From Accumulibacter sp. (lineage in GTDB: Bacteria; Pseudomonadota; Gammaproteobacteria; Burkholderiales; Rhodocyclaceae), in the NCBI RefSeq assembly GCF_029255285.1, contig NZ_JAPUVI010000067.1, positions 1-44,677 of the forward strand: 44,677 bases of DNA, read 5' to 3'. Below the pieces are notes generated by a model. It was given only the letters and a program-made list of their open reading frames with translations, was not told the DNA's origin and ran no database searches. Below are positions 1 through 44,677 of this stretch, one piece after another. Every line of letters begins with the position of its first letter. Positions within the stretch are counted from its first letter, which is position 1. Position numbers and translations under genes: made by a program.

Positions 1-438
1 CGCGCCGGTGTAGAAGACGTTGTACTCGAGTTCCTCGCCTTCGTACTGCACCGGGTAGAAGAGCAGGCCGTTGAGTTCCTTGTAGACCGGCAGAACCGAC
101 TTGCGCGACACCGAGGTCCAGCAGCCGAAAGTCACCGCGACCTTGTCCTTGCTGAGAAGCTGGCGCGCCTTTTCGGCGAACAGCGGCCAGTTGGAGGCCG
201 GGTCGACGACCACCGGCTCGAGTTTCTTGCCGAGCACTCCGCCCTTGCTGTTGATCTCGTCGATCGCCATCAGGACGGTCTCCTTGAGCGCCGTCTCGGA
301 AATCGCCATGGTGCCGGAAAGCGAATGCAGAACACCGACCTTGATCGTCTCGGCGGCCAGGGCGCTCAGCGAGTTGAGGCCGAAAGCCGCCGTTACGGCC
401 ACCGCCGAGAGCGTCTTCATGAAATTGCGACGTACCAT
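1..438 (-). CDS. urtA: urea ABC transporter substrate-binding protein UrtA (N-terminal part, runs off window)
   Basis: Encodes the first 146 residues of the periplasmic urea-binding subunit of the UrtABCDE importer. The start is ATG at 438 with an AGGAG ribosome site 8 bases upstream. A signal peptide is clear: a basic start (MVRRNFMK), a hydrophobic core and an Ala-rich end near residue 28, followed by the mature start [14 protein letters not shown]. The stretches [28 protein letters not shown] and PVQYEGEE are typical of UrtA rather than of generic branched-chain amino acid binding proteins. The reading frame is still open at base 1, where it reads NVFYTGA, so the C-terminal two thirds and probably urtBCDE lie to the left. 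Identification is by recalled family motifs, not by a search. Confidence 0.9.
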
Positions 439-970
439 TTGTTGTCTCCTGGAGGGTTAGGAAGCGGGAAGAAATCTTCTCCGAGGAGAACAAAGCAAGC
501 GGCGTGCCAAACACGAAGAGGTTGGGAAAATGCGCCGGCCGCCGCTCCTTGATCGATCTGCAGCCGGCTATTCACGGGCTCTCCTGGCCTTCTCCGCACC
601 AAGGTGGGGCGAGCACCAATGTATCGCACCAGGATCAGGCAAGCTGAAGGCACTGTTTCCAGGCAGCGTTCGGGTGCCCGCCCGAGCGTGGCCGCGGGTG
701 CCGGCGACACGGTGCATGCCAGTGCCGCTGCGGGGTGCGCACTCGACTTTCAGCGAGGTCTAATGTCGAGCGGCAGGAATGGCAATGAGCGGCGTCGGCG
801 CGTCGGCAACGAGTTGGGGGGAGGGCGGATGCCGGCCGACGTTCGACGAGGCGAAGGCAAAGGGCGTTCGGGTGGCCGTCCTGAAGAGGGTCAAGGGTGC
901 GCGCTGGACGGAGCGAGCGCGACATCCGGCCAGCGCCCGCGCCGGAGTGAACGTCCGGCGCGGCTACTCA
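439..970. other. non-coding stretch between urtA and paaI
   Basis: About 530 bases without a supportable gene; open frames here have no recognisable domain and no good start. It must contain the urtA promoter (reading leftwards). The only structure I see is three direct copies of GCACCA (596-601, 613-618, 626-631), which read TGGTGC on the urtA strand and could be protein-binding half-sites. Confidence 0.4.
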
Positions 971-1498
971 TCACTGCGGATTGCCCTCGACCTCGCTTTC
1001 CGGTGGGCTGGCCGAGGCGGGTCGTTTCTCCTCGGCTTCCAGGCCGGCGATGACTTCCCCAGAAATGCGATACGACTTGCCGCGGAAGAGCGCAATCACC
1101 TTGCGCTCACTATTGCGGATGGTCGTGTCATAGACACCGGTACGGCCGGCGAGCGATCGTTCGACGCATTCAGCCTCGAGCAATTCGCCTTCGCGGGCTG
1201 GCGTCAGAAAGTCGATGTGGCACGCCGAGGCAACCGTGTTGCGGTTGTAGCTGTTACAGGCATAGGCGAACGCCGTGTCGGCCAGAGTGAACAGGTAGCC
1301 GCCATGGCAGATATGGTGTCCATTGACCATGTCCGGTCGAACGATCATGGTCATCAGCGAGTGACCGGGACGGACGCTGACCAGGCGCACGCCGATCAGT
1401 TTGATCGCCGCGTCGCGACTGTACATCGCCTGTGCCGTTAGTTCGGCAAGCTGGAGCGCAGCGGCGTCATCGGAAGCAATAGGGGTCGTTTCAGGCAT
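971..1498 (-). CDS. paaI: PaaI-type hydroxyphenylacetyl-CoA thioesterase
   Basis: A 175-residue single hotdog-fold thioesterase. In the aerobic phenylacetate pathway PaaI hydrolyses ring-hydroxylated phenylacetyl-CoA dead-end products and releases CoA. The PaaI signature is present: HGGYLFTLADTAFAYACN at residues 65-82, with the HGG turn and the putative catalytic Asp74. I chose ATG at 1498 (MPETTPIASDD) because the family starts close to this point; the frame stays open further upstream but that extension has no conserved sequence. The C-terminal tail is Glu/Pro-rich and poorly conserved. paaX and paaY lie divergently to the right, which supports the phenylacetate assignment over a generic thioesterase. 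No other paa catabolic gene is visible on this side. Confidence 0.85.
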   Translation of the reverse strand: MPETTPIASDDAAALQLAELTAQAMYSRDAAIKLIGVRLVSVRPGHSLMTMIVRPDMVNGHHICHGGYLFTLADTAFAYACNSYNRNTVASACHIDFLTPAREGELLEAECVERSLAGRTGVYDTTIRNSERKVIALFRGKSYRISGEVIAGLEAEEKRPASASPPESEVEGNPQ

Positions 1499-2194
1499 AA
1501 AAGCTCTTTTCGGAAAAATCTGGCGCAAGTTAAGGGAGGAGGGCGGACGTAGCTCCAGTGTCGGGGCCGATAGACCCGGACCGGGACGGTGCTCGCGGTG
1601 CAAATAGTGCGCAGCTACGAGTCTACAAGCCTTGGCAACGCCCGAAAAGCATTACAAACGATGGCCGTTGCTGTCAACAGGCGTATCAAGAAAGCCACTG
1701 TATCGCCGGTGGCAGGAGTGTTGCTTCCGTTGCTACCCGACGGGACACGATCCGTATCGCCGACCCGTGGCCGGTAGTAAAATAGGCCGCCAGAAAGGGA
1801 CGGCCGCCTGGCGACAGCGGAAGGGAAGGAAATGGCGACGTGGCCGTAAGCGGTAGGATCCTCCTGCCAAGCCGGCGGACCCGGCGCTGTGGGACGACCG
1901 TGGGGCGCGGGGTAGCCGAGCGATCCTCCGCTGGCGGAAGAGAGAGACTAAACAGGGAGTAGGTGTGGTCGGTGGTGCAAGTATCAGAAACCGGCCGGGT
2001 GGCCGTCGCTTCGCCTCGCGGTTGAATCCCGGGCCGTGGGCACAGAACGCCCGTCGCCTCGGGCGGCGAGCGCGGCAATGCGCGCTTGGACCCGCGGCTG
2101 ATGGGCTGTCTCCCTGCGGCGCACCGAGTCGGCAACAGTAGGCAGTGAACGGGCACATCGTCTCGCTGGACAACGAGTGGCGAACTGCTTGCCC
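1499..2194. other. long non-coding region between divergent paaI and paaX
   Basis: Nearly 700 bases with no supportable gene. Open frames exist on both strands but are Arg/Pro-rich, as expected from GC-rich non-coding DNA, and overlap each other. It should hold the divergent promoters and PaaX operators, but I cannot see a confident match to the enterobacterial PaaX site. It could also be a decayed gene. Confidence 0.4.
1651..1677 (-). promoter_or_regulatory. candidate sigma-70 promoter for paaI
   Basis: On the minus strand there is a perfect TTGACA (plus 1672-1677), a short 15-base spacer and TGTAAT (plus 1651-1656). It points toward paaI with about 150 bases of leader. The short spacer lowers confidence. 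Confidence 0.35.
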
Positions 2195-3148
2195 ATGAGT
2201 CCACCCACGCGTGCGCGCATCGAGAGCTTCAGCAGCCAGAAGCGGGTACATGCCGCTTCCTTGATCATTTCGTTGTTTGGCGATTTGATCCTGCCGCGCG
2301 GTGGCCGTGTGTGGCTGGGTAGTCTGATTCGCCTGCTGCAGCCCCTGGGCATTAGCGAGCGCTTGGTGCGCACTTCGGTTTTTCGCCTTGCCAAGGATGA
2401 GTGGTTGTTCTCGGAAACTCTCGGCCGGCGTAGCGACTATTTGTTGACGCCTTCCGGGAAGCGTCGCTGCGAGGATGCGGCGAGGCAGATCTATGCTGCT
2501 CATGCACCGCGCTGGGATCATCGCTGGCGATTGATTCTCGTCCTGGCTCCGCTCGCCCCGCAGGACCGCAACGCGCTTCGACGCGCGCTTTTCTGGCAAG
2601 GCTTCGGCGCTCTCGATGAGGCGTGCTTTGTCCATCCGGGAGCGGATTGGTCGGCCGTGATCGACGCCCTGATGGCCGAGGGCCTGGGCGGCGTCTTGGC
2701 AGATTTGTTGCCCCTCCTGGCGGCCGATGTGAATCTCGCCGGGATGGCGGCCGGCAATGCCGACTTCGTGTCGCGGGCCTGGGATCTGCGCGAGCTGGCG
2801 GGTGCGTACGACGAATTCGTCGCCGTGTACACTCCGGTGCTGGAGCAGTTGCGCGGCGGACAGCAAGTCGCCGTAGACGAGGAAGACGCTTTTCTGATCC
2901 GCCTGTTGCTGATTCACGATTATCGCCGCCTCCTGCTGCGCGACCCCGAGTTGCCCGAGGCCTTGCTGCCCGACGGCTGGCCGGGCGAAAGCGCGCGTCT
3001 ACTGTGTAAGGCGCTCTATCGACGCCTGATGCCGCCTTCCGAGCGCTATCTCGACCGTTTTCTATGTACCGCTGACGGAACTTGCCCATCGCCAGACCCG
3101 ACGTTCCGCACCCGCTTTCAGCCTGACGACCCGCTGACCGCGCTGTAG
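2195..3148 (+). CDS. paaX: PaaX-family phenylacetate degradation repressor
   Basis: A 317-residue transcriptional repressor. PaaX senses phenylacetyl-CoA and releases the paa promoters. The N-terminal winged helix-turn-helix region includes SLIISLFGDLILPRGGRVWL and the recognition part GISERLVRTSVFRLAKDEWL, followed by GRRSDYLLTPSGKRR. The central and C-terminal PaaX domains follow (WDHRWRLILV, then YDEFVAVYTPVLEQL and the RLLLIHDYRRLLLRDPELP stretch). I take ATG at 2195 as the start; an in-frame GTG at 2177 would add six residues with no better ribosome site. It lies upstream of paaY in the same direction and divergent from paaI, the usual layout for local control. Length is close to the E. 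coli protein. Confidence 0.88.
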   Translation: MSPPTRARIESFSSQKRVHAASLIISLFGDLILPRGGRVWLGSLIRLLQPLGISERLVRTSVFRLAKDEWLFSETLGRRSDYLLTPSGKRRCEDAARQIYAAHAPRWDHRWRLILVLAPLAPQDRNALRRALFWQGFGALDEACFVHPGADWSAVIDALMAEGLGGVLADLLPLLAADVNLAGMAAGNADFVSRAWDLRELAGAYDEFVAVYTPVLEQLRGGQQVAVDEEDAFLIRLLLIHDYRRLLLRDPELPEALLPDGWPGESARLLCKALYRRLMPPSERYLDRFLCTADGTCPSPDPTFRTRFQPDDPLTAL

Positions 3149-3293
3149 CAGCGTCCTGGCAAGCAACCGAGTCTGCCGGTGGACATAAAAACTGTCTTCC
3201 GCCACGGCGCTTTCCGTAGAATGACAGAATCGGTCGCTGCGGCAGGCCACTTTTCAGACACGACACGACATCTGCCCCGCAAGGAGTTTCAGC

Positions 3294-3908
3294 ATGAGCC
3301 GCCCACATGTTTACGCCATCGACGGTATTGTCCCGGTCATTGATCCGGCCGCCTACGTTCATCCGTCGGCGGTTCTGATCGGCGACGTTATCGTCGGACC
3401 GGGGTGCTATGTCGGACCTTGCGCCAGCCTGCGCGGTGACTTCGGTCGTCTGATTCTCGAGCGCGGGGTCAATGTGCAGGATACTTGCGTCATGCACGGC
3501 TTCCCTGGTACGGACACGGTAATCGAGGAGGATGGCCATATCGGTCACGGCGCGGTGTTGCATGGCTGCCGTATCGGTCGTAACGCACTGGTCGGAATGA
3601 ACGCCGTGATCATGGACAATGCCGTGCTGGGCGAATCGTCCATCGTCGCGGCCTGTGCATTCGTCAAAGCCGGACTCGAAATACCTCCCTGCTCGCTGGT
3701 CGCCGGCGTGCCGGCCAAGGTCATCCGCTCCCTGAGCGAGCAGGAGATTGCCTGGAAGAAGGAAGGAACGCTGACCTATCAGGAGCTTACCCGGCGCTCG
3801 CTGGCGACTCTGGTCGAAACGGCTCCACTGTCCGCCGTGGAACCAAATCGTAAACGTTTCGATCTACCCGGTGTGTTGCCGCTGATCGAACTTAAGAAGC
3901 AGTCCTAA
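3294..3908 (+). CDS. paaY: PaaY, gamma-carbonic-anhydrase-like thioesterase of the phenylacetate pathway
   Basis: A 204-residue left-handed beta-helix protein made of hexapeptide repeats (for example [14 protein letters not shown] and [14 protein letters not shown]). The gamma-class zinc histidines appear to be kept: His68 (CVMHGF), His85 and His90 (GHGAVLH). In known systems PaaY hydrolyses CoA adducts that poison phenylacetate catabolism. The C-terminal helix region ([13 protein letters not shown]) is typical of PaaY, which separates it from CaiE/YrdA relatives. AAGGAG precedes the ATG at good spacing. It follows paaX by 145 bases and is followed after 4 bases by prc. A TAGAAT at 3217-3222 could be a -10 element of its own. 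Confidence 0.88.
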
Positions 3909-3912
3909 GCCG

Positions 3913-6150
3913 ATGACCAAACGACTGAGCACCCAGCTCGGCAGTGCGCGTGATCAGCCAGAGCCCCTGGAGCAGCGGCCGGCGGCTCGTGGTCTAAAAT
4001 CCCGTAGGAGGTGGAGGGCAAGAAACTTACTGCCGCTCTTGCTTGCCTGGCTGCTCGCCATCCAGGCTTGGGCGTACGAGCTGCAAACGGTCGAGCCGTT
4101 GCCATCGCAAGCGCAGTCGGCGCTTTGGTCGGCGCAGATACTTTCGCGCTACCACTACAGGGCGGCACCACTGGACGACGCGATGTCGGAGAAGATTTTT
4201 AGCAACTACCTGGAATCACTGGATGGCGAGAAGATCTTCTTTGTCCGGTCCGACATCGACCGCTTTGCCGGTGCCCGCAGCCGGCTGGATGACGCGATTC
4301 TCCGGCAGGACCTGAGCGTTCCGTTTGCCATGTTCAACCTGCAGCGGCAGCGGCTCGCGGAGCGGATCGCTTACGCCCGCGAGTTGCTGAAGCAAAGACC
4401 CGACTTCAGCCTGAAGGAAAGCTACCCGTACTCTCGCAAGAAGGCGTCCTGGGCAAGAAATGAAGAGGAAATTCGTGATCTGTGGCGCAAGCGCGTGAAG
4501 AACGACTGGTTACGGCTCAAGCTGGCCGGCAAGGACGAGGAGGCCATCCGCACGACCCTGGACAAGCGCTACGAGCAGTATCTGGCTCGCAACACCAAGA
4601 TCAAAAGCGAGGACGTTTTCCAGACCTTCATGAACGCCTATTCGACGGCCATGGACCCGCACACCAGCTACCTCGGCGTGCGCGCGGCCGAAGATTTCGG
4701 TATCTCGATGCGACTTTCGTTGGTCGGCATTGGTGCCGTGCTGCAGGAGCGCGACGAGTATACGACGGTGCGTGAACTCGTTCCCGGTGGGCCGGCTGCC
4801 GTGTCGGGGAAGCTCAAGGTCGGCGACCGGATCGTCGGGGTCGGTCAGGGAATCCGGGCACCACTCACCGATGTACTCGGCTGGCGCCTTGACGATGTCG
4901 TCGCACTGATCCGCGGGGAAAAGAACACCACGGTCGTACTCTCCGTCTTGCCGGCCAATACTGGCCCCGACGGCAAGCCGACCTTGATCTCTCTGACCCG
5001 CGCAAAGATCAATATCGCCGCTCAAGCAGCCAGCAAGTCGATCATCGAGACGCGGGATGGCACAGCAAAGCGCCGCATCGGTGTCATTTCGCTACCGACT
5101 TTCTACGAAGACTTCGACGCCCGCCGCAAAGGTGATCCGGACTACAAGAGCGCCACCCGCGATGTCTCGCGTCTGCTGGCCGAGTTGAAGAAGGAGAAGG
5201 TAGATGGTGTTCTCCTCGATTTGCGTGACAATGGCGGTGGCTCGCTGGGCGAAGCCGTCGACTTGACAGGCTTGTTCATCGATCGCGGCCCGGTCGTCCA
5301 GCAACGCAACGCGCAGGGGCAGGTGCGGGTCGAGTACGACAGGTACAGCGGCGTCGCGTGGAGCGGCCCACTGGCGGTGCTGATCAATCGTCGCTCGGCG
5401 TCGGCATCGGAGATCGTCGCGGCGGCGATTCAGGACTACGGTCGCGGTTTGGTCCTCGGCGAAACGAGTTATGGTAAGGGGACGGTGCAGAGCGTCGTCG
5501 ATCTCAACCAGGTGGCGAAGGACGAGAAGGCGCCACTGGGTGAACTGAAAATGACCATTGCCCAGTTCTTCCGCATCAATGGCGGTACCACCCAATTGCG
5601 CGGCGTCGTGCCGGACATTGTCTTTCCGAGTACCAGCGACCCCGACGAGTTCGGTGAGTCGAGTTCCGAAAACGCGCTGCCCTGGACGCAGATCAAGGCA
5701 GCGGAGTTTGTACCCGCTGGACGGGTGAGCGCGCTCCTGCCGGTTCTGCGCGCCAGGCACGAGGCGCGCGCAGCAAAGAGCAAAGACTTCCAGTATTTGC
5801 TCGAAGACGTTGCCGAGTTCAACGCTCAGCGCCAACTGAACGAGATTTCGCTCAATGAAGCGGACCGTCGTACCGAACGGGACAGGCTGGAGGCGAGGCA
5901 GAAGTTGCGTGCCGGCAAGAACGACGCCGCGCTCCGGAAATCCGCCCGCCAGGACGATGGCTTGCTTGCCAGCGAACGTTCGTTGAGTGTCGATCTGGCC
6001 GAAGAGAAAGAGCGCAAGAAGGCAAAAGATGTACTGCTGATCGAAAGTGCCCACATTCTCGGCGACGAGATCGGCCTGCTCAAAGCAGATAGCCGGTTGG
6101 CGGCGCAGGTGTTGCCACTGGCCAACCCGGCCGCAACCCGGACACGTTGA
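3913..6150 (+). CDS. prc: carboxy-terminal (tail-specific) processing protease Prc/CtpA, S41 family
   Basis: A 745-residue periplasmic protease that degrades ssrA-tagged and misfolded envelope proteins and trims cell-wall hydrolases. After a long basic N-terminus, residues 38-54 form a hydrophobic signal ending AWA. A Tsp N-terminal domain follows, then a PDZ domain (about 270-350) and the S41 catalytic core. By alignment to E. coli Prc the Ser-Lys dyad is Ser497 (in RSASASEI) and Lys522 (SYGKGTVQ), with Asp508 between. A C-terminal Tsp domain rich in charged residues ends the protein. The start lies only 4 bases after the paaY stop and has no clear ribosome site, suggesting coupling to paaY. 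The N-terminal 35 residues before the signal are unusually long, so a later start is possible. Confidence 0.9.
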   Translation: MTKRLSTQLGSARDQPEPLEQRPAARGLKSRRRWRARNLLPLLLAWLLAIQAWAYELQTVEPLPSQAQSALWSAQILSRYHYRAAPLDDAMSEKIFSNYLESLDGEKIFFVRSDIDRFAGARSRLDDAILRQDLSVPFAMFNLQRQRLAERIAYARELLKQRPDFSLKESYPYSRKKASWARNEEEIRDLWRKRVKNDWLRLKLAGKDEEAIRTTLDKRYEQYLARNTKIKSEDVFQTFMNAYSTAMDPHTSYLGVRAAEDFGISMRLSLVGIGAVLQERDEYTTVRELVPGGPAAVSGKLKVGDRIVGVGQGIRAPLTDVLGWRLDDVVALIRGEKNTTVVLSVLPANTGPDGKPTLISLTRAKINIAAQAASKSIIETRDGTAKRRIGVISLPTFYEDFDARRKGDPDYKSATRDVSRLLAELKKEKVDGVLLDLRDNGGGSLGEAVDLTGLFIDRGPVVQQRNAQGQVRVEYDRYSGVAWSGPLAVLINRRSASASEIVAAAIQDYGRGLVLGETSYGKGTVQSVVDLNQVAKDEKAPLGELKMTIAQFFRINGGTTQLRGVVPDIVFPSTSDPDEFGESSSENALPWTQIKAAEFVPAGRVSALLPVLRARHEARAAKSKDFQYLLEDVAEFNAQRQLNEISLNEADRRTERDRLEARQKLRAGKNDAALRKSARQDDGLLASERSLSVDLAEEKERKKAKDVLLIESAHILGDEIGLLKADSRLAAQVLPLANPAATRTR

Positions 6151-6184
6151 GAAGGAGTTGCCCCTCAGCTTCTGTTTCCAGTAG

Positions 6185-6213
6185 TTTACATAATACAAAT
6201 TATGCGTAATAAT
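6185..6213 (+). promoter_or_regulatory. candidate sigma-70 promoter of the alpha/beta hydrolase
   Basis: TTTACA (6185-6190), a 17-base spacer and AATAAT (6208-6213) in an AT-rich island that stands out from its GC-rich surroundings. It lies about 105 bases before the hydrolase start. Confidence 0.5.
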
Positions 6214-6316
6214 AGAATACAGTTTCCCACGCTCCTCAGGCCAATTCGGTGGTAGATTTGCCAAGCGGCACGGCCGGTCACTAAACTTCCACTTCCAACT
6301 TCTATCTTGCCTTTCT

Positions 6317-7201
6317 ATGCCACAGGTTACTGCCAACAAGCTGCAAATCGAATACGAGATCTTCGGCGACGCGTCCGCGCCGGCGATTCTGCTGATCATG
6401 GGACTCGGCGCACAACTGGGTCGCTGGAACATCGAACTCTGTACGGCGTTGGTCGACCGTGGATTTCGCGTGATCCGTTTCGACAACCGCGACTGCGGTT
6501 TGTCAACCAAGCTCGACGAACTCGGTGTGCCGGACATCGGCAAGGCGCTGCGTACCGGGCGGCCGGTCGACGCACCTTACACGCTACAAGACATGGCGGC
6601 CGACTGTATTGGCCTGCTCGACGCATTGGCCATAGAGCGAGCACATGTGGTCGGTGCTTCGATGGGCGGCGCGATCGCCCAGATCCTTTCCGCGCTGTAC
6701 CCACAGCGTGTGTTGTCGCTGACCTGCCTGATGACCACCAGTGGCCATCCCGACCTACCACCGCCGACGCCTGAAGCTTCGCGCGCCCTGTTTGCTCCAC
6801 TGCCTGAGAAACGCGACAAGGAAAGCCTGATCGAGGATGCGATTAGGCGTTTCTTAGCGGTCGCCAGTCCGAGCTATCCGAGTTGCCCGCAGCGCCTGCT
6901 GGACTCGTTCAATGCCGAACACGAGCGTGGCTACCACCCGCGCGGCGTGGCACGACAACTGGCGGCTTTTCTCGCCAGCGATCATCGCCGCGAACTGCTC
7001 CAGACGATTACGGCGCCAACGCTGGTCCTGCATGGCGCTGACGATCCCTTGATTCCCGTCGCCTGTGGTTACGACGTCGCGGCCCACATTCCCGGCGCCG
7101 AGATCCGCGTCATCGAGGGGCTCGGACATGACCTTCCTCTGGCCCTGACCGAGGAGTTCGCGGACGCGATTGCCGCCGTCGCGCGACGTGCGGAGCGCTG
7201 A
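6317..7201 (+). CDS. alpha/beta hydrolase
   Basis: A 294-residue single-domain hydrolase. The nucleophile elbow is GASMGG with Ser115. An oxyanion-type turn is seen at LIMGLG (26-31), the acid is Asp242 or Asp243 in HGADDPL, and the base is His271 in GLGHDL. The sequence FDNRDCGLS (55-63) is common in the esterase/lipase group close to aclacinomycin methylesterase RdmC and to haloperoxidase-like hydrolases, but the substrate cannot be told from sequence. No signal peptide, so it is likely cytoplasmic. The start has only a weak ribosome site. It is followed after 45 bases by the exonuclease gene in the same direction; no functional link is evident. Confidence 0.85.
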   Translation: MPQVTANKLQIEYEIFGDASAPAILLIMGLGAQLGRWNIELCTALVDRGFRVIRFDNRDCGLSTKLDELGVPDIGKALRTGRPVDAPYTLQDMAADCIGLLDALAIERAHVVGASMGGAIAQILSALYPQRVLSLTCLMTTSGHPDLPPPTPEASRALFAPLPEKRDKESLIEDAIRRFLAVASPSYPSCPQRLLDSFNAEHERGYHPRGVARQLAAFLASDHRRELLQTITAPTLVLHGADDPLIPVACGYDVAAHIPGAEIRVIEGLGHDLPLALTEEFADAIAAVARRAER

Positions 7202-7246
7202 ACAGCGCCGACGGCAGATCCGCCGCGGCGCCATTGATCGAGATCG

Positions 7247-8674
7247 ATGAACGCTGTTTTCGTCGCCGAACCGCTGGTTTTCGTCGATCTCGAAACCAGC
7301 GGAGCCAATTTGGCCAACGACCGGATCATCGAAGTCGGGCTGATCGAAGTAGACGCCAACGGAGTACGCGAATGGAGCGTCCTGGTCAATCCTGAGACTT
7401 CGATCTCCGCTTTCATCACCCGGCTCACGGGCATCGACGATGCCATGCTTGGCGACGCACCGACATTTCGTCAACTCGCACCGGTCTTGCTGGAGAAACT
7501 GCGGGGACGCTTGTTGATCGCCCACAACGCCCGCTTCGACTACGGTTTCCTGCGTTGCGAGTTCAAGCGGCTTGGCCTCGAGTTCCGGGTGCCGACGCTA
7601 TGCACCGTCAAACTCTCGCGCAAGCTCTTTCCCGAACACCATCGGCACAACCTCGATACGCTGGTCGTCCGCCATGGTCTTAAGGTCGACGGCAATCGCC
7701 ATCGTGCTCTTGCTGACGCGCGCCTGCTATGGGAACTGTGGCAGTGCTGGCATCAGCAATTCACCGGCGATGTGATGCGCGACGCGGCCGCAGCGATCGT
7801 CGGACGTCCCGAACTGCCACCGCAGATCGATGCGGCCGTATTCGACGATTTGCCCGAAGCAGCGGGTGCCTACGCGTTCTATGGAGGCGACGGAAAACCC
7901 TTGCTGCTCAGGCGGAGCGGCAATATCCGGCAACAGGTCCTGGCGCATTTTTCCGCCACCACTCGCGAGACCGACTTGATCCGCCGCATCTCACGTATCG
8001 AGTGGCGCGACGCCGCCGGTGAGCTGGGCGCCCGCCTGCATGAGATTGAACTAAATCGTTCAATTGCCGAATCCGGGCCTCATCCCCGGTCGCCAGAGAG
8101 GCTTGACGAACTCTGTTCGTGGCAGCTCCGGCAAGGCGAACGAGGTGACTTCCGACCGCAAGTCATTTTTGCCGACGAGGTCGACCTCGCGCTGGCCGAC
8201 GATGTCTTCGGTCTGTACGCGAATCGGCGCGAAGCTTTGCACGCCTTGCGCCGCTTGGCCGACGCTCACGGCTTGTGTCACCAGCAGTTGGGGCTGGAAG
8301 AAACGGCCAATGGCCAACCGTGCACCGCCTACCGGCAGAAAAAGTGTCGTGGTGCGTGTATCGGAAGGGAAGCCGCCGCCTTGCACGGCACGCGTTTGCT
8401 GACCGCAATGGCCAAGTTCAAACTGAAACCATGGCCCTACCGCGGCCCGATCGCACTGCTCGAACGCGACGACTTCGGCATGCGCGAGGATATTCACTTG
8501 ATCGACCGTTGGCGCCACCTCGCCACCGTGAACAGCGAAGAGGCCCTGCAAGCAATCCTGGCCGACGGAAACAGTGGCTGCCGCCGCTTCGACCCCGATG
8601 TCTACCGCATCATCCGTCGGGCTCTGCAGGCAGGAAAGGTCGGCATTCGCCCTCTGCCCAATTTTTCAACGTGA
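7247..8674 (+). CDS. DEDDh 3'-5' exonuclease fused to a UvrC/Cho-like domain
   Basis: A 475-residue two-part nuclease. Residues 8-170 are a DnaQ-like exonuclease with a complete DEDDh set: Asp14 and Glu16 (VDLET), Asp98 (HNARFD), His152 and Asp157 (HRALAD). Residues about 203-275 correspond to the GIY-YIG nuclease domain of UvrC and Cho, but the motif is worn: GAY stands for GIY, and the usual YVGKS reads LLRRS. A UvrC-type iron-sulphur cysteine set follows at Cys344, Cys359, Cys367 and Cys371 (PCTAYRQKKC then GAC). This architecture is known in proteobacteria, usually annotated as an exonuclease or Pol III epsilon-like protein. A role in DNA repair is inferred. The last 9 bases overlap the convergent ankyrin gene. 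Confidence 0.85.
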   Translation: MNAVFVAEPLVFVDLETSGANLANDRIIEVGLIEVDANGVREWSVLVNPETSISAFITRLTGIDDAMLGDAPTFRQLAPVLLEKLRGRLLIAHNARFDYGFLRCEFKRLGLEFRVPTLCTVKLSRKLFPEHHRHNLDTLVVRHGLKVDGNRHRALADARLLWELWQCWHQQFTGDVMRDAAAAIVGRPELPPQIDAAVFDDLPEAAGAYAFYGGDGKPLLLRRSGNIRQQVLAHFSATTRETDLIRRISRIEWRDAAGELGARLHEIELNRSIAESGPHPRSPERLDELCSWQLRQGERGDFRPQVIFADEVDLALADDVFGLYANRREALHALRRLADAHGLCHQQLGLEETANGQPCTAYRQKKCRGACIGREAAALHGTRLLTAMAKFKLKPWPYRGPIALLERDDFGMREDIHLIDRWRHLATVNSEEALQAILADGNSGCRRFDPDVYRIIRRALQAGKVGIRPLPNFST

Positions 8675-9331
8675 TGGCGAACGGGCCGCCGACAACTCGC
8701 TGGCAGCTCGCCCACCAGCTTTGTGCAGCAGTTCCGCGATATCAGTGTTGTCGGTCTTGAGTGCCCAGTCAATCGCCGAGGCACCTCGTTCATTGACAAC
8801 GTTTGGATCGGCCTTGTGGCGCAGCAGCAGTTCGACGACCTCGATATGCCCGAAACGTGCCGCAAAGAGCAAGGCCGTCGAGCCGTTTTCGGTCGTCGCG
8901 TTCACCTCCGCGCCCTTTGTCAAGAGATACTCGGCAACTGCTGTGTGGCCATTGAAAGCGGCATAGATCAGCGGTGGCCAGCCATAGAGATTGACATCGG
9001 CACCGCTTTCTACCAAACGCTGGACGAAATACAGTTTGCCCCGGTAAGCCGCCAGGCTGAGCGCGGTCTCGCCATTGCGATTGCGGGTATTGATCCGCGC
9101 CCGGCGCTTCAGCAGGAAATCAAAGAACTCCTTGTTGTCGCGATTTACCGTTTGCATCAGCAGCGTATTGCCCGCCGCGTCGACCGAATTGACGTCCATG
9201 CCGCGGTTGATCAACTGGATCGCCCACGACGTATCGGCCGAGATCAGCGCTTCCTCCATGTCCTCGTAAATGCCGCCCCAGGCGGCGAAGGGTACGAGCA
9301 AGGCAAACAGCAGAGAGAGAATCTTGTTCAT
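8666..9331 (-). CDS. exported ankyrin-repeat protein
   Basis: A 221-residue protein with a signal peptide (MNKILSLLFALLVPFAAWG) followed by four to five ankyrin repeats, for example DAAGNTLLMQTVNRDNKEF, NRNGETALSLAAYRGKLYF, WPPLIYAAFNGHTAVAEYL and NGSTALLFAARFGHIEVVEL. Ankyrin stacks bind proteins; the partner is unknown. No membrane anchor or enzymatic domain is seen, so it is probably periplasmic. Its start overlaps the tatD stop by 4 bases, so it is translated from the same message as tatD, pilZ and holB. The C-terminal 15 residues (after LLHKAGG) are low-complexity and lie opposite the end of the exonuclease gene. Confidence 0.85.
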   Translation of the reverse strand: MNKILSLLFALLVPFAAWGGIYEDMEEALISADTSWAIQLINRGMDVNSVDAAGNTLLMQTVNRDNKEFFDFLLKRRARINTRNRNGETALSLAAYRGKLYFVQRLVESGADVNLYGWPPLIYAAFNGHTAVAEYLLTKGAEVNATTENGSTALLFAARFGHIEVVELLLRHKADPNVVNERGASAIDWALKTDNTDIAELLHKAGGRAASELSAARSPSR

Positions 9332-10113
9332 TGGGCAACTTTCGTCAGAGCTTCGGGAAACAGGCGAAAAAAATTCTCCGTCGTTGCGTCAACCACTTCG
9401 TGATAGCTCAGGCCACGCAGTCGCGCGATCTCTTCGGCGACATACTTCACGTAACCTGGTTGATTGGTTTTTCCGCGGAAAGGAACCGGAGCCAGATAGG
9501 GAGAGTCGGTCTCGACGAGCAATCGGTCGAGCGGAACACGCTGTGCCACTTCCCGGACGATGAGTGCCTTCCGGAAGGTGACGATGCCCGATAGGGAAAT
9601 GTAGAATCCCTGGTCGAGCGCCGCTTCGGCGACCTGCCACGTCTCGGTGAAACAGTGCATGATGCCGCCGACCTCCGCAGCGCTCTCCTCGACCAGTAGC
9701 CGCAAGGTGTCGGCCGCGGCGTCGCGGGTGTGTACTACTAGTGGCTTGCCAAGCTGACGGGCGGCGCGAATGTGAGTGCGAAAACGCTCGCGTTGCCACT
9801 CGGGCGCGTCCTTGTGCCAGTAATAGTCGAGTCCCGTTTCGCCGACCGCGATTACCCGCGGGTGTTGCGCGAGCCTGACGAGATCGGCGGTCGTCGGCTC
9901 GCGTACATCGGTCGCCGCCGGATGGACACCAATCGAGGCCAACAGCGATGGCCAAGCTTCGGCCAGCGCCAGGACGCGTGGCGAATCCTCGAGCGTGACG
10001 CCGATGCACACGGCGCAACCCACGCCGTTGCCGAGCATCAACTCGACGACCTGCGGCACGGTTTCGGAGAACTCCGGAAAGTCCAGGTGACAGTGCGAAT
10101 CGACCAGCATCAA
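9328..10113 (-). CDS. tatD: TatD-family metal-dependent DNase/hydrolase
   Basis: A 261-residue TIM-barrel hydrolase of the TatD/YcfH family, which act as metal-dependent deoxyribonucleases or D-aminoacyl-tRNA-type hydrolases. The metal ligands are all visible: His7 and His9 (DSHCHLDF), Glu92 (GETGLDYYW), His128 (VVHTRDA), His153 (MHCFTE) and Asp203 (ETDSPYLAP). Two ATG codons are adjacent at the start, so the protein may be one residue shorter. It follows pilZ after 7 bases and overlaps the ankyrin gene by 4. The holB-pilZ-tatD order is the common gamma/betaproteobacterial one and matches YcfH, which sits beside holB in E. coli. Confidence 0.92.
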   Translation of the reverse strand: MMLVDSHCHLDFPEFSETVPQVVELMLGNGVGCAVCIGVTLEDSPRVLALAEAWPSLLASIGVHPAATDVREPTTADLVRLAQHPRVIAVGETGLDYYWHKDAPEWQRERFRTHIRAARQLGKPLVVHTRDAAADTLRLLVEESAAEVGGIMHCFTETWQVAEAALDQGFYISLSGIVTFRKALIVREVAQRVPLDRLLVETDSPYLAPVPFRGKTNQPGYVKYVAEEIARLRGLSYHEVVDATTENFFRLFPEALTKVAQ

Positions 10114-10120
10114 GAGGCCG

Positions 10121-10495
10121 TCAAATGGTATGTGTCGGGCGGCCCGACTGCATCACTCCGCCGAGGAGACCTTCGATCCGGCGCCGTGCTTCGACGCCGG
10201 CTTCGTCGTTCTTGAAGTGAACGCCAATCCCCTGTGCCTTGTTGTTCTGAGCGCCGGCCGGCGTGATCCAGACCACCGTACCAGCGATCGGCAGCTTCGC
10301 CGGGTCATCCATCAACGACAAAAGCATGAAGACTTCATCGCCCAGCGCATAGTGGCGGGTCGTCGGAACGAAGATGCCGCCGTTACGCAGCAGCGGCATG
10401 AACGCCGCATACAGCGCCGACTTCGAATTGATGTTCAGCGACAGGACGGTCGGGCGTGGCGCCGCCGCGGGTTTGGAGTGGTCGGCTTCTGGCAT
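10121..10495 (-). CDS. pilZ: PilZ-domain protein (type IV pilus-associated)
   Basis: A 124-residue single PilZ domain. It lies between holB and tatD, the place where PilZ sensu stricto is found in Pseudomonas and relatives, where it supports type IV pilus assembly together with PilB and FimX. Conserved stretches are FVPTTRHYALGDEVFMLL, GTVVWITPAGAQNNKAQG and IGVHFKND. The canonical c-di-GMP motifs RxxxR and D/NxSxxG are not seen (the N-terminus has VLSLNINSKSALY instead), as expected for the pilus-type, non-binding PilZ. The ATG at 10495 is 6 bases after the holB stop. Confidence 0.88.
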   Translation of the reverse strand: MPEADHSKPAAAPRPTVLSLNINSKSALYAAFMPLLRNGGIFVPTTRHYALGDEVFMLLSLMDDPAKLPIAGTVVWITPAGAQNNKAQGIGVHFKNDEAGVEARRRIEGLLGGVMQSGRPTHTI

Positions 10496-10501
10496 GTCGC
10501 C

Positions 10502-11545
10502 TCAGGAAGTTCGGAAGAGACTCGCGTAACTCAGAAAAAAATCCTCGAGAAACAGGCGGCTATTCACGGGTTGTTCGCACTGGCGCCGGTATTGTATCGC
10601 CTTTCGGTCGAATGCCAAGAGGCGGCCGGTATCGGTCGTCTGCGCCAGTCGCTGCAAGAGCGGTGCCTGGGCCAGAAAGTAACGCGGCGGCAAACCCTCG
10701 CTCGCCAGGGTGAGGTCGAAGAGCCATTTCTGCGCCCAATCGAGCGTCCGCCCTAGCGCGTTTGGCCGTTTCTCCGCCTTGACCAGCCGATCGACAACGG
10801 CGGCGGCGGCCAGCGGGTCGGGACGATCGGAAGACGCGAACTGGGCGAGCAGGGCGTCGAGCAGCACACGTTCGCCACGGCCGGCGAGTTCAAGCGCCAG
10901 GCGCGGCGAACCGCCGGCAAGCGCAAGCCAGTCTTCCGCCGCCACGTGGACTCCGGCGGCATGCAACCAAGGCAGCGCGCGACTTCGTAAAGGCCTTCGC
11001 ACCAAGACCGACTGGCAGCGACTGCGAATGGTTGGCAACAAGCGATACGGTTCGCTGGAAATCAAAATAAATAATGTGTTTGCGATTGGTTCCTCAAGAG
11101 ATTTAAGAAGTGCGTTCGCGGTCGCGCGGTTCATCGCTTCGGCTGGGTTGAGCAAGACCAACCGTGCCCCGTGGCGGTGGGTTCCGAGATGGAGAAAGTC
11201 GTCGAGCGCGCGCACCTGGTCGATCGTAATCTGTTGGCTTGGTTTCTTCTTGCCGGGTTCGGAGTAGACCGCTTGGCCCCCCTCCTCCTCCTCACCCAGC
11301 GCGCTCGGCTGCAACAAGCGCAGGTCCGGATGATTACCCTGGGCCAGCCAGACGCAAGCGGGGCAACTACCGCAGGCCCTGGCCTCCACCGTGACTCGTT
11401 CACAGAGCAGCGACTCGGCGAAGCAACGGGCGAGGTCGAACTTGCCAATTCCGCGCTGACCAGAGATCAGAAGCGCATGCGGCAGTTGCGCCCGCCTCGA
11501 CACGAGCTCCGACCACACTTGGCTGTGCAATTCAATAACATTCAT
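10502..11545 (-). CDS. holB: DNA polymerase III subunit delta'
   Basis: A 347-residue clamp-loader subunit that helps open and load the beta sliding clamp. Residues 29-35 form a P-loop-like GQRGIGK without the usual following Ser/Thr, consistent with a delta' that does not hydrolyse ATP. The zinc module is complete: Cys48, Cys58, Cys61 and Cys64. [10 protein letters not shown] and SRCQ are typical sensor and arginine-finger regions. I set the start at ATG 11545 (MNVIELH) because it overlaps the tmk stop as ATGA; the frame is open a few codons further but would start inside tmk. A 15-residue acidic insert (EEEEGG) between the zinc module and QQITIDQVR is lineage-specific. Confidence 0.92.
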
Positions 11546-12174
11546 AAACAGTATCTTAAGATACAATCCTCGATCAATTTCTTGACCGTTTCCGGCGGCT
11601 GATCGGCATCGACCATCTGGATGCGCTGCGGTTGAGCGCGCGCACGCTGCAGGTAGGCTTGGCGCACACGCTCGTGAAAGTCGGCGCGCTCCCGTTCAAA
11701 ACGATCGAGCTCGCGCGTTTGTGCGGCGATTCTTCGACCCGCCGTCGACGACGGGAGATCCAAGAGAAGTGTCAAATCAGGTTGGAGGCGGGCATGCACC
11801 CACCGCTCGAGTTGAAGAAACTTGCGGCTCGCCAGACCGCGTCCGCCGCATTGATAGGCATAGGTGGCGTCGCTGAAGCGGTCGCAGATGACCCAGTCGC
11901 CACGTTCAAGAGCCGGCTCGATGAAGCGTGCCAGGTGCTCGCGGCGGGCGGCAAACATCAGCAGCGCTTCGGTTTCCAGATGCATGGCTTCGTGTAGCAA
12001 CAGCCCGCGCAGTTTTTCTCCCAGCGGCGTACCGCCGGGTTCTCGGGTGGTCAGTACTGGCAGGCCACGCGCGTTAAGGAAATCAGCCGTCGCCGCAAGA
12101 TGGCTGCTCTTGCCGGCACCGTCGATGCCTTCGAAGGTAATGAACTTGCCGCGTCGCCTGCTCTCGCCAGCCAT
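11542..12174 (-). CDS. tmk: thymidylate kinase
   Basis: A 210-residue kinase that converts dTMP to dTDP with ATP. The P-loop is [11 protein letters not shown] (14-24), followed by [15 protein letters not shown], the DR(F/Y) motif in [14 protein letters not shown] and a lid region near RELDRFER. The start ATG at 12174 overlaps the mltG stop in a TGATG arrangement; a TTG three bases upstream is also in frame but less likely. The stop overlaps the holB start (ATGA). The order mltG-tmk-holB is the same as in E. coli (yceG-tmk-holB), so translation of the three is probably coupled. Confidence 0.94.
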
Positions 12175-13175
12175 CAAGACTTCCCGCCTTTCTGGTACCG
12201 CACAACAGCCCGTCGATGTTCGTCGAGCGTGCGTGAAAAATGAGTGCTACCGTCCCCGCGCGCGACAAAATACAATGCCTCGGTGGGTGCCGGATGCAGC
12301 GCCGCCTGCAAGGACGCCAGACCGGGCATGGCAATCGGTGTTGGTGGCAAACCAGCGCGCGCATAGGTGTTGTAGGGGGAATCCGCCAGCAGATCGCGTT
12401 TGTACAGCTTGCCGTCGAAGCGTTCGCCCAAACCATAGATCACGGTCGGGTCGGTCTGCAAGAGCATCCCTCGCCGCAAGCGATTGACGAATACCCCGGC
12501 AATCTCTGCCCTATCTTCGTCGCGCCCGGTTTCCTTCTCGACGATAGACGCCATGATCAGCGCGTCGTAGGCGTCACGATACGGAAGTCCTTCTGCCCTC
12601 GCCTGCCACTCATGCTCCAGATGCCGCCGCATCGCCTGGTGCGCTCGGGCCAGCAACTCGACATCGCTGCTGCGCTTGGCAAATAGATAGGTATCAGGAA
12701 AGAACTCACCCTCCGCGGTATCCCGCGACCTGCCGAGCAGGCGCATGATGTCTGCCTCCGGCAAGCCGGCGGTGTCGTGACGAAGGTCGGGATGAGCATC
12801 GAGTCGCTCACGCATCTGACGGAAAGTCCAGCCTTCGATGAATACCAGCTCGGCCTGCGTGACGTCACCCCGAGTCAGTTTGCGCAACAAGTCGAGCGGC
12901 GTGATGCCGTGTGCAATCAGATAGCTTCCGGCTTTGATCGACGCCTCGACACGCATCAGCTTTCCGAGCAGAATCAACTTCCAGGGTTCGACTTCGGCGC
13001 CGGCACTGGCGATTTCGCTGGCCGCCAAGCGCAGGCCGCTGCCCGGCGCGATCGTGAACTCCAGTTGCGTGCGCGGCAAATTGATCGGCCAGAGCGCCAG
13101 CCAGGCGAAACTCGCCACAGGCAGCGTAAGTCCGGCAACAGCGAGCAGGAGGAGGTTTCGGAAGCGTTGGCGCAT
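12174..13175 (-). CDS. mltG: endolytic peptidoglycan transglycosylase MltG
   Basis: A 333-residue inner-membrane murein transglycosylase that cuts nascent glycan strands and is thought to end glycan polymerisation. Residues 7-30 are a membrane anchor with the rest in the periplasm. A LysM-like subdomain ([19 protein letters not shown], then [11 protein letters not shown]) precedes the catalytic YceG domain. The catalytic Glu is in ASIVEKETG (Glu213), and the family motifs [28 protein letters not shown] and [17 protein letters not shown] are intact. I chose ATG at 13175 (MRQRFRN) because it places the membrane segment correctly; the frame is open further upstream but would cross the divergent ygfZ start. 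Confidence 0.93.
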
Positions 13176-13231
13176 CGGTCCGGCACAGCCGGTGGGCTGT
13201 GGGGCGGGGACGGGGGAATGGCGAGTCGCTC

Positions 13232-13237
13232 TATAAT
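13232..13237 (+). promoter_or_regulatory. TATAAT element between divergent mltG and ygfZ
   Basis: A perfect TATAAT on the plus strand, about 117 bases before ygfZ. No good -35 hexamer is seen at the right distance. The overlapping minus-strand TATTAT could serve mltG instead. Confidence 0.3.
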
Positions 13238-13353
13238 AGCCGAAACCGGCGGCGCGAAGCGGCGAACCGCTCTCGTGGGCGGCTCGCGGCCGGGCGCCGC
13301 TTTGCTGGCGCCTATCACGTCCGCTCTCAACCATTGGATGGAAATCAGAAACG

Positions 13354-14370
13354 ATGAACTTGATCTGGCAGGAATTTCTGGAGGCAAGCGGAGCTCGCAT
13401 CGACGGCCAACTGGTCACGGATTTTGGTGACCCGGCAGCCGAATGGGCGGCCGCCGGGGCCGGCACGATCGTCGCGCCGCTGACCCATTTGGCGCTCATC
13501 GAAGTGGCGGGCCCTGATGCTGAAACCTTTCTACACAATCAACTGACCAGCGATGTCAGGCATCTGGCTCACGATGCGATACAGCATTCGGCGTGGTGCT
13601 CGGCCAAGGGCAGGATGCTAGCCAGCTTTCTTGTTTTTCGCAGTGGCCCCGACTATGACCTGCAATTGTCGGCCGATCTGTTGACTACGATACAGAAGCG
13701 GCTGCAGATGTTCGTCCTGCGCAGCCAAGTCGTCTTCGCCGAACGCTCCTCTTGCTGCGAACTAATCGGTTTGTCGGGTCCACAGGCGGCGAACGCTCTG
13801 CTCACGCTCGGCCTGCCGGTTCCCGGCCAGGCCCTGAGAACGGCGGCGTTCGAGAGCGGTATCGTTCTCCGGCTCGACGAATCGCGGCTGCAGGTCGTCG
13901 TCGAAAGGCGGGCCGCAGCCAGCCTTTGGCAAGGTCTGCGGGCACAGGCGTGCCCGGTCGGCACCACGGTCTGGCAATGGCTGGATATCCAGGCGGGAAT
14001 TCCGCTGATCGGCGCACGTACGACGGAGGAATTCGTGCCACAGATGATGAATTTCGAACGGCTGGGAGGCGTCAGTTTTCGTAAGGGCTGCTATCCCGGC
14101 CAGGAAGTCATCGCTCGCACGCAGTACTTGGGCAAGGTCAAACGCCACCTCTACCGCGTTCACTCGGCCAGCCCGATGGCTGCGGGCAATGCGATATATT
14201 CACCGGCCAGCCCCGCACATCCTTGCGGCATGGTCGCCAACGCTGCTCCGGCGCCGGCTGGTGGTTACGATGCGCTGGCCGTCGTCCAGGAGACCTTCGC
14301 CGCGTGCGGCGACCTCGAACTGGCGACGCCGGGTGGTCCGCAGCTCGAGTTGCGGGTGCTCGACGGCTGA
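13354..14370 (+). CDS. ygfZ: YgfZ/GcvT-like folate-binding protein (Fe-S cluster repair)
   Basis: A 338-residue protein of the YgfZ/IBA57 family, which binds folate and helps maintain some iron-sulphur enzymes such as MiaB. The diagnostic motif KGCYPGQE is at residues 244-251 with Cys246. The N-terminal GcvT-like part contains LTHLALIEVAGPDAETFLHNQL, the usual signature. The C-terminal barrel ends with LELRVLDG. It is divergent from mltG across a 178-base gap and followed after 26 bases by the NRDE gene. Start at ATG 13354 fits the family length. Confidence 0.92.
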   Translation: MNLIWQEFLEASGARIDGQLVTDFGDPAAEWAAAGAGTIVAPLTHLALIEVAGPDAETFLHNQLTSDVRHLAHDAIQHSAWCSAKGRMLASFLVFRSGPDYDLQLSADLLTTIQKRLQMFVLRSQVVFAERSSCCELIGLSGPQAANALLTLGLPVPGQALRTAAFESGIVLRLDESRLQVVVERRAAASLWQGLRAQACPVGTTVWQWLDIQAGIPLIGARTTEEFVPQMMNFERLGGVSFRKGCYPGQEVIARTQYLGKVKRHLYRVHSASPMAAGNAIYSPASPAHPCGMVANAAPAPAGGYDALAVVQETFAACGDLELATPGGPQLELRVLDG

Positions 14371-15148
14371 CTCGCCTCTCCTTTGAGCGCACCCCCATGT
14401 GTCTGATTCTGCTCGCCTGGCGAGCACATCCCGATTACCCGCTGGTGGTTGCCGCCAACCGTGATGAGTTCTTCGTTCGCCCTTCGGCAGCGGCGGGGTT
14501 CTGGCCCGAAGCCCCGGAAGTCTTGGCCGGGCGCGACCTCGAAGCCGGTGGCACCTGGCTCGGAATCCATCGTGAGCAGCGTTTCGCCGCGTTGACCAAC
14601 TACCGTGAAGGTGGCCGGCCACTCGCGGCGGCGCGTTCCCGAGGCACCCTGGTCGCCGACTTCCTGATCGGCAGCGATACCCCGCGCGCGTACCTCGAAA
14701 AGGTTGCCACGCGCTCTGCCGAGTACAATGGTTTCAACCTCTTCGTCGGCGACGGCGAGTCCCTCGGCTATTTCTCGAACCGCGGCGAGGCTCGACCGCG
14801 TTGGCTGAAGCCGGGAATCTACGGCCTCTCCAACCACCTTCTCGACACCCCGTGGCCGAAACTGGCCAGCGCCAAGACCGCGTTTGCCGAAGCACTGACT
14901 ACCCTGCCGAGACAGTCGGTTTTTTTCGAACTTCTGGCCGACCAGGAGGTCGTCGCTGATTCGCATTTGCCGGCGACTGGCGTCTCTCTCGCCTGGGAGC
15001 GCATCCTGTCGGCGATTTTCGTCAGATCGGAACACTACGGAACGCGCGCCGCAACTCTCATTGTCCGGCGCCGAGATGGCTGGACGAGTTTCACGGAGCG
15101 CAGCTTCGGCGTCGGCGCGCAAGCGATTGGCGAGGTATACGAGAGCTT

Positions 15149-16146
<998 letters not shown>

Positions 16147-16179
16147 CTAGGGTGCAGAATATCGGTCAGGTGGAGCAAA

Positions 16180-16656
16180 ATGCTGGGTGAGCCGGAACAA
16201 ACCGTGAAAACCGCCAGATTTTTGCAGGCGCAACCGCTGTTCGGCGGCGTCGACGATCGCGCGATGGCCGCGATTATTCCGTTGCTGCGCGAAGTCAACT
16301 TCGCTGCCGGGGAGGTGATCGTCAAGGAAGGCGACGACGGCGACGCCATGTTCGTCATCTGCCACGGCTCGGTGGAGGTTCTGAAAAGTTGCCCGACGGC
16401 GGCTAACGTACTCGGCACGCGTATCGCCGTCCTCGGGGTCGGGGACGTTTTCGGCGAGATGGAACTGATCGACCTGCAACCGCGCTCAGCGACCGTGCGC
16501 GCGCTCGAGCCGGTGGAGGCGCTGGCCTTGTCGAACGGCGATCTGTTCCGGATTTACGAGTTCGACATGCCGACCTTCGCGTTGATCGTCCTGAATCTGG
16601 CACGCGAGCTGAGTCGCCGTCTGCGCCGCATCGACGATCTCGCGGTGCTGTGCTGA
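16180..16656 (+). CDS. stand-alone cyclic nucleotide-binding domain protein
   Basis: A 158-residue protein made of a single CAP-family cNMP-binding domain with no DNA-binding domain. The ligand pocket is recognisable: FGEMELIDLQPRSATVRA (91-108) contains the FGE(M/L) and RSA(T) pattern with Arg102 to hold the phosphate. A preceding GDDGDAMFVICHGSVEV is the typical beta-roll. The C-terminal helix (LIVLNLARELSRRLRRIDD) resembles the dimerisation helix of CRP but the protein ends there. The start is ATG 16180 with GGTGGA upstream. It probably works as a cAMP or c-di-GMP-responsive adaptor; the partner is not visible. Confidence 0.85.
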   Translation: MLGEPEQTVKTARFLQAQPLFGGVDDRAMAAIIPLLREVNFAAGEVIVKEGDDGDAMFVICHGSVEVLKSCPTAANVLGTRIAVLGVGDVFGEMELIDLQPRSATVRALEPVEALALSNGDLFRIYEFDMPTFALIVLNLARELSRRLRRIDDLAVLC

Positions 16657-16688
16657 CGAGGGGCGCTGGGTAGCGGCCTGACTCGAGG

Positions 16689-16704
16689 CGCCGCCGTGGC
16701 GGCG
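16689..16704. terminator. hairpin between convergent cNMP-binding and CZB genes
   Basis: CGCCGC, loop CGTG, GCGGCG: a 6-bp GC stem directly after the CZB stop and 32 bases after the other gene's stop. There is no U-tract, so termination is only inferred from position. Confidence 0.35.
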
Positions 16705-17097
16705 TCAACCGGCACCGTGGTCGACGCCGGAGATTCGTCGAAAGTCTTCCTGCCAAGCGCGCATGGCAATCGCCAGTCGGCCAGACATCGTGAGGTAGTC
16801 GTCATAGAGCAGCGTGTAGGCGTCGACGACGCGGCCGGACGCGGCCAGTGTGACGATCTGCGCGGCCAGCGCGTGGAAGCTCGCGTGCAGTCGTCGCACC
16901 GCTTGGTAGTGCTCCGTTCCCAGATCTTCTGGCGACCAAGTTGGGCCGTACAGCCACTGGCCAAATTCGCACCGGTCATCGGCCAGAGTTTCTGCCAGAT
17001 CAATTCCCGGCTGCGCCTCGAGAATCGCTTGCCTGAGCTCGGACATCCACCGTGCATGCTTGCCGATGGCCTCTTCAATGTCCGCAATATTGTTCAT
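16705..17097 (-). CDS. CZB-domain (chemoreceptor zinc-binding) protein
   Basis: A 130-residue protein that is almost wholly a CZB domain. The zinc ligands fit the 3His/1Cys pattern: His14 (IGKHARWM), Cys43 (DRCEFGQWLYG), His71 and His75 (LHASFHAL). CZB domains sense cytosolic zinc or hypochlorous acid and are usually the tail of chemoreceptors or of diguanylate cyclases such as DgcZ; a stand-alone copy is less common. I chose ATG at 17097, which has GGGAG upstream, over a start ten codons earlier. The neighbour upstream is an HD-GYP response regulator in the same direction, but a terminator lies between them. Confidence 0.85.
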   Translation of the reverse strand: MNNIADIEEAIGKHARWMSELRQAILEAQPGIDLAETLADDRCEFGQWLYGPTWSPEDLGTEHYQAVRRLHASFHALAAQIVTLAASGRVVDAYTLLYDDYLTMSGRLAIAMRAWQEDFRRISGVDHGAG

Positions 17098-17188
17098 CCA
17101 TCTCTCCCGAAGCGGCTCGCGTCCCACTGACCAAGCACGGATTCTACTTGCTTACCGGCAGCAAGCCGCCAAGCCGCAATCGCTCCAG

Positions 17189-17212
17189 AAAAAAAACCAG
17201 CATTAGGCCGGC
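17189..17212 (-). terminator. intrinsic terminator after the HD-GYP response regulator gene
   Basis: On the minus strand GCCGGC, loop CTAAT, GCTGGT (6 bp with two G-U pairs), followed by a run of eight T. It lies 27 bases after the response regulator stop and before the CZB gene. Confidence 0.7.
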
Positions 17213-17238
17213 GGGCACGCAGCAGCTTGGCGACGGGT

Positions 17239-18282
17239 TCAAGTCCCTGTACCATCGACGTTTGTATAGATTTTCCGCAGGTCGTCCGGGTTGCTCAGGA
17301 AGGCGTTGACGCAATCCGGGTCAAAATGAGCACCTGCTTCCTGGTGCAAGAAATTCAATGCCCGATCGAGTGGCCAAGCCCTCTTGTAGGAGCGGTCGGA
17401 TAGCAGGGCATCGAAGACATCAGCGACCGCGACAATCCGTCCGAACAGTGGAATGTCCGTTCCGGACAAGCCCTGCGGATAGCCTGAGCCATCGTACTTC
17501 TCGTGGTGAGTAAGAGCAATCAGCGCCGCGGCTTGCAAGACCGTCGACTCACTGCCGCTGAGCAGTTCCGAACCAAGACGGGCGTGCCGTTTCATGACCG
17601 CAAACTCTTCCGCCGTCAGCCTGTCCTTCTTCAGCAGAATGGCATCCGGAATGCCGATCTTGCCAACATCGTGCATCGGGGCCGCCTGCAGTATCAGTTC
17701 CTGCTGTGCTTTGGGAAGGCCAAGCTGGCTCGCGATGAGATGGGAAAACTGCGCCATGCGCTGAATGTGTGCGCCGGTTTCCGGATCGCGAAATTCGGCG
17801 GCGCGCGACATGCGGAGTAGCAGTTCGTGTTCTCGGTCGTGCACCGTTTTCGTAGCCTTGGCAACCTCGTCGGCGAGCCAGGCCGCGCGGTCGGCAAGAT
17901 GTCTCTGGCTGGTATTCAGGGCCAGCATGTTGCGCACGCGTGCCGAGAACTCCATTCCGTCGACAGGTTTGGTCAAAAAATCCGTCGCTCCGAGGTGCAG
18001 CGCCTGGTAGCGCACGGCCTTGTCGTCGTTGGCTGTGATCATGAGGACCGGCAACTGCTCGCGACCAGGAACACGGCGAAAGCGGCTGATGAACTCAAGC
18101 CCGTCGAGTTCGGGCATCATGTAATCAACGATCACCAAGTCTGGCAGATTCTCGGCGCACCATCGCAGTCCATGAAGCGACTCCTGGAAGATCACGGCTT
18201 CGCAGCCCTCCATTTTGCCGACCAGATTTTCCAACAGCATCAGATTGATGTCGCTGTCGTCAATGATCGCGATTCGGTTCAT
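17239..18282 (-). CDS. RpfG-like response regulator with HD-GYP c-di-GMP phosphodiesterase domain
   Basis: A 347-residue two-domain protein. Residues 1-120 are a receiver domain with acidic pocket Asp8/Asp9, phospho-acceptor Asp53 (IVDYMMPE) and Lys105 (TKPVDG). A coiled linker leads to an HD-GYP domain: HDVGKIGIPD at 204-213 and HHEKYDGSGYP at 259-269, the complete motif of active c-di-GMP phosphodiesterases. The start ATG at 18282 has GGGAG upstream; an extended -10 element sits just before. No histidine kinase gene is adjacent. It likely lowers c-di-GMP in response to a phosphorelay and so affects motility or biofilm; the signal is unknown. Confidence 0.92.
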   Translation of the reverse strand: MNRIAIIDDSDINLMLLENLVGKMEGCEAVIFQESLHGLRWCAENLPDLVIVDYMMPELDGLEFISRFRRVPGREQLPVLMITANDDKAVRYQALHLGATDFLTKPVDGMEFSARVRNMLALNTSQRHLADRAAWLADEVAKATKTVHDREHELLLRMSRAAEFRDPETGAHIQRMAQFSHLIASQLGLPKAQQELILQAAPMHDVGKIGIPDAILLKKDRLTAEEFAVMKRHARLGSELLSGSESTVLQAAALIALTHHEKYDGSGYPQGLSGTDIPLFGRIVAVADVFDALLSDRSYKRAWPLDRALNFLHQEAGAHFDPDCVNAFLSNPDDLRKIYTNVDGTGT

Positions 18283-18305
18283 GCGGTGCTCCCGGAATTG
18301 CGCGC

Positions 18306-18314
18306 AGTATACCA
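18306..18314 (-). promoter_or_regulatory. extended -10 promoter of the HD-GYP regulator
   Basis: On the minus strand TGGTATACT: an extended -10 (TGn) joined to TATACT. The predicted start of transcription is within about 20 bases of the ATG at 18282. Confidence 0.5.
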
Positions 18315-18330
18315 AGATACCGAGAACACC

Positions 18331-18360
18331 GGCCTTCGGCACCAGCTGACGCCGAAGGCC
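18331..18360 (-). terminator. perfect 10-bp inverted repeat after the LysR gene
   Basis: GGCCTTCGGC, 10-base loop, GCCGAAGGCC. It begins at the LysR stop codon and ends before the extended -10 of the next gene. No U-tract follows on the minus strand, so it may be a Rho-assisted terminator or a regulatory structure. Confidence 0.4.
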
Positions 18361-19286
18361 TAGGGAATAAACGGCCACTCGATCTGATCGCTGCGCTGAA
18401 GGCCAGACGTCATCCTCTGGCAAAGAGCGATGAATTCGCGCATACCGGCCGTCTGGAACTTCCGCCGATGGAAGAGGAAACGAAAGTACCGGCGCAGGTC
18501 AAGCTCGGGGGTTTCGATGGCTACCAGACTGCCGCGCCGGAACGCCTCACGCAAAGCCAGCCGCGAGATGCAGCCGATGCCGACGCCGAACTCGACAGCG
18601 CGTTTGATTGCTTCGGTGTGCTCGAGTTCAAGCCGAATCTTCATCGGCCAATGGTGATGGCGCAGTGCCTGATCGAGTGTCTCTCGGGTCCCCGAGCCTG
18701 GCTCGCGAACGATCCACGATTCACCTGCGAGTTCGGTCAGCGTTGCCGAAGCCTTGCCTGCCAAACGATGTGTCGGTGCAGCGAAAACCACCAGTTCGTC
18801 CTCCACCCAGGGTTCGACGATCAGTTCGGGATGTCGGCAACTGCCTTCGATCAAGCCCAGATCGAGCTCGTGACGAGCCAGTTGATCGACGATCGTCGCC
18901 GTGTTGTGAACGGTCAGTTGCAGTGTGCTTTCCGGATGGCGTTTGAGGAAGTCGGCAACGATCAGCGTCGCCAGGTAGTTGCCGATGGTCAGTGTCGCCC
19001 CTATGCGCAGTTTTCCGTAGCCGGCACGACCTTCGAAAATGCGCTCAACGGCTGCCGCTCTCTCGATCAGCTCGACCGCCTGCGGCAGCAAAACCTGCCC
19101 AAGTTCGTTGAGGCGCAGCATCTTGCCGAAGCGGTCGAACAACTGCATGTCGTACTGCCGCTCCAGTTCCGCGAGTGCCATGCTGGTCGCCGACTGCGAC
19201 AGAGAAAGCTCGACCGCGGCGCGCGAAACGCTTTCGTGCCGGGCGACCGCGACAAACACGGCAAGCTGGCGCAAGGTGTATCTCAT
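18360..19286 (-). CDS. LysR-family regulator, FinR-like, divergent from fpr
   Basis: A 308-residue LysR-type regulator. The N-terminal winged helix-turn-helix (MRYTLRQLAVFVAVARHES, SRAAVELSLSQSATSMALAE) is followed by a substrate-binding domain of normal length (from about residue 90). It is divergent from fpr; in pseudomonads the LysR protein FinR controls fpr in response to redox stress, so a like role is inferred from context. ATG 19286 is fixed by the conserved HTH spacing. There is no Shine-Dalgarno sequence in front of it; instead the bases immediately upstream form an ATCGAT-N3-ATCGAT palindrome, which suggests autorepression or leaderless translation. Confidence 0.85.
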   Translation of the reverse strand: MRYTLRQLAVFVAVARHESVSRAAVELSLSQSATSMALAELERQYDMQLFDRFGKMLRLNELGQVLLPQAVELIERAAAVERIFEGRAGYGKLRIGATLTIGNYLATLIVADFLKRHPESTLQLTVHNTATIVDQLARHELDLGLIEGSCRHPELIVEPWVEDELVVFAAPTHRLAGKASATLTELAGESWIVREPGSGTRETLDQALRHHHWPMKIRLELEHTEAIKRAVEFGVGIGCISRLALREAFRRGSLVAIETPELDLRRYFRFLFHRRKFQTAGMREFIALCQRMTSGLQRSDQIEWPFIP

Positions 19287-19301
19287 ATCGATAATATCGA
19301 T
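19287..19301. promoter_or_regulatory. LysR-type operator (T-N11-A palindrome)
   Basis: ATCGAT, AAT, ATCGAT: a 15-base near-perfect palindrome that fits the T-N11-A LysR box. It abuts the lysR start codon and lies just upstream of the fpr promoter. Confidence 0.5.
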
Positions 19302-19309
19302 ATATTGTA

Positions 19310-19337
19310 TTGAAAAAAACCGTTTTACAAATATGAT
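19310..19337 (+). promoter_or_regulatory. candidate sigma-70 promoter of fpr
   Basis: TTGAAA (19310-19315), 16-base spacer, TATGAT (19332-19337), about 45 bases before the fpr start and next to the LysR-type operator. Confidence 0.55.
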
Positions 19338-19385
19338 ACGACAAAATAGGATGACGCCGGTCCAATTCATGTCATGAGAAAAGTA

Positions 19386-20162
19386 ATGAGCAATTTTTCC
19401 GCCCAGCGCGTCCTTTCGGTTCATCACTGGAGCGACACGCTGTTCAGTTTCCGAACCACGCGCGATCCGGGATTGCGTTTTTGCAACGGACAGTTCGTGA
19501 TGGTCGGCCTACCGCAGGATGGACGGCCGTTGGCCCGCGCCTACAGCATTGCCAGCGCCAACCACGACGACTTTCTCGAGTTCTTCAGCATCAAAGTGCC
19601 CAATGGCCCTCTGACCTCGAAGTTGCAACACTTGTCGGTCGGCGACGAGATCGTGGTCAGCCGCAAACCGACCGGTACCCTGGTCCTCCGCGACTTGCGG
19701 CCGGGTCAAAATCTTTACCTCCTGGCCACCGGCACCGGACTGGCGCCGTTCATCAGCCTGATTCAGGATCCAGAGACTTACGAGCGCTTCGAGAAGGTGG
19801 TACTGATCCACGGTGTGCGCTGGGTGAAGGATCTGGCTTATGGAGATTTCATCCGCGAGGAGTTGCCACAGCACGAGTTCTTCGGGGAGCAGGTACGCAG
19901 GCAGTTGATCTACTATCCGACGGTAACTCGCGAACCCTTTGCCCACCAGGGTCGTATTACGGAACTGGTCGAGAGTGGCAAGTTGTTTGCTGACATCGGA
20001 CTGCCGCCACTCGACCCCGCTACCGACCGGGCAATGGTCTGCGGCAGTCCAGCGATGATCAAGGACTGTTGCGGCCTCCTCGACCGTCGCGGCTTCGAGA
20101 TTTCGCCCTACATTGGCGCGCCGGGTGACTACGTCATCGAACGGGCTTTCGTCGATAAGTAG
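19386..20162 (+). CDS. fpr: ferredoxin/flavodoxin-NADP+ reductase
   Basis: A 258-residue FAD enzyme that moves electrons between NADPH and ferredoxin or flavodoxin, feeding iron-sulphur repair and reductive biosynthesis. The FAD motif is RAYSIAS (51-57), the NADP part includes LLATGTGLAPFISLIQDP and MVCGSPAMIKD, and the protein ends YVIERAFVDK, as in the Pseudomonas/Azotobacter subclass rather than the E. coli one. I chose ATG at 19386 (MSNFSAQRVLSVHHW), which matches that subclass exactly in length and has GAGAAAAG upstream, over ATG 19374. Divergent LysR gene suggests redox-stress control. Confidence 0.93.
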   Translation: MSNFSAQRVLSVHHWSDTLFSFRTTRDPGLRFCNGQFVMVGLPQDGRPLARAYSIASANHDDFLEFFSIKVPNGPLTSKLQHLSVGDEIVVSRKPTGTLVLRDLRPGQNLYLLATGTGLAPFISLIQDPETYERFEKVVLIHGVRWVKDLAYGDFIREELPQHEFFGEQVRRQLIYYPTVTREPFAHQGRITELVESGKLFADIGLPPLDPATDRAMVCGSPAMIKDCCGLLDRRGFEISPYIGAPGDYVIERAFVDK

Positions 20163-20193
20163 GCGGCGCGGGCCACGCGCTGTCAGTCTCGGG

Positions 20194-20240
20194 TAGACTT
20201 GCGTTTTTGCCGGGCGCCGCCAGCGCCGCCCGGTAGTCTA
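20194..20240 (+). promoter_or_regulatory. strong hairpin between fpr and ettA
   Basis: CCGGGCG-C-CGC, loop CA, GCG-C-CGCCCGG (20210-20233) with an outer arm TAGACT (20194-20199) facing AGTCTA (20235-20240). It may terminate fpr or be a structured ettA leader. A T5 run lies on its 5' side, not its 3' side, which argues against a simple plus-strand terminator. Confidence 0.4.
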
Positions 20241-20265
20241 TTGTTCAACCCCTGATCGGCAAACC

Positions 20266-21930
20266 ATGGCTCAATACGTTTTCACGATGCACCGCGTGGG
20301 CAAGATCGTCCCACCAAAGCGGCAGATAATCAAGGACATATCACTTTCATTTTTCCCGGGGGCAAAGATCGGCCTGCTCGGCCTCAACGGGTCGGGAAAG
20401 TCGACCGTGCTGCGCATCATGGCTGGCGTAGACCGGGACATCGTCGGCGAAGCGACGCCGATGCCCGGGATCAAGATCGGCTACTTGCCCCAGGAACCCA
20501 GCCTCGACCCCCAACAGACTGTTCGTCAGGAGGTCGAGTCCGGCCTCGGCGAGGCTTTCGAGGCGCGTGCGTTGCTTGAACAGGTGTATGCGGCCTATGC
20601 TGAGCCGGACGCCGATTTCGACCGTTTGGCCGAGGAGCAGGCTCGTCTCGAAGCGATCATCGCTACCGCCGGGGCCGACATCGACAGTCAGCTCGAACTC
20701 GCTGCCGACGCCTTGCGGCTGCCACCCTGGGAGGCGCCGATCGCGCAGCTCTCCGGCGGCGAGAAGCGCCGCGTCGCGCTGTGCAAGCTGTTGCTTTCGA
20801 AGCCGGACATGTTGCTCCTCGACGAGCCGACCAATCACCTCGATGCCGAAACGGTCGAATGGCTCGAGCAGTTTTTGGTGCGCTTTCCCGGTACCGTCGT
20901 CGCCGTCACGCACGACCGCTACTTCCTCGACAACGCCGCCGAATGGATTCTGGAACTCGATCGAGGTCAGGGAATTCCGTGGAAGGGCAACTACTCGAGC
21001 TGGCTCGAGCAGAAGGAAGCGCGCTTGGAAATCGAAGGTCGGCAGGAGGCAGGTCGCCTCAAGACGATGAAGCAGGAACTCGAGTGGGTCCGCCAAAGTC
21101 CAAAAGCACGGCAGGCCAAGAGCAAAGCCCGTCTTGCGCGCTTCGAAGAACTGTCGAGCGTCGAGTATCAGAAGCGCAACGAAACACAGGAAATTTTCAT
21201 CCCGGTCGGCGAGCGCCTGGGCAGCAAGGTGATCGAATTCAGAGGGGTCAGCAAGTCTTTCGGCGACCGCCTGCTGATCGACAAGCTCAGTTTCAGCGTG
21301 CCGCCGGGGGCGATCGTCGGCATCATCGGCCCCAACGGAGCTGGCAAGTCGACATTGTTCCGCATGCTGATCGGCCAAGAAGCCGCCGACTCGGGTGAAG
21401 TGGAGATCGGCGACACGGTTCGCTTGGCCTACGTCGACCAGAGTCGCGATTGCCTAGACGGCAGCAAGACGGTCTTCGAGGAAGTTGCCGGCGGTGCCGA
21501 CATCCTCACCGTTGGCAAGTACGAGACGCCGGCGCGTGCCTACATCGCCCGATTCAACTTCAAGGGTGCCGACCAGCAGAAGCAGGTCGGCCAGCTTTCC
21601 GGCGGCGAGCGCGGGCGCCTGCACATGGCGAAGACGCTGATTGCCGGCGGTAACGTCCTGCTGCTCGACGAACCCTCGAACGACCTCGACGTCGAAACCC
21701 TGCGTGCGCTCGAAGACGCGCTGCTCGAGTTCGCTGGCAGCGTCATGGTCATTTCGCACGACCGCTGGTTTCTCGACCGCATCTGCACGCACATCCTGGC
21801 CTGCGAAGGCGACTCGCAATGGACCTTTTTCAGCGGCAACTATCACGAGTACGAGGAAGACAAGAAACACCGCCTCGGCGAGGAGGCGGTCAAACCGCGC
21901 CGTATCCGCTACAAGCCGATCACCCGATGA
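20266..21930 (+). CDS. ettA: energy-dependent translational throttle protein EttA
   Basis: A 554-residue ABC-F protein. Two ATP-binding cassettes are present in one chain: first P-loop GLNGSGKST (39-47), signature LSGGEKRR and Walker B LLLDEPTNHLDAE; second P-loop GPNGAGKS (355-362), signature LSGGERGR and LLLDEPSNDLDVE. Between them lies the charged P-site tRNA-interaction linker. The opening MAQYVFTMHRVGKIVPPKR is diagnostic for EttA among ABC-F proteins. EttA binds the ribosomal E site and holds back translation when ATP is low. There are no membrane segments. It ends 4 bases before the convergent aacS stop. Confidence 0.95.
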   Translation: MAQYVFTMHRVGKIVPPKRQIIKDISLSFFPGAKIGLLGLNGSGKSTVLRIMAGVDRDIVGEATPMPGIKIGYLPQEPSLDPQQTVRQEVESGLGEAFEARALLEQVYAAYAEPDADFDRLAEEQARLEAIIATAGADIDSQLELAADALRLPPWEAPIAQLSGGEKRRVALCKLLLSKPDMLLLDEPTNHLDAETVEWLEQFLVRFPGTVVAVTHDRYFLDNAAEWILELDRGQGIPWKGNYSSWLEQKEARLEIEGRQEAGRLKTMKQELEWVRQSPKARQAKSKARLARFEELSSVEYQKRNETQEIFIPVGERLGSKVIEFRGVSKSFGDRLLIDKLSFSVPPGAIVGIIGPNGAGKSTLFRMLIGQEAADSGEVEIGDTVRLAYVDQSRDCLDGSKTVFEEVAGGADILTVGKYETPARAYIARFNFKGADQQKQVGQLSGGERGRLHMAKTLIAGGNVLLLDEPSNDLDVETLRALEDALLEFAGSVMVISHDRWFLDRICTHILACEGDSQWTFFSGNYHEYEEDKKHRLGEEAVKPRRIRYKPITR

Positions 21931-21934
21931 GGGA

Positions 21935-23905
21935 TCAGCGCCGGAGTTCGATCCGATCACGGAAGAACTCCAGCGCCTCGGGGTTGGCGAGAGCCTCGAT
22001 GTTCTTCACCGGTCGGCCATGGACAACATGGCGAACTGCCAGTTCGACGATCTTGCCGCTTTTCGTACGCGGAATGTCGGCCACCTGCAGCACCCGCGCC
22101 GGCACGTGACGCGGCGTCGTATTCTGTCGAATCTGCTGCTTGATCCGGTTGATCAGCGTGTCGTCGAGCACGACCCCGTCGCGCAGCTTGACGAACAGGA
22201 CGACGCGCACATCGTGCTCCCAGTCCTGGCCGATGACCAGCGACTCGACAACCTCGGGCAATTGCTCGACCTGGCGATAAATCTCGGCGGTGCCGATACG
22301 GACTCCACCGGGATTGAGAACGGCGTCCGAGCGGCCGTAGATAATCATTCCTTCGTTGCCGGTCAGCTCGACGAAATCACCATGGCACCAGACGTTGGGA
22401 AAGCGATCGAAGTAGGCGGCGTGGTACTTGGCTCCCTCCGGGTCGTTCCAGAAACCGACCGGCATCGCCGGAAACGGCGCGGTGCACACCAGTTCGCCGC
22501 GTCCACCACTGCCCGGTGCGAGCGGCTGGCCCGCCTCGTCGAATACGTCGACCGCCATTCCGAGGCCACGGCACTGCAGTTCGCCGCGGTAGACGGGCAA
22601 CATCGGATTGCCCAGCGCGAAGCACGACAGGATGTCTGTACCGCCCGAAATCGAAGCCAGCAGGAGGTCAGGCTTGATGTCGCGGTAGACATAGTCGAAG
22701 CTTTCCGGCGCCAGCGGACTGCCTGTCGAGAACATCACCCGCAGATCGTCGAGCCGGTGACTTAAGCGCGGCTGCAGCCCGTTCTTGGCGATCGCGTCGA
22801 TGAACTTGGCCGACGTGCCGAAGTGCGTCATCCGCTCCGCGTCGGCATAGTCGAAAAGAATCGTCCCGGCCTGGCCCGAGGCCGTACGAACGAAAGGGGA
22901 TCCGTCAAAGAGCAGCAGCGTGGCCTGCGAAGCGAGCGCGGAGAGCAGCCAGTTCCACATCATCCAGCCGCAGGTCGTGAAGTAGAAGATCCGGTCGCCG
23001 GCCCGCAGGTCGCCGTGCAGCTGGTGCTCCTTGAGGTGTTGCAGCAAGGCGCCGCCGTGACAATGGACGATGCATTTCGGAACGCCTGTGGTGCCCGACG
23101 AAAACATGATGAACAGCGGATGCTCGAAAGGCACTGGCAGGAAGTCGATGTCCTCATCGGCATACGGGGCAAGGAAGTCGGCCCAGCTCACGCCATGGGC
23201 GATCGTCCCCGCCCCGGCGGCATCGTCGACATACGAAACGACGACGGTACGAGTCAGCGATGGCAGACGCACGGCTACCTCGGCGTTCTTCGCCAGGCAA
23301 TCGACAGGCCGGCCGTTGTACCAGTAGGCGTCGACGCAAAGCAGAACCTTCGGTTCGATCTGCCCAAAACGGTCGAGAACGCCTTGCACGCCGAAATCGG
23401 GCGAGGCTGACGACCAGATCGCGCCAAGCGACGTCGTGGCGAGCATGGCGATGACGGTTTCCGGCATGTTCGGCAGGTAAGCGGCAACGCGGTCTCCGCG
23501 GCCGACGCCGGCCGCCCGCAGCGCCTGCGCGCAACGCGAAACCTGAGCGTACAGCTCACGGTACGAGAGGCGGCGCTGGAGTTGCGCTTCGCCCCAAAAG
23601 ACCAGCGCGTCGCGTTCGTCACGGCAACGCAGCAGATTTTCCGCATAGTTGATCCGGGCTTGTGCAAACCAGCGTGCACCGGGCATTCGGTCGCCGTTTT
23701 CCAGCACGCTCGCGCCGCGTTCGCCGAGGACCCCGCATTCGTCCCAGACCGATGCCCAGAAGTCGCGCGGCTGGGCTACCGACCAGCGCCACAGGCTCGG
23801 GTAATCGGTGCAACCGGCTTGCCAGCGGCGGTTCACCGACAGCATGAAGGCGCTGATCCTGGCGGCAGCGATTCGTTCGGCGCTCGGGCGCCACAGTGCT
23901 TCCAT
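21935..23905 (-). CDS. aacS: acetoacetyl-CoA synthetase
   Basis: A 656-residue adenylate-forming ligase that activates acetoacetate to acetoacetyl-CoA, linking ketone bodies to polyhydroxyalkanoate and fatty acid metabolism. The ATP-binding motif [10 protein letters not shown] is near residue 268, and the C-terminal lysine motif is TKSGKIVE. The N-terminal ACS domain ([37 protein letters not shown]) and stretches such as [13 protein letters not shown] and [11 protein letters not shown] are characteristic of acetoacetyl- rather than acetyl-CoA synthetase. I chose ATG at 23905 because AAGGAGG precedes it at ideal distance; the frame is open six codons further. It is the last gene of a minus-strand run with a thioesterase and acyl-CoA dehydrogenase. 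Confidence 0.92.
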
Positions 23906-23931
23906 CCCCTCCTCCTTATCCACAAGTACGG

Positions 23932-24336
23932 CTAAGTCAGTTCGCTACGCAGACTCTCCGGAATGGGTACCGATTTGCCGCTGTCCACGTTCATCCAGAC
24001 GATCTTGGAATCGCCGGTTGCGTAAAGCGTATCGTCGCCCTGCAAACGAATCTCGTAATATGTCTGGACACTGCTGCGCCCGGGGTGGCCACAGAACATC
24101 CGGACTTCAACAGTTCCCGGATAGTTGAGCGGAACGAGGAAGGTACAGGCGGCATTGATGATCACCGCCGCCGAGCCGTGTGGGATGAGTGGGAAACCGA
24201 GTTTTTCGAGATACTCGACACGACACTGCTCGGCGTAGCGAAAATAGACCGTGTTGTTAACATGGCCATAAGCGTCCATATCGCCCCAGCGAATCGGGAT
24301 CAGCGAAGTATGAACGAGTTTGCGTTGGCTCTGCAT
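23932..24336 (-). CDS. acyl-CoA thioesterase (YbgC/4HBT-type hotdog)
   Basis: A 134-residue single hotdog domain. The 4-hydroxybenzoyl-CoA thioesterase signature [19 protein letters not shown] (16-34) is intact, with the catalytic Asp in WGDMD. The family hydrolyses short- or medium-chain acyl-CoA. I chose ATG 24336 (MQSQRKLVH), which has AGGA upstream; an earlier start 14 codons upstream is unlikely. It is 26 bases ahead of aacS and downstream of an acyl-CoA dehydrogenase, which fits fatty acid or ketone-body metabolism rather than the Tol-Pal-linked YbgC. Confidence 0.88.
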
Positions 24337-24382
24337 AGCGAATCCTGTTCTCGCGCAGGTTATCCGATCTGGCTGCACTGCA

Positions 24383-24410
24383 CCGGTGGCGGATGCGGCA
24401 TGGCCACCGG
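24383..24410 (-). terminator. hairpin between acyl-CoA dehydrogenase and thioesterase genes
   Basis: CCGGTGGC, 12-base loop, GCCACCGG: a perfect 8-bp stem, 25 bases past the dehydrogenase stop. No U-tract; it may act as a partial terminator or message stabiliser within the run. Confidence 0.35.
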
Positions 24411-24434
24411 CACGGATGTCGACGCCGCCGCCGA

Positions 24435-26228
24435 TCAGAACATGTCCTCAGGCAGCGCCATCACCCCTTCGGCGCCCTCCGTGACGCTGCTCGCCAATCC
24501 GGCGGCGGCAGAGAGCACATGATCCGCGTAGAAACGCGCCGTGATGATTTTCGCCGGATAGAAAGGATCGCTGTCGCCAGCATCGATATTCGCACGCGCG
24601 ATCAGCGCCGCACGGGCCATCTGCCAGCCCCCGGCGACAATGCCTAGCAGCTTGAGAAACGGCACCGCGCCCGCGGACGCGGCACGAACATCCCGGCCGT
24701 AATTGGCCACCAGCCAGTCGCCGGCGACGGCCAGGGCATCGACCGCGGCCGACAAGCGACGGCGAATGGCCGCCAAGTGGGCGCCGGTACTCGCAGCCAG
24801 TTCGGCATCGAGGGCGCGGATCGCGGCGATCACCGTCTTCAGTGTGGCGCCGCCTTCGCGCGCCATCTTGCGGCCAATAAGGTCGTTCGCTTGAATGCCG
24901 GTGGTGCCCTCGTAAATCGTCGAGATTTGCGCGTCGCGCAGGTGCTGCGCGGCACCGGTTTCCTCGACGTAACCCATACCTCCATGCACCTGCACACCGA
25001 TCGACGCCATGGTGACGCCGGACTCCGTGCTCCAGCCTTTGACCACCGGGATCATCAAGTCGACGAAAGCCTGATTGCGCTGGCGGGTTGTTGCGTCGGG
25101 ATGACGAATCGCCGCGTCGTGTGCGGCGGCGACGACGTAGGCCAGCGCGCGTGCCGCCTCGGCGTGCGACTTCATGGTCATCAGCATGCGGCGCACGTCG
25201 GGGTGCTGGATGATCGGCACTTTCGGTCCACCCCGCACACCGATGTCGGTACATTGGATACGATCGCGGGCGTAGTCACGCGCCCGCTGGTAGGCTCGCT
25301 CGCAGACGGCAACCCCTTCCAGTCCGACGCCGAAACGAGCCGCGTTCATCATGATGAACATGTATTCGAGGCCGCGATTCTCCTCACCGACCAAATAGCC
25401 GATCGCGCCGCTGTGGTCGCCGAAGGCCATGATCGCTGTCGGACTGGCGTGGATGCCGAGTTTGTGTTCGATCGAGACGCAGTAGGCGTCGTTGCGGGCG
25501 CCGAGGCTGCCGTCGTCGTTAACCAGGAACTTCGGCACGACGAACAGGGAAATTCCCTTGACCCCTTCGGGCGCCGTCGGCGTGCGGGCCAGCACCAGAT
25601 GGATGATGTTCTCCGCCATGTCGTGCTCGCCGTAAGTGATGAAGATTTTTTGCCCGAAAATCAGGTAGCTGCCATCGGCCTGCGGCTCGGCGCGAGTGCG
25701 CACCGCAGCGAGGTCGGAGCCGGCGCTCGGTTCGGTGAGGTTCATCGTTCCGGTCCACTGACCGCTGACCATTTTCTCGAGATAAATCGCTTTCAGCTCT
25801 TCACTGCCGGTAAGAACCAGCGCCTCGATGGCGCCTGCCGTGAGCAGCGGGCAGAGCGAAAACGAGTGGTTGGCCGCCTTCCACATTTCGCTCACGGCGG
25901 CCGAGACCAGTTTCGGCAAGCCCTGGCCACCCCATTCGGTTTCCGCTGCCAACGCCGTCCAACCGCTATCGGCGAACAGCTTGTAGGCTTCCTTGAATCC
26001 AGCCGGCATCGTCACGGCTTTTTCGTGCCAGCGCGCTCCCTCCTGGTCACCCGGCCAGTTGAGCGGCGACAGGATTCCTTCGGCGAACTTCGCCGCTTCT
26101 TCGAGAACGGCGTCGACCAGATCCGGTGTCGCTTCTTCGTAACCCGGCAGTTGGGCCACCTGTTCCAGCCCGGCGAGTTCCTTGAGCACGAACTGCATGT
26201 CGCGAACGGGGGCGATGTATTCACTCAT
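24435..26228 (-). CDS. acyl-CoA dehydrogenase, long (about 600 aa) DmdC-like type
   Basis: A 597-residue FAD enzyme that makes the 2,3-double bond in an acyl-CoA and passes electrons to electron transfer flavoprotein. It is longer than the usual 380-residue form, with an extra C-terminal domain, as in the 3-methylmercaptopropionyl-CoA dehydrogenase (DmdC) and related group. Motifs: MNLTEPSAGSDLAAVRT, FITYGEHDM, HGGMGYVEETGAAQ, and QISTIYEGTTGIQANDL with the catalytic Glu440. Substrate cannot be told from sequence; medium/long chain or branched acyl-CoA are possible. GGAG precedes the start. etfB and etfA, its electron acceptor genes, lie upstream on the same strand. Confidence 0.9.
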   Translation of the reverse strand: MSEYIAPVRDMQFVLKELAGLEQVAQLPGYEEATPDLVDAVLEEAAKFAEGILSPLNWPGDQEGARWHEKAVTMPAGFKEAYKLFADSGWTALAAETEWGGQGLPKLVSAAVSEMWKAANHSFSLCPLLTAGAIEALVLTGSEELKAIYLEKMVSGQWTGTMNLTEPSAGSDLAAVRTRAEPQADGSYLIFGQKIFITYGEHDMAENIIHLVLARTPTAPEGVKGISLFVVPKFLVNDDGSLGARNDAYCVSIEHKLGIHASPTAIMAFGDHSGAIGYLVGEENRGLEYMFIMMNAARFGVGLEGVAVCERAYQRARDYARDRIQCTDIGVRGGPKVPIIQHPDVRRMLMTMKSHAEAARALAYVVAAAHDAAIRHPDATTRQRNQAFVDLMIPVVKGWSTESGVTMASIGVQVHGGMGYVEETGAAQHLRDAQISTIYEGTTGIQANDLIGRKMAREGGATLKTVIAAIRALDAELAASTGAHLAAIRRRLSAAVDALAVAGDWLVANYGRDVRAASAGAVPFLKLLGIVAGGWQMARAALIARANIDAGDSDPFYPAKIITARFYADHVLSAAAGLASSVTEGAEGVMALPEDMF

Positions 26229-26246
26229 TTGCTTCTCCTTTTATGG

Positions 26247-27551
26247 CTACGGGTGGGGCTGATGGACGGCTTCACGGGCCGCCACGAGGTCGATCAGGAA
26301 CAGCAACTCCTCGACGACTGGCAAACTGAAGCCGTTGCGCTGGCCGCCACGATTGTCGCGCAGCAACTGTTCCAGGTAGTCGAGACATCCCGCCTTGCCC
26401 CAGAGCGAAATGATTCTTTCGCGGAGGTGAGGAATTTCCTCCAGCGTCACGGCGCGTTGCTGCTGTCCGGAGGGGAGTGCTTCGGGGTTCCTCGCCGCCT
26501 CATCGTCCTGCCAGCGGAGGACTTCGACGTTGAAATTACGGTTCAGCGTCTGCGCGAGCGCAGTGAACTCGTCACGCATGCCGTTGTCCTGGTAGATCTG
26601 AAGCAGTCGAATCCACGGTCGCAGTGCCTCTTTCGGGTTCGCCGCGATATATTCCTGCAGCGTTTTCGCTGCCCCGCTGACACGACCAAAGGACAGCATG
26701 ATCTCGGCCAGATCCAGCGCCGTCGCCGCCTCTGTCTGTCGCGAGGTGACATCAGGATCGGCCGGGGCCGGCGTCGCGCCCCTGATTTCTTGTGCCGCTG
26801 GCAGTGGTGATCGAGCCGGCAGTGGCTCCGGAGGCCGCGCCGGAACGGCGATCGGTACGGTCGCCTCTTCCTCCCGGGTCGGCGACAAGCGCGCATCGAC
26901 GGCGGCCACCGCGGGTTTCTCCGTCATCTCGACCGGCGCATCTTGCCGAGGCCCACGGTGACGACGGAAAACCAGGAGCGTGACGAGTAGCGCCACCGCC
27001 GCCAGTCCGGCGTAAGTCACCCACTCATCAGGATTGAAGACTGGCGCCAACGCCGTCTGTTTGGCGACCGCCTTCATCGGCGGACTGTCCGGTAGCGTTG
27101 TGTTGGCCGGCGGGAGCGCCGGCGGCGAGGCAGCGCCGACGGCGCCGCTTGGCGCCGCCGGCCTGTCCGGCGGCGCGGCGGGCAAAGCCGCTGCGGTGGC
27201 TCCGAGCCGTTCGCCGATTCTCTTCAGTTCGGCGGAATCGGCCTCCAGCCAGCCAATCTTGTCACTCAGCGCCTGCGAGTCGTGATGACGGTCCTCGACG
27301 ATCTGTAAAGTACGCTGCTCAAGACGCAACAAATCCCGCCGACGGTCGCTGGCCTCGCCGGTCATTGACAAGTGCTCGCTCAAGCGCAACTGAATTTCGG
27401 GATCGCTCGCCTGCTTGTCAGTTGAGGTGAGCGCGCTACCGCGTGCTTTGCCGGGTTGGCCGACGGTGGCCGTCGTGCCGACATCAGGCGTGGCAAGCAG
27501 CAGGAGCGACAGCAAGACGCCGAGCAAGCGGCGATCGACCCGCTTCGCCAT
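26247..27551 (-). CDS. FimV-like TPR membrane protein
   Basis: A 434-residue protein with a signal-like N-terminus (MAKRVDRRLLGVLLSLLLLA), a predicted coiled segment (LSEHLSMTGEASDRRRDLLR), a Pro/Ala-rich linker, one membrane helix (WVTYAGLAAVALLVTLLVF) followed by RRHRG, a second low-complexity stretch and a C-terminal region ALDLAEIMLSFGRVSGAAK that resembles the cytoplasmic TPR domain of FimV/TspA. FimV-type proteins organise polar and type IV pilus machinery. I chose ATG 27551 to give a proper signal; an earlier ATG at 27620 would overlap the upstream gene. Location between fatty-acid genes and a CbiM-like gene is unexplained. The LysM domain of true FimV is not seen. Confidence 0.7.
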   Translation of the reverse strand: MAKRVDRRLLGVLLSLLLLATPDVGTTATVGQPGKARGSALTSTDKQASDPEIQLRLSEHLSMTGEASDRRRDLLRLEQRTLQIVEDRHHDSQALSDKIGWLEADSAELKRIGERLGATAAALPAAPPDRPAAPSGAVGAASPPALPPANTTLPDSPPMKAVAKQTALAPVFNPDEWVTYAGLAAVALLVTLLVFRRHRGPRQDAPVEMTEKPAVAAVDARLSPTREEEATVPIAVPARPPEPLPARSPLPAAQEIRGATPAPADPDVTSRQTEAATALDLAEIMLSFGRVSGAAKTLQEYIAANPKEALRPWIRLLQIYQDNGMRDEFTALAQTLNRNFNVEVLRWQDDEAARNPEALPSGQQQRAVTLEEIPHLRERIISLWGKAGCLDYLEQLLRDNRGGQRNGFSLPVVEELLFLIDLVAAREAVHQPHP

Positions 27552-27594
27552 CAACGAGGCGTCGCGTATTCTGCCGAGGAGACCGGCAAAGAGA

Positions 27595-28260
27595 CTATTT
27601 TCTGCCGAGAAACAGGGCATCCTCGAAGTCCGCCAGCAAGTCCGGCCGGTAGACGGCCAACAGCGTCGTCAGCATTCCCGACAGCCAGGCCTCGGAAAAG
27701 CCGAGCAGAAGAAAATAAGGCAAGTAGTCGTTGGCCAGATAGTCACCAGCGTAGCTTCCAGCCAGCCAAAGTACCACGCAGGAGGCAACGCCGACGGCCA
27801 TTACGGCCAGTGCCGAGACGAAAAAACCGTTGCAGAAGATGTAGATGAACAAATGCCGCGGCAGTACCCGCTCGACCAGCCGATGAAAAGCGTGGCTTAC
27901 CGCAACGCCAACCCCAGCCATGAGCAAGGCGTTGACGGCAAAGGCCTGCCAACCGGCCGATCCGTTAAGACTCACCCCGAGAAGAACCAGGCAGAGGCCG
28001 ATAAAGGCAAGCGCCCAACCAAAACACAAAGTGAATACGGTGGCGCCAAGGAGATGCAGAGACAGACCGGGTTTTGTTCCCGCCTGCAGATGCCAGAGCA
28101 GGATTAGCGCGACGATCATGCCCAGAAAGACATTCAAGCGCGGGCCCTCGGTGAGCACGCGCCAGGACGCCTGCCGGATGGCAAGCCAGGCAGTGGGGGC
28201 AAACAGCAGCCAGGCGAGCAAGGCCCAGCGCCCGTCCAGCAGGCCGTCCGGCAAGTTCAT
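27595..28260 (-). CDS. CbiM-like (COG3235-type) integral membrane protein
   Basis: A 221-residue protein with about six or seven membrane helices. The start MNLPDGLL and internal pieces (LHLLGATVFTLCFGW, NALLMAGVGVAVSHAFHRL, FICNGFF-like turn) resemble the S-component/permease CbiM/NikM family for cobalt or nickel uptake. The metal-binding His at position 2 of CbiM is Asn here, and no ECF ATPase or T-component gene is adjacent, so transport of cobalt or nickel is not established. This fits the poorly studied proteobacterial branch annotated as energy-coupling factor permease. It lies 18 bases after etfA in the same direction. Confidence 0.7.
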   Translation of the reverse strand: MNLPDGLLDGRWALLAWLLFAPTAWLAIRQASWRVLTEGPRLNVFLGMIVALILLWHLQAGTKPGLSLHLLGATVFTLCFGWALAFIGLCLVLLGVSLNGSAGWQAFAVNALLMAGVGVAVSHAFHRLVERVLPRHLFIYIFCNGFFVSALAVMAVGVASCVVLWLAGSYAGDYLANDYLPYFLLLGFSEAWLSGMLTTLLAVYRPDLLADFEDALFLGRK

Positions 28261-28278
28261 GCGGGCTGCCGGCGCTGA

Positions 28279-29211
28279 TCAGCCGAGTTCCGCCAGCAAC
28301 GCCGGGAGGACTTCGAAGAGGTCGCCAACCAATCCGTAATCGGCCACCTGGAAGATCGGCGCTTCAGCGTCCTTGTTTATCGCCACGATGATTTTGCTGT
28401 CCTTCATCCCGGCCAGATGCTGTATCGCTCCCGAGATGCCGACGGCGATATAAAGTTGCGGCGCGACGATCTTCCCGGTCTGACCAACTTGGTAGTCGTT
28501 CGGAACGAACCCGGCGTCGACCGCGGCGCGTGAAGCGCCGAGCGCCGCTCCCAACTTGTCGGCCAACGGTTCGAGCAGCTTGTGGAAACTCTCGCCGCTA
28601 CCCATACCGCGGCCACCCGATACGATAACTTTGGCGGCTGTCAGTTCGGGACGCTCGGACTTGGTCAACTCGCGACCCGACAGCTTGCTCAAACCGAGAT
28701 CCGGGCCGGCGGACAGGCTCTCGATAGCCGCACTGCCGTCCTCGCCGGCCGCCTCGAAGGCCGTTCCGCGGACGGTGACGACCTTGATCGGATCGGTCGA
28801 CTTGATGGTAGCGACGACATTGCCAGCATAGATCGGGCGGACGAAAGTGTCGGCTGATTCGACGGCTGAGATTTCTGAGATCTGCGCCACATCGAGCAGC
28901 GCCGCGACGCGCGGCATGAAGTTCTTGCCGCTGGTTGTCGCCGGCGCAAGAATGTGTCCGTACGACGATGCGTTGGCCACCACCAGAGCGGCGAGGTTTT
29001 CGGGGGATTGATCGGCGTAATGGGCCGCGTCGGCGACCAGCACCTTGCTCACGCCAGCCACCCGCGCCGCCGCCGCAGCGGCCGCCGCGCAAGCGCAGCC
29101 GGCAAGCAGCAGGTGGATCTCGCCGCCGATCCTGGTCGCCGCGGTGACCGTGTTGAGCGTCGCGGCCTTGATCGACGTATTGTCGTGTTCAGCGATAACG
29201 AGAATGGCCAT
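28279..29211 (-). CDS. etfA: electron transfer flavoprotein alpha subunit
   Basis: A 310-residue FAD-binding subunit of ETF, which takes electrons from acyl-CoA dehydrogenases and passes them to ETF-ubiquinone oxidoreductase. The C-terminal FAD domain is clear: [49 protein letters not shown] and the final [13 protein letters not shown] stretch. The N-terminal domain starts [11 protein letters not shown]. An Ala-rich run ([14 protein letters not shown]) is notable but in place. It starts 2 bases after the etfB stop, so the two are co-translated. Confidence 0.95.
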
Positions 29212-29213
29212 GG

Positions 29214-29963
29214 TCAGATCACCTTTGCTTCAGTCTTGAGTTTCATCACCAGGTCGGCCGCATCGGCTACCTTGATGCCCGCCGTCCGCTTGGGTGGTTC
29301 GGTTACCTTCACCGTCTTCAGCCGTGGCGTGACATCGACACCGAGCGCCGCCGGGTTCGTGGTCTCGAGCGGCTTCTTCTTGGCTTTCATGATGTTGGGC
29401 AGCGTTGCGTAGCGCGGCTCGTTGAGGCGCAGGTCGGCGGTCAAGACCGCCGGCAATGGTACTTCTATAGTTTCCAGACCGCCGTCGATCTCGCGCGTCA
29501 CCGTTGCCTGTTGGCCAGCAACCACGATCTTCGACGCGAACGTGGCTTGCGGCCAGTTCATCAGGCCAGCCAGCATCTGTCCTGTCTGGTTGGCATCGTC
29601 GTCGATCGCCTGCTTGCCGCACAAGACGATCTGCGGCTGCTCCTTCTCGCAAACCGCCTTGAGAAGTTTGGCAACGGCCAGCGGCTGCAACTCCACGTCG
29701 GTCTGGATAAGGATGCCGCGGTCGGCGCCAATCGCCATCGCCGTACGCAAGGTCTCCTGACAATTGGCGACACCGGCCGATATCACAACGACTTCCGTGG
29801 CGATACCACCCTCTTTGAGGCGAACGGCCTCCTCGACGGCGATTTCATCGAAGGGGTTCATCGACATCTTGACGTTGGCCAGATCGACGTCACTCGCGTC
29901 CGACTTGACGCGAACCTTGACGTTGTAATCTACCACCCGTTTGACTGGAACGAGGATCTTCAA
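29214..29963 (-). CDS. etfB: electron transfer flavoprotein beta subunit (TTG start)
   Basis: A 249-residue AMP-binding subunit of ETF. The family opening (M)[38 protein letters not shown], and [19 protein letters not shown] are all intact. No ATG fits: the conserved N-terminus begins exactly at a TTG codon (29963-29961), with TAGGAG seven bases upstream, so I take TTG as the start. The gene is divergent from a TetR regulator, and palindromes in between probably control it. Confidence 0.94.
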
Positions 29964-30056
29964 ATTTATTCTCCTATAAAACCGTACGGCAGATGCCAGC
30001 GATGGCGATTGAAGCCTCCGACGTTTGACAATGCCGAATTCTGACCGGACAATAGA

Positions 30057-30095
30057 CCATACTTTATCGTATGGATAGCGTACGGTACCGTATGG
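30057..30095. promoter_or_regulatory. two matching palindromic operators between etfB and tetR
   Basis: CCATAC-N6-GTATGG (30057-30074) and GCGTAC-N6-GTATGG (30078-30095). They share the same half-site spacing and their centres are 21 bases apart. A shorter CCGTACGG is at 29982-29989, close to the etfB ribosome site. The divergent TetR protein is the obvious candidate to bind them. Confidence 0.6.
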
Positions 30096-30180
30096 AATTG
30101 TGGCTGTCAACACGGTCCGTCGGCGAGCCGGACGCGAACTTGGAATATTGCCTCAGGCGCGTGATTCAGGAAAGGACCAG

Positions 30181-30762
30181 ATGACGATGAAGCGCGAAAA
30201 ATCCGGGCCCCGCTCGCCGCTCGACCGCAGCGGCTGGATCGAGGCGGCGATCGAGGTGCTCGCCGACCAGGGCGTACAAGGCATGCGCATAGAGGTCCTG
30301 GCCAAGAACTTCGGGGTCACCAAGGGCAGTTTCTACTGGCACTTCAAGGACCGACAGGACCTCGTCAACGCCGTCCTGCAGACCTGGAAGGATGGCCGCA
30401 TCCGCGACATCCACAAACAGAGTGTCGCCACTCCAGGCCAAGAGCGCGAGCAACTCCTGCACCTGATCGACGTCTATGGTGCGACGCGCAACCGTAAGGG
30501 GATCTCGATCGAACTCGCTGTGCGCGAATGGGCGCGGCGAGACGCCGAGGCGGCGGCTGTGGTCGAGGAGGTCGATACTTGGCGCCTCGAATGCACGCGT
30601 CGGCTGTTCGTCGCGCGCGGCCTTTGTGAAGACGAGGCGAAGAGCCGCAGCCTACTGTTATACGCCTACGTTTTTGGCCAGAGCCTGATGGCCTGCGAAC
30701 GCTACGATCCGATGGTCGGTGATTTCAAGCGCTGGATCGCGGAATTGATCGTCAGCCCGTAG
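30181..30762 (+). CDS. TetR-family regulator divergent from etfBA
   Basis: A 193-residue TetR-type repressor. The helix-turn-helix is standard: [20 protein letters not shown], then [20 protein letters not shown] (a classical TetR recognition helix). The C-terminal half is the variable ligand domain, with [16 protein letters not shown] and [15 protein letters not shown] chose ATG 30181, which has AGGAAAGGA upstream, rather than a GTG 81 bases earlier. Position opposite etfBA and acyl-CoA genes suggests an acyl-CoA or related effector, as for PsrA, FadR(TetR) and LiuR-type regulators; this is inference from context. glpK follows 59 bases later. Confidence 0.9.
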
Positions 30763-30821
30763 CCGTCAGCCTGGCCATCACTTGCGGCGATCGCCCGTTG
30801 TCTTCGTTACGGAGGAAGCGC

Positions 30822-32330
30822 ATGTCCGAGACCAGTCGGCAACAGTTCATTCTTGCACTCGACCAGGGAACCACCAGTTCTCGGGCGATTCTCTTCGCGC
30901 GCGACGGTAGCCCGCACGGCGTCGTGCAGCGCGAGTACGCGCAGCACTATCCACAGCCGGGCTGGGTCGAGCACGACCCCATTGATATCTGGCGGACACA
31001 ACTTGCCGTTGCCCAGGCAGTGCTGCGTGACAACGGCGTGGCGGCTAGCCAGGTGGCCGCGGTGGGCATCACCAATCAACGCGAGACGACGCTGCTCTGG
31101 GACCGTGCCAGCGGCGAACCGCTGCATCGGGCAATCGTCTGGCAGGACCGGCGAACCGCCGGCCTGTGTGATGCGCTGACCCAGGCGGGTCAGGGCGAAC
31201 TATTCCGCCAACGCACCGGCCTGGTTCTCGACGCCTATTTTTCGGGAACCAAACTGAAATGGCTTCTCGACCATATTCCGTCTGCCCGAACGCGCGCCGA
31301 ACGTGGCGAAATCGCCTTTGGGACGGTCGATAGCTGGCTGGCGTGGAAACTCTCAGGCGGGCGAGTGCATGTCAGCGATCCGTCGAACGCCTCGCGCACC
31401 TTGTTGTTCGACATCCGACGCCTGTGCTGGGACGACGAACTCCTGGCACTGCTCGATATCCCATCGGCCGTTCTGCCGCAGATAGTCGACAGCAGCGGCC
31501 TGATCACGACGCTGGACAGCCACCTGCTCGGCGCGCCAATCCCATTGGCCGGCATCGCGGGCGACCAGCAAGCCGCCACCTTTGGTCAGACCTGTCTCGA
31601 ACCGGGGATGGCGAAGAACACCTACGGCACCGGGTGTTTCCTGATGCTCAACACCGGACGGCAGGCTATGGATTCCGCACACCGCATGCTGACGACGATC
31701 GGCTGGCGGCGGCGACAAAAAACGACCTATCTCCTCGAGGGCAGCGTATTCATGGGCGGCGCGACGGTGCAATGGCTGCGCGACGGCCTGGGGATGATTT
31801 CTCGCTCGGACGAAATTGAAGCGCTGGCGGCCTCGGTGGCCGACAGCGGCGGCGTTCACCTGGTTCCCGCGCACACCGGTCTCGGCGCACCGTATTGGGA
31901 TGCCTATGCCCGCGGCGCGCTGCTTGGCATGACGCGCGGCACGAATCGAGCGCATATCGCACGCGCAGCGCTCGAAGCGATCGCCTTTCAGAGCGCCGAG
32001 GTGCTAAACGCGATGGAAATGGATGCCGGCCAGCGGTTACGCGAACTGCGCGTCGACGGTGGCGCGGCGGCCAACGATCTGTTGCTGCAGTTCCAGGCCG
32101 ACGTGCTGGGCGTGCCGGTGGTTCGTCCGCGCGTCACCGAAACCACGGCCCTGGGCGCCGCCTACCTCGCTGGGCTGGCTGTCGGCTTCTGGCACGACGA
32201 AGCCGAGCTGACGTCGCTGTGGAGCGCCGAACGCCGCTTCGACCCGATGATGCCGGATGACCGGCGCGCTTCGCTGCTCAACGCCTGGCGCCGCGCCGTC
32301 GACCGTTGTCGGGACTGGGCAAGAGACTGA
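30822..32330 (+). CDS. glpK: glycerol kinase
   Basis: A 502-residue FGGY-family kinase that makes glycerol 3-phosphate. The N-terminal [15 protein letters not shown] phosphate-binding motif, [51 protein letters not shown] and the C-terminal [20 protein letters not shown] all match GlpK. GGAGG precedes the ATG at good distance. No glpF, glpD or glpR is nearby. It is in the same direction as tetR; co-transcription is possible, which would tie glycerol use to the same regulator. Confidence 0.95.
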
Positions 32331-32336
32331 ATGGCG

Positions 32337-32364
32337 CGCCGGAGTTTCACCACTTGCTCCGGCG
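32337..32364 (+). terminator. hairpin after glpK
   Basis: CGCCGGAG, 12-base loop, CTCCGGCG: a perfect 8-bp stem six bases past the glpK stop. No U-tract follows. Confidence 0.45.
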
Positions 32365-32535
32365 GACAGCGCTTCGACTGAACCGATCGCGCCGGGTCGC
32401 CCGCTTTACGATCCTCGAGTAACGCCACATTCCGTACTCGATCCGGCTATGGGGAGACGGCAAGGAGCGCCGAACGGCATCATGGTTCAGTTCTTTGTTC
32501 GACGACGACGCGGCCAGGCGACAAGAACAAGGCGT

Positions 32536-33699
32536 CTATCGAACCCGCCACAGGAGCAGCGCCGCGGTCGCCCACATGATCGCTGGCGACCATTCGACGA
32601 TCACCGACACGCCAGTGCCGGCGGCGGTGCTTAAGGTCAGCCGCGACAGCGCGGCGACGGCCAGTGTCGCCATCAGCGCGCCGGTATGGCGACCGGTTCG
32701 CAGCGGTGAGCCGCGCTCGGTGGCAAAGCCAATCGCCGTACTTAGGATGAAGCCCCAGAACGTTCCGGCAGCGAACTGCACGGCAATCAGCAGCGCCAGC
32801 GAGCCGGCCAATGCCGTCGCCGTCAGAGCCAGTGCACCGCCCACGCAGGCGAGCCGGAGCACGTGCAGCGTGCCGTGTGCGCGCACAAACCGGTCGACCG
32901 CAAGCAGACCAAAGCTGAAACCGATCCAGAAAACCGGCATCAACCAAGTCAGAAGCGCCGGATCGGCCACCCGTTTGAACTGCGACGCCGAGTTGATCGC
33001 CGTATGCACCTGCTGCCCGAAAGCGAGCAGAAGTGCGATGAGCAGGAGGAACAGCGCGGCGCGGCTAAAGGTCTGGCCGGCCTCCGGGTGCGGCACTGTC
33101 GTCAGGGGCTCAAGGGGCTGCGCACGTTCGACGATGACCAGCGCCATCGCCGACACGGCGACTGCCGCCGCGCTAAAGACGAAGGGCAACGCAGGGTCGA
33201 CACCCTTGAGGACGATCGCCAGATAGGGCGCCGAGGCCGACGCCGCCGCCAGGCCGAGCAGTTGAATGCCGGCCAGACGTGGCATGGCCGATCGTCCGGC
33301 GTAATGGGAAAGCAGCACATAGGGAGGCGCTCGCAAGGCCGACGAAGTCGCCACCCACAGGCTCGTCATCGCGAGGAAGAGCTGCGGCGTAGCCGCCAGG
33401 TGGGGCAACAGGAGCAGCGCGCCGGCCGAGATTGCCGACAGCAGCAGCAGCGGCGGTCCAATGCGGCGCAACGCGGAACGCGCTCGGTCGACCGCGACCC
33501 CCATCCACCAGTCGGCGAGCGCAAACAGCAGTTGATCGGCCGCCAGAACCCAGGGCAGATAGCGTCGGTCAACGCCACCGCGCGCCAGTAGATCGGGTAA
33601 AAAAATCACGTAAACGACCCAGCTCAGGGAGAAGAACAACTCCACCGCGGCCAGCAGCCAGGCGGCGTGCGAATCGCGAAGAATGGCGGAACTGTTCAT
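32536..33699 (-). CDS. MFS transporter
   Basis: A 387-residue hydrophobic protein with about twelve membrane helices, in two halves joined by a polar loop near residue 190-205 (ERAQPLEPLTTVPHPEAG). The pattern WWMGVAVDRARSALRRIGPP (loop 2-3) is the usual MFS motif-A place. It resembles the sugar/nucleoside-type permeases loosely (family of LacY-like or MFS_1), but I cannot assign a substrate. No regulator or enzyme gene next to it hints at one. It ends about 200 bases from glpK and is convergent with it. Confidence 0.8.
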   Translation of the reverse strand: MNSSAILRDSHAAWLLAAVELFFSLSWVVYVIFLPDLLARGGVDRRYLPWVLAADQLLFALADWWMGVAVDRARSALRRIGPPLLLLSAISAGALLLLPHLAATPQLFLAMTSLWVATSSALRAPPYVLLSHYAGRSAMPRLAGIQLLGLAAASASAPYLAIVLKGVDPALPFVFSAAAVAVSAMALVIVERAQPLEPLTTVPHPEAGQTFSRAALFLLLIALLLAFGQQVHTAINSASQFKRVADPALLTWLMPVFWIGFSFGLLAVDRFVRAHGTLHVLRLACVGGALALTATALAGSLALLIAVQFAAGTFWGFILSTAIGFATERGSPLRTGRHTGALMATLAVAALSRLTLSTAAGTGVSVIVEWSPAIMWATAALLLWRVR

Positions 33700-33913
33700 C
33701 GACCCCCATCATAGCCGATTCGCCCGCACGAACGCAAAATGGAGCTCCTTCGCCACCAATGCTCGGAAACCAGCGGCCCCCAAGCAGGCGCCATCGCCCG
33801 GCTTGGCCACGAAATGCGCCCCGGACTGGCGTCTCGCCAAGGGCCGACTCAGGCAGGCGGCTGTATTGGGGTTGGTTTGAATCCAGCGCGAGGAAGGAGC
33901 GGGGGGCCGCCGG

Positions 33914-34297
33914 TTAGCGCATCGAGTGCAGGCCGATGGTGTTGCCCTCGGTATCCTCGACCAGGGCAATATGGCCATACTGCCCGATGGACATTTTCGG
34001 CCGAATGATACGGCCACCGGCCTGAGCGGCACGCTCGGCCTCGTCGGCCACATCGGCGCAGGAAAAATAGACCATCGTGCCGCCCATTCCCGGACGGACC
34101 ATCGGATGCCGAACCAGCGCTCCAGCCGCACCGGCCGCGCCTTCGACCCAGGAAAACGCATACATCTCGCCGCCCTCGCCGACTTCCGGCAGTGCAATCA
34201 ATTCCCGGCCAAAGACAGCGCTGTAAAACGTCCGCGCACGTTCCATGTCGGAAACGTAAAGCTCAAACCATCCGACGGGATTACCTGAATTTTCCAT
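33914..34297 (-). CDS. VOC (glyoxalase/bleomycin-resistance fold) protein
   Basis: A 127-residue protein with the vicinal oxygen chelate fold. The two beta-alpha-beta units are seen: VGWFELYVSDMERARTFYSA, then MVYFSCADVADEAERAAQAG and YGHIALVEDTEGNTIGLHS. Members range from lactoylglutathione lyase to dioxygenases and antibiotic-binding proteins; this short type is usually annotated only as VOC family. I chose ATG 34297 because AAGGAG sits seven bases upstream; the ATG two codons earlier is too close to that site. It stands alone with non-coding DNA on both sides. Confidence 0.85.
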   Translation of the reverse strand: MENSGNPVGWFELYVSDMERARTFYSAVFGRELIALPEVGEGGEMYAFSWVEGAAGAAGALVRHPMVRPGMGGTMVYFSCADVADEAERAAQAGGRIIRPKMSIGQYGHIALVEDTEGNTIGLHSMR

Positions 34298-34643
34298 ACG
34301 CATGCTCCTTGTTTGCCAAGCAAAGGGGGATTGGGAGATGCCATCGCGACCGTTGGCAAGCGCTCAACCGCCGTCCGCGGCTTGACTCCTGGTGAGAAAG
34401 CCCACGACAGGGGCCGCAAAAGCCGCTACGAGCCGACGAATAGGCGACTTGGTCTGCCGGAGCATGTCTCGAAGTCAGAGACCACAGCCAGAAAGCTTGG
34501 TTCCACACGGCTCACGCCGCGGCGGCCGGAAGTCACTCGCGCTTCCCGCATGGCAAACGCGGTGGCGGGCTGCTGTCGCGGCTGTCGGACGACGATCCGT
34601 TGGTCATGCAGACAAAGCTATTCCTGATCCCGGCTCGGTCACC
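34298..34643. other. non-coding stretch
   Basis: About 350 bases between the VOC gene and the CcsA-like gene. Small open frames here have no recognisable motifs and weak starts. I see no clear promoter, repeat or RNA. Confidence 0.4.
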
Positions 34644-35480
34644 CTAGAGGCGGCCTAACAGGACTTCCGCAACGAAGCGGCTGCCAATGTAGGCTAGCAA
34701 GAGAAGCATGAACCCGGCCAATGTCCAGCGCAGCGCGACGCGGCCCCGCCAGCCATAGGCATGGCGACCGACCAGCAACGCGGCAAAAATTCCCCACGAA
34801 GCGAAAGCAAACAGGGTCTTATGGTCGAGGGTCATGGCCTTGCCGAAAATCACCTCGGAAAACGTCACACCACTGACGAGCGCTGCCGTAAGCAGAGCGA
34901 AGGCCAGCGAAATCATGCGGAAAAGCAAGGCTTCCATGGTCAGGATCGGTGGCAGACTAGTCAGGCTCCGGGTCACCGCCCGTTGATGCAGTTTCCGCTC
35001 GGCAAAGCTCATGAAAACAGCATGCAATGCCGAGAGGGTGAAGAGGCTGTAGGCCAGCATCGCAGTCAGAAAATGGAGCTGAAAGCCCCACGCACCCGCA
35101 TGAGCAACGGTGCGCAGTTGCGGAAACAGCGCCGGGGCGGCGGCACTCAGCGCGGCTAGTGGCAGCACCATCGGCTGCAGGCCGTCCATGCGTGAGCGAA
35201 AACTTTCCAGCCAATAGATCAGAACCGCCAGCCAGAGCATCAGCGAGAGTGCGAAACTGAAAGAGAAACGCATGCCCCCGGCACTGAACAGACCTTCGTA
35301 AAGCCCGTAGCCCTGGACTAGCAATGCAAGCAGAATGGCCGCCCTTTCCCACTCTTGCATCGGTAGAGTCACCAACGGCCGGTCGGTTTCACGCCAGCGT
35401 GTTTGCCAGAAATGAAAGCCCAGAGCCGCATAGAGCAGTGAGGAAACGACGTGCGGGAGAAGGTGCAGTAGAATATCCAC
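34644..35480 (-). CDS. CcsA/YpjD-family inner membrane protein (cytochrome c assembly type)
   Basis: A 278-residue protein with about eight membrane helices. The family motif with conserved His is present: GFQLHFLTAMLAYSLFTLSA, and LDHKTLFAFASWGIFAALLV with RHAYGWRGRVALRWT. The short YpjD form lies beside ffh in many proteobacteria. The WWD haem motif of full CcsA is absent, so a role in cytochrome c or haem handling is inferred from the family only. The likely start is GTG at 35480 (MDILLHLLPH); a TTG three codons earlier is the alternative. It is divergent from ffh with only 33 bases between. Confidence 0.82.
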   Translation of the reverse strand: MDILLHLLPHVVSSLLYAALGFHFWQTRWRETDRPLVTLPMQEWERAAILLALLVQGYGLYEGLFSAGGMRFSFSFALSLMLWLAVLIYWLESFRSRMDGLQPMVLPLAALSAAAPALFPQLRTVAHAGAWGFQLHFLTAMLAYSLFTLSALHAVFMSFAERKLHQRAVTRSLTSLPPILTMEALLFRMISLAFALLTAALVSGVTFSEVIFGKAMTLDHKTLFAFASWGIFAALLVGRHAYGWRGRVALRWTLAGFMLLLLAYIGSRFVAEVLLGRL

Positions 35481-35513
35481 GATTAACAAAGTTTACACCA
35501 TGCCGGAAGCCAG

Positions 35514-36869
35514 ATGCTCGACAACCTGACCCAACGCCTTGCCCGCGTCATGAAGACACTGCGCGGCCAGGCTCGCCTGACCGAAACCAACATCGCCGAG
35601 GCCTTGCGCGAAGTTCGCCTCGCCCTGCTCGAGGCAGATGTCGCCTTGCCCGCGATCAAGGAACTGATCGCCGCGGTCCGGGAAAAAGCCGTTGGCGAGG
35701 AGGTGATCGGCTCGCTGAGTCCCGGCCAGGCACTGATCGGTGTCGTTCACCGCGAACTGACGCGGATCATGGGCGAAGCGCACAATGGGTTGAATCTGGC
35801 CGTACAGCCACCGGCGATCGTCCTCATGGCTGGACTGCAGGGTTCCGGAAAAACGACCACGGTCGGAAAGCTGGCCAAGATGCTTCGCGAGACACAAAAG
35901 AAAAAAGTACTGCTGGTTTCCTGCGACGTCTACCGACCGGCCGCCATTGAGCAGTTGAAGACCATCGCAGGACAGGCAGGAGCCGATTTCTTCCCGTCTT
36001 TACCGACCGACAGGCCGGTGGACATCGCTCGCCAGGCCGTCGATTGGGCGAAGCGGCACTACCACGACGTGCTGCTGGTGGATACGGCCGGTCGGCTGGC
36101 CATCGACGAGGCGATGATGAGGGAGATCGCTGATCTGCATGCGGCGATCAAACCGATAGAAACGCTGTTTGTGGTTGATGCGATGCAGGGACAGGACGCC
36201 ATTACCACGGCCCGGGCGTTCAGCGAAGCACTACCGCTGACCGGCATCATTCTCACCAAGCTCGACGGTGACTCCCGTGGCGGCGCCGCGCTTTCGGTAC
36301 GTCATGTTACTGGCCGGCCAATCAAATATGCCGGGATAGGCGAAAAACTGAATGGCCTGGAGGCCTTTCACCCGGAACGCATGGCGTCGAGAATCCTCGG
36401 CATGGGCGACGTATTGTCGCTGATCGAGGATGCTAGGAAGGGTATCGACGAGGAAAAGGCTCTCGAGTTCGCGAAGAAGCTGAAATCCGGCAAGGGCTTC
36501 GACCTCAACGATTTCAAGGACCAGATCAGTCAGATGCGCAAGATGGGCGGCCTGTCGTCGATGATCGAGAAACTGCCGGCACAGTTTTCGCAGGCCGCCG
36601 GTCAACTGCCCGCTGGTGGTGAGGAAAAGGCCGTAGCGCGGATCGAAGGCATCATCAACTCGATGACTCCTGCTGAGCGCGCCCGGCCGGAGTTGCTCAA
36701 GGCTACCCGTAAGCGCCGCATCGCAATGGGCGCGGGCGTTCAGGTACAGGAAGTCAATCGCCTGCTTAAGCAGTTCGAGCAGACCCAGAAGATGATGAAG
36801 CAGTTTTCCCGTGGCGGCATGGCACAACTGATGCGCGGCATCCGGGGAATGCTGCCGGGATTACGCTAG
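35514..36869 (+). CDS. ffh: signal recognition particle protein Ffh
   Basis: A 451-residue SRP54 GTPase that binds 4.5S RNA and signal sequences of nascent inner-membrane proteins. N-domain helices (LTQRLARVMKTLRGQ, EALREVRLALLEADVALP) lead to the G domain with P-loop GLQGSGKTTT near residue 107, DTAGRLAID, TKLDGDSRGGAAL and the closing GIGEKLNGLE. The Met-rich M domain follows (RKMGGLSSMIEKLP, GAGVQVQEVNRLLKQFEQT), ending MRGIRGMLPGLR. Length equals the E. coli protein. It is divergent from the CcsA-like gene. Confidence 0.96.
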   Translation: MLDNLTQRLARVMKTLRGQARLTETNIAEALREVRLALLEADVALPAIKELIAAVREKAVGEEVIGSLSPGQALIGVVHRELTRIMGEAHNGLNLAVQPPAIVLMAGLQGSGKTTTVGKLAKMLRETQKKKVLLVSCDVYRPAAIEQLKTIAGQAGADFFPSLPTDRPVDIARQAVDWAKRHYHDVLLVDTAGRLAIDEAMMREIADLHAAIKPIETLFVVDAMQGQDAITTARAFSEALPLTGIILTKLDGDSRGGAALSVRHVTGRPIKYAGIGEKLNGLEAFHPERMASRILGMGDVLSLIEDARKGIDEEKALEFAKKLKSGKGFDLNDFKDQISQMRKMGGLSSMIEKLPAQFSQAAGQLPAGGEEKAVARIEGIINSMTPAERARPELLKATRKRRIAMGAGVQVQEVNRLLKQFEQTQKMMKQFSRGGMAQLMRGIRGMLPGLR

Positions 36870-36902
36870 GCGGCGCCTCGGCGCGAAGACGCTGCCCCGC
36901 GG

Positions 36903-36930
36903 GCGAGCCGAGTTTGGCAACTCGGCTCGC
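36903..36930. terminator. 12-bp perfect hairpin between convergent ffh and lytic transglycosylase genes
   Basis: GCGAGCCGAGTT, loop TGGC, AACTCGGCTCGC. It sits midway between the two stop codons and likely ends transcription from both sides, though no U-tract follows on either strand. Confidence 0.55.
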
Positions 36931-36952
36931 GCGACCTGTCAGGTACGGCTAC

Positions 36953-37555
36953 TCAGCGCATCGCAAGCTTGCCGCGGCTGTAGTACCAGTGCTGATCCCA
37001 AGCAGCGCGCACCATGTTCGGGTATCCTGGCTGACCGAGGCTGCCGTTGTAGCGGCCAAGCGCGCGATAGAGGTCACCGCGCTCGATGTCGAGATAATGG
37101 CGCAGAATCGTGCAGCCGTAGCGCAGGTTGGTGCGCAAGTGGAAGAGATTGTCGTCGCTGCGTCCGACCAGTTTCACCCAGAACGGCATCACCTGCATGA
37201 AACCGCGTGCGCCCGCAGTGGACACGGCGTACTTCTTGAAGCCGCTTTCGACTTGAATCAGTCCGAGCACGAGTTGAGGATCGAGACCGGCCCGCGTCGC
37301 TTCGTAATGCACCGAACGCAGGAATTCCAGACGACTGTCACGATCCGGGATACGCTTTTCAAGGCGCCGAGACATCTCGGCGAGCCAGTCGATCGCCGCC
37401 AGCGAATCCTGGAAGGAACTTCTTGGCGGTGCGCGGTCGGATACGGTGCGCGACAGCGCCGCCTGAACACTGGCCGACAGCGGCTCGTACTTCTGCGCGC
37501 CCGCATGCACCACCAGCGGGAGGAAAAGTACGACCAAGGCCGTCAGCCGGAGCAC
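36953..37555 (-). CDS. lytic murein transglycosylase (SLT domain)
   Basis: A 200-residue exported protein: signal peptide ([17 protein letters not shown]) and a C-terminal lysozyme-like SLT domain. The catalytic Glu is in [14 protein letters not shown], followed by [12 protein letters not shown] and the [10 protein letters not shown] motif. It cuts glycan strands to 1,6-anhydro ends, in MltC/E-like fashion. The start is a GTG at 37555 that overlaps the end of proS by 13 bases, so it is translationally linked to proS; this proS-SLT pairing is common in betaproteobacteria. Confidence 0.9.
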
Positions 37556-39267
37556 AGCCGCTCCTTCAGAAATCGGCCGAGCGCGGCCACCGGCAGCATT
37601 TGTGGCTCGGTGTCGACGCGGCCTCGATACTCGAGCTTGCCTTGCGCGAGCCCGCGCTCACCGACCACCACCCGGTGCGGCACGCCGATCAATTCCATTT
37701 CCGCAAACATCACTCCCGGCCGCTCGTTGCGGTCGTCGAGCAGCACGTCGATACCGGCGCGAGTCAGTTCGCAGTACAAGGCATCGGCAGCATCGCGCAC
37801 CGCCTCGCTTTTCGCATAGCCCATTGGAACAATGCAGACCTCGAACGGGGCGATCGCCGCCGGAAAAATGATTCCACGTTCGTCATGGCCCTGTTCAATT
37901 GCTGCGCCGACGATTCGGGTCACGCCAATGCCGTAGCAACCCATTTCCATCGTCCGACTCCGACCGCTCTCGTCGAGAAAACTACACTTAAGTGCCTCGG
38001 CATATTTGGTGCGCAACTGGAAGATGTGGCCGACCTCGATGCCGCGGCATAACTCAAGACGACCCTTGCCATCGGGCGAAGGATCACCAGCGACGACGTT
38101 TCTCAGATCAGCGACGACCGCCGGCTCTTCCACATCGCGCCCGAAGTTGACGCCGGTGAGGTGAAAATCCGCCTCGTTGGCACCGCACACAAAGTCGCTC
38201 ATCGCTGCCACACTGCGGTCTGCAACGACCCTCAGGCTGCCGACGCCAACCGGACCGATATAGCCCGGCTGACAGCCGAGGGCCGTAACGATCTCCTCAT
38301 CGCGCGCGAAGCGGAACTCACCGACAACCTTCTGTGCCTTGATTTCGTTAAGATTATGATCGCCTCGCAAGAGGATCAAAACGAACTCGCCAGAACCCGT
38401 CAGCGGCCGGTCGACGACGATGGCGATCGCTTTGACGGTCTGTGTCAACGGGACATCGAGCAGCGCCGCCACATCTTCGCAGCGCGTACGGCCTGGCGTA
38501 GCAACTTTCTGCAGGATGGCGGACGCGGCCGAGCGGATGCCGGGCGGCGCCAGGGCCTCTGCTAGTTCGACGTTGGCCGCAAAGCTCGAATCCGGACAAT
38601 AGGCCAGAGCATCCTCGCCAGAATCCGCCAGGACATGAAATTCGTGCGATCCGGTACCGCCTATCGATCCGGTGTCGGCAGCCACGGCGCGGAACTTCAG
38701 TCCAAGGCGGGTGAAGATCCGGGTATAGGTGTCAAACATATTGCGGTACTCGCGCTGCAAGTCTTCGAAACTGCAATGAAACGAATAACCGTCCTTCATC
38801 ACGAATTCGCGCCCGCGCATGATACCGAAGCGCGGTCTGATCTCGTCGCGGAACTTGACCTGCACCTGATAGAAATGCAAGGGTAGCTGCCGATAGCTCT
38901 TGACTTCGCGGCGCACGACATCGGTAATCACCTCCTCGTGCGTTGGGCCGATGACGAAGTCGCGCTGGTGACGATCTTTGCAACGTAATAGTTCTGGACC
39001 ATACTTCTCCCAGCGCCCCGATTCCTGCCACAGCTCGGCTGGCTGCACCGCCGGCATCGACAACTCTATCGCTCCCGCCCGGTCCATTTCCTCGCGGACG
39101 ATTTTCTCGACCTTGCGCACGACCCGCAAGCCGACCGGCATCCAGGTGTAGATGCCGCCAGCCAAGCGTTTGATCATACCGGCACGCAGCATCAGCTGAT
39201 GACTGACGATCTCGGCGTCAGAGGGCGCTTCTTTCAGCGTAGACAGAAAAAACCTCGAACTTCGCAT
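37543..39267 (-). CDS. proS: prolyl-tRNA synthetase (bacterial type)
   Basis: A 574-residue class II synthetase, the same length as the E. coli enzyme and with the editing (INS) domain between motifs 2 and 3. Motif 1 is near [20 protein letters not shown], motif 2 is [21 protein letters not shown], split here as [10 protein letters not shown] and [12 protein letters not shown], and motif 3 is [17 protein letters not shown]. The INS domain (after ALAYC) includes the conserved [12 protein letters not shown] that returns to the catalytic core. ATG 39267 ([15 protein letters not shown]) is chosen from the conserved N-terminus. It is divergent from rppH. Confidence 0.95.
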
Positions 39268-39481
39268 GGCAATCGGTCGACAAGGACGGAGAAGCGATTC
39301 TACTGGAAACGTTGTCCAAATGCTTCTTGGAAGGCGTTGGCGCAAACAGCAAGGGAAAAACGCCGGGCGGCGGCGGGCTGGCCGCCCTCCGCAAACCGCT
39401 ACTTGGCTGTCACGCGGCGCTTTGCAAGACTAACGAAATGTGAAAAAATGTGTCCAACAAATCATATTGCAGGATTGAGAA

Positions 39482-40024
39482 ATGCTTGACCGTGAAGGCT
39501 ATCGCCCGAACGTCGGCATCATTCTTTGTAACGCCAGGAACGAGGTATTCTGGGGCAAGCGCATCCGAGAGCATTCATGGCAGTTCCCTCAGGGTGGCAT
39601 CCAGAGGGGCGAAACGCCCGAACAAGCGATGTACCGTGAACTGCATGAAGAAATCGGCCTGCTACCGGAACATGTCTCCATTCTGGGACGGACCAAGGAC
39701 TGGTTGCGTTACGATGTGCCGACGCATTGGGTAAGACGAGAATGGCGTGGCAGTTACCGTGGGCAAAAACAGATCTGGTTTTTGCTTCGTCTTGTCGGAC
39801 GCGATAGTGATGTATCGCTGCGCGCCTGTGATCATCCCGAGTTTGACGCTTGGCGTTGGAACAACTACTGGGTCTCTCTGGACGCGGTGATCGAGTTCAA
39901 ACGCCGGGTCTATGAACAGGCACTGAACGAGCTCGCGCGTTTCCTGAACTCGGACCACCGTCGTGAGCGTCGCTCGTCGTCCAGCAGCGAGCGAACTCTT
40001 GCCGAGAGCGTTGGCAAGGAATGA
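39482..40024 (+). CDS. rppH: RNA pyrophosphohydrolase
   Basis: A 180-residue Nudix hydrolase that removes pyrophosphate from 5'-triphosphate RNA and so starts mRNA decay. The Nudix box spans residues 38-60 with the metal-binding RELHEEIG (52-59). RppH-specific features are the opening [42 protein letters not shown] and [18 protein letters not shown]. The tail ([16 protein letters not shown]) is low-complexity. Its stop overlaps the start of the CNP1-like gene as ATGA. Divergent from proS. Confidence 0.95.
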
Positions 40025-40596
40025 GATCGGTCGTCGGCTTGCTGCCGCGGATAGCCAACGAACGGCCACCGTTTGCGACCCAGACGTTTCTGCGCTACCT
40101 GCTGGCTATGGTCACGGCCTTGCCGCTTGCTGGCTGGACCGCCAGTGCGAGCCGCGATTCGGACGAGAAGCCTTGGGCTGAGATCGAAGCGCAACTTCCG
40201 CCTTTTCCGCTGCCCGAGAATCTTGTTCCCTTCTTCGTCAGCGCGATGAGCGACAACAAGTTTCTGATCGATGCTGAATCGCTGAGCGTGGCCAGCGACG
40301 GTGTGGTGCGCTTCACGCTGGTAATCGTCAGCCCGTCAGGCGCACGGAACGTAAGCTACGAAGGCATTCGCTGTGCCACCGGCGAGAGTCGTATCTACGC
40401 GTTTGGTCGCTCGGACAACACTTGGTCGAAAGCGCGCAGCGATCAATGGAAGAAAATCCGTGAAAACTCGCTGAACCGCCATCATGCTGAGCTCTTCTCC
40501 GAGTACTTCTGTGTCGTCGGTACTACCCTTCGCGACGCCGATGAAGCGCGTCAAGTTCTTCGCCAGGGAGGCCATCCGTCGGCCAGGAAACACTGA
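40021..40596 (+). CDS. CNP1-like family exported protein
   Basis: A 191-residue protein resembling the betaproteobacterial CNP1-like family of unknown function. After a longish N-terminus there is a hydrophobic segment ([17 protein letters not shown], about 24-40) that can serve as signal or anchor. The family core is recognisable: [40 protein letters not shown], and [21 protein letters not shown]. The ATGA overlap with rppH shows coupling. A later in-frame ATG would leave too short a signal, so I keep the first. Likely periplasmic; function not known. Confidence 0.8.
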
Positions 40597-40744
40597 CGAC
40601 AGCCTGTGCGGACGACACCGCTCCAACAAACAACCCAGGATCATAGCCAGATCTCCCACTCGCAGCCCACGAGCGGTGCTTTCCTGTCGCAAAGGATGTT
40701 TCAGCGTGACAAAGCATTGAGTTAACGCGACTAAACCACAGCCA

Positions 40745-41368
40745 ATGATTCCAGACCGCCTCATCCTTGAATTCGACAAGGTCATGCGCACCCTGTTCGC
40801 GCCGGCGTCGAGCCGCCGAGAAGTGCCGGGCGGCGCGCTGCCGGAAGCCACCCTGTCGGACCGCGAACGCCAACATGCCGGCGCCTTGATGCGCATCGAC
40901 CATGTCGGCGAGGTGTGCGCCCAAGCGCTTTACCAGGGGCAGGCGTTGACCTGCCGGGATATGGCGCTGCGGCACGCGCTACAACGGGCGGCCGACGAGG
41001 AAACCGAGCACTTGGCCTGGACCGAGCGTCGTCTAGCCGAACTCGGTGCCCGTACTAGCCTACTCAATCCTCTCTGGTTTGTGGGTGCGCTATCCATCGG
41101 GGCGCTTGCCGGGAAACTTGGAGACCACTGGAGCCTGGGTTTTCTGGCAGAAACCGAGAGGCAGGTCGAGGCGCACCTTGACGATCACTTGCGCAATCTG
41201 CCAATGCAGGATCTGAAATCGCGTGCCATCCTTGAACAGATGCGCCTGGATGAGATTTCACACGCCGAAACCGCCGTACGCCTCGGGGCCCGTCGCCTGC
41301 CGATGCTCGCCAGGTTGGCCATGAAGTTTGCCGCGCGGTCGATGACACGTGCTGCTTATCACGTATAG
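40745..41368 (+). CDS. coq7: Coq7-type demethoxyubiquinone hydroxylase
   Basis: A 207-residue di-iron monooxygenase that adds the C6 hydroxyl in ubiquinone synthesis. Ligands fit the ferritin-like di-iron pattern: Glu56 (DHVGEVCAQALYQGQ), Glu86 and His89 (DEETEHLAW), Glu138 (LAETERQVEAH), Glu170 and His173 (DEISHAETA). The TLSDRERQHAGALMRIDHVG opening is typical of the bacterial Coq7. The presence of ubiquinone synthesis agrees with ETF and acyl-CoA dehydrogenase in the same window. It lies 148 bases after the CNP1-like gene. Confidence 0.94.
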   Translation: MIPDRLILEFDKVMRTLFAPASSRREVPGGALPEATLSDRERQHAGALMRIDHVGEVCAQALYQGQALTCRDMALRHALQRAADEETEHLAWTERRLAELGARTSLLNPLWFVGALSIGALAGKLGDHWSLGFLAETERQVEAHLDDHLRNLPMQDLKSRAILEQMRLDEISHAETAVRLGARRLPMLARLAMKFAARSMTRAAYHV

Positions 41369-41462
41369 GATGCCGGGCCGGCGCGCAGGCCTCTAGTCCG
41401 CCATCCCGCAGCGCCGCCACCAGCGACCGCGAACCGGTCGGGGAAACAACTGCCGACTTTGC

Positions 41463-41882
41463 TCAAGCCTCGACGATCTCGAAATCGTGCGTAATCTCGG
41501 CGGTCTTACCGAGCATGATCGAAGCCGAGCAGTACTTCTGATTCGACAATTCGATCGCACGTGCCACCGCCTCAGCCCGCAGTTGCTTGCCGCTCACCCG
41601 GAAGTGGAAATGGATGCGCGTAAACACCCTCGGCTCGGCTTCTGCGCGTTCGGCCCGGAGACTGACTTCGCAGCCGCTGACCGCGTGCCGTCCCTTCTTC
41701 AGGATCAGCACAACGTCAAAGGCTGTACATCCACCGGTACCGGCGAGAAGTAGTTCCATTGGGCGAGGTGCCAGGTTGCGCCCACCTGCTTCGGGCGCGC
41801 CGTCCATCAGCACGGCGTGATTGCTGCCCGTCTCGGCGAGAAACGACATGCCCTCGCCAGTCCATTTCACCTTACATTCCAT
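41463..41882 (-). CDS. OsmC-family peroxiredoxin-like protein (YhfA type)
   Basis: A 139-residue OsmC/Ohr-fold protein. The two active cysteines are Cys52 (AGTGGCTAFDV) and Cys118 (NQKYCSASIML), at the usual spacing for thiol-dependent hydroperoxide reduction. The YhfA-type opening MECKVKWTGEGMSFLAETGS and the PRPMELLLAG motif match. The role in the YhfA branch is not well defined; organic peroxide detoxification is likely. It is convergent with coq7. Upstream, about 900 bases are free of genes. Confidence 0.88.
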   Translation of the reverse strand: MECKVKWTGEGMSFLAETGSNHAVLMDGAPEAGGRNLAPRPMELLLAGTGGCTAFDVVLILKKGRHAVSGCEVSLRAERAEAEPRVFTRIHFHFRVSGKQLRAEAVARAIELSNQKYCSASIMLGKTAEITHDFEIVEA

Positions 41883-42234
41883 TCCTTACTCCTCGCCTTG
41901 TTTGGGGACGGTCACGACGCGGCGGAGGTTTCTCAACTGCTCTCAAAACTGACAGCGCGTAAAGACACCACCAACCAGGAAAGCTTTGCCGACCGTGCGC
42001 TCGCCCCTGGGGGGAATTGTATCCCCAAGCCGGGGCGCCATCTCGGTGAGCATGTGCTGCGTTGCAACATCGCCGCCGCCGGTTCGGCTGCCAGGAGGCT
42101 CTTTACATTGTTCACTATTATGTAACCGATATCACTATTTGTACGTAAACGTATGAACATTAATTATTTTAATCAAAAAAAACGCTCGCCTGTCGAGGCT
42201 ACCCAAAAAAAATGGCGCAACGCACAAAAAATAC
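41883..42234. other. non-coding regulatory island, partly AT-rich
   Basis: No supportable gene. It contains a nested palindrome (42003-42036: GCCCC and GGGGC outside, GGGGA-ATTGTA-TCCCC inside), an inverted repeat TTACAT/ATGTAA (42103-42108, 42120-42125), TACGT-AA-ACGTA-like repeat (42142-42153) and an AT-rich stretch to 42180. Three A-tracts (42175-42182, 42205-42212, 42226-42231) lie in phase before the next promoter. Confidence 0.45.
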
Positions 42235-42263
42235 TTGACCTTTCCTCTTGGGTGAACCATAAT
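42235..42263 (+). promoter_or_regulatory. near-consensus sigma-70 promoter of candidate small RNA
   Basis: TTGACC (42235-42240), exactly 17 bases, CATAAT (42258-42263), five of six matches at each element. Phased A-tracts lie just upstream. The expected transcript starts near 42270. Confidence 0.7.
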
Positions 42264-42269
42264 GATCCC

Positions 42270-42381
42270 AGGTTAGGCAGTTTGGTGATTGGTTGTCGTA
42301 ATTGGTCATCTCCGTTTGTCTCCTCCACCCTCCTCCTTTGGTGTGGATTTAGCGCGATTCCACCGAGTCGCGCTTTTTTTT
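42270..42381 (+). ncRNA. candidate small RNA (or attenuated leader) with anti-Shine-Dalgarno tract
   Basis: About 110 nucleotides between a strong promoter and an intrinsic terminator, with no convincing reading frame. A C/U-rich single-stranded tract, CTCCTCCACCCTCCTCCT (42320-42337), carries several copies of CCUCC, complementary to ribosome-binding sites. GTGGA (42343-42347) can pair with TCCAC (42359-42363), which would compete with the terminator stem. Either it is a trans-acting small RNA, or the attenuated leader of the ECF sigma gene that begins 425 bases after the terminator. I do not recognise a named RNA family. Confidence 0.55.
42351..42381 (+). terminator. intrinsic terminator of the candidate small RNA
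   Basis: AGCGCGA, 10-base loop, TCGCGCT (7-bp perfect stem), followed by a run of eight T (42374-42381). This is the best Rho-independent terminator in the window. Confidence 0.85.
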
Positions 42382-42805
42382 GCCGCAAGAGATTCCGCCG
42401 CCGCTGCGCTGCGTTCACTAACTCTCCCGATGCGCGACGCAACTTCATGGATTTCGCTGCAGACCAGCGCCACGGCACGCTCGCCGCAGTCGATCCGCAT
42501 CCCAGGTCCTCCACGCCGCGTAGACGGAGATGATGAGGCCCCATGCGCCGCAGCAGCGGTCCCCTTGGCCTTGACCGAAGAGGCCAGGCCGGCTATTGCG
42601 ATGGCAACACTCACCGGCTTCGCCCTTTCGAAATCTGACCTGTATGCCATTACCCCATTCCGGCGAGCGGCCGTCCCTAACTCGAAGCCTGCCTACTCTC
42701 CTGGAGCGGGCCAGCTACGTCGTCAACCTGAGGCTCCGGCTTTGCGGAGGCATCCACGTGGCAAGAGAATTTGGCCATCAGCCAACTGTCAGGCAAAATG
42801 CTTCC
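42382..42805. other. non-coding stretch upstream of ECF sigma gene
   Basis: About 420 bases. Overlapping open frames exist on both strands but none has a recognisable domain. A minus-strand frame has a short chemoreceptor-like stretch (EIHEVASRIGRVSERSAAAA), too weak to call. It should carry the sigma operon promoter, but I see no clear sigma-70 or ECF-type match. Confidence 0.35.
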
Positions 42806-43444
42806 ATGGAAGAATGGCAACAAGCTGGGCAAGCAAACACGGCAGGCGGCGCGAGCACCCTGCCGTCTTCGCCAGCCAACGACAGATACTTGGAAGACTT
42901 GGTCGCGCGCATCGTACGCCAGGACCAACAGGCTTTAGGCGAACTTTACGAGGCGATGGCTGGGCGCGTCTATGGACTGGCACTGCGCATTACCCGCCAC
43001 GTGCAGACCGCCGAGGAAGTCGTCGAAGATGCTTTCTGGCAGGTCTGGCGACAGGCGCCACGCTTCGATGCGACGCGTGGCCGGGCGGTGGCCTGGATCT
43101 TGACCATAGCGCGTAGCCGCGCGCTCGATGCTCTACGCCGCAGCGATTGCGCTGAGCCGCTCGAAGAGGAAGAACTGGCGGAACTCCCGGCGGGAGGCGA
43201 TCCGCACGATCTGCTGGTGGCCATACAGCGTGAACACCGGTTGCACGCGGCACTGCGAGGCCTCGATCCCTTACCTCGACAGCTGGTCGCACTGGCCTTC
43301 TTCCGGGGCCTGTCGCATGACGAAATCGCCAGCCAGATGAGCCTCCCGCTTGGTACCGTAAAGTCTCACATTCGACGCGCGCTACTGCGCCTTCGTGAGT
43401 CTCTCGGGGCCGGTGCCCCGCATTCCGGAATGGTGACCCCATGA
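42806..43444 (+). CDS. ECF-family RNA polymerase sigma factor
   Basis: A 212-residue alternative sigma factor. Region 2 is complete: DLVARIVRQDQQALGELYEA, ALRITRHVQTAEEVVEDAFW and VWRQAPRFDATRGRAVAWIL, then ARSRALDALRR. Region 4 follows: LDPLPRQLVALAFFRGLSHD, EIASQMSLPLGTVKSHIRRA. Together with the cupin protein whose start overlaps its stop (ATGA), it fits the RpoE-ChrR type (ECF11-like) known for singlet oxygen and organic peroxide responses. ATG 42806 (MEEWQQAGQ) is chosen because upstream frame sequence is not conserved; its ribosome site is weak. The targets are unknown, but osmC and the small RNA lie nearby. Confidence 0.88.
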   Translation: MEEWQQAGQANTAGGASTLPSSPANDRYLEDLVARIVRQDQQALGELYEAMAGRVYGLALRITRHVQTAEEVVEDAFWQVWRQAPRFDATRGRAVAWILTIARSRALDALRRSDCAEPLEEEELAELPAGGDPHDLLVAIQREHRLHAALRGLDPLPRQLVALAFFRGLSHDEIASQMSLPLGTVKSHIRRALLRLRESLGAGAPHSGMVTP

Positions 43445-43470
43445 ACAGCGACCCCATGAACAGCGACCCC
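43441..43470 (+). repeat. tandem 15-bp duplication at the cupin gene start
   Basis: ATGAACAGCGACCCC occurs twice back to back (43441-43455 and 43456-43470), duplicating the start codon and four further codons in frame. Confidence 0.9.
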
Positions 43471-44316
43471 GGGATGACACTCCGTGCCGCTGAAGACGGC
43501 GGCGGCCATGGCGAACTCAACGAACTCATTTGCCAAGGGCTGGCGGACGTGCCTCTCCCAGCGGCTCGCTTGGCCGACCTACGCACGGCACTCTTACAAC
43601 GTGTCGAGGCGAGCGTTCGCCGGCACGCCGGCCTGCTCACCGTTCGCCCTGGCGACAGTCCTTGGCGCAGCGTCAAGACCGGGGTGCGGGCCCGAATTCT
43701 CTGGCGAGGCCCGCAAGGTGCTTCGGTACTGATCGAGTTTGCGCCCGGAGCGAGCTTGCCGGTGCATCGCCATCGCCATCTCGAGGAAGGAATCGTGCTG
43801 CGTGGTAGCCTGCAACTGGGAGCTCTGGAGCTAGGTCCGGGCGACTATCACGTCTCGCCTGCCGGCAGCCGGCATGGCCGCATATCGTCGCCCAGCGGCG
43901 CCCTCGCCTTCCTGCGAGGCACATCTCTTGGTGGTGGCCATCACCGGGCCGTCGTCGGCGAACTCCTGGGTGGCCTGCTACCGCACCAAGGGCCACGCGT
44001 GCACACCGTCCTCGCCATGCAGGGAAAGTGGGAGAGCATCGCCGTAGGGGCTCAAGAGAAACTCCTCTGGCAAGACGGCGACGCGACTTCACGCTTCATT
44101 CGTCTGGAACCTGGGAGCCGCGTCATCGGACACACCCACGATGGCGATGAGGAATGCATGATGCTGAAAGGCGACGCGTACTTTGGCGATCTGCTGGTGC
44201 AGGCCGGCGAGTTTCACCTGGCGCCGGCCGGTAGCGTGCACGGCGAAGTAAGCAGCGACCACGGCGCTCTGCTGTTCGTGCGTGGCCGCGCAGCACGACC
44301 CCTGCCCCCACGTTAG
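43441..44316 (+). CDS. ChrR-like double-cupin protein, putative anti-sigma factor
   Basis: A 291-residue protein with two cupin domains. The first has His109, His111/113, Glu115/116 (VHRHRHLEEG) and His145; the second has His231, His233, Glu237/238 (GHTHDGDEECMML) and His267, so both may bind metal. In Rhodobacter ChrR an N-terminal zinc anti-sigma domain holds RpoE and a C-terminal cupin senses singlet oxygen. Here residues 20-65 are helical (LNELICQGLADVPLPAARLA) but the HxxxCxxC zinc motif is missing; only Cys31 is there. The start overlaps the sigma stop as ATGA, and the first five codons (MNSDP) are repeated exactly, so a second start at 43456 is possible. The stop codon lies in a probable IS target site. 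Confidence 0.82.
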   Translation: MNSDPMNSDPGMTLRAAEDGGGHGELNELICQGLADVPLPAARLADLRTALLQRVEASVRRHAGLLTVRPGDSPWRSVKTGVRARILWRGPQGASVLIEFAPGASLPVHRHRHLEEGIVLRGSLQLGALELGPGDYHVSPAGSRHGRISSPSGALAFLRGTSLGGGHHRAVVGELLGGLLPHQGPRVHTVLAMQGKWESIAVGAQEKLLWQDGDATSRFIRLEPGSRVIGHTHDGDEECMMLKGDAYFGDLLVQAGEFHLAPAGSVHGEVSSDHGALLFVRGRAARPLPPR

Positions 44317-44457
44317 GGAATCTCTGAATAAGCCTCGATAAACGAGGCGACTTTTCTGACCGAAGCCAAGTTTTTCATGATGCGACAACGAAAGCGCCAT
44401 TTTCCTGCTGCATCCCGGGGTATTGATTCCCGGTGGCGCCCTACTGGGTCCGGTGAA
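44313..44457. mobile_element. remnant of an IS5-type element with left terminal repeat on a TTAG target
   Basis: GGAATCTCTGAATAAG (44317-44332) aligns without gaps to the E. coli IS5 end as I recall it (GGAAGGTGCGAATAAG), matching at 11-12 of 16 bases including the whole GAATAAG. The four bases before it are TTAG, the YTAR target that IS5 elements duplicate. About 140 bases of the element seem left before IS3-like sequence begins. No full transposase is seen. Confidence 0.5.
44332..44348 (+). terminator. weak hairpin after the cupin gene
   Basis: GCCTCG, loop ATAAA, CGAGGC, followed by GACTTTTC, 16 bases past the cupin stop and inside the IS5-like end. May end the sigma-cupin message. Confidence 0.4.
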
Positions 44458-44481
44458 TGTCAAGCTAGTTGTCGCGTGAAC

Positions 44482-44677
44482 TCATGCTGCCAATGGCATA
44501 CTTCGGGTGCCTTTCGGGAGGGTCTCTGGTTTGCGCTCGGGGTTAAGGGTGGCCGCGGGTGCGGGCGTCCAGTGACGGGTGTGGCGGCTCCAACGCGCTG
44601 GGTTGGCTTGGCGAGCGGCCCGGTAGAGTTGATCGCGAGCCGCCAGGATGGCGATGTCGTGACCGGAGTGGCGTTGC
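44482..44677 (-). CDS. IS3-family transposase OrfB, C-terminal end (runs off window)
   Basis: The last 65 codons of an integrase-type (DDE) transposase of an IS3-family element; the rest lies beyond base 44677. The tail reads HSGHDIAILAARDQLYRAAR, then ARWSRHTRHW, then LNPERKPETLP, which is the characteristic end of IS2/IS51-type OrfB proteins (a short segment of tyrosine/arginine-rich residues, RW, RxW and LNPER). The stop is TGA at 44484-44482. About 25 bases further, TGTCAAGCTAG at 44458-44468 may be the element's terminal repeat. The catalytic residues are not in the window, so activity cannot be judged. Confidence 0.8.
   Translation of the reverse strand, partial: QRHSGHDIAILAARDQLYRAARQANPARWSRHTRHWTPAPAATLNPERKPETLPKGTRSMPLAA

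Follow-up and report, generated by a model that had tools for sequence, protein, structure and literature searches.

The locus between osmC and an ECF sigma gene in this Accumulibacter DNA raises the question of which RNA is made there and what switches it on. Accumulibacter is a main phosphate remover in wastewater plants. The whole stretch of DNA that was analysed, 44,677 nucleotides long, is called the window. The window RNA is a new copy of a known betaproteobacterial family of small RNAs (sRNAs) that block ribosome-binding sites. The sRNA itself is ordinary, and the part that may be new is a conserved PhaR-like block upstream of its −35 hexamer. The features of the region are as follows.

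40745–41368: coq7 (COQ7 match)
42205–42234, forward strand: conserved block of an A-tract, a PhaR-type palindrome and an AAATAC spacer, directly upstream of the −35
42212–42228, forward strand: PhaR-type box ATGGCGCAACGCACAAA, 2 mismatches to YTKNTGCRNYGCANMAR, ending 6 nt before the −35
42235–42240, forward strand: −35 hexamer TTGACC (promoter scan)
42258–42263, forward strand: −10 hexamer CATAAT (promoter scan), 17 nt from the −35
42270–42316, forward strand: predicted 5′ leader of about 47 nt, its start placed 7 nt past the −10
42284–42310, forward strand: leader hairpin (fold prediction)
42317–42381, forward strand: RF02278 core (Rfam match), the probable short form of about 65 nt
42317–42326, forward strand: anti-Shine-Dalgarno site 1, UGUCUCCUCC (from the sequence), corresponding to the 5′ end of the short S17 form in the available text of PMC11722255
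42324–42347, forward strand: stem-loop 2 (model alignment and fold)
42331–42339, forward strand: anti-Shine-Dalgarno site 2, the loop of stem-loop 2, UCCUCCUUU (unpaired probability 0.86)
42351–42381, forward strand: intrinsic terminator, stem 42351–42374 followed by a T run, kept in relatives
42596–44316: ECF sigma and ChrR-type cupin genes

The whole window was searched with the covariance models of 4227 Rfam families, and a single match exceeded its cut-off. Positions 42317–42381 matched RF02278 (Betaproteobacteria_toxic_sRNA) with 66.4 bits against a cut-off of 50 (E = 2.5e-11), over the full length of the model (positions 1–64 of 64). The window RNA has two hairpins, CU-rich unpaired sites and a 3′ terminator, as RF02278 demands. 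The predicted fold of 42270–42381 (112 nt) has a free energy of −38.5 kcal/mol (z = −4.64), and none of 200 shuffles was equally stable. The first-pass annotation had read the element as a small RNA standing on its own and carrying anti-Shine-Dalgarno sites, which agrees with the family match and the fold. It had also called it an orphan with no named betaproteobacterial family, and this is excluded by the RF02278 match; transcription and repression have been published for relatives. Membership in other families was rejected, namely NmsRb (RF02877; 31.4 bits versus a cut-off of 52, a weak match across 42282–42379), ncS54 (RF02871; 28.6 versus 43) and suhB/mmgR (RF00519; 18.4 versus 41). The last score removes the alphaproteobacterial RNAs, cited earlier as a precedent, as family members, but the precedent itself was apt, MmgR being reported to be under AniA/PhaR control. 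Judging from the sequence, membership in RF02278 together with an anti-Shine-Dalgarno action is almost certain when the question of PhaR is left aside. Transcription, cleavage, the use of Hfq, the targets and the binding of PhaR with its sign are predictions for the window RNA.

The promoter, TTGACC-N17-CATAAT, matched at 10 of 12 positions over both hexamers, confirming the near-consensus sigma-70 promoter with 17-base spacing that had been proposed. The run of eight T ending at 42381 was also as described, but the terminator stem consists of 10 pairs (6 of them G-C) around a 4-nt loop and not of 7 bp. Three CCTCC units (42322–42326, 42329–42333 and 42332–42336) bear out the several CCUCC units of the annotated tract, although the C/U tract at 42319–42339 is interrupted by a single A (TCTCCTCC-A-CCCTCCTCCTTT) and is not an unbroken 18-base run. 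Loss of the terminator in relatives, which the first-pass annotation had named as grounds for refutation, was looked for, and the reading stands unrefuted. A stem of six or more pairs, G-T included, and five or more T followed the core in 24/25 genus and 27/27 family loci, and in 105 of the 116 named loci among the matches listed. The 12 misses, inspected by eye, show inverted repeats in which the loops are longer, the stems bulged or the T runs weaker, or else a doubled terminator; in the last case (L054) the stem is apparently duplicated in tandem at the sRNA end. The 196 parsed loci, duplicates included, carried 85 different terminator stem sequences. The 33-nt core was identical in 167 of the 196, a figure that is inflated, many loci having been fetched by that core. 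A looser terminator count of 193/196 was set aside because the parsing rule had already demanded a T run and the loci contained duplicates.

The region had been described as lacking a convincing frame. Two open frames (42153–42533 and 42289–43116) do cross it, but no frame is kept in the leader, which is anywhere between 32 and 120 nt long in the genus (24/25 loci with a promoter called). The varying leader length without a kept frame speaks against coding.

The own genome carries one copy of RF02278. The family was found in 25 of 28 genomes of the same genus (Candidatus Accumulibacter), including 23/23 of good quality, in 188/199 genomes of the same family (149 over the cut-off), in 99/150 genomes of the order (59 over the cut-off) and in 37/143 genomes of the class (just 2 over the cut-off), each set including the window's own genome. 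The exact 33-nt core occurs in at least 119 genome stretches, and a named-copy search in plasmids gave no match. An IMG/VR viral contig (L260, 55–79, minus strand) matches the sRNA core exactly over 25 nt, and this piece may be host DNA that flanks a provirus. Copy number is uneven: close copy pairs lie at about 3305531–3308856 in G212:C1 and 98270–101597 in G332:C31, and three genomes (G369, G416 and G175) have 8–9 matches each, some below the cut-off, versus one in Accumulibacter. In the window, the order is coq7, osmC, sRNA. The osmC gene was beside the sRNA in 25/25 genus, 26/27 same-family and 16/29 order loci, and coq7 in 23/25, 20/27 and 7/29, respectively; most of these loci span 3 kb, and a missing osmC or coq7 can reflect this reach.

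Site 1 (42317–42326) and the loop of stem-loop 2 (42331–42339) are complementary to strong Shine-Dalgarno sequences. Published work on relatives, in the texts as available, covers transcripts, Hfq binding, processing and repression via complementarity to ribosome-binding sites, and the anti-Shine-Dalgarno mode is described there for NmsR in Neisseria and by reporter work on S17. The pattern AAGGAGGAG-N3-9-ATG was found at 9 places in the own genome, and a reversed-pattern control gave 0. A strong ribosome-binding site does not by itself make a target, and the predicted targets are forecasts. NCBIfam was searched with six of the 9 candidate proteins; among the 9 is a frame of 43 codons, which may not be a real gene. 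Matches over the cut-off were obtained for an acetoacetate-CoA ligase and for the phenylacetate-CoA ligase PaaK. The acetoacetate-CoA ligase is encoded in the window itself at 21935–23905 on the minus strand (21935–23917 with its ribosome-binding site) and is a candidate target, since that site, AAGGAGGAG, can pair with the C/U sites. The best matches of the others were below the cut-off: a LivH-like permease, an LdhH/GlcF-like iron-sulfur protein, an AtoC/NtrC-like sigma-54-dependent response regulator and a weak StpA-like protein.

For the comparison of promoters in the genus, sequences were anchored by a TTGA and a CATAAT-like hexamer (at least 5/6) at 17-nt spacing, which worked for every one of the 25 genus loci. 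When these 25 promoters were aligned on the −35, the block at 42205–42234 carried at least 1 bit at 26 of its 30 positions, and the mean over the 30 positions further upstream was about 0.2 bits. The likeness of the block to phasin promoters was then tested on published motifs. In the available texts, YTKNTGCRNYGCANMAR is given as the palindrome for PhaR in R. eutropha, with up to three mismatches accepted (PMC12849132), and TG[N]TGC[N]3GCAA as the motif for PhbF, the homologue of this PhaR in Herbaspirillum (PMC3206438). A box with at most 2 mismatches to the palindrome was found within 170 nt upstream of the core in 24/25 genus and 27/27 family loci, and in 102 of the 116 named loci among the matches listed. 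Such a box occurred in 4.0–4.6% of dinucleotide shuffles and in 1.7–2.9% of other 170-nt stretches from the same loci; at up to 3 mismatches, 25–30% of shuffles had one. None of 100 letter-permuted palindromes equalled the real counts (best singles 22/25, 5/27 and 36/116). The 116 are those of the 119 fetched named loci with enough upstream sequence; the named set overlaps the other sets, and the loci are related. One locus (L031) was counted as a miss, and its 2-mismatch box at −178, beyond the counted range, was not added. In members with short leaders the box overlaps the −35, hence part of the match is the −35 itself.

Within the window, 10 matches at up to 2 mismatches were found versus 7.25 expected, which is not significant; the case for the PhaR box is therefore a comparative one. 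At the start site in the window there is no second match of this quality. A second PhaR-like match at 42054–42070 (GTGCTGCGTTGCAACAT, 2 mismatches) falls in the interval from osmC to the sRNA, and its quality is at chance level. The sRNA box is one mismatch off TGCRNYGCACAAA, its left half-site being CGC and not TGC. The exact TGCRNYGCACAAA occurs at one place in the own 4.19 Mb genome, a phaP promoter, where TTTGTGCGGCGCACAAA directly precedes TTGACA-N17-TATAAT in the same layout as at the sRNA promoter. The own genome has four phasin-family genes; the pair on contig C107 has a box before its first gene, and a pattern look revealed no box at the two remaining genes. A 19-nt genus motif was rejected as a regulatory unit: the genome holds it at one place, the next-best sites differ at 3 positions, and no other gene was indicated. 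The published PhaR motif proved more useful.

The presence of PhaR was then compared with that of the box. The own genome has one PhaR gene (PF07879 at G000:C2:77765–77944, 105.5 bits). The sRNA locus was fetched from 29 genomes of the order; PhaR (PF07879) was present in 21 of these and absent in 8. A box with up to 3 mismatches was found in 20/21 genomes with PhaR versus 1/8 without (Fisher p = 3.9e-5, kinship ignored), and at up to 2 mismatches the counts were 15/21 versus 1/8 (p = 0.0097, kinship ignored). The 8 genomes without PhaR fall in 5 families and so represent few lineages; in 7 of them the best match had 4–5 mismatches, that is, no box. One genome of the order with PhaR (G447) also lacks the box. 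In the own family, PhaR was found in 191/199 genomes (190 over the cut-off), and the sRNA in 183/191 genomes with PhaR versus 5/8 without (p = 0.006). Three same-family drafts without PhaR (G181, G302 and G352; 96, 90 and 87% complete) have retained a box with 1 mismatch; in the remaining two such genomes with RF02278 matches, these matches are below the cut-off, one genome having no box and one being unparsed. In genus g194, two genomes without PhaR have no sRNA and a third has sub-cut-off matches only, and both searched genomes with PhaR have the sRNA over the cut-off, with best boxes of 3 and 1 mismatches. The co-occurrence of the box and PhaR supports PhaR control and is not proof of it. 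The box is missing at eight loci (L228, L229, L230, L231, L233, L234, L236 and L237), 7 of whose 8 genomes are without PhaR. The box-less promoters of this L228–L237 group contain other recurring elements, such as ATTAGATAAT, and perhaps answer to a different regulator.

Other readings of the locus were weighed against these data. The terminator lies upstream of the ECF sigma gene on the same strand, as expected if the element were an attenuator or leader of that gene, and the first-pass annotation had offered an attenuator and pointed to the neighbouring ECF sigma/cupin stress operon. The sRNA is kept, however, while the ECF/cupin genes adjoin it in 1/25 genus loci, the window itself, and in 0/27 other same-family loci, and no downstream gene was conserved with it in the genus and family loci among the four window genes looked for. 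Three of the 25 genus loci extend less than 410 nt downstream of the sRNA, and in L093 (Accumulibacter UW9-POB) the ECF/cupin pair lies about 3.6 kb downstream; with these caveats the comparative data contradict an attenuator, which we consider very improbable. A functional tie to the operon was likewise rejected, the adjacency being confined to the window among the 25 genus loci. A looser linkage in the L093 sub-lineage is possible, and a local rearrangement is the likely origin of the position of the ECF/cupin genes. The element might also be non-functional, its promoter and terminator having arisen by chance. Simple scans are at chance level for both, with 2 promoter-like matches in the window versus 1.0 ± 0.8 in shuffles and 4 terminator-like matches versus 4.2 ± 2.3, but the E value of the RF02278 match and its presence in 25/28 same-genus genomes contradict this reading, and we give it hardly any credence.

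The main competitor accepts the RF02278 sRNA as published and dispenses with PhaR, the upstream block then being the site of another regulator or an UP element. The box retained in the three drafts without PhaR, the A-tract within the block and the degenerate left half-site of the window (CGC for TGC) are all in its favor. It is nevertheless unlikely, if a possibility to be taken seriously, as set against the match of the box to a motif from published PhaR sites and its resemblance to the PhbF motif, the phaP promoter of the same layout that holds the only exact TGCRNYGCACAAA of the genome, and the lack of the box in 7/8 order genomes without PhaR. A further proposal concerns the leader. If the primary transcript hid site 1 by pairing it with its own 5′ end, cleavage would be an activation switch. 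In the window, site 1 is unpaired with a probability of 0.07 in the long form versus 0.89 in the short form, 0/60 leader shuffles gave a value as low, and in the available text on B. pertussis the overexpressed long form S17L was without effect on the two genes tested. The relatives speak against it: mean values were 0.585 in the genus (24 members) versus 0.601 with shuffled leaders, and in the family site 1 was more open (0.668, 25 other members) than with shuffled leaders (0.495). Promoters for this test were called in 24/25 genus and 25/27 family loci, and two of the family calls, which give leaders of 168 and 194 nt, are open to doubt. The idea that relatives share a masking of site 1 by their leaders was thus rejected, masking being strong in the window and showing no trend among relatives, and a cleavage switch of this kind seems improbable.

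The explanation that we prefer is an RF02278 sRNA that blocks ribosome-binding sites and has a PhaR-controlled promoter. RNA polymerase would start near 42270 and stop at 42381, and the primary RNA would probably be cut near 42317, as S17 is. The two C/U sites would then pair with strong Shine-Dalgarno sequences and stop the translation of uptake and catabolic mRNAs. The promoter would probably be under PhaR, which leaves DNA on binding polyhydroxyalkanoate granules, and the sRNA would accordingly be made, or withheld if PhaR activates, according to the stored carbon. At phaP1, which PhaR represses in the available account, one of the two footprinted sites is a box immediately upstream of the −35; from this position, repression would therefore be expected here, to be lifted when granules form. 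PhaR is also described as able to activate (phaP3). The B. cenocepacia relatives are reported, in the portions available, to be raised in biofilm, starvation and glucose medium, which would fit either repression or activation. In S. meliloti, the MmgR sRNA is under negative control of AniA (PhaR) and itself reduces phasins, according to the accessible part of a review (PMC8401924). This precedent moved our estimate of PhaR control here up by a small step, and it makes PhaR acting on an sRNA less new as an idea. From the sequence comparisons, we take control of the sRNA promoter by PhaR to be fairly probable, and the whole explanation is probable to the same degree.

A wider claim would be that PhaR directly controls RF02278 sRNAs across much of Burkholderiales (in the GTDB sense), and that the granule store sets the level of a broad anti-Shine-Dalgarno RNA shutting down uptake and catabolism; we consider the chances of this evenly balanced. 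In Accumulibacter, the shut-down set would perhaps include a sigma-54-dependent regulator and acetoacetate-CoA ligase. No link of RF02278 sRNAs to PhaR or PHA was found among the matches listed from the open-licence literature, and the main texts of PMC5688073, PMC4603805, PMC11722255 and PMC10987360 contain no mention of PhaR. The riboregulation of PHB in Cupriavidus necator is called still undeciphered in the part of PMC8401924 that was available. If the promoter reading is true, it explains what switches on RF02278 RNAs and connects stored carbon with a shutdown of translation in Accumulibacter. A transcription factor that senses a polymer would then govern a switch at the level of translation, in an organism that lives by making and spending this very polymer. 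Together with the AniA/PhaR–MmgR pair, unrelated by score, PhaR and a C/U-rich sRNA would form a recurring circuit in two bacterial classes.

Among known systems, the closest are the published members of RF02278, which are described here from the parts of the reports that were available. They are ncS03, ncS05, ncS27 and ncS62 of B. cenocepacia, Hsnc059, 063, 086 and 107 of H. seropedicae, and S17 of B. pertussis. The B. cenocepacia and H. seropedicae RNAs share with the window RNA the same full-length model, two hairpins and CU-rich unpaired stretches. Expression of the four copies of B. cenocepacia was confirmed for the family by northern blots, and growth inhibition of E. coli by cloned members of the family has been reported. 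The genome of the window has one copy, whereas B. cenocepacia and H. seropedicae have 4 each. Three of the B. cenocepacia RNAs are very short, nearly the two hairpins alone, and ncS27 (92 nt) can be processed; ncS27 attenuates growth and affects catabolic genes. An unexplained common upstream motif was described in three of the four B. cenocepacia copies (Fig. S3 of PMC5688073), and it may be the PhaR-type box.

S17 is Hfq-bound, is processed to 67 nt and represses the gene of a sigma-54-dependent regulator (PMC11722255, in the text available), and a 27-nt region of it was reported to be 100% conserved. Like the window RNA, it lies near coq7 and has a sigma-A promoter with a 17-nt spacer, a leader, a C/U core and a terminator. 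S17 and the window sRNA are both near coq7 and are therefore taken as orthologues. The short forms are of 67 nt in S17 versus about 65 nt in the window RNA, and the leaders of about 123 nt (190 minus 67) versus a predicted 47 nt or so. Unlike at S17, osmC separates coq7 from the sRNA in the window, and the dependence on Bvg is Bordetella's own, as far as the available text goes.

Systems outside the family resemble the window RNA in parts, again as given in the accessible text of their reports. MmgR (alpha-r8, RF00519) is an Hfq-dependent RNA of a PHB producer under AniA (PhaR) control, with the same promoter logic as proposed here. Its promoter motif, however, lies between the −35 and the −10, together with NtrC, whereas the window box is upstream of the −35; MmgR is also alphaproteobacterial, lowers phasins and has a family score below the cut-off. 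NmsRA and NmsRB of Neisseria, with three stem-loops and with C/U sites between SL1 and SL2 and in the SL2 loop, work alike but are non-members. The phaP promoters regulated by PhaR (R. eutropha phaP1 and the PhbF targets of H. seropedicae) have the palindrome likewise directly upstream of the −35. The phaP boxes drive a phasin gene, whereas the window box drives a small RNA.
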